DNA from: a virus
Virus record (IMG/VR): IMGVR_UViG_3300035699_000224
Coordinates: 1-28,394 of that record
Strand: one strand, 5' to 3'
Length of the DNA stretch: 28,394 bases
Both the position numbers and the translations under genes were made by a program. Position 1 is the stretch's first letter. Each line of letters opens with the position of its first letter. Below are positions 1 through 28,394 of the stretch, piece by piece. The notes under the pieces are model-generated. The model was not told the DNA's origin, did no database searches, and saw nothing but the letters and a program-made list of their open reading frames with translations.

Positions 1-470
1 CCGTCTTCAACAGTGTCCAGCTTAGTCTTATCAACAGCCGACAGGAAACCTTTTGCAATCGTCGTGGCCAGAGGATGGTCATTTGTAGCCTCGTGGTCGC
101 TTACAGCCTGCCCAATCTCGGCAGTGGTGTTAATAACAATGCCAGTAAACCTACTCTGAATTTTCCTTATCGCACGAGTGATAATCGTTGGCGTCTCAAT
201 GTCACCCGTGGTCAGCTCTGGAAAGTTGTCAGGAGATGTGAAATCACGGGCAATAGCGTATATCGCCCCGGCAGCAGTCACGCCTTGATAGGCCACTGAC
301 AGCGTGATCTGAGTGTCGGAATCGACCGACGCAACGTCATACATCACGCCATCGCCAGCAACGGTGAACGAGTCTCCTGCGGTGACGTTTGCGAGCCATA
401 GTGTGTTGGTGCCTGTGACTGTGGGGCTGTTGTTTGTGACGCTGGATAGTCCGGTCGAATACTGTGACAT
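1..470 (-). CDS. Tail fibre-like protein, N-terminal part (cut by window edge)
   Basis: The reading frame is open from 470 to the left edge (about 156 codons), so the C-terminus is missing. The protein begins MSQYSTGLSSVTNNSP and has a short beta-rich head (residues 1-65), then a helical stretch ending in HPLATTIAKGFLSAVDKTKLD. Variants of the 'GF(M/L)SA.DKTKLD' segment are common in phage tail fibres and receptor-binding proteins, just before trimeric shaft or tip domains. Two ATGs lie in tandem (473 and 470); AAGGA sits 3 nt from the first and 6 nt from the second, so 470 is preferred. It follows the J gene by 16 nt, where accessory side or tip fibres are often encoded. The fibre role is inferred from motif and position; receptor specificity cannot be judged. 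Confidence 0.7.
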   Translation of the reverse strand, partial: MSQYSTGLSSVTNNSPTVTGTNTLWLANVTAGDSFTVAGDGVMYDVASVDSDTQITLSVAYQGVTAAGAIYAIARDFTSPDNFPELTTGDIETPTIITRAIRKIQSRFTGIVINTTAEIGQAVSDHEATNDHPLATTIAKGFLSAVDKTKLDTVED

Positions 471-486
471 CATTAATCCTTATCGT

Positions 487-3400
487 TTAGCCGCACATGT
501 ATATGCATGCGACCATTTTAATGTTTGCGGGCTCATCCGTCCACACGACGGGCTCCATGCACTTGGCAACCACATAGCGCATGTCTTGCCCATCGTAGCG
601 CATGCCTTTACCAGCGGTGTTTGATGTGCATATGAAGTCGCCTACTTCAAAGTCGCCGGATTCTGAGCATACGTTTATTTGGCCTTCGCCTAGGGCGTTT
701 TCAGCACAAACATCGTATTTATCTCTTATAGCGTCTAGCTCGGCAACAGGTAAATCCTGAAGAGCTGCGGGCATTCTTGATCTAGAATTAGGCGGGGGCA
801 TGCCGTCGACTTCCGAACGGTAGACGGGCCAGGAAAGGGGCCTACTTCCTACTAAAATTCCGTAAGCAGCTTTAGAAAATACAGTAGTAGATATGTCTAG
901 GTAGGGAATAGTGTTTGAAATATTTACTCGCTCAAAGATTCCGGTAGAAATCAAGATATCTCCCGCCTCAACCTTTAGGTCTTGAAGGATCAACCCGTCG
1001 TGAGCCCCAGTGAAAGGCCCGTAGTTGGTCCCAGAGCCTGCGGCGTAAAAATCGTATATTGTACCTTGCCCTCTAACGCCAACCCCTGTGCCTCCAAAGC
1101 TTGCGCCATTAACTCCGGCGTCTTCTTCAGAAAGACCCCAACACCCGTAATCCCCTAAGCTTTTTGCCAGCACACCAACGCCTGGATCAATGCCGGTTTC
1201 CACGTTATTACCAAAAACACCCGCATAACTTCCATTGGATTTCCCTATTACGCCGGAGCCATCTGTGCCCTCTCCATAGACCCCGGCAGTGTACCCCGGA
1301 CTTACAGACCGCCCAATAATGGCCGCTCTTCCATTTTGCCCAGGAGCCGTTATTGCGGTTCCACTTGATACTAAAAGCTGACCGTCATCGTCGTATGCTT
1401 GAAGTGAGTTAGTGGCAGAGCTAATTACTACCCTTTCACCGGTAGTGGCAGTCTGCAAAGTGCTGCCGGTTATGGTTGAAGCCGTTATGGTTGAGCCGGT
1501 TATGTCACTGGCGCTAACGTCGCCCGAAAACGTAGCATTACCAGCCCCATCAACGCTGAAATTGTCCGTCTCAATGACCAGCTTACTGCCATTCCAGTCG
1601 AGGAAGTTATTGCCGACACCCCCAAAATGAAAATTGCCATTGGAAGCGATATACGATCGAAACGCCGTGCCGTCATAAAACCCCATATAGGTATTGGTCA
1701 GGTTCAAGCCGGTGGTGGCGTTGTCCGTGATTCTGTTGGGTATACTCGACAGCGTACTATTCCAGTCGGCGCCCTGAGTCGCCGTATCTTCCCACACGGT
1801 CCCATTCCAGCGCTTGAGCTTCCTGTCGTTGCTGTTGTACCACAGATCACCGATGGCATTGGCTGTCGGTGTGGTCGTCTGAAAGAAGGTCGTCACCCTG
1901 CCATCGGCAGTGGCCTGTGCATCGCTGGCGTCATTCAGCGCTTGCGCAATTTTACTGTCCTGTGCATCGACCCAGTTAAGGCCGTCATAACGGTATTGCC
2001 GATTGCCGTCATCGGTGTCAAACCACAGATTGCCGATTGTCTTTTGACCCGGGTTAGTCGGCTCTGTCGTCTGATAAAACGACTGTATGCGTCCATCAGC
2101 AGTGTCTTGTGCCGTAGAAATGTCTTGAAACGCCTGCGTAATGTCCTGCTTGAGACTGCCGTGCTCGGTCGAATTAATCTCATCGAGAGTGGTTGGTCGA
2201 TCATCTAGACTGAAGTAGCCCGAGCCCCCGGTAATGGTCACTTTGCCGGTAAAGTTCGCCCCACCGTCCTCGTTCACCTGAAAAATGGGGGATGATCCGT
2301 TCATCGCGCTAAACAAGGCCACGTCATTGCCAATCAGCTTGGGACCGAGCGTGACGCGAATGGTGCCGTTTTTAGCCACCACCTGCCCTTCCACGCCGAT
2401 GTTTTCTGTCGCCGCCAGAGTGCCGGTGACAATGCGCGAAGCGGTCAGCGCCTTGATCTTGGTGGAGGTGATCGAGTCGTCTTCCAGATACTGATCGATA
2501 AAGTCACGGTCTTTCTGCGTCACATAGGCCCAGGGTGAAATGCCATCCAGATCGGAAATCTGCAGCGTCTTGGCGTTGTACTCGGACGAAATCGTACCCG
2601 GCCCCCACGAATCCCGGGTAGACAGGCGAATGTAGTAGTTCTTATTGGCGTCCGCGTGATTGAGCGTGACCGGGCCGCTGCCCACCGCGCCAACCAGCGT
2701 TGAATCGTCCGGGTTAAAGCCGGAGAACTCGCCAATCCAGATCACCGTATCGCGGTAGTCGGCGTCATCAGGTGGCAGGAAATTGATCGTGACAATCTTG
2801 AAGCCGGCCAGGACACTGAGGCTCAAAGGCAGCCCGGGTGGCGGGTTTCTGACGGCCAGCGTTCTTGCTTGCGAGCGTGATCCGTCTGCGGCTTCGGCGT
2901 AAACGATAAAGGTAATATCGCGGTCCACGTCACCGTCTGCTTTTGCGTCTTCGATGTTGTAATCAAAGGTATTCGCTGTAACGCTCTCAGAGCGTCTCAG
3001 AACACCTTTCGTATACACCTCGACTATGTACCGCGTAGCACCTAAACGCTTGTCCCATGTAATCTGAGCGGTGTCACCGATGAAGGGTGTACGCTCGCGC
3101 AGATTGGTGACAGGGGCAAGCGGGTCAGGGGTGACACTTCCTGAAAACAGGCCGGCCACATTATCGCTGTTAACGGTGCGCAGCCAATAGTAGTTGTTGA
3201 CGCTGATTGTCGGGTCTTCATCGATGTAGACCTCATCCGAGCCTTTAAAAACGAGGCTGGATTGACCTACATCGTTGACCGTTGCGTGAAAAACCTGCGT
3301 GGAAAAGTAATTGTCGGCATTGACATTATCCCAGGTCAGCTTGATACCGGCATCGGTGTACTGGCAGGTGATCTTGTTCGGTGGCTCCAGCAGATCGCCG

Positions 3401-6400
3401 CCGGCGGTAACGCGAATGGAGATCGTCGGCGCGGTGGTAACTGATGCCCGCGCGCCGGCGCTATCAACGGCAACGACCCGAAAGGTCAGACGCTCACCGG
3501 CGGTTAAATCGGCATACTCGAATTCATTGATACCGTCCCGCACCGAGCCCGCACTGCGCCATTGCCCGTTATCACGACGCACGAAAATATCCGCACCGCC
3601 GTAGCTTTCGGTGCGACTCCACTCCAGGCGCACGACCGGCTGCGTAACCAGGCCGATGGTGCGGCGCATCTGTGTGGCGCTAAGATTGCTGACCTGCTCA
3701 CCAATAATCAGATCGGAGTAATTGGGCGGCTCGGGAATATCGGTGCGTCGGGTATACAGCTCATCGTAGTATTCGATTGCGGAAATGGTGCGCTCATGCA
3801 CGCTTTCGCCGGCAATCGACAGGATGCGAAACAGCTTTTTACTGCTTTCGAGCTTGCCAAACAGCCATTTGACGTAACGCGCCGGGGCTTTGGGTAGCGG
3901 CGCTTGCAGGGTGACGACATTGGTTTCGCCCGCCGCAACGACGACTTCACGTTCCTCCAGCGCGTCGAGCCGGTACAGTTCGTAGAAGTCATTGGGTGAG
4001 GCATCCATCAACGGCTCAACGGTGGTGACACCCACCTGATTGCGCGCCGCATCGGAAAACATGCTGCGCACGGTGTACTCGCGCCCGTTAATGAACAGTT
4101 GGTGGTAGCCGTCCTCCAGATAGGTCGAGTCAATATACAGGTTGTAATTATTGACCCTGGCACTGATCAGACCACTGGCGACTTCCAGATGGTCGTAGTT
4201 GACCATCAAGGAGTAACGCTCGCCGAGCTGCATTTCTACCGGTCTGTCCAGGTACACCTTGGTAGTGGTGGAATTGCCCTCGATGCGACCGCCGTAGCCC
4301 CATTGCGGTATGTCGTGCTGGATATACACCAAGTCGCCCACGCGGCAGCTGATCGCCTCAATAGGCGCTTCAAAGGAAGCCGTCTGCTGAATGAACTTGT
4401 TCATGTTCAGCAGCAGATTGATTTCTTTGGCAGCTTGGCGGTAAGAGGTGGTGCCAATCAGATTCAGACGCTGAACGCGCGGGTTGCGCTCGTTTTGCGT
4501 CTCCGAGTCAATCACCTTGATAATGCTGGGCTTGTAGTTGTTATCCGGGTCGTAGTACGTGGCTTCGACCTCATTCGCCCGATCGGCAATCGGCAGCCAG
4601 TTGATGCTTAACGTGCCGCGCTTCATATTGGAGACGTTGAACATCATGGTGGGAAATTCAGCGCGCTCAATTGCAACGCTGAACTTCAGACCCTGCGGCA
4701 CCGGCTTGGCGTGACCACAGCGAAAGACGTGCATCAGCTGATCCCAGAAATTATTCTCGGTATCAAAGATGCCGTTAAACTCAAGACTGGTTTGCTCGCA
4801 GTATTGCGCCCACTTGTAAAACGCTTCCATATCAATGCGGTGATCCGGCTTGCCCGGGCCGTAGCGCTGATGCGTCAGCATATCCAGAGCAATCCAGGCG
4901 GGATTGGTCGACACCCGCTCTAAACGATTATCCCTGATCAATCCAACACAGCCACTGGCAGCCCCCGCCGCCTCACAGGAATCCGGCAGGTAGCTGCCTT
5001 CTGGCTGCCAGACCTTGCGCCCCCACATTTCGCAGGTCACTTTGGGGACACTGTTAAGCTGATCGGTGACGCGAATCTTTATCGCCATCATGGCGGTGTG
5101 GCGATAGGCAACGTCCTCGGTTTGAATCTCGTTGAGATCGGACCACACCAGAGAATCAACGATCTCGGCTTTAGCGCTTTCCTCGATATAGCGCTTGATG
5201 CGAATTTCATACTTGCCGCGAGCCAGCTGCGGTGAGGTGAATGACACGCGATAGGCCGACGTGCGCTTGCCGTAAATACGGGGCTGCGTTTCAGAGACTG
5301 GTTCCTCCGAAAGATAGCCAACCGTCACTCTGCCTGATGTACCCCTGAAGTCACCGCCCCGCGTGTTGTCGTTAAGAAAACTGTCTTTGCCGCCAGTAGA
5401 GCCATCATCATAGAAATCTTTACCCGAAGACACGCTATTGGGCGTTCTGTTGGCGTAAATAATGCGACTCTCTACGTAGCCGTACCGCAGAGAATTATAA
5501 GTAATCGTGCCGATGCTATTGCCGCTTGAACTTGTGTGGTAGTTGTACCTGGTTTCGGTTCGACCCGTATAAGCCTCATCTTGCATCCGTTCCCAGGGAC
5601 CAACGCCATTATCAATGCGGCGATACTCAATCAGCAGATTTCTTTCCAGTTCCTCGGATTCCCCCTTGCTGTTGATAACGCGAAAACCGCGCGGGGCGAC
5701 AACATCGAGGCGAAACTTGTCGATAATACCCTGCGTCGTATAGGTGCTGAATGCCTGCTTGATGGTGGAGCCAATCGAATAAGGCAGGAAGGAATCATTG
5801 AAAAAAGAGATCGGATTTTGGCTTTTGGTGCCGATCACCGTTTTGATTTCAGGCTTAATATCCGGGCCTTCGAAATTCTTGATCGGCTGATCATTGATCT
5901 TGATGGTGGATTCATCCACACCGCCAATCGGCCCCTCTGACAGCGTAATCAGCATGTAAATGTTTTGCGCTTCGCCGTCATCGACGTTTTCGGTGCGAAT
6001 GCCGACGATGTTGCCAGCGTGGCGGTAATAGCCGTAAACGACCGGGACCGGTAATCCCTCTTGCTGGGTATTCTTGGGGCCGTCAATACCGTAGGTGGGC
6101 GAGTTGTCTTCGAGGCTCTTACCGGTGGGGATGGACTGCTCAATCGGTATGAGCGAGTTGACTACCATGGAGCCGGCTATGGTTAGAGCCCCTGTCGCAA
6201 CGCTGGTAGACAACCCTATTGATGTACCAAATGCGGTGCCCGCCAAGGCACCGCCTAAGCCCCCCGATGCCACCGTCACCGCAATCAGGGCGGCAATGCG
6301 CAGAAAGTTCTTACCGCCGCCCTCGCCGCCCCCGGGTATCGGGCACAGCACCACATAGTCGCCCTCAACGACGCGATGTGTGGCCCAGTCCGCCTGCTCG

Positions 6401-6576
6401 ATGATTTCACCGTTGATGGAAACCGCGGTGGCGTCCATTTGTGCGGGCAAAAAGTGGCGCACCGTTGCGTCATCTTGCAGGATGATCACTTCGCGACTTT
6501 GATCCTGCACTTCAAACGGATTGTTGACCGTAATCAGCGTGGCGGTCTTAAACGGGCTGCTAACCGGTGTATTCAT
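487..6576 (-). CDS. J: Tail tip attachment / host specificity protein J with an N-terminal gpI-like region
   Basis: At 2029 residues this is far longer than lambda J (about 1130). Residues 12-80 look like a small beta-grasp (gpI-type) domain, followed by a Gly-rich link (PGGGEGGG, 81-88) and a hydrophobic Gly/Ala-rich stretch (92-145). The J-type baseplate-hub core runs from about 157 to 940, with VYGYYRHAGNIVG near 180 and a hub segment around 600-800. Fibronectin III-like domains follow (about 950-1330). Next is a helical/beta region with two copies of a 'LW(F/Y)..(D/N)...W' unit (about 1510 and 1575). The C-terminal module (about 1725-2029) begins Gly-rich, with repeated GVxG and AGVFG steps. 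Known J proteins form the tail tip and bind the receptor through the C-terminus. The start overlaps the NlpC gene by 17 nt. DNA for the last 300 residues looks more AT-rich than the rest. Confidence 0.9.
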   Translation of the reverse strand: MNTPVSSPFKTATLITVNNPFEVQDQSREVIILQDDATVRHFLPAQMDATAVSINGEIIEQADWATHRVVEGDYVVLCPIPGGGEGGGKNFLRIAALIAVTVASGGLGGALAGTAFGTSIGLSTSVATGALTIAGSMVVNSLIPIEQSIPTGKSLEDNSPTYGIDGPKNTQQEGLPVPVVYGYYRHAGNIVGIRTENVDDGEAQNIYMLITLSEGPIGGVDESTIKINDQPIKNFEGPDIKPEIKTVIGTKSQNPISFFNDSFLPYSIGSTIKQAFSTYTTQGIIDKFRLDVVAPRGFRVINSKGESEELERNLLIEYRRIDNGVGPWERMQDEAYTGRTETRYNYHTSSSGNSIGTITYNSLRYGYVESRIIYANRTPNSVSSGKDFYDDGSTGGKDSFLNDNTRGGDFRGTSGRVTVGYLSEEPVSETQPRIYGKRTSAYRVSFTSPQLARGKYEIRIKRYIEESAKAEIVDSLVWSDLNEIQTEDVAYRHTAMMAIKIRVTDQLNSVPKVTCEMWGRKVWQPEGSYLPDSCEAAGAASGCVGLIRDNRLERVSTNPAWIALDMLTHQRYGPGKPDHRIDMEAFYKWAQYCEQTSLEFNGIFDTENNFWDQLMHVFRCGHAKPVPQGLKFSVAIERAEFPTMMFNVSNMKRGTLSINWLPIADRANEVEATYYDPDNNYKPSIIKVIDSETQNERNPRVQRLNLIGTTSYRQAAKEINLLLNMNKFIQQTASFEAPIEAISCRVGDLVYIQHDIPQWGYGGRIEGNSTTTKVYLDRPVEMQLGERYSLMVNYDHLEVASGLISARVNNYNLYIDSTYLEDGYHQLFINGREYTVRSMFSDAARNQVGVTTVEPLMDASPNDFYELYRLDALEEREVVVAAGETNVVTLQAPLPKAPARYVKWLFGKLESSKKLFRILSIAGESVHERTISAIEYYDELYTRRTDIPEPPNYSDLIIGEQVSNLSATQMRRTIGLVTQPVVRLEWSRTESYGGADIFVRRDNGQWRSAGSVRDGINEFEYADLTAGERLTFRVVAVDSAGARASVTTAPTISIRVTAGGDLLEPPNKITCQYTDAGIKLTWDNVNADNYFSTQVFHATVNDVGQSSLVFKGSDEVYIDEDPTISVNNYYWLRTVNSDNVAGLFSGSVTPDPLAPVTNLRERTPFIGDTAQITWDKRLGATRYIVEVYTKGVLRRSESVTANTFDYNIEDAKADGDVDRDITFIVYAEAADGSRSQARTLAVRNPPPGLPLSLSVLAGFKIVTINFLPPDDADYRDTVIWIGEFSGFNPDDSTLVGAVGSGPVTLNHADANKNYYIRLSTRDSWGPGTISSEYNAKTLQISDLDGISPWAYVTQKDRDFIDQYLEDDSITSTKIKALTASRIVTGTLAATENIGVEGQVVAKNGTIRVTLGPKLIGNDVALFSAMNGSSPIFQVNEDGGANFTGKVTITGGSGYFSLDDRPTTLDEINSTEHGSLKQDITQAFQDISTAQDTADGRIQSFYQTTEPTNPGQKTIGNLWFDTDDGNRQYRYDGLNWVDAQDSKIAQALNDASDAQATADGRVTTFFQTTTPTANAIGDLWYNSNDRKLKRWNGTVWEDTATQGADWNSTLSSIPNRITDNATTGLNLTNTYMGFYDGTAFRSYIASNGNFHFGGVGNNFLDWNGSKLVIETDNFSVDGAGNATFSGDVSASDITGSTITASTITGSTLQTATTGERVVISSATNSLQAYDDDGQLLVSSGTAITAPGQNGRAAIIGRSVSPGYTAGVYGEGTDGSGVIGKSNGSYAGVFGNNVETGIDPGVGVLAKSLGDYGCWGLSEEDAGVNGASFGGTGVGVRGQGTIYDFYAAGSGTNYGPFTGAHDGLILQDLKVEAGDILISTGIFERVNISNTIPYLDISTTVFSKAAYGILVGSRPLSWPVYRSEVDGMPPPNSRSRMPAALQDLPVAELDAIRDKYDVCAENALGEGQINVCSESGDFEVGDFICTSNTAGKGMRYDGQDMRYVVAKCMEPVVWTDEPANIKMVACIYMCG

Positions 6577-6928
6577 AGATTGCTACCAATCGCGGTTTCC
6601 ATTCTTCCAGACGCTCGATGCAGATGCCGCCCGAGTGCTGCCAGGTGTGTATAAATCTGCTGCTGTCGAGCAGGTACGCGCAGTGAAAATTACCGGGCAC
6701 GCGAAACAGGGGCACCGCGCCGCGCTTGGGCTCGCACCGTGACCACAGGCGTATCTCGCTGTTGAAGATGGCAGTCACCAGACGCGGGTCATCCGGGCTC
6801 TTGTAGTCCGGTATGTCGATGCCGTCTTCAGCCAGCATGAGACGGATCAGCCCATAGCAGTCGTATGCATCCGGGCCGCGACCGCCATTGACGTAGGGCT
6901 TGCCGATAAGGTGCGCAATGTCAGTCAT
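6560..6928 (-). CDS. NlpC/P60-family tail assembly peptidase (lambda gpK C-terminal domain-like)
   Basis: This 122-residue protein is essentially one NlpC/P60 domain. The catalytic Cys is C24 in AYDCYGLIRL. The His is most likely H82 in NFHCAYLL, and a second conserved His is in FIHTW (H94). Family members are papain-like cysteine peptidases or amidases; lambda K carries this fold after a JAB metallopeptidase domain and acts in tail tip assembly. Here the JAB domain is absent, so only the C-terminal half of K is represented. The gene overlaps the upstream L gene by 4 nt (ATGA) and the downstream J gene by 17 nt, indicating coupled translation. A role in local cell-wall degradation during DNA entry is possible but inferred. 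Confidence 0.88.
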   Translation of the reverse strand: MTDIAHLIGKPYVNGGRGPDAYDCYGLIRLMLAEDGIDIPDYKSPDDPRLVTAIFNSEIRLWSRCEPKRGAVPLFRVPGNFHCAYLLDSSRFIHTWQHSGGICIERLEEWKPRLVAIYEYTG

Positions 6929-7539
6929 GCGTTTTTAATCCCCGGGAAGCCGCCAAAATTGATGCCGTTGGCGTGTACCTTGCAGCCGTTGGCGCCAAAC
7001 AGGCTGTAATCGCAGGAGGGCAGACTGCCGTTGTAACCGCATTCGTCACCCTTGTAGCGCCAGGCACAGGAGCGATTCTGACGGCGCCCGGGGAACTGGC
7101 GATCCAGCAGGTTTTCAGAGCCCAGCGTCCAGGTCACGACGTAATCACTGCTCGAACCACTGAGTACCTGAAACACCTCCTGAAAATCCGGGGTTCCATT
7201 TTCGGCGTCCTGATGAAAGATTTTCAGGCGCACGTTGAAGCCGACCGCGCCGTTGTACTGCTGCATTCGGCTTTGCAGCGTGCGCACAATATCCTGAGCA
7301 ATAATGCTGATGGTGGGCTGGGAGCCGGCTTCGTAAGAGAAATCCACGCGAAACGGGAAGGCGGTATAAAGAATGCCACCCAGCGTGCGATCCTCATTGT
7401 TGCTGACCAGAAACAGCGTCTCGATGATCGTCGGATTGGGGTAGTCCACCACTTCCACTTCAATGCACGGCAGAAAAGTCGTGTCCGACGCAATCCGGTT
7501 CTTCTGCTCGATACTGCCCAGGCTGAATGTGTTGCTCAT
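6925..7539 (-). CDS. L: Minor tail protein L (Fe-S cluster tail tip protein)
   Basis: At 204 residues it is close to lambda L (232). The C-terminal quarter has four cysteines (C158, C167, C176, C186) in a CAWR...CGY...CDY...CKVH arrangement followed by NFGGFPG, the hallmark of the lambda L family, in which these cysteines hold an iron-sulfur cluster. The N-terminal two thirds is beta-rich and probably forms the tip ring between the M protein and J. It sits in the canonical M-L-K order. Its start codon overlaps the M stop by 1 nt (TAATG), and its stop overlaps the NlpC start by 4 nt. Family identity is strong; that a cluster is bound here is inferred from the conserved cysteines. Confidence 0.9.
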   Translation of the reverse strand: MSNTFSLGSIEQKNRIASDTTFLPCIEVEVVDYPNPTIIETLFLVSNNEDRTLGGILYTAFPFRVDFSYEAGSQPTISIIAQDIVRTLQSRMQQYNGAVGFNVRLKIFHQDAENGTPDFQEVFQVLSGSSSDYVVTWTLGSENLLDRQFPGRRQNRSCAWRYKGDECGYNGSLPSCDYSLFGANGCKVHANGINFGGFPGIKNA

Positions 7540-7904
7540 TAGACTTCCTTCACCGAAAAGGCGAGATTCCAGCGGTGATTGGCGCCATAACCGACGTACT
7601 CGAACTTGATGCGCTCGGCAAAGCGCACGATCAGCTCCTGCTGACTGGTCGGCTCGGTCCAGCTGAACGCATTGGCGGTTGCGGCGGCTTCTTGCTCATA
7701 GAAGTTTTCAATCAGCACTCGCTCGGCGTCACTAATGTCGGTAAAGCCGGAGTTGTACTTTTTGCGTGGGCGCCTTGTTGAGCGTGGGCGACTGATCTCA
7801 TAGCCGTCTTCCATCTTCGAGCTGACGGTGTTATCACCCAGATCAATCGAAAACTTGGCGGAATCCTCGCCATTCAACATACCCACTGGTGGAAAATCAC
7901 TCAT
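7539..7904 (-). CDS. M: Minor tail protein M
   Basis: This 121-residue protein matches the lambda M family in length (M is about 109) and pattern: an N-terminal beta segment, a basic loop (RPRSTRRPRKKY), a helix containing IENFYEQEAAATANAF, and a C-terminal strand ending RWNLAFSVKEV. M-like proteins form the distal ring joining the tail tube and tape measure to the tip. The gene lies 8 nt after the tape measure stop and 1 nt into L, the same position as in lambda. The ribosome binding site is weak (AAGG about 8 nt upstream), so expression probably depends on coupling. The function is inferred from family and position. Confidence 0.82.
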   Translation of the reverse strand: MSDFPPVGMLNGEDSAKFSIDLGDNTVSSKMEDGYEISRPRSTRRPRKKYNSGFTDISDAERVLIENFYEQEAAATANAFSWTEPTSQQELIVRFAERIKFEYVGYGANHRWNLAFSVKEV

Positions 7905-7912
7905 GCCATGCC

Positions 7913-10900
7913 TTATTTCTTGAGAGCGGATTTCATGCCGTTGCGGAAGCCACCGGGTTGATTAACGGCGCTCAGCACCACGTCCAGAATCATCTGTTTG
8001 CCGTCAAAACGCGGCTGGCCGGATTCTGCCTCCATCGGCTGACCGGTCTGGTTAATCACATTGACCGTGGTATCACCGCCCTGCATCGGCGCCGAGCGCT
8101 GTTGCTTGTCGTCGCTGCTCACAGTGACCGGGATGGTGCGCCCATCCGGTAGCGGGACATACGCCTCGGGTTGGCGCCCTTCACCGTAGAGCGCGAGCTG
8201 AGGGCTGTTGGCGATGCCGCCATTGGCGTAGGTTTCCAGACTCGCCTTGCCCTTGGGCGTCATGATGCCGCCGTTGGCGAGTTCAACAATACGATTCGGC
8301 GCTGTTGGCGGCCCCGGGGTTTGACTGGCAAAGCTATTGGCGCCCCCGCTAAACAGACTGCCCAAGCCAGTCGCGATACCCGCCGCGGCTTTTTGAATCT
8401 GAATCTTGATCAGCATGCGGGCGAATTCCTTAACGAAATCGTTAAGCTGCAATTTGCCCTCAAGCAGTCCGTCAGTGAGCGTATCGACAAACGACTGCAT
8501 GGTGTTGGTCCACAAGTTTTGCATCTGCGCCGTGCCGTCCGCCCACTGTTCGAGCAGCTGCTCGACCGGTGTCTGCATTTCTTTCGCCATTTTCTTGTTC
8601 AGCGCCGTCAGGTAATTGTTGAACGCAATCAGCTGATCCGGGGTGAGCTTGTCCTGCTCGGCGCGCCAGGCAAACGCCTGTTGACGCAGCGCGTGGTACT
8701 TGTTTTCGATCTTCTGCATTTCCGGCAGCAGGCTGGTGTTGATCGCATCCGTCATGGCACCCAGTTGCTTGACGGTGGCCTGCTTGGCCTTTTCGGTCAC
8801 GCTTTCACTGAGCTGGTTCAAGCGCTTGAGCGCGCTGACCTTATCGCTGACGCTGATCGAGCTTAACGCCATGATTTCCGCGCGGACTTCGCCCAGACTG
8901 CCCTTCAGCTTTTCCGCCTGGAGGATGTCTTGCATCAGTGGGTTCTGATTCGCTCGATCCTTGAACTTGGAGTTGATCTTGCCTGCAATCTGATCCACGT
9001 CTTTCAAGGCGTCCGCAAATGCCTTGCCCTCTGCATTTTGTTTTTCCCATTTCTGGCGCGCCTGCCAGAGTTCCGTCATCATGTTGCGGGCGTTTTCAAG
9101 TTCCTTGGCGGTACTTTCGGCAAACCGCCCCGCCTCGATCATGCCGTTAAGCTCAGCCAGGTACGGGTTTTCGCCTTTACCCTTGGCGTTGTACTTGTCG
9201 AGCATTTTCTGGCGCGACTGCAAGAGTTTTTCAAGTTCAGAGAGCTGCTTTTTGCCTTCGCTTTCGCCGCCCTTTAACAGCTCAATGTCATAAACCGAAC
9301 CGTCAAAGACCGAAAGCGCGTCTTCGCGAAGCCTCTTGATTTGTTCAATTTTGGCCTTCTGCGTCTCGATTTCTTCCTGCGTATTCTCGTCGCGATTGGC
9401 CTGCATTTTTTTCAGACCATCCTTGGCGATTTTTATCTGATTATCAATGGACTCTCTGGTTTGATCTTCGAGCACCTTTTCCCGGGCAACCCGCGCGTCG
9501 CGGTATTCCTTCGCCGTCATTTCGCTGCTTTGCTTTTGCAGCGCATCAATGTCTTCCTTGTATTGCTGCTTTTGCTCGCGCAAGTCGCCCTGGATGGCAA
9601 GTTCGGTTGTTTTGCGAAAGCTGGCTAGCGCAGTTCTGCGCAGCGCTTCCTGAGCCGCCAACTGAGCATTCTCGAATTCGGCCATGGTTCTTTTACCCAT
9701 AACTTCATTCTTGATGCTCTCTTGCTCACGCTGATTAGAGACGCCCTCTCTTTCGAGTGAACCCACGCCCATGGCATCATAGCGCGTGAAGTAGCCACGA
9801 TTCGGTATTTCGGCGGCCTTTTGAGCCTTCTTTTCCTCGATTTCAGCCTCTTGATCGCGCAGCTCCTGCATACGCTGCTTGGCGATCTTCATCGCCTCCA
9901 GCTGCTCCGACGTAATAAACTGGGGCTGGTTAAGGTCGATTTTTTTGGCAGCGTCATACGCCGTGTCGCCCATATCTTTCAAGGCCAATATCAACAGCGG
10001 GATGCCCAAGAGAAGCACCGTTGACCAGCCGCCAATGGCAGTAAATAAAGACACGATGGCCGTTTTGGCCCGAGCAGCAATGATCGAGAATTGCGACAAA
10101 GCGATTGTTGATATTCTAGTGGCATTGCTAAAGTTACCCATCGATACGGCGGCTGCGTTAATATAAAAACGAGTCGCCCGAAGCTCCAAGCGAGTCGCTT
10201 TTATAGACGCCCCCATGCCGAGGAACGTTCGCTTGATACCGCCGCCAAATCGAGTGATTCCATCCCAGTTTTTTTGCGTTTTTGCGGTGACGAAAAGAGC
10301 GATCAGCGCAACGCCTGCGTCTGCAATAGCACCGCGAAATTCGTAGATCGCGCCTGCCGCGGTAGACATACCACTGACGATGTTGGTCATTACCCCGCCC
10401 AGATCACGCATGAAGTTGAAAAAGCGCGGGTCTTGCAGTAAATCATCCACGATAAACTGAAGCTGGCCTTTCACCTCGTCGAAAAAACCAGCATCCCCGA
10501 TCTCTTTAGCGGCGAGCGTCAGACTGGTTTTCATGCGATTAATCATGCCATCCCAGGTTTCGGACATGCGCAGTGCCGCGCCGCCATTTTCAATATTCAT
10601 CTGACGCGCCATTGCTGCCAGCGCGTTCTTGGCTTCCACCGTGCCGGTGGAGACCTGATCAACCAGCTCACCCATGGAAATGCCCATGGAGCGGGCCATG
10701 ATCTGCATGGCGTCGGGCACCGCCTCACCCAGCTGCTGACGCAATTCCTCCATCGAGATAACGCCCTTGCCGGCCATTTGCTGAATCGCAATAGAGGCCC
10801 GCTTGAGCATTTCCGGGGTGCCACCAAACTTGGCGACAGAGTTGACCAGGCCCTCGAAGATGCCACCCATCGGGTCCAGGCCAACGGCTTTCATTTTCAC

Positions 10901-11320
10901 GAAAGAATCGGTCAGGGCATTGACCGCAAAGGGGGTGCGCTTGGCGGTTTCAAACAGGTACTCCATGGTCTCCGCAGCGTCTTGCTGGGCCTCTGCCAGT
11001 CCGCCGCTCTCAGTGGACAGACCCGCCAAAAGCGCCTGCAAGCGCTCCAGCTCGGCGTTGCTTTTGACAATGGCAACAGGCAGGCCAAAGATGGCCGCAC
11101 TCAGCGTCTGAATGGCTTGCTCGGCCAGACCCACCACAATGACGGTATCGCGTAGACTTTTGCCCCAGCTGCGCTGACGGTCCTCGGCTTCTTCAACCGC
11201 CCTGCTGCTGGACTTGACGGATTTTTTAAACCGGCGAATATCGCTACCTGCTCCACTGATGCTGCCCCGGAAGTTTTTATCATCCAGTTCGAGCTTGATT
11301 ACGATTTCGCTAGTAGCCAT
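7913..11320 (-). CDS. Tail tape measure protein
   Basis: The 1135-residue protein has the standard layout. The tape-measure N-terminal domain spans about 90-260, with TPFAVNALTDSF, GVISMEELRQQLGEAVP and MGELVDQVSTG, a very typical sequence. A hydrophobic segment lies at about 422-447 (SLFTAIGGWSTVLLLGIPLL), likely inserted in the host membrane during DNA delivery. A long charged helical, coiled-coil-rich region runs about 470-960, and a C-terminal segment contains EAYVPLPDGRTIPV near 1075. At about 1.5 angstrom per residue a tail of at most roughly 170 nm is expected. The ATG directly follows the stop of the frameshifted GT frame (TAAATG) with GAGG upstream, so initiation may depend on ribosomes that have shifted frame. 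Confidence 0.95.
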   Translation of the reverse strand: MATSEIVIKLELDDKNFRGSISGAGSDIRRFKKSVKSSSRAVEEAEDRQRSWGKSLRDTVIVVGLAEQAIQTLSAAIFGLPVAIVKSNAELERLQALLAGLSTESGGLAEAQQDAAETMEYLFETAKRTPFAVNALTDSFVKMKAVGLDPMGGIFEGLVNSVAKFGGTPEMLKRASIAIQQMAGKGVISMEELRQQLGEAVPDAMQIMARSMGISMGELVDQVSTGTVEAKNALAAMARQMNIENGGAALRMSETWDGMINRMKTSLTLAAKEIGDAGFFDEVKGQLQFIVDDLLQDPRFFNFMRDLGGVMTNIVSGMSTAAGAIYEFRGAIADAGVALIALFVTAKTQKNWDGITRFGGGIKRTFLGMGASIKATRLELRATRFYINAAAVSMGNFSNATRISTIALSQFSIIAARAKTAIVSLFTAIGGWSTVLLLGIPLLILALKDMGDTAYDAAKKIDLNQPQFITSEQLEAMKIAKQRMQELRDQEAEIEEKKAQKAAEIPNRGYFTRYDAMGVGSLEREGVSNQREQESIKNEVMGKRTMAEFENAQLAAQEALRRTALASFRKTTELAIQGDLREQKQQYKEDIDALQKQSSEMTAKEYRDARVAREKVLEDQTRESIDNQIKIAKDGLKKMQANRDENTQEEIETQKAKIEQIKRLREDALSVFDGSVYDIELLKGGESEGKKQLSELEKLLQSRQKMLDKYNAKGKGENPYLAELNGMIEAGRFAESTAKELENARNMMTELWQARQKWEKQNAEGKAFADALKDVDQIAGKINSKFKDRANQNPLMQDILQAEKLKGSLGEVRAEIMALSSISVSDKVSALKRLNQLSESVTEKAKQATVKQLGAMTDAINTSLLPEMQKIENKYHALRQQAFAWRAEQDKLTPDQLIAFNNYLTALNKKMAKEMQTPVEQLLEQWADGTAQMQNLWTNTMQSFVDTLTDGLLEGKLQLNDFVKEFARMLIKIQIQKAAAGIATGLGSLFSGGANSFASQTPGPPTAPNRIVELANGGIMTPKGKASLETYANGGIANSPQLALYGEGRQPEAYVPLPDGRTIPVTVSSDDKQQRSAPMQGGDTTVNVINQTGQPMEAESGQPRFDGKQMILDVVLSAVNQPGGFRNGMKSALKK

Positions 11321-12000
11321 TTACCGCCTCATTACCGATGCAAATTTAGCCTTTCTGTTGGGATCGCCCTTGACGATGCTTGAGCGTCTGATCTGACTGA
11401 TTTCGCCCAGCTCCAGTACCAGCGTCTCGGTCGTACTTTCCATCGCTTCCTGGCCGCTCAGTGCGACCCCCACATTGACCTCGCGCAAATCGGACTCGGC
11501 ACGAATGCGTGCGCGCTGACGCTCCATACTCCAAAAGCGACGCGACGGCATATTGAGCAGGTGCTCGTCGCTGATGCCGTAGAAATGGATGAACCTTGCA
11601 AAGATGAACGCAAAATCCAGCCCTACGACTTTTTTTCGCGCTCTCCCGATTCGGCGCTGACGTTCTCTTTCAGGTCCGCTTTATCGCCTTCCTCGACCAT
11701 CTTTTGGGCGGCTTCATCGAGTTCCTGATCGTTGAGGAATTCCACCAGTTGGGTGATCATCTTGGGCGTCAGGCTATCGATGATCTTCTTCGGTGCGCCG
11801 GGAATAATATCTTGTGCGGTGCGCTGCATGCCCCGCAAAAACACGTCCGGGTCGTCCATCTTTTCACCCTTGCTCAGCTGCAGGCGTGAGATCATCTGAC
11901 CGACAGTTTGCTCGGCGACGTCATACTGCTTGCCGCCGATTTGCACGACCCGCTTAACGACCGCGAGTTCATCCAGGTTGAGAAGTTTTACATCGCTCAT
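11321..12000 (-). CDS. Tail assembly chaperone GT, made by -1 frameshift
   Basis: This is the long product of the chaperone gene pair. Translation starts with G (12000), slips back one base at A AAA AAG (11635-11629) and continues GTC GTA GGG in the -1 frame to the TAA at 11321-11323. The result is a 226-residue protein: 124 residues of G plus 102 of T. The T extension begins VVGLDFAFIFARFIHFYGIS and has no independent start with a good ribosome binding site; the internal ATG at 11551 lies well inside it. In lambda, G and GT together coat the tape measure and recruit tail tube subunits, and the G:GT ratio set by the slip is essential. The T part ends immediately before the tape measure ATG, the classical position. 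Confidence 0.88.
11623..12000 (-). CDS. Tail assembly chaperone G (unshifted product)
   Basis: This 125-residue acidic, helical protein is the in-frame product, ending GEREKKS at a TAG 3 nt after the slippery site. It lies between the tail tube and tape measure genes, the invariant position of lambda G and its analogues. These soluble chaperones keep the tape measure protein unfolded or scaffolded while the tube polymerises and are not in the virion. GGAG lies about 8 nt before the ATG. Assignment rests on position, size and the frameshift signal rather than on sequence identity, since this family is poorly conserved. Confidence 0.85.
   Translation of the reverse strand: MSDVKLLNLDELAVVKRVVQIGGKQYDVAEQTVGQMISRLQLSKGEKMDDPDVFLRGMQRTAQDIIPGAPKKIIDSLTPKMITQLVEFLNDQELDEAAQKMVEEGDKADLKENVSAESGEREKKS
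11629..11635 (-). promoter_or_regulatory. -1 programmed frameshift slippery heptamer
   Basis: On the minus strand the G reading frame reads CGC GAA AAA AAG TCG TAG. The heptamer A AAA AAG is in the required X XXY YYZ phase and is among the most slip-prone heptamers known in Escherichia coli (as in dnaX). The -1 frame is open from here for 102 codons to the base before the tape measure start. The zero-frame stop comes only one codon after the slip site, which may favour pausing. I did not identify a convincing downstream pseudoknot by eye. Confidence 0.9.
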
Positions 12001-12011
12001 TGCTTGTCTCC

Positions 12012-12043
12012 GATTAAAGGTCAGCCCCCGCAGGGGCTTAATC
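12012..12043 (-). terminator. GC-rich hairpin after the tail tube gene (attenuator or mRNA-processing hairpin)
   Basis: AGCCCC (12023-12028) pairs with GGGGCT (12033-12038) across a CGCA loop, and flanking GATTA (12012-12016) can pair with TAATC (12039-12043). It lies between the tail tube stop and the chaperone start. No clear T-run follows on the minus strand, so full termination is unlikely; partial attenuation or protection of the tube mRNA 3' end is plausible. The palindromic operator-like site abuts it directly upstream. Confidence 0.45.
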
Positions 12044-12062
12044 TTACTTAGCTGTCAGTAAG
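12043..12062. repeat. Operator-like palindrome, copy 1
   Basis: The 20-bp site reads CTTACTTA GCTG TCAGTAAG; it matches CATACTTA-N4-TAAGTATG in 7/8 left-arm and 6/8 right-arm positions. It lies in the 66-bp gap between the tail tube stop and the chaperone start and abuts the hairpin at 12012-12043. The arms CTTACT/AGTAAG are exact inverted repeats. Confidence 0.6.
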
Positions 12063-12066
12063 TGTA

Positions 12067-12597
12067 TTACGCAATGGCAGTCTTGTCACCATAGATAAAC
12101 AGCAGGCCATTGTTGGCGCGATCCGGGTAGCCTTTAAAGGTGGTGTTGAACACCCGTTCCTCGTCGTACTTGTACATGAAATTCATGGAGCCGGCTGTTG
12201 ACGCCAGCGGGATGATCAGGTCTTCGGTAACGTCCGTCTCCGGCAACTCGATCGGGTGCAGAATCAGCTCTTTGGCACGATCCAGCAGTGAAATACCGGT
12301 GCCGGTGCTGATCTCTGCCTTGATTTTTGTCAGGTCCGTGGCGTCGGTAATGACCTCAGAACCCGGGAACACTTTGGCCATGTTTTCCAGCGTGGTCTCT
12401 ACCAGCGGCATCGACACGGTGATGTTACGCCCCATGATCGTTTCCTGCGCCACGGTGTCGCCGAACTGATCCACCCGGGTTTCCTTGGTGGTGGTTTCGA
12501 CAGTGACCTCGACGCCACCCATGGTCAGGCCCATGTCGACGCCATCCAGGGTGATCTTGCAGGTGCCAATTTTGATGTTCTGAGCTTCGCTAGGCAT
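12067..12597 (-). CDS. Major tail tube protein
   Basis: This 176-residue protein starts MPSEAQNIKIGTCKITLDGVDMG and contains GGVEVTVETTTKETRVDQFG and PLVETTLENM, a pattern common to siphovirus tail tube subunits of the beta-sandwich fold. It forms the stacked hexameric rings of the tail and should be one of the most abundant virion proteins. Consistent with that, it has the strongest ribosome binding site in the operon (AAGGAGG, 6 nt before the ATG) and is followed by a hairpin and an operator-like palindrome. It lies between the tail terminator candidate and the G/GT chaperones, as expected. Confidence 0.9.
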   Translation of the reverse strand: MPSEAQNIKIGTCKITLDGVDMGLTMGGVEVTVETTTKETRVDQFGDTVAQETIMGRNITVSMPLVETTLENMAKVFPGSEVITDATDLTKIKAEISTGTGISLLDRAKELILHPIELPETDVTEDLIIPLASTAGSMNFMYKYDEERVFNTTFKGYPDRANNGLLFIYGDKTAIA

Positions 12598-12608
12598 GAG
12601 TAGCCTCC

Positions 12609-12989
12609 TTAAATCGATTGAGTATAGGCAAATTCGAAATTGACGGACGCTTCAAGCAAGCGACTTTCAGCGCGTGGGAAAACCAGCGGATCGGTAATAG
12701 GCAGAATGTACCGAAAGTACATTTCACCCATAGTGATACCCTGGACATTGAGCGTGTCTGACACGCTGTTAAGTGTGGCAATCAGGTCTTCATGCTGATT
12801 ACCGCGAGCAATCACCTGAAACTCGCCCCGGCGCAGATCGCTGACGTAGCGATTGCGACGGATGGGCACCTGTGACGTGACCAGTATGCCCTTGTCGATG
12901 CTCTCGGGCATGGAGTAGGCAAACAGGGTCTGGCCCGGCGTACCGTGTCCCTTACCCTGCATGTAACTGACAATATCCAGTAAATTCAT
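12609..12989 (-). CDS. Putative tail terminator / tail completion protein
   Basis: This 126-residue protein lies between the HK97 gp10-like neck protein and the tail tube gene, the standard place for the tail terminator (lambda U-like) that caps tail polymerisation and joins the tail to the head. It begins MNLLDIVSYMQGKGHG, has a central PIRRNRYVSDLRRGEFQVIARG strand-turn-strand region, and ends in beta strands. Alternating short helices and strands suit the terminator alpha/beta fold. It overlaps the upstream gene by 4 nt (ATGA). No diagnostic motif was recognised, so the assignment is mainly positional. Confidence 0.65.
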   Translation of the reverse strand: MNLLDIVSYMQGKGHGTPGQTLFAYSMPESIDKGILVTSQVPIRRNRYVSDLRRGEFQVIARGNQHEDLIATLNSVSDTLNVQGITMGEMYFRYILPITDPLVFPRAESRLLEASVNFEFAYTQSI

Positions 12990-13438
12990 GAGCGATTCAC
13001 TATGTCGTCACTGATGGCTTCGGCCTTGGCGGTAATTTCAGGCTCCAGCTCTTGCCAGGCCCGGGTCAGATACTTGGGGCCGACCGTTTTGCCGCCGGTT
13101 CTCTGCTTTTCCAGTGAGGCTGGACTCAGCTTGTAAGCACCCTCATGCATGCGCACGTCGTAACGGAAGCCGGATTCTGTATAGCCCTCACCCAGCTTGT
13201 CCGGGTTAACGCCGACAAAAACCACTGAGCGCTTGCGACTGAAAAAGCCCTCCTTGCTTTCGCTGGCCTCAATGGCTTCTTCCAGATTGCCCTCATCGAC
13301 CGGCGCAAATGCCCGCGCCAGCTTGGCCACTTCTTCCGCTGAATTGCGCAAATGGCGTAGCAAGCGCTTGTGCGTGACCTTCTCGGTGCGCGCCAGCTTC
13401 AGTCTGGTCGCATTGACGCCGGTTATTTTCATTCCCAT
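12986..13438 (-). CDS. HK97 gp10-like neck / minor tail protein
   Basis: This 150-residue protein has the family-typical N-terminal helix followed by AKLARAFAPVDEGNLEEAI (about residues 38-56). The 'AP.d.G.L..ai' step is the recognisable mark of HK97 gp10-like proteins, which act at the head-tail joint or early in tail assembly. A beta-hairpin with VVFVGVNP and a C-terminal PKYLTRAWQELEPEI helix also fit the family. The gene overlaps the upstream head-closure gene by 10 nt and the downstream one by 4 nt, so it is translated as part of a tightly coupled neck cluster. Confidence 0.8.
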   Translation of the reverse strand: MGMKITGVNATRLKLARTEKVTHKRLLRHLRNSAEEVAKLARAFAPVDEGNLEEAIEASESKEGFFSRKRSVVFVGVNPDKLGEGYTESGFRYDVRMHEGAYKLSPASLEKQRTGGKTVGPKYLTRAWQELEPEITAKAEAISDDIVNRS

Positions 13439-13785
13439 CGTTCAATGTCCACCTGAAAGTGATTCACCAGGCCATCCATATCGTAGCGCGGGAACACGTC
13501 CACCACTTCATAGGTCTTACCGCGCACCGTGATCAGATCGCCACTGCTGGGCTCTTTACTGTTTTCGATCAGAAAGCGACCCGCGATGATCTTTTCATAG
13601 GCCCGACCTTGTGAGCCGGACTTGTCGGTGCGGATTGATGTGGGCTGAGTCATCTGCTCGATGCGCACCACCGATAATCCAATACTGCGAGACGCGCCGA
13701 AGCGGGGCGCTCCCGTTGCCGAGAAGCCCTCGATGGTCTTGATACTCGCCCGCATCTGCGGAATAAACGTACTGGTTGGAAACAT
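13429..13785 (-). CDS. Putative head closure / head-tail joining protein
   Basis: This 118-residue protein is rich in beta strands, with a central RTDKSGSQGRAYE loop and a C-terminal GDLITVRGKTYEVVDVFPRYDMDG region. The 'GD.i...G..YeV..v' pattern is frequent in phage stopper proteins that plug the connector after packaging. Its position between the adaptor candidates and the gp10-like protein agrees. An operator-like palindrome and an AT-rich stretch lie upstream (13786-13836), with TAAAAT on the minus strand just ahead of the ATG; no convincing -35 was found. The assignment is by position and general pattern. Confidence 0.6.
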   Translation of the reverse strand: MFPTSTFIPQMRASIKTIEGFSATGAPRFGASRSIGLSVVRIEQMTQPTSIRTDKSGSQGRAYEKIIAGRFLIENSKEPSSGDLITVRGKTYEVVDVFPRYDMDGLVNHFQVDIERWE

Positions 13786-13816
13786 GGCGCTATTTTAGCA
13801 AACCTTGAGCACAAAA

Positions 13817-13836
13817 CATACTTACTTTCAAGTAAG
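13817..13836. repeat. Operator-like palindrome, copy 2
   Basis: CATACTTA CTTT CAAGTAAG: the left arm is identical to the consensus and the right arm matches 6/8. The core ACTTACT-TTCA-AGTAAGT (13820-13837) is a perfect 7-bp inverted repeat. It straddles the stop codon of the upstream gene (stop at 13828-13830) and precedes the head-closure gene. Confidence 0.65.
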
Positions 13837-14529
13837 TCTTTCGATGAGCAGTGTCGAGCGCGGGTGCATCTGTTTGCGCTGCACTTCGAGGAAGTCGGTC
13901 AGCTGGATAATTTGAAACCCATCTGACGCATGCTCTAAGCGGCATCGCGTGGCTCCCTGCTGCAAAAGCAGCGCATAGACCAGTGTATTTGTCAGGCCGA
14001 ATAGCGCCGTCATGGTCTGCACTTCGACAAAACCGCTTGACTGGTAGCGCCGGCCCAGACTGTCCGGGCGGTACATCAGCCGGTAAACGTCCGGCCCCAG
14101 TGTCACACCGGTCTCGATGCCGGCCTCCGACAGTTGCCGCAAGCGCTCGCGCTCCCGTCTTTTGATCAAGGCGGACTGGTCGTTTTGCAATTGCGTGATG
14201 AATTGCCTGCTAATGTCGTCACCACTGAGCGTTTTTAAATCACGGTATGCACTCAGCGCTGTCTTTGACTTGAAATCATCGTCAGCAAGCGCTCTCGCAC
14301 TGTCAGACGCAACGACTGCTGCCCGCGTTGCTAAGCTGATAATCGCAAAGCGATGCGCCCCGAGATGCTGCGCCATACGCAACTTGAAGGCGTCCAGGTG
14401 GCGCTTTTCCAGTCCCGCCTCGACGGACTCATAATACCAGCCCCGGTAGAGCGCGGCGTACTCATCGTACAGCGTTACAATATCCCGAACCCGATTGAGC
14501 AAGTCTTGACGAACTTTAGGCGCGACCAA
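13828..14529 (-). CDS. Uncharacterised head/neck-region protein
   Basis: I do not recognise this protein with confidence. It is mainly helical (residues counted from this start: roughly 5-140), then has a segment GATRCRLEHASDG and ends QMHPRSTLLIERLT. The late Cys/His-containing region vaguely recalls the tail end of MuF-like minor head proteins, but key residues cannot be aligned by eye. The frame is open up to a TTG at 14568, giving 246 residues. I prefer the in-frame TTG at 14529 (233 residues), which has GGAG 8 nt upstream and reduces the overlap with the previous gene to 14 nt. No ATG start is available in the N-terminal region. It lies between the adaptor-like gene and the head-closure gene, so a connector or minor head role is likely. 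Confidence 0.6.
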   Translation of the reverse strand: MVAPKVRQDLLNRVRDIVTLYDEYAALYRGWYYESVEAGLEKRHLDAFKLRMAQHLGAHRFAIISLATRAAVVASDSARALADDDFKSKTALSAYRDLKTLSGDDISRQFITQLQNDQSALIKRRERERLRQLSEAGIETGVTLGPDVYRLMYRPDSLGRRYQSSGFVEVQTMTALFGLTNTLVYALLLQQGATRCRLEHASDGFQIIQLTDFLEVQRKQMHPRSTLLIERLT

Positions 14530-15286
14530 TGTTGACACTCCAGTTGACGATGCCACGCAGCTCATCAATGGCGGCGCGACAGCAGGGCAGGTTCAGCGGC
14601 TTGGCCGTGCGAAAGAAGTGCGCACTCTCGCCTGCCGAGTCCGAGATCAGACCCAGGCGCCGGCGTGCCTCGATAGGGTTGCCCCCGAGTACGTCGTCTG
14701 CCTCGATGATCTGCGCTCTGAGCAGGCGCTGGTACGTCTTGGGCTGAAGCTGGGCAATGTCGGCATCAATCAGCTCCCGGGTGGAGCCTTTGTCGTAGCT
14801 GTCGGTGCCTTGCAGGTCTTCCAGCTGCACTGGCAATTGCCCGAGATTGTTCCAGGCTTGAATCAGTGCCGATACTCGCTCGTCGTCACTGGCGTTGTGA
14901 AACGCGCTCAGGTAAATCATGTCAACCGACGTGACGATCAGATCAGGCATATCGGCAAAGGAATTCACCCCGGGCACCAGATTGTCCCGGCTGCGCAAGA
15001 CGTAGACCATGGCGAACGAGTGCGTCTTGCCGGTGTCGTCTTCGGCGGTAATATCGACCTGCCGATAGCCCAGCTGAGTGCCGGCGGCCAGCTGGTTGTT
15101 GATTGCCGGCACCGTCAATTGCGCGACCTCGAAGCCGATCAGATCGACCGGTTGCGCCGTTGCGATTTCACCCGTCCGGTCACTCAGGGCATAAGTCGCG
15201 GACACCGGATTGAAGAAGTTGCCCTGGTTATCCATAAATTCTGGATACAGCGTGACGTTCTGGTTCGCTGGATACGACGCAATCAC
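14516..15286 (-). CDS. Putative head-tail adaptor protein with N-terminal beta domain
   Basis: This 256-residue protein starts with GTG (GAGGGC about 7 nt upstream). Residues 1-100 form a beta-rich, immunoglobulin-like region (TLYPEFMDNQGN..., AEDDTGKTHSF). Residues about 115-256 are helical, with SALIQAWNNLGQLPVQLEDL and LISDSAGESAHFFRTAKPLNLP followed by CCRAAIDELRGIV. A helical bundle downstream of the capsid gene is expected for a connector adaptor (gp6-like). The N-terminal beta domain is unusual for adaptors and might face outward or contact the decoration layer. The call rests on position and predicted fold; no exact family was recognised. Confidence 0.5.
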   Translation of the reverse strand: MIASYPANQNVTLYPEFMDNQGNFFNPVSATYALSDRTGEIATAQPVDLIGFEVAQLTVPAINNQLAAGTQLGYRQVDITAEDDTGKTHSFAMVYVLRSRDNLVPGVNSFADMPDLIVTSVDMIYLSAFHNASDDERVSALIQAWNNLGQLPVQLEDLQGTDSYDKGSTRELIDADIAQLQPKTYQRLLRAQIIEADDVLGGNPIEARRRLGLISDSAGESAHFFRTAKPLNLPCCRAAIDELRGIVNWSVNIGRA

Positions 15287-15289
15287 GGC

Positions 15290-15817
15290 TTAGCCCTCGA
15301 TCAATGAATCAATACTGTCGTCGTCGATTGCCGGCTCAGGCTCTTTAGGACGGGGAATTGCGGCGTTATCCTTGGCCTCTTGATTCGCCTTCAGACCCAT
15401 CAGGCTGTCGATGATTTCTGCAATCGAGCGTCCGCGCACGTCATACTGGTCCGCGACCTTGCGCAGCGCATTAATGCCACCTTTATCCGCAATGCCCTCC
15501 AGTTCATCCTTGGTGAAGTCGTAGCTGATCAGCTTGGTCGGCTTGAGCGATTTCTTTTCCTTACCGGTCTTGGTGCGCACCACGCGCTCCAGTGGTTTGC
15601 GCGGTGCCACGCCGGTGCTACCACGGGCATTGGCCATGCGATAACCCAGCCCCAGCGGCTCGTCGGTATCGGCGTCCACCACTTTCATAAAGGCGCCGAT
15701 GCGCTCGGCGGAAAACTGACTCATCGGCTCGCCCGATACGCCATTGTCAAACTGCACGCCCTCGATAATGCCGTTGTACCCTTCAAAACCTTTTTCGATG
15801 ATTTTAACGCTTGGCAT
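15290..15817 (-). CDS. Capsid-adjacent structural protein of unknown function
   Basis: This 175-residue protein is encoded directly after the major capsid gene and its terminator, with GGAGAG before the ATG. The N-terminal half is beta-like (VKIIEKGFEGYNGIIEGVQF). A basic middle region (about residues 75-95) precedes a helical segment, ADKGGINALRKVADQYDVRG, resembling the small helix-extension-helix (HeH/SAP-like) modules seen at the ends of many phage head proteins. The C-terminus is acidic and Pro-rich (KEPEPAIDDDSIDSLIEG). The position suits a decoration, head-stabilising or head-completion protein, but no specific family was identified. Confidence 0.5.
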   Translation of the reverse strand: MPSVKIIEKGFEGYNGIIEGVQFDNGVSGEPMSQFSAERIGAFMKVVDADTDEPLGLGYRMANARGSTGVAPRKPLERVVRTKTGKEKKSLKPTKLISYDFTKDELEGIADKGGINALRKVADQYDVRGRSIAEIIDSLMGLKANQEAKDNAAIPRPKEPEPAIDDDSIDSLIEG

Positions 15818-15835
15818 GATTGTCTCTCCTGCTGG

Positions 15836-15863
15836 AAAAAAGGGGCGCCGCAGCGCCCCTTTT
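15836..15863 (-). terminator. Rho-independent terminator after the major capsid gene
   Basis: A perfect 11-bp stem, AAAAGGGGCGC (15838-15848) with GCGCCCCTTTT (15853-15863), closes a CGCA loop. On the minus strand it is followed by a T-run (15841-15836), so it should terminate or attenuate the capsid transcript. Because the operon continues, partial termination is likely, giving more capsid message than downstream message. Confidence 0.85.
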
Positions 15864-15883
15864 CTTACTCACTGCTTAGTATG
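15864..15883. repeat. Operator-like palindrome, copy 3
   Basis: CTTACTCA CTGC TTAGTATG: 6/8 and 7/8 matches to the arms of CATACTTA-N4-TAAGTATG. It lies between the capsid stop and the terminator and abuts the terminator stem with no gap. Confidence 0.55.
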
Positions 15884-15891
15884 ACTCACGA

Positions 15892-16794
15892 TTATACGTT
15901 AGTCACGCCGCGCAGAGCTGCCATTGATTGCGTGGATTTCAGAACCAGGCTGTGATACCACTTCAGACGAGTGCGCATGGCGTCCTTGTTCTGGACAGTG
16001 CCCACGTCTTCCATCGCAAAGCCGGCGTTGTCACCACCGTACAGACCGTGCAGGCCATCAGCTTCGTTGAAGCGAACGGCGTAGACGGAGGCGGTATCAG
16101 TGCCGGTGCCCTGCGCGACATTGCCCGGGATGAAGTCATTCACCAGGATGGGCGTGCCGTCATGGGCCGGGACCATGCCAAAGTTATTGACCTGAAGCAT
16201 GCCGCCAGTGTTACCACCAGCCAGACGCCAGAGCTGCTTGAGGGCACGGAAGGTGCCTTCGCGCATGATCAGGGCGTCAGCGCCGTTCTTCACTTCCGAC
16301 AACAGCTCATCCAGCATCGCCAGATCAAGCGCCGCGCCGTTCGCGCCGGCAGCCAGTTCGCGCCCGGTGTTCTGGCAAATCTGATCAACGCCGTCAAATT
16401 CCTTGACGTTAAGGGTTTCATCGCCTGTTACCAGCGTGCGCTTGAACTTGCGCATCAGACCCTTGGCCTTCATCGCAATCTGCACAGCCAGCTGACTGTC
16501 CGTGTCGGACATGGTGGAGTTCAGGAACTTGTCCACGTCCACATCGCCGATCAGGATTTTCAGCTTGGCGACGTGCTCGGTCACGGAGCTGCTTTCTTCC
16601 GGCACGACTTCGTTGGGATCGAGGTACACGCCTTCTGACAGGGTTTCCTCACGGTTGTAAACGAGCGCCTTGGAGTTTAACTGTTGGAAGGGCAAAAATT
16701 CGAGCAGCGCTTCACGGTCGATAATCTCCTCAACGACACCTTGGAGCAACGTGTTGTTACTCATTCGTTCCGCTACAGTTCGCAGCAATGGCAT
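15892..16794 (-). CDS. Major capsid protein (HK97-fold-like)
   Basis: This 300-residue protein starts MPLLRTVAERMSNNTLLQGVVEEI. It carries a capsid-like pattern: an N-terminal arm, an E-loop region with YNREETLSEGVYLDPNEVVPEES, a spine helix followed by DALIMREGTFRALKQL, and a C-terminal core ending RTRLKWYHSLVLKSTQSMAAL. The DGTPILVNDFIPG segment is common in siphovirus capsid proteins of this type. It is shorter than HK97 gp5 because the scaffold is a separate upstream gene. GGAG lies 7 nt before the ATG and a strong terminator follows, both in keeping with high expression. Subunits would form the icosahedral shell. Confidence 0.9.
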   Translation of the reverse strand: MPLLRTVAERMSNNTLLQGVVEEIIDREALLEFLPFQQLNSKALVYNREETLSEGVYLDPNEVVPEESSSVTEHVAKLKILIGDVDVDKFLNSTMSDTDSQLAVQIAMKAKGLMRKFKRTLVTGDETLNVKEFDGVDQICQNTGRELAAGANGAALDLAMLDELLSEVKNGADALIMREGTFRALKQLWRLAGGNTGGMLQVNNFGMVPAHDGTPILVNDFIPGNVAQGTGTDTASVYAVRFNEADGLHGLYGGDNAGFAMEDVGTVQNKDAMRTRLKWYHSLVLKSTQSMAALRGVTNV

Positions 16795-16828
16795 CTTGAA
16801 TCTCCTTTCTCTTTAGGGAAATACAGAG

Positions 16829-16851
16829 GGATTACCGACCACCGGTAATCC
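16829..16851 (-). other. Hairpin between scaffold and capsid genes
   Basis: GGATTACCG (16829-16837) pairs perfectly with CGGTAATCC (16843-16851) around a 5-nt loop, immediately after the scaffold stop codon and about 35 nt before the capsid ATG. No T-run follows, so it is not a classical terminator. It could be an RNase-processing or mRNA-stabilising element that raises capsid relative to scaffold. Confidence 0.5.
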
Positions 16852-17826
16852 TCACTGATTGGCTTTGTCCCGGTCTTTGAGACCGGCTTCGATCCTGCTG
16901 AGACCGCGAACGTCCGGCGTTTTCGCTGATTTGTCCGCCACGTCAGTCTGATTTTTCGAACCGGCGCCTGCCTTCATCGTGGTGCGAATCAGGCTCTTAG
17001 CGTCAGGGTGCTTGCTGTAAAGCTCGGCAATGGCCTGGTCAAATGTCTTCGGGGTGCCATTGGCGTCCACCATCCGGGTGCGGTCTTTTGCGCCCTTGGG
17101 CTTGTCGTAAGGCACCAGTTGGCCATATTCGAACTCAAAGTGATTGCCGAATTCTTTCTGCGCGATCGTGGGCGGCAAGGTAGATTGCTTGGCCACAAAA
17201 TCGGAGCTTCGAAATTCAGCGCCTACCGTCAGATTCTCGACTTGACCGATGGCGTCGTTAAGCTGAGCTTTAACGTCGGACAACTCGGTGTCCTTGTCCT
17301 CAACCAACTTCGCGTTTTCATCGCGCATTTGCGCCACAATACGGTCGTATTCGCCTTTCTTTTCAAGATCGGAGCGTTCACGCTCCTTGGCATCAGTCGC
17401 GAGCTGGCGTGCCGTTGCCGGGTCCACGTCACCGAGACTATTGCGAATCTCCTTGAGCTGCCTTTCGGTATCCTTGAAGCGGTCTTTCCACTTCATGGTT
17501 TCCTTGAGCAGCTTTGCTTCGCTGTCGGTGGGCGAGGTTTTATCGGCGGCCTTGCCGGTGTCTTTGTCGGCGTCTTTGTCCGCTGGATCAGTCGCTTGAT
17601 CCGCTTTGGCGTCGGTGCTGTCAGCTTCGCCGGTTGCAGTGTCATCACCCGCATCGGCGTCGGTGCTGTCAGTCTCCGTTGCGTCTGACGTTGACGTGTC
17701 GTAAGTGCCCTGCTCGTCTTCGATAGCCCCTTGAAAAGCACGCGTCTGCTCAGCAAAGCCGTAACTGCCGGCTGCCGTCAGATTCGTGCCCTGGCGTTCG
17801 AGTTTCCGCTGCATGAGTGAACTCAT
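16852..17826 (-). CDS. Capsid scaffolding protein
   Basis: This 324-residue protein has a low-complexity Asp/Thr/Ala/Lys region (about 40-105), then a long charged coiled coil (about 105-200: ETMKWKDRFKDTERQLKEIRN and following), a compact C-terminal part (about 205-285) and a basic tail. It lies between the portal and capsid genes. Scaffold proteins in this position guide procapsid assembly through a helical core and bind the capsid with a basic C-terminus. The start codon overlaps the portal stop by 1 nt (TAATG). No protease domain was seen, so the scaffold may leave intact rather than being self-cleaved. The coding DNA for the low-complexity region has short internal repeats such as GCGTCGGTGCTGTCAG. 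Confidence 0.82.
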   Translation of the reverse strand: MSSLMQRKLERQGTNLTAAGSYGFAEQTRAFQGAIEDEQGTYDTSTSDATETDSTDADAGDDTATGEADSTDAKADQATDPADKDADKDTGKAADKTSPTDSEAKLLKETMKWKDRFKDTERQLKEIRNSLGDVDPATARQLATDAKERERSDLEKKGEYDRIVAQMRDENAKLVEDKDTELSDVKAQLNDAIGQVENLTVGAEFRSSDFVAKQSTLPPTIAQKEFGNHFEFEYGQLVPYDKPKGAKDRTRMVDANGTPKTFDQAIAELYSKHPDAKSLIRTTMKAGAGSKNQTDVADKSAKTPDVRGLSRIEAGLKDRDKANQ

Positions 17827-19529
17827 TAATTACTCTCCTGACCTGTCGCTTGGTCTGCTTCATTGCGCCGGTTCTCTTGGCGCGTTTTGGTACCTGACTG
17901 TTTGTCACCGGCGCCGTCACGATCGCGGCTGGCTTCTTCAGTCAGACGGTTTTTAGCGGCGCCCAGTGCGCCATTTTCTTCTTGCTTGGCGGCCATTTCG
18001 GTGCTCGTTTCCAGACGTTCGCGCCAGTCGTCGATCTCACTTTCGACTTCCTTCTTAAACGTCTTGGATGAGCTGCGAAACAGCTTGTCGGAAATACTGT
18101 TCATCTGCTGCGCCCGCATCACCGGTGGCGCATCGACCAGGCTGAGCTTCATGGCAATATCAATTTCGTCATACAGCCCAATCACGTCGAAGCTTTCCGG
18201 GTACTGCACCAGCTCGTTGTCTTCTGACAACTGACCCTCTTGCCCGTTAAACGCCGCCACCACGCGCACCAGTTCCAGTTCGAACGCCTGCATGGATTGG
18301 GCCTTGGACAACAACAGAGAATTGACACGCTCAAAATCCTTGGCCTTGGCGACACCGGAGCTGTTGTCGATGCCGCTGGCGTTATCCTGCTTGGTGCGCT
18401 CGCCGGCCAGACCCACCGAATGGTAAATCTCGTTGATCAGCTGCTGAATGGCACCCATGATCAATTCGGCTTGTTTGGGATCAGGGCTTAAAAAGAAAGG
18501 CGCGGCGCCACTCTCGCCGTCGTAGGTAAAAATGCGCTTGGTGCCGGCCTGCAATACCTTTTTCTCACCTTCATCCCCGGGCATCAGATTCTGCGCCGGT
18601 ATCGCCAGTTGCGAGAAGGTCTGGTCCTGAATAATCGCATCCAGGTTGGACAGGTAATTGGCAACGGCGCGATCCAGATAGGCAATGTCGTTGATCAGCG
18701 CCGGTACGGTCCACAAGGCATCCGAGGGCACATTGTCGGCGCGGATGACCGGCACGAAGCCCAGATCATGATCGCCATAATCTTCAATCTCGTAATTGAC
18801 GCCCTGATTGATGGCATCATCGACACTGGCATTGCTGCCGCGGTGGACTGCGTTCTGCGCTTCGTTGTACTTCTGGCTCTCTTGCTTTTCTTCAGGCTTT
18901 AGCAAAATCCACTGCGAGCGCGTCCATAAACGGTACTGCGTCTTGGTGACGCCGGATGAGTTGAACGGGTCGTCATCGTCGCGAAAGGTCTCCTGCGCCA
19001 GAAACCAGTTCAGTTTGCCATCTTCACCCCATGAGAAATCACGCGCCTGGTCAGGACGCAGCAAATAAGCGTAAACCCGGCCTTCCTCGACGTCGCTTTC
19101 GGAGGTGGTTTCGTCGATATGGGTCACAGTGGAATCAACGACCACCCAGGGGCAGCCGGAAATCGACGCTTTGGCGGATACGGTGCGCACAAAGCCCGCG
19201 ATGTTCATGCCCGAGCCGTCAACGTTCTTCCAGAAGTCCTTGACGCCCGGAGGCGCATCACCGGTATTGCGATCCGCGGTGCGGCGAAACAGGTACTTGT
19301 TGATCAGGTCCACGACTTCGCGGGTGTGATTAAAGCGATACGCCCGACTGACACGCTGCTTGTATTCGTCCGGCCCTTCCTTGAAATACTTGAAGATGTG
19401 ATTTTTAAACCAATCACGACCGCCGTCATACGTTGCCTGCATAAACAACCAATGCGCGCGCAGCGCGTCGTACTCAGGGTGTACGCGCTTCACAAGATTA
19501 TTAATCTGATCCGTCGTTGGTCTCGCCAT
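17826..19529 (-). CDS. Portal protein
   Basis: This 567-residue protein starts MARPTTDQINNLVKRVHPEYDALRAHW, typical of siphovirus portals that begin with a helical region. It has a central VANYLSNLDAIIQDQTFSQL segment and a stem/crown region with LAGERTKQDNASGIDNSSGVAKAKDFERVN. The C-terminus is a charged helical barrel-like tail (about 480-567). The dodecameric portal sits at one vertex, is the DNA channel, and binds the large terminase. The gene is between terminase and scaffold as usual. An operator-like palindrome lies 42 bp upstream of its ATG; the ribosome binding site is weak. Confidence 0.9.
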   Translation of the reverse strand: MARPTTDQINNLVKRVHPEYDALRAHWLFMQATYDGGRDWFKNHIFKYFKEGPDEYKQRVSRAYRFNHTREVVDLINKYLFRRTADRNTGDAPPGVKDFWKNVDGSGMNIAGFVRTVSAKASISGCPWVVVDSTVTHIDETTSESDVEEGRVYAYLLRPDQARDFSWGEDGKLNWFLAQETFRDDDDPFNSSGVTKTQYRLWTRSQWILLKPEEKQESQKYNEAQNAVHRGSNASVDDAINQGVNYEIEDYGDHDLGFVPVIRADNVPSDALWTVPALINDIAYLDRAVANYLSNLDAIIQDQTFSQLAIPAQNLMPGDEGEKKVLQAGTKRIFTYDGESGAAPFFLSPDPKQAELIMGAIQQLINEIYHSVGLAGERTKQDNASGIDNSSGVAKAKDFERVNSLLLSKAQSMQAFELELVRVVAAFNGQEGQLSEDNELVQYPESFDVIGLYDEIDIAMKLSLVDAPPVMRAQQMNSISDKLFRSSSKTFKKEVESEIDDWRERLETSTEMAAKQEENGALGAAKNRLTEEASRDRDGAGDKQSGTKTRQENRRNEADQATGQESN

Positions 19530-19571
19530 TCGCAGCTAACTTAACCTTAATATAGAGGCTTCCGAATTTAT

Positions 19572-19591
19572 CATACTTACAACTAAGTATG
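19572..19591. repeat. Operator-like palindrome, copy 4 (perfect)
   Basis: CATACTTA CAAC TAAGTATG is a perfect 8-bp inverted repeat with a 4-nt centre and defines the consensus. It lies in the 68-bp gap between the large terminase stop and the portal start. On the minus strand TATGAT overlaps its edge (19570-19575), a possible -10 hexamer, though no good -35 was found. Confidence 0.75.
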
Positions 19592-19597
19592 CAAAGG

Positions 19598-20851
19598 CTA
19601 AATAGAAACGCCCATCACCTTCACCTTGCGCATGGGGCGCTCAATATCGATGCAGTAGCCGATGCCATCGCAAATATGCTCGACGCCAGCGCGTTTATCC
19701 ACTTCCCGGGTGCCTGGCTTGTAGAGTGTTTCTTCCAGCCCCTTGATCGTCTCCTTGCAGGTTTCATTAACGTAAAACCTAATGCGCCCTGAAGCGGACA
19801 TCAGGCTACGATTGACCGCATTGGTACGATCAGACACCAGCGGGTGCTTGCGTTTGAACTTGAGACGCTTAAAGCCCTTCTCCCTGAAAATATCCAGATC
19901 GGACTCACCCCGGGCCGAGCTGCGGTTGCCACCCGCCGGATCGGGGTAGACGGTGATGTTGGCAATATAGCGCCAATACTTGCGCTCCAGCTCGTCGCAG
20001 GTTTCCTCGGTGGAGCTGTTGCGCAGTACGATTTCATCCACCGCCCAAATATCGCCATTAGGCTGGGGTTGCATAATGGCGCCCGCCATGGGGTCCACGT
20101 TGAAGTCCTGACCCACCCAGATGGGCAGCTTGGGGTTGAACGGGTACTTGCCGACGTGCGAGAAGCGATCAAAGCCGTGATAGACCCGCCCGGACATGTT
20201 TTCGAATGCGCCCTCGAACTCCTGACGAAATGACTTCGGGTCCATGTCCTCGCGCGCGGCTTCAATTTCCTCTTTGGGGATAAACGGACTGGTAATCGTC
20301 GGGAACTGCCAGGACGCCCACTGCTTCTTTTTGGGGTCTTGACCGAGCTTGTAAACATCGTACAGATTGTTGAAACCCTTGCTGGTGCCGATAAACAGCG
20401 CATTGCCGCGGTCTTTTGCCAGCGTGGGTCGAATGACCCGCGCCCAGGTGTCGAACTTTATATCCTGAAACTCATCGAGTACCGCGTAATACAGACCGAC
20501 ACCGCGCAAGCTGTCCGGGTTGTCTGCACCTTTGAGCTCGATGCTGGAGCCGTTAATCAGGCGCACCCACATTTCGGTGTGGTGGACCTTCTTAACCCAG
20601 CGCCTGGGTATGGCTTCCAGCAAGTCGTCCCACATGATCTGTTTTGCCATCTTGTAAGATGGCGCGATATACCAGACTTTGCGACGATTGCCGCCTGCCG
20701 ATTGTTTTATCAGCTCACTCATCGCGAGACGCGTTTTTCCCCACCGACGCCCCGCCACAACGACCTTGAATCGGTGCGGGTCGAGCGAGACCACATCTTG
20801 CTTGGGGTGCAATAGTAAGTCCAAGTTATTTCTCGCTATTGCCGTCTTCAA
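19598..20851 (-). CDS. terL: Terminase large subunit (packaging ATPase/nuclease)
   Basis: This 417-residue protein has the classical two-domain plan. The ATPase domain has Walker A AGRRWGKT (33-40), Walker B YAVLDE (122-127, catalytic E127) and coupling motif FIGTSKG (about 153-159). The RNase H-like nuclease domain has acidic positions D249 (WVGQDFNVDP), D304 (VYPDPAGG) and D395 (EHICDGIGY). It pumps DNA into the procapsid through the portal and cuts genome ends. The frame opens at a TTG (20851) overlapping the small terminase gene by 26 nt; a second TTG at 20824, just after the small-subunit TAA, is an alternative start, and no ATG is close. It follows the small subunit as usual. Confidence 0.95.
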   Translation of the reverse strand: MKTAIARNNLDLLLHPKQDVVSLDPHRFKVVVAGRRWGKTRLAMSELIKQSAGGNRRKVWYIAPSYKMAKQIMWDDLLEAIPRRWVKKVHHTEMWVRLINGSSIELKGADNPDSLRGVGLYYAVLDEFQDIKFDTWARVIRPTLAKDRGNALFIGTSKGFNNLYDVYKLGQDPKKKQWASWQFPTITSPFIPKEEIEAAREDMDPKSFRQEFEGAFENMSGRVYHGFDRFSHVGKYPFNPKLPIWVGQDFNVDPMAGAIMQPQPNGDIWAVDEIVLRNSSTEETCDELERKYWRYIANITVYPDPAGGNRSSARGESDLDIFREKGFKRLKFKRKHPLVSDRTNAVNRSLMSASGRIRFYVNETCKETIKGLEETLYKPGTREVDKRAGVEHICDGIGYCIDIERPMRKVKVMGVSI

Positions 20852-21422
20852 GCTGCTCGCTGGTCACGTCGTCACTGTCAAAGCCGGACGTCATTTCCTC
20901 AATTTCCTGAGACTGCGCGTCGCGCATAATCTGCACGTCTGAATCGGTCATGCGCCGGACAATCAGCTCGGGGATTTCGTCATCCGGTGTTTCTTCGCGA
21001 TCCAGCCGCAGCACGCGCTCGGAAATGCGGTAGTTGGCTTCGAGCGTTTTGGAGGCATCCTGAATGGCGCGAATATCGTCACGAATGGACGCCAGGCGTT
21101 TGCCGTCTTTGGTAGCCTGATTGATTTCATACAGCAAGCGTCGCGACAGCATCTGCGAGCCTTTCAAGTGCAGCTCTTTGACCTGCGAGGCCATTTCAAT
21201 CAACTCGGCGGCTTTTTTATTGGCCTGATTGTCCATCGACTGTTCGATGGCATCATTGAGTTTTTGACGCGATTGGCCCTTTTCGATGCCTTCACGCTTG
21301 AAGCGCCGGTGCAAGGCGGTGGGCGTAATGTCAAATTTCTCCGACAGCTCGTCCAGCGTGTAGTCGCCCGACGCCCACATGGTGGCAGCCTTGGTGTAAT
21401 CGGTCGCTGTCAATCTCGACAT
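20826..21422 (-). CDS. terS: Terminase small subunit (DNA recognition)
   Basis: This 198-residue protein has an N-terminal helix-turn-helix of the kind used to bind the packaging site (residues about 5-50: YTLDELSEKFDITPTALHRR). A helical oligomerisation core follows (about 55-140), then an acidic C-terminal tail (about 150-198) for contact with the large subunit. It is the first gene of the structural operon and directly precedes the large subunit. A promoter (21517-21544), an operator-like palindrome and a stable leader hairpin lie upstream. The recognition site would be expected nearby, in the non-coding region to the right. Confidence 0.88.
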   Translation of the reverse strand: MSRLTATDYTKAATMWASGDYTLDELSEKFDITPTALHRRFKREGIEKGQSRQKLNDAIEQSMDNQANKKAAELIEMASQVKELHLKGSQMLSRRLLYEINQATKDGKRLASIRDDIRAIQDASKTLEANYRISERVLRLDREETPDDEIPELIVRRMTDSDVQIMRDAQSQEIEEMTSGFDSDDVTSEQLEDGNSEK

Positions 21423-21438
21423 AACAATCCCAAAAATG

Positions 21439-21486
21439 GCGGGCGGCTTTGGCGGGACAGGGTGCCCAGGTAGGTAAGCCGCCCGC
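21439..21486 (-). terminator. Attenuator-like hairpin in the terminase mRNA leader
   Basis: GCGGGCGGCTT (21439-21449) and AAGCCGCCCGC (21476-21486) form a perfect 11-bp stem with a 26-nt loop. On the minus strand the stem is followed by CATTTTTGG, a short T-run. It lies between the best promoter (21517-21544) and the small terminase ATG (21422), so a transcript from that promoter would fold it before translation starts. This is the layout of an attenuator or antitermination target. Confidence 0.6.
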
Positions 21487-21516
21487 TTTCAATGCATCGC
21501 AATGATGTCAAGCCTT

Positions 21517-21544
21517 ATTTTACTCATACTTAGTGCTAAGTCAA
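21517..21544 (-). promoter_or_regulatory. Sigma-70-type promoter for the structural operon
   Basis: On the minus strand, TTGACT (21544-21539) and TAAAAT (21522-21517) are separated by 16 nt, a good match to the -35/-10 consensus. It drives toward the small terminase gene about 95 nt downstream. The -35 box and most of the spacer are covered by an operator-like palindrome (21525-21544), so binding there should block RNA polymerase. Confidence 0.65.
21525..21544. repeat. Operator-like palindrome, copy 5
   Basis: CATACTTA GTGC TAAGTCAA: the left arm is perfect; the right arm deviates at its end, where the sequence becomes the -35 hexamer TTGACT on the minus strand. It coincides with the terminase promoter. 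Confidence 0.7.
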
Positions 21545-21592
21545 CAGGCACGCCGACGAAAGTACAACGCATGTTATAGCGACTGGCAGCTT

Positions 21593-21663
21593 TTGCGATT
21601 TTTAGCACTTTTGCGATTTTACCGGCATTGCGGGTCGGTACCGGCTTGTCTGATTGCGATTTT
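21593..21663. repeat. Three direct repeats of TTGCGATTTT
   Basis: Copies at 21593-21602, 21611-21620 and 21654-21663. The first two extend to CTTTTGCGATTTT and are spaced 18 bp start to start; the third is 43 bp farther on. They lie about 170-240 bp upstream of the small terminase ATG and could be binding sites for that protein or another regulator. Confidence 0.6.
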
Positions 21664-21891
21664 TCGATGCGTCGCTATTTTGATCGAAAGTTTGAAGCAA
21701 AACACCACCTGAGACTTACTCAGACAGCGATAGAATCAATTTTAAGCGAAAAGTAATACCAACGCTCACCTTAGACTTGAAAACGCTTTGTAGAAGCTCT
21801 GAGAGCGTTACAGCATTTTAAGCGAAACACGTTCATCCCGGAAGCCATTCTGCGACGTATGAACCCTGCACCCCGGTGTCGTCTGGTGTTC

Positions 21892-21912
21892 TGCGTGTCA
21901 CGGCGACACGCA
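21892..21912. other. Short GC-rich hairpin in the non-coding region
   Basis: TGCGTGTC (21892-21899) and GACACGCA (21905-21912) form a perfect 8-bp stem with loop ACGGC. No T-run follows on either strand. It is centred between two near-identical motifs, GCACCCCGGTGT and GCATCCCGGTGT, and could be a protein-binding site or part of the packaging region. Confidence 0.45.
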
Positions 21913-22092
21913 CTGGTGCATCCCGGTGTATTTCTCTCCTGTGATTTCTGAGGACTGCGAAATTAGTTAGCAAAGACAACATTAAGCATTTTTTGCATTC
22001 CTGGTATGTGTATTTTTTCTTGTCTTTATCTTTGTCTTTAGTTTTTATCAGTTGTAGTGATTACTAACTGGGAGTCAAAAAATGTCAATTAA

Positions 22093-22479
22093 TTAGGACA
22101 ACGAGAAACCACCGGAGCCTAATATTTGTCTATGTATTTGATTTTCAAAACAAATGTAAATTCCGGGATGAGAAGTGTTCTCATTGGTATTTAACATAAT
22201 CTGGTATTTTCGAAAATATACCCCAATTTCGCCATCGACTGAGAGCGTGCTTTTTCGAGCGCCTATTTGCACTTTTTGGCGCTTGAATTCGCCTATTTTG
22301 CGCTTCAATCGGCGCTTGAATTCGCCTATCTGAAGATACTCAAAAGCCAATTTTTCAATTTTGGCGCACGCAACCTGTCCAATTTTGCGCATCGAAAGAG
22401 ACCTGCGGTGCCAAAATGTGCCCAAAATCTGATCGACGTTCGCTGTTAGTTTGGTCACATATTGAGCAATTACACGCAT
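22093..22479 (-). CDS. Doubtful ORF of 128 codons
   Basis: The frame is open but evidence for a gene is weak. The predicted protein is rich in Lys/Arg, with an internal near-repeat (IGEFKRRLKRK and IGEFKRQKVQ) that simply reflects a 19-nt direct repeat in the DNA. No family is recognised. The start has only AGG 2 nt before the ATG. The region is visibly more AT-rich than its surroundings. It lies downstream of the terminator of the neighbouring operon and would need its own promoter. It may be non-coding repeat DNA or a recently acquired gene. Confidence 0.25.
   Translation of the reverse strand: MRVIAQYVTKLTANVDQILGTFWHRRSLSMRKIGQVACAKIEKLAFEYLQIGEFKRRLKRKIGEFKRQKVQIGARKSTLSVDGEIGVYFRKYQIMLNTNENTSHPGIYICFENQIHRQILGSGGFSLS
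22278..22329. repeat. 19-bp direct repeat with a 33-bp period
   Basis: GGCGCTTGAATTCGCCTAT occurs exactly at 22278-22296 and 22311-22329. Each copy is itself partly palindromic (GGCG...CGCC around GAATTC). Related fragments flank it (GCGCCTATTTG at 22259, TTGCGCTTCAA at 22299), suggesting an iteron-like cluster. Confidence 0.7.
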
Positions 22480-22558
22480 GACCTATAAGTTTTAAAATAT
22501 GGCCGATGCTATAGCACCTTTTTGGTACTTTGCTGGCACTTGTTCAAATAACAGGCAC

Positions 22559-22584
22559 AAAAAAAGCCGACGCACTGGCCGGCT
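22559..22584 (-). terminator. Rho-independent terminator of the ParB/ABC/GNAT operon
   Basis: On the minus strand AGCCGGC pairs with GCGTCGGCT-side bases in a 7-bp stem (one G-T pair; outer arms AGCCG/CGGCT) with loop CCAGTG, followed by seven Ts (22565-22559). It lies about 50 bp after the stop of the winged-helix-like gene and closes the operon that starts near 26410. Confidence 0.85.
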
Positions 22585-22632
22585 CAATTGCGCGACACCC
22601 CTTGTCAGAATGAGGATTGCAAAAAATGTCAA

Positions 22633-22953
22633 TTACCAGAAAATCTCGACAACCTCATTGTCACTTTCAAACTCACGCGCATCGACCTTCTGGTAAATCA
22701 GGTCAAACGCAGCATGAGAGGGCTTGATGGGCACCACCCAGCGATCACGCCGGTAGACGGGCTCGCACTTGCCCACCATGTTCTTTTTCTCTAAAAAGCG
22801 CAGACTGATGCGCATCGCGTGGCGATTGACTTCATACGGCACCCGTTCGCAGATCATTTCTACGTCGGGCCAACCAATGCGCGTGCCGTTTTTATCAGCA
22901 ATGCCTTCGCAAATCGCCTCAAGAATCTGGCGCTGTTTCAGTGTCAGTCGCAT
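22633..22953 (-). CDS. Small winged-helix-like DNA-binding protein
   Basis: This 106-residue protein begins MRLTLKQRQILEAICEGIADKNG. The first 60 residues read as a winged-helix fold: helix 1 LKQRQILEAIC, a turn helix around DVEMICERV, and a recognition-type helix with NRHAMRISLRFLEKKNMV. A basic wing with YRRDRWVV follows. It is the last gene of the operon, overlapping the GNAT gene by 35 nt, and is followed by the terminator. It could regulate the operon or guide its partners to DNA. No specific family was recognised; the fold is inferred by eye. Confidence 0.55.
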   Translation of the reverse strand: MRLTLKQRQILEAICEGIADKNGTRIGWPDVEMICERVPYEVNRHAMRISLRFLEKKNMVGKCEPVYRRDRWVVPIKPSHAAFDLIYQKVDAREFESDNEVVEIFW

Positions 22954-23851
22954 GGCCCTGCTCCTGTTGGTATTGAGTCAGTTGGTGATGATCCAGCGGG
23001 GCATCCGGCGCCTGCCAGTCAAACGCTCGCAACGGCATCCGGCTGGGCAGCTTGACCCCGACCTCCGGGTTGCTCCATACGCCATAGACCGGGGTGGCGA
23101 AAATCAGCTGTTGCAGCTCACGCACCAGCATTGCCAGGCTTAACCCTTCAACGCGAGACGTGCCTTTATTCATTTTGGCACCGGTCTTTTCTTTCGCGGA
23201 GTTCTTGTAATAGAAGGACTGAATATCCTTGATCACGGCGCTTTGCAGACGCGGCTTCATGGCATTTATTTCCTGCACAATGGCTTCGTGATCGGCAGGG
23301 TGACTGATAAAGCGCGTCTGGAAGAAGTACAGCCCTTTTTCATAGACCCGACTTTGACGCAGCTTGCCGTGTCGAAAGCCGGCTTTCAGGTCAAACGGGT
23401 TGAACTTCGCCATGCTGCTTTGTATCTCGCAGTAGCGAAAGCCGTACATGCGCATCGCCAGGTTAACCATGCGGTAAGACACCCCGGTGCCGCGGTACAA
23501 GGTATCGGTGACAATGCGCGAGGCCCGGGTCATGTTGTTATTCAGCCACTTGGCGCGATGCACATTGGTAAAGTGCGTGTCATTGCCGGGTTTGAGCTTG
23601 GGAAACAGATCATGACGTGGCCCCAGCATCAATGACACCGGGCAGAACACGATCACACCCACCAACCGGCCATCGCCCGTCATGCAGCGGTAATACTGCG
23701 GTCCCGCCGGCAATGCCTCCGCTTTGTAGTGCAGCGCGTGGAGCACTTCCCAGTCAGCGCGTGACCCGCGCTCGACATACATATCATCTACCAGCGTAAA
23801 CGTCCCACGCGCACTCTCAGAGCGCTTTACGGTGATCTCAGGGTTGGGCAT
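22919..23851 (-). CDS. GNAT-fold protein, candidate DNA base-modification enzyme (COG2401/Mom-like)
   Basis: Residues about 30-175 of this 310-residue protein match the GNAT fold: strand pair GRLVGVIVFCPV (61-72), the acyl-CoA loop in SRIVTDTLYRGTGVSYRMV (R120-x-x-G123), a following helix LAMRMYG, and a late strand/helix MAKFNPFDLKAGFRHG (147-162). The 'NPF...AGF' step is, from memory, typical of GNAT domains that are fused to an ABC ATPase in COG2401 proteins. The phage Mu modification enzyme Mom also has a GNAT fold. An HYKA motif near 41 lies where these families carry HY. Residues 185-310 are an extra domain of unknown role. It overlaps its upstream gene by 14 nt and shares an operon with an ABC ATPase. 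Substrate and reaction are unknown. Confidence 0.7.
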   Translation of the reverse strand: MPNPEITVKRSESARGTFTLVDDMYVERGSRADWEVLHALHYKAEALPAGPQYYRCMTGDGRLVGVIVFCPVSLMLGPRHDLFPKLKPGNDTHFTNVHRAKWLNNNMTRASRIVTDTLYRGTGVSYRMVNLAMRMYGFRYCEIQSSMAKFNPFDLKAGFRHGKLRQSRVYEKGLYFFQTRFISHPADHEAIVQEINAMKPRLQSAVIKDIQSFYYKNSAKEKTGAKMNKGTSRVEGLSLAMLVRELQQLIFATPVYGVWSNPEVGVKLPSRMPLRAFDWQAPDAPLDHHQLTQYQQEQGHATDTETAPDS

Positions 23852-24149
23852 GGGCTTGTCTCATTTTATGGTACATGCGACCAATGCCGTTGACGTCGCT
23901 TGGCGTCGTCTGTTGATTGGCGCTATCGAGTTTCAAATAGAAATCTTCGGACGACTCGGGAATCAGAATGATACCGGTCTGCAGGTCCACCTTGTCCACC
24001 GCCTCATCCAGCACGGCTTTGAGGTCATTAATGATTTGCTTGTTGCGGGCAATATCAATGCCGGACTGAGCCGGCTGTTTTTCGTCCCGACTTTGCGCCT
24101 TCACCTTCTTGCGATTTTTAAAATCAACGTGTATCAGAGCGGCTGACAT
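23838..24149 (-). CDS. Small protein of unknown function in the GNAT/ABC operon
   Basis: This 103-residue protein uses the ATG at 24149, which has AAGGA 9 nt upstream; the open frame extends 17 codons further up without support. The N-terminus is basic (HVDFKNRKKVKAQSRDEK), the middle is a helix (RNKQIINDLKAVLDEAVDKV), and the rest is mixed (TGIILIPESSEDFYLKLD). I recognise no family. It lies between the ATPase and GNAT genes and overlaps the GNAT start by 14 nt, so it is likely co-translated and may be an accessory subunit. Confidence 0.6.
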   Translation of the reverse strand: MSAALIHVDFKNRKKVKAQSRDEKQPAQSGIDIARNKQIINDLKAVLDEAVDKVDLQTGIILIPESSEDFYLKLDSANQQTTPSDVNGIGRMYHKMRQAHAQP

Positions 24150-24154
24150 ACTGG

Positions 24155-24247
24155 CTAATCCTTGTAATGGGCAGGCAGCGGCGCACCGCAAAACCCGCAT
24201 TGGCTGTCGCTTTGGCTAAGCGCGGGGTGCGAGTGATTCAGTGACAT
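24155..24247 (-). CDS. Possible 30-residue CxxC miniprotein
   Basis: A short frame overlaps the end of the ATPase gene and runs into the gap before the next gene. It encodes MSLNHSHPALSQSDSQ, then CGFCGAPLPAHYKD. The CxxC plus nearby His residues could bind zinc, as in tiny phage zinc-knuckle proteins. No ribosome binding site is visible, and the frame shares codons with the ATPase end, so it may be chance. It fills an otherwise unexplained 66-nt gap and its stop is 5 nt before the next ATG. Confidence 0.25.
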   Translation of the reverse strand: MSLNHSHPALSQSDSQCGFCGAPLPAHYKD

Positions 24248-24956
24248 TGCGCACAGGCGGCGCTTCAGCATTGACAGCTTCGGGAGCTTGTTTAGCGCTG
24301 ATGCAGGTCGGACACTGCCCCGTTTCCGCGAAGCGGCTAACAGCAACCCGGTCCTGGTAGTGTTTTTCGACAAACAGATTTGGACCCAGCTCGTCAATGA
24401 GGTCTCGATGGGTGGTAGCCACCACGACGATAGCGCCGACCGAGCGAGCCATTTTTTGCAGATTGAACGCGACGACGCGGGCAGTGATGCGGTCGAGGAC
24501 GGCACCAAACTCGTCAGCAACCCAAACCCGAGCGTCAGAGTGGATAAGTTTTGCAATTCTAAATCGGTACAACTGGCCATCTGACAACTCCTTGGGCCGG
24601 CGAATAAACAGGTAGGCGTCGTTAAGACCGGCAGCGGAGAGAATGCGAATGGCGTCATTGGTATCCTTGCCGATCTGATCGATCAGCGGGCAGTCTTCCA
24701 GCGCTACGTCATCGATATTGGCAACTTTGAACTGCTCACTGAGCTTGGCGGAGGCTTCCCGCAGGAGCACCGACTTGCCGGAGCCGGACTGACCGGTGAT
24801 GTACACCATATCGCCCGGGTTAATCTCCAGCTCCAGGTTGTCGTACAGCACAAAATCTTTGGCTTCCAACCCCAGTCCAAAGGCTTCGGCGCATTCCAGC
24901 ACCCGCTCAGAGCGCTTGGTGACGGTCTTGAATGATTTGCTGACGGTAAACTTCAC
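24216..24956 (-). CDS. Soluble ABC-type ATPase, candidate partner of the GNAT protein
   Basis: This 246-residue protein is a single ABC ATPase domain with all key motifs: Walker A GQSGSGKS (55-62), Q-loop near Q94, signature LSDGQ (124-128; variant of LSGGQ), Walker B VWVADEF (144-150, with D148-E149), D-loop AVLDR (152-156) and switch His in TTHRD (H183). There is no membrane segment and no permease gene nearby, so it is not a transporter part. The wording DEFGAVLDR and a short helical subdomain recall COG2401 proteins, in which such an ATPase is fused to a GNAT domain. The C-terminus has a CPTC pair (215-218). It overlaps the upstream ParB-like gene by 4 nt (ATGA). A DNA-remodelling or ATP-gated modification role is inferred. 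Confidence 0.8.
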   Translation of the reverse strand: MKFTVSKSFKTVTKRSERVLECAEAFGLGLEAKDFVLYDNLELEINPGDMVYITGQSGSGKSVLLREASAKLSEQFKVANIDDVALEDCPLIDQIGKDTNDAIRILSAAGLNDAYLFIRRPKELSDGQLYRFRIAKLIHSDARVWVADEFGAVLDRITARVVAFNLQKMARSVGAIVVVATTHRDLIDELGPNLFVEKHYQDRVAVSRFAETGQCPTCISAKQAPEAVNAEAPPVRNVTESLAPRA

Positions 24957-25618
24957 AGGCAGTGATCCTCGACGTATTGCGATAGCGCCGCAGCACCATC
25001 CAGCTCGGTTTCAGATTCCGCAACGACCACCAGTCGGCTTAAAATCAGGCGCTGTTCGTTGCTGACGTTCTTAAAGCCCAGAACCTCATTAATCGGGAAC
25101 GTCTTGCCCTTTGCTGATTTCGCTTTTTTCTCTGTTTCTTCACGCTGTTGCTCCACTTCCTGCTGAATGTCCGCGGTGAGCGAGTCCAGGTTCATATCCC
25201 CGAGTTCTTCGGTGGCAAACGTCAGGTCGCGTTCGTCGAAGAACATCGACATATCGAAGTCACCGCTGAGGTGCAGCCCTTGCAGTTCTTCCGACATAAG
25301 CCCGGTGTCGTATTCCGAGCGTGCGGTTTCATTGTCGGCGAGGCGGTAAGCTCTTACTTGTTCGTCAGTAAGATCGGAGCGCACAACCACCGGTACTTTT
25401 TCCATATTCAGAGACAGCGCCGCAAGACGCCGGCCATGGCCGTTGATAATGGTGCCGTCGATTTCCACTTCGATCGGCGAGGCGTTCCAGCCAAATTCCC
25501 TGATTGAGTTGGCAATCTTTTTCACCTGCTCTTTGGGGTGCTTTTTGGCGTTTTTCTCATACGGCTGCAGGTCTTTTATCAGCCATGCTTCGACTTTCAG
25601 TTTGCTGGGCTCAGTCAT
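24953..25618 (-). CDS. ParB/sulfiredoxin-fold protein (second of the pair)
   Basis: This 221-residue protein uses the ATG at 25618 (GAGAG about 5 nt upstream). The ParB-like N-terminal domain spans residues 8-105: AWLIKDLQPYEKNAKKHP, then VEIDGTIINGHGRRLAAL with the GHGRR box (60-64), then VVVRSDLTDEQVRAYRLADN. Such domains occur in partition proteins, CTPases and nucleases, and are very common beside phage terminase and methylase genes. The C-terminal part (about 130-221) is acidic, then ends in a small conserved-looking unit (TFPINEVLGF...SRLVVVAESE). It overlaps the ATPase gene by 4 nt. Whether it cuts DNA, hydrolyses nucleotide or only binds DNA is not visible. Confidence 0.8.
   Translation of the reverse strand: MTEPSKLKVEAWLIKDLQPYEKNAKKHPKEQVKKIANSIREFGWNASPIEVEIDGTIINGHGRRLAALSLNMEKVPVVVRSDLTDEQVRAYRLADNETARSEYDTGLMSEELQGLHLSGDFDMSMFFDERDLTFATEELGDMNLDSLTADIQQEVEQQREETEKKAKSAKGKTFPINEVLGFKNVSNEQRLILSRLVVVAESETELDGAAALSQYVEDHCL
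25353..25372. repeat. Possible intragenic operator-like palindrome, copy 7
   Basis: CTTACTTG TTCG TCAGTAAG lies inside the second ParB-like gene. It shares 6-bp arms CTTACT/AGTAAG and the same 8-nt spacing with copy 1 at 12043. Since it is in coding sequence it may be chance. Confidence 0.35.
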
Positions 25619-25757
25619 GATCGCTCTCATCGGTTTCAAAGTTGTCGGTGTTGCGCCAGGACAGGTCATCCTCCGGGTTCATGTCGTCACCTTCGGCTTC
25701 CGCCTCTCGAATGATTTCCTCCATGAGTTCGATCAGCTCTGTTTTGCGAGTAGCCAT
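25611..25757 (-). CDS. 48-residue acidic protein between the ParB-like genes
   Basis: A short frame runs from ATG 25757 to TGA 25611-25613, encoding MATRKTELIELMEEIIREAE, then a strongly acidic tail with DDMNPEDDLSWRNTDN. It fills the gap between the ParB-like genes, overlapping the upstream gene by 25 nt and the downstream start by 8 nt, so the three are probably translationally coupled. Composition (many Glu/Asp, an amphipathic helix at 5-22) suggests a small helical partner or DNA mimic, but no family is recognised. It fits codon use and spacing of a genuine gene better than chance. Confidence 0.6.
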   Translation of the reverse strand: MATRKTELIELMEEIIREAEAEGDDMNPEDDLSWRNTDNFETDESDHD

Positions 25758-26410
25758 ACCAGCGCATCCCCGGAATTGGTGAGTGAGTCCGACTCGGTAA
25801 AGCCTTGCGCTTTGCAGGTGGACTGCACGGTTTCCTTGATCGTCTCCACATCATCAATCGCCACTTTGAAGCGCATGATTTCATGGGTCTTGGAAGGCTT
25901 GTCTTTGATACCCAGGTCGATTTCGTCGTTGTCGAATTCGTCGGTATCAAAGTCGTTGTCGAGGTTATCCAGCTCGTTTTCCAATTCGTGATCGAAGTAG
26001 CCGGAAATTTCGGACTCATCAATGGGCAGGATAGCCAGCAGGTCTTCAACGGTGCCGATGCCACCGGCAAGCAGCTCGCCCATCTTTTCGTGGTTGTCTT
26101 CACCGTAGCGCCCGTTATCAAGCAGTGTGATGCGCTTGGCCCGGGCCTCGTCGATGGTGCCCAGATTGGTTGCCGGCACCTTACCGATGCCCAATGCAAT
26201 CGCTTCTTCAACGCGGTGTGCGCCACCAATAATCTCCAGCGTACCGTCTGATAAAGTGCGCACCAGTACCGGCTTGAAAAAGCCCTCTTGCTGAAGACTG
26301 TTGCGGATTTTCTCGCGATTGATAGGGTCCACTTCGTTCGGATTCCAGACGTTGGGCTGCAAATCGCGGGGATCGACTTCAACCTGTGGGTAAATCGTTG
26401 CTTGCGTCAT
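25733..26410 (-). CDS. ParB/sulfiredoxin-fold protein (first of the pair)
   Basis: This 225-residue protein has a ParB-like domain at residues 5-105: VEVDPRDLQPNVWNPNEVD, a helix with IRNSLQQEGFFKPVLVR, and IIGGAHRVEEAIALG with the GGAHR box (62-66). An Asp/Glu-rich linker (about 130-168) leads to a C-terminal unit starting KPSKTHEIMRFKV. The ATG at 26410 (MTQATIY) is chosen because it starts just before the domain; ATGs at 26428 and 26506 are in frame, but the latter lies beyond the operator-like site. None has a good ribosome binding site. It is first in the operon and divergent from the helicase. It differs clearly from the second ParB-like protein, so the pair is not a simple recent duplication. 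Confidence 0.8.
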   Translation of the reverse strand: MTQATIYPQVEVDPRDLQPNVWNPNEVDPINREKIRNSLQQEGFFKPVLVRTLSDGTLEIIGGAHRVEEAIALGIGKVPATNLGTIDEARAKRITLLDNGRYGEDNHEKMGELLAGGIGTVEDLLAILPIDESEISGYFDHELENELDNLDNDFDTDEFDNDEIDLGIKDKPSKTHEIMRFKVAIDDVETIKETVQSTCKAQGFTESDSLTNSGDALVWLLAKQS

Positions 26411-26425
26411 AAATGCTGTACCATA

Positions 26426-26445
26426 CATAGTGTTTAGTAAGTATG
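26426..26445. repeat. Operator-like palindrome, copy 6 (divergent promoter region)
   Basis: CATAGTGT TTAG TAAGTATG: the right arm is perfect, the left arm 5/8. It lies in the 66-bp gap between the divergent ParB-like gene and the helicase. On the plus strand TATGAT (26442-26447) overlaps its edge and could be a -10 hexamer for the helicase gene; the -35 is weak. Confidence 0.6.
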
Positions 26446-26476
26446 ATCTACCAAAATTATGAAGACAAGGCAAATC

Positions 26477-28177
26477 ATGTCCATACCAGTCATCAAAATC
26501 GTTCACAATCCGGTCACTGCGAAAGTTATTGAGCCGTCTCGCGACGTGCGCTTGCTGATCAGTGAGCTGTTATCGTACAAAGTGCCCGGCTCTGAGCACA
26601 TGCCCACGATGAACTGGGATGGCGTTACCAGCCTGTACCAGATGAAGACCAACACCTTCCCCGCCGGCTTTGTGCGCTTTGTGCGCCGCAAGCTGACCCG
26701 GGCGGGCTACAAGGTGCGGGTTCATTGCAAGCCGGCTCCTGAGCCACTGGGACCGACTCATCCTAAAGTCGATGACTTCCCGGAAGACCCACGCTATGAC
26801 TACCAGCCGGAAGTGGTCGAGCGCCTGCTGTCGCTGAAGGGCTTGATAGCGATGATCAGTACCGGCGGCGGCAAATCAAAGTGCTTTAAGCTCGCTGCCG
26901 AGCGCATTGGTCGCCCTACCCTGTTCGTCACCACCCGCAAATCACTCATGTATCAGATGGCTGAAGACTACGGGGAAACGATCGGCAAGCCCTTTGGCAT
27001 CATGGGGGATGGCATCTGGGAGCCCAAACCCGATGGCGTGAACTTCGCGATTGTGGATACGCTGGTTGCTCGCCTGGAAAAACTCAGCTTTCGCACCGAA
27101 GTGGAAAAGGAGGTCGAGCGTTGGCAGGATAAAATCGACACCAAGGTGCAGGAATTAGCGAAATCCAAAGGCTTGCCCGCTGCCGAAAATATGATGCGCT
27201 CCATGCCACCGGAGTTGCGCAAGAAGCTTTCACAGATTCGCCAGCTTGTGGAAAGCAAAAATCCACTGGATGAAAAAGCGGTGGAGTCCCGGGTCAATGC
27301 GAAAATCAAGCATCATGAGGTCATGCGCAAGCAGGCGCTCGATCTGCTCAGCAAGATTGAATTTCTCACCCTTGAGGAAGCGCACGAAGTCGGCTCCGAC
27401 AGCTTCTTTTTGATTTCGCAAGCGTGTGTGAGTGCGCACTACCGGTTGGCGCTCACCGCGACACCCTTCATGCGGGATGATCAGGGCGCCAACATGCGTT
27501 TGATGGCGGCAACCGGTCCCATCGGCATCAAGGTGAGCGAAAAGCTGCTCATTGATCGCGGTATTCTGGCTAAGCCCTATTTCAAGTTCATCAAAAGCAA
27601 GGCGCCTGCCGGTGTCGCTCGCGGCACCAAGTACCAGACCGCCTACAGCAAGTGTATCGTCGAAAACACCTGGCGCAATCACCAGATCGTCAGCGAAGTA
27701 GAGCACTTTAAACGGCATGATTTAACCTCGATGGTGCTGGTGCAGCAGACCAAACATGGCAAGAATCTCGAAAAGATGATGCGCAATGTCGGACTCAAGG
27801 CGCGCTTTATCTCCGGTGAATCCAATCAGGACAAACGCTCAGAGGCGCTGGAGCAGCTTAAAACCGGCGCACTGGACGTACTGATTGGCTCGACGATACT
27901 CGATGTAGGCGTGGACGTACCCAGTGTGGGTGCGGTGATACTGGCAGGCGGTGGCAAAGCGGAGGTCTCCACACGTCAGCGCATCGGTCGCGGCTTGCGC
28001 GCGAAAAAGAAAGGCCCGAATATCTGCTTCATCATTGATTTCGAGGATCAGGGTAATAATCATCTGGTGCGCCACTACAAAGAGCGGCGTCGAATCATCG
28101 AGGAAACACCGGGTTTCGTTGAGGGTATCGTCAAGCACTTCGACTTTGAAAAGCTGGGCTTTGGGGAAGCGGCATAA
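26477..28177 (+). CDS. SF2 DEAD/DEAH-type helicase (UvsW/RadD-like) with an internal insertion
   Basis: The frame opens at 26459, but the ATG at 26477 (MSIPVIKIV) is preferred since AAGG lies 6 nt upstream; this gives 566 residues. Numbered from the longer start, motif I is STGGGKS (134-140), motif II EEAH (306-309), motif III TATPF (333-337), motif V STILDVGVDVP (478-488) and motif VI QRIGRGLR (507-514). An N-terminal region (about 45-90) with WDGVTSLY and FPAGFVRFV recalls the small T4 UvsW N-terminal domain. Such helicases remodel forks and recombination intermediates. Oddities are EEAH instead of DEAH/DECH and a charged helical insert of about 90 residues (208-298) between motifs Ib and II. 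It is the only large plus-strand gene here, divergent from the ParB operon. Confidence 0.88.
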   Translation: MSIPVIKIVHNPVTAKVIEPSRDVRLLISELLSYKVPGSEHMPTMNWDGVTSLYQMKTNTFPAGFVRFVRRKLTRAGYKVRVHCKPAPEPLGPTHPKVDDFPEDPRYDYQPEVVERLLSLKGLIAMISTGGGKSKCFKLAAERIGRPTLFVTTRKSLMYQMAEDYGETIGKPFGIMGDGIWEPKPDGVNFAIVDTLVARLEKLSFRTEVEKEVERWQDKIDTKVQELAKSKGLPAAENMMRSMPPELRKKLSQIRQLVESKNPLDEKAVESRVNAKIKHHEVMRKQALDLLSKIEFLTLEEAHEVGSDSFFLISQACVSAHYRLALTATPFMRDDQGANMRLMAATGPIGIKVSEKLLIDRGILAKPYFKFIKSKAPAGVARGTKYQTAYSKCIVENTWRNHQIVSEVEHFKRHDLTSMVLVQQTKHGKNLEKMMRNVGLKARFISGESNQDKRSEALEQLKTGALDVLIGSTILDVGVDVPSVGAVILAGGGKAEVSTRQRIGRGLRAKKKGPNICFIIDFEDQGNNHLVRHYKERRRIIEETPGFVEGIVKHFDFEKLGFGEAA

Positions 28178-28201
28178 TAGCAATCAAAACAGGAGAGTGA
28201 G

Positions 28202-28373
28202 GTGGCAAATTCTGAGCGCTTGAAGGCAGAAATCAGTTTTCGGGAAAAAACTATTGATATTCGCTCTGGCGATGATCGCGGCTATGTCAGGCTGGATTGC
28301 TACTAACTTTGACAAGGCGGAAACTTGGGCGCTGATACTGGGATTATTTGCCACGGTAATTCTCACGGCTTAA
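28202..28373 (+). CDS. Small two-helix membrane protein, apparently frameshifted at an A6 run
   Basis: GTG at 28202 has AGGAG 6 nt upstream and reads VANSERLKAEISFREK, then goes out of frame and stops at 28304. A second frame continues LLIFALAMIAAMSGWIATNF and DKAETWALILGLFATVILTA to a TAA at 28371-28373: two membrane helices with a charged turn. Removing one A from the A6 run (28245-28250) joins them as ...FREK-LLIFALAM..., a natural 56-residue protein with a basic/acidic head and a two-helix hairpin. Either a base was gained (mutation or sequencing error) or expression uses slippage. Function unknown; small phage membrane proteins may act in lysis timing or superinfection exclusion. Confidence 0.5.
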
Positions 28374-28394
28374 CTCTGTATATCAGCATTGGAG

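Follow-up and report, generated by a model that had tools for sequence, protein, structure and literature searches.

A split ParB and ABC-GNAT operon beside phage terminase genes: a candidate system for acyl modification of phage DNA

Based on the evidence collected in this study, the minus-strand operon at 22633–26410(–) of the window (the whole stretch of viral DNA analysed, 28,394 nucleotides) would represent a split version of a widespread module of ParB-like proteins and a coupled ABC ATPase and GNAT. For its function we put forward, as a plausible yet by no means secure proposal, an ATP-dependent acyl modification of the phage DNA, recruited by ParB and placed at the packaging stage. The soluble ABC ATPase and the GNAT protein, which are one polypeptide in most relatives, would work in complex as an ATP-dependent acyltransferase; the ParB-like proteins would bring this acyltransferase to DNA; and an acyl group would be moved from a donor of presumably acyl-CoA type to a base or other group of the phage DNA as the probable substrate. 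The predicted timing is late in infection, just before or during packaging by the terminase. What this study adds is the split form of the module, its partnership with ParB-like proteins and its link to terminase. The core idea itself is not new: PMC7824862 credits Iyer et al. 2013 with the prediction of an ABC-ATPase-coupled GNAT system that acylates DNA bases, and to the extent of that citation the sequence-only reading, which had spoken of a new system, overstated the case. We count the same prediction of DNA modification by ABC and GNAT, as reported in PMC7824862, among the support for the proposal.

Seven tightly packed ORFs, all confirmed in the ORF list of the window, follow one another in the order ParB1, 48-aa acidic protein, ParB2, ABC ATPase, small protein, GNAT and phrog_900 protein, and after them comes a hairpin with a U-tract (22564..22585, -) that resembles an intrinsic terminator (region z = -2.8). 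The single minus-strand operon with overlapping genes and its own terminator, as described from the sequence alone, is therefore what the window contains. The ParB, ABC and GNAT genes, whose presence defines the module by gene content, are contiguous and lie on one strand. A promoter scan performed at chance level (6 seen, 4.8 expected), and an Rfam search of the window returned zero matches. The divergent neighbour is a DEAD/DEAH (UvsW-type) helicase (26459..28177, +; Helicase_C 3.8e-13, phrog_16 2.5e-85), found in 56/56 related loci. Conserved neighbours on the operon's own strand are a TerS-like DNA-binding protein (20826..21422, -; phrog_867 2.4e-41), whose phrog_867 relative in phage Cyrano is annotated as terminase small subunit, and TerL (19598..20851, -), which is 54-62% identical to TerL in 30 phage records.

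The ABC ATPase (24216..24956, -; Pfam ABC_tran 5.6e-12) begins with GTG, and this start is coupled to the stop of ParB2 through an overlap of 4 nt. Relatives show no, or almost no, variation in Walker A (GQSGSGKS), the signature (LSDGQ), Walker B/D-loop (VWVADEFGAVLDR) and the H-loop (ATTH). A transporter membrane partner is annotated in none of the related phage loci read; with that partner absent, an ABC-transporter reading was rejected. The ABC fold alone does not imply DNA binding. The GNAT-fold acyltransferase-like protein (22919..23851, -) matches phrog_886 (1.2e-112), and Pfam, NCBIfam and PDB sequence searches gave nothing useful for it. Its AF2/AlphaFold model (pLDDT 86.4, pTM 0.78) matches GNATs in BFVD and PDB by Foldseek, with the Leptospira LE4 ABC-GNAT at rank 3, and displays an additional, mostly helical C-terminal part of ~130 aa. 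The best PDB structural match is NAT10 (E 2.4e-5), at a low TM-score of about 0.3; the model of a fused ABC-GNAT also finds TmcA, at rank 23 over 410 columns and with a similarly low TM-score (about 0.3). Two motifs are conserved, HYK at 41-43 and RGxGx[SGA] at 120-125, and the R-G-x-G-x-[SGA] loop is canonical-looking as an acyl-CoA loop. Both the motif-intact ABC ATPase without transporter partner and the GNAT fold with an extra C-terminal domain had been recognised in the sequence-only reading, and both stand.

Profile comparison links the two proteins to the halves of fused ABC-GNAT proteins. The ABC ATPase aligns with their ABC half at an hhalign probability of 99.8% (E 6.7e-28), and the GNAT aligns with their GNAT domain at 95-96.5% (E 7.5e-10 to 3.7e-08), giving the GNAT and COG2401-type match by which the earlier reading had proposed to be checked. 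Fusion is natural in many phages, and the fused proteins have both domains in the order of the window's genes. From the homology of both halves in the same order we therefore infer with good reason that ATPase and GNAT act as one complex, as had been suggested before. Some relatives of the window's GNAT even carry the MK0520-type annotation 'ABC-type ATPase fused to a predicted acyl/acetyltransferase domain'. Because ABC and GNAT sit in two separate ORFs, in the window as in the related loci of its lineage, the pair is a split variant, and not a member, of the fused ABC-GNAT group (COG2401-like, phrog_11143). A ParB gene lies directly upstream of the fused gene in 47/62 viral loci and 60/72 genome loci (69/80 genome fused loci by a looser test), and the first large same-strand gene 3' of it is TerL, from several TerL families, in roughly 36-38 of the 45 viral loci tested.

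Both ParB-like proteins of the earlier reading were confirmed. ParB1 (25733..26410, -) starts with ATG, with an alternative in-frame ATG possible at 26428, and has a ParB/Srx N-terminal domain (Pfam ParB_N 7.7e-07; phrog_723 6.6e-53). ParB2 (24953..25618, -) also has the ParB/Srx domain; its Pfam ParB_N match (6e-05) is below the curated cut-off and its phrog_930 match reaches 6.8e-70. Phage DNA methyltransferases, furthermore, contain a ParB module to which ParB2 is similar (phrog_498 DNA methyltransferase 1.5e-37; PADLOC MTase_II 3.4e-23). The N-terminal ParB/Srx domain is the only one recognised in the two proteins, and DNA loading or sliding, the part suggested for them in the sequence-only reading, is a conjecture. 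The remaining genes differ in conservation. The 48-aa acidic protein (25611..25757, -), which overlaps both ParB genes, has a relative in 8/56 full-flank loci, and the poorly conserved small protein (23838..24149, -; 103 aa from ATG, or 120 aa from an upstream start), for which family searches gave no family, in 1/56; the two are mostly lineage-specific. The last gene (22633..22953, -) encodes a conserved small protein present in 56/56 loci, and its sole match is phrog_900 (5.6e-07), a family with no assigned function, which does not confirm the winged-helix label once given to it.

Conserved co-occurrence of the genes, another check proposed in the sequence-only reading, was found: in all related viral loci with full flanks (56/56), the genes for ParB1, ParB2, ABC, GNAT, phrog_900, TerS and TerL come in the same order, and ParB stands upstream in most fused loci. 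The 56/56 synteny excludes chance as an explanation of the operon. Within the window's lineage, module and TerL are inherited together: the phage records with the closest TerL and those with the GNAT are the same 30, and among plasmids GNAT, ABC, ParB1 and TerL number 905, 896, 928 and 891, in about 900 SSU5/AB-type phage-plasmids. The terminase linkage had been absent from the earlier reading.

Such strict conservation also fits a role in packaging or maturation without base modification. The terminase, TerS or the packaging site would then be the target of ABC, GNAT and ParB, and the GNAT would either acylate a protein or have a structural or binding part; we regard this as the less likely course, though one to be taken seriously. 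It is favoured by the fixed place beside TerS/TerL in all 56 loci of the window's lineage, by viral contigs in which the fused form shortly precedes TerL genes of several families, and by a module never apart from its TerL in the 30 phage records and as frequent as TerL in the roughly 900 plasmids. Yet the fused form occurs in pT24, P12024S, vB_VmeM-32 and PX29 without a terminase in the surrounding stretch read, most tailed phages package their DNA without the module, and in other settings DNA-modifying enzymes have ParB domains and GNATs as companions (PMC12839542; the ParB2 matches; Microbacterium phage MenE, in which a ParB-like gene adjoins a Mom-family gene). Somewhat more doubtful still is a packaging-coupled marking of DNA, in which ParB-like NTPases would load the complex of ABC ATPase and GNAT, and this complex would put an acyl mark on phage DNA as a step obligatory for the terminase, in phages with unrelated terminases.

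Acyl modification of phage DNA is supported, in our reckoning, by the GNAT fold with its acyl-CoA-like loop, by NAT10 (an ATPase-GNAT pair acting on RNA cytidine) as top PDB structural match, by natural ABC-GNAT fusions with upstream ParB, downstream TerL and TerL co-inheritance, and by the likeness of ParB2 to the methyltransferase ParB module together with the ParB-Mom adjacency in MenE. GNAT substrates are most often proteins and small molecules. This counts against the proposal, as do the non-significant sequence homology to Mom, the proven DNA-modifying GNAT, and the fact that the module always accompanies its TerL, which a dispensable anti-restriction gene would not be expected to do. 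A literature search for published nucleoside or restriction data on carriers of the module found none. DNA of Stenotrophomonas phage DLP3 resists 15 enzymes; DLP3 is not among the GNAT matches.

It is improbable that the module serves host takeover, with the GNAT acetylating host proteins (RNA polymerase, translation factors), or defends the phage-plasmid against phages or excludes superinfection. Proteins are known targets of acetylation by GNATs, PADLOC gives weak ATPase-level matches to mads_3/mads_8, and in Klebsiella an SSU5-like plasmid lowered both infection by phages and the uptake of DNA (PMC8969562), an effect for which the authors inferred an RM system. However, the terminase linkage and ParB partners point to DNA, PADLOC matches are at ATPase and ParB level only, with none for the GNAT, and defence genes are usually patchy whereas the module is core.

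Slightly more improbable is a Mom-like enzyme that makes an adenine modification of carbamoylmethyl type and is assisted by the ABC protein and ParBs. Mu Mom shares the GNAT fold, and an HY dyad is invariant at the corresponding N-terminal position in the split (HYK, 47/47), fused (HYL/HYM, 50/50) and Mom (HYS, 7/7) families, a region that hhalign weakly aligns between Mom and ABC-GNAT proteins; a likeness of two residues does not prove homology. Against this, Mom has no ABC partner and another loop in place of the module's conserved R-G-x-G, and the module is without tRNA gene linkage: tRNA genes, sought as a sign of an aminoacyl-tRNA donor, are absent beside it except in some Nickievirus-like loci, where clusters of them lie upstream of the helicase. 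Homology to Mom was rejected at a non-significant profile probability of 12-15% (broad profile) or 1% (narrow profile), with phrog_1384 not matched, and the link to Mu Mom drawn in the sequence-only reading is not supported. A ParABS-like plasmid partition system is very improbable. Two ParB_N-type proteins are present, many relatives are phage-plasmids, and the window's ParBs share the N-terminal ParB/Srx domain of partition ParBs. However, Pfam and alignment recognised no HTH DNA-binding domain in ParB1/ParB2, the operon contains no ParA gene, and the module sits with terminase genes. The module is also found in Nickievirus phages, one of which showed no observed temperate behaviour (PMC8537276), and its fused form in lytic Leptospira LE3.

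If acyl modification is correct, a core DNA-modification or -marking step would exist for a whole tailed-phage group, including about 900 sequenced phage-plasmids, that is currently hidden by the annotations 'ABC transporter' and 'ParB'. Laboratory phages would allow a direct test of the 2013 prediction, an ABC-ATPase-driven acyltransferase of nucleobases would be added, and the recurrence of ParB-like domains beside DNA-modifying enzymes and terminases could be explained.

Among known systems, the core of SSU5/AB-type phage-plasmids (SSU5, Cyrano, pHCM2-type) and the Nickievirus/RHEph10 phages have the window's order of helicase / ParB1 ParB2 ABC GNAT phrog_900 TerS TerL, their genes being annotated just 'ABC transporter', 'ParB-like' or hypothetical; the window is nevertheless a distinct lineage, with a GNAT <=59% identical to sequenced isolates. 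The fused ABC-GNAT proteins (MK0520/COG2401-type; phrog_11143) agree with it in both domains by profile, in their order and, at most loci, in the upstream ParB-like gene, but are one polypeptide where the window has separate genes, two ParBs and an extra helical C-terminal part on the GNAT. The RNA cytidine acetyltransferases NAT10/TmcA, of which NAT10 is the closest PDB structure, likewise act on a nucleobase by means of a GNAT and an ATPase; however, their substrate is RNA, the TM-scores are low, and their own ATPase is of RecA/helicase type within the same polypeptide, whereas that of the window is of ABC type and encoded by a separate gene.

Within the 28.4-kb viral fragment from IMG/VR, whose left part carries minus-strand genes for terminase, portal, head and tail, the operon claimed in the sequence-only reading is real. 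Seven genes run head to tail, encoding ParB1 (phrog_723; 25733-26410, minus strand), a 48-aa acidic protein, ParB2 (phrog_930; 24953-25618, minus strand), an ABC ATPase, a small protein, a GNAT-fold protein (phrog_886; 22919-23851, minus strand) and a phrog_900 protein; by ORF coordinates, the gene junctions mostly overlap by 4-35 nt and show a single 66-nt gap. A terminator-like hairpin (22585-22564) lies at the operon end, and a helicase gene (26459-28177) is divergent from the operon. Between the phrog_900 gene and TerS (21980-22640), the GC content drops to ~45% and repeats are present: copies of a TTGACATTTTTTGCA[AT]TCCT-like repeat near 22613-22636, 22076-22091 and, inverted, 21987-22006, together with a perfect 19-nt direct repeat at 22278/22311. 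ATTTTAAGCGAAA is repeated at 21739/21815. The ends of the linear SSU5 and Cyrano records fall in the equivalent gap. The repeats are possibly late promoter/operator repeats or a packaging site. A minus-strand ORF of 128 aa without family (22093-22479) had no copy among the scanned loci beyond the window and the locus representing it (L001), and is probably not a conserved gene.

Searching IMG/VR with the GNAT alignment gave 272 relatives, 80 of which were retained and their loci scanned with a profile for each window gene. When synteny was counted in the loci having at least 5 kb upstream and at least 3.5 kb downstream (n=56, selected by GNAT), helicase, ParB1, ParB2, ABC, GNAT, phrog_900, TerS and TerL were all present in 56/56, in the nearly constant order helicase (-), ParB1, ParB2, ABC, GNAT, phrog_900, TerS, TerL. 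The 48-aa and small proteins are placed outside the conserved module because the profile scan found relatives in just 8 and 1 of these loci, respectively. Since the 56 loci had been picked by GNAT, a separate TerL search of annotated phages was meant as an unbiased check: 30 records have a TerL 54-62% identical to that of the window, and precisely these 30 carry GNAT, and the next TerL lineages (≤42% identity) showed no GNAT relative in annotated phage records. Plasmid matches numbered 905 for GNAT, 896 for ABC, 928 for ParB1 and 891 for TerL. Carriers of the module comprise SSU5, Cyrano and AB-type phage-plasmids, Pseudomonas Nickievirus, and Rhizobium RHEph10-like and Stenotrophomonas ANB28-like phages. 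In one close relative (L010, 8678-12532), the TerL ORF has 1284 aa, ~870 aa beyond the length of the window TerL, the extra length being possibly an intein.

In the alignment of relatives, the ABC ATPase keeps its Walker A motif, its LSDGQ signature, its Walker B motif and its H-loop invariant or nearly so. The GNAT protein had no Pfam match; AlphaFold, given 47 sequences, modelled it with confidence (pLDDT 86.4, pTM 0.78), and Foldseek returned NAT10 at the top of the PDB, followed by many acetyltransferases, and the Leptospira LE4 fused ABC-GNAT at rank 3 in BFVD. As the Foldseek TM-scores are only about 0.3-0.6, the fold is backed and a specific function is not. Conserved GNAT residues include H41-Y42-K43, the loop R120-G121-x-G123 and E142/S145-S146-M147/N151. 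Membership in the Mom family was rejected upon a failed profile test. In both ParBs the ParB/Srx N-terminal domain alone was recognised, with a GxHRxxA-like motif; neither Pfam nor alignment revealed an HTH domain.

Using the ABC protein as tblastn query, we found phage proteins that join the same ABC domain to a Pfam-recognised GNAT domain (e.g., P12024S, E 3.4e-09; Jace, E 1e-08). Profile comparison of window and fused proteins matched the ABC halves at 99.8% probability (E 6.7e-28) and the GNAT halves at 96.5% (E 7.5e-10), the latter at 95.0% (E 3.7e-08) when redone with 50 fused sequences. Not being fused, the window's protein is classed outside the fused family, as a split variant, and probably functions as that family does. 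The fused form is widespread, with 432 relatives among the pattern matches in genome contigs and at least 596 in viral contigs. LE3, Jace, Sisko and EastWest each have a ParB-like gene directly upstream of the fused gene, and in the latter three it strongly matches phrog_723, the PHROG of ParB1. ParB lies within 1.5 kb of the fused gene in 69/80 genome loci; counting only ParB genes on its strand and no more than 1 kb upstream, the figures are 60/72 for genome loci and 47/62 for viral loci. In Tenacibaculum phage pT24 (L093, 4842-6014), an in-frame stop breaks the ABC-GNAT frame and the record annotates two genes. Trypsin-like peptidase genes are frequent (10/60 neighbours) in the upstream flanks of loci L134-L213 from genome contigs, many of Planctomycetes, and may be proteases of prophages or genes of the host. 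The system, which the sequence-only reading put forward as a candidate new one, is not new in its core idea, because a DNA-modification system coupling a GNAT-superfamily protein with an ABC ATPase had already been predicted by Iyer et al. 2013, according to PMC7824862. The present additions are a split form found across a large lineage of phage-plasmids, a ParB partner that is consistently there, and linkage to terminase, some of which Iyer et al. 2013 may include.

The linkage extends to the fused form, where it is common, not universal. Of 50 viral loci with 5 kb past the fused gene, 45 carry, on the strand of this gene, an ORF of ≥330 aa whose start lies no more than 3.5 kb downstream. Pfam assigned these 45 ORFs to Terminase_6N (24), Terminase_3 (13, overlapping), TerL_ATPase (10) and GpA_ATPase (4), PHROGs agreed, and clustering put 36/45 in two groups; together, these results therefore identify TerL in about 36-38 of the 45. 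By our estimate, fewer than ~10% of randomly chosen genes would have TerL as the next large gene on their strand. Terminases and portals are also among the neighbours in genome loci, many of which are thus probably prophages. P12024S, vB_VmeM-32, PX29 and pT24 showed no terminase within the stretch read around the fused gene.

The module is most likely, in its simplest reading, an ATP-dependent acyltransferase acting on DNA. ABC and GNAT, fused in most relatives, would act jointly, and the ParB-like proteins would target the complex to DNA. The R-G-x-G loop suggests acyl-CoA as a possible donor. Judging from its link to terminase and its strict co-inheritance, the module may act at packaging and be important to the phage. 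A parallel exists in TmcA/NAT10, both among the structural matches of the GNAT or fused ABC-GNAT models, in which cytidine in RNA is acetylated by an ATPase plus GNAT. In Microbacterium phage MenE (L217, 1969-3228), genes for a ParB-like protein, a Mom-family GNAT and tRNA-Gly(CCC) are contiguous; the locus suggests that ParB accompanies Mom too, and the tRNA neighbour raises the idea of glycyl-tRNA as the Mom donor. ParB domains accompany DNA-modifying enzymes elsewhere: phage methyltransferases, whose ParB part ParB2 of the window resembles, DpdB of 7-deazaguanine DNA modification, described as ParB-like in PMC12839542, and the Mom-family gene of MenE.
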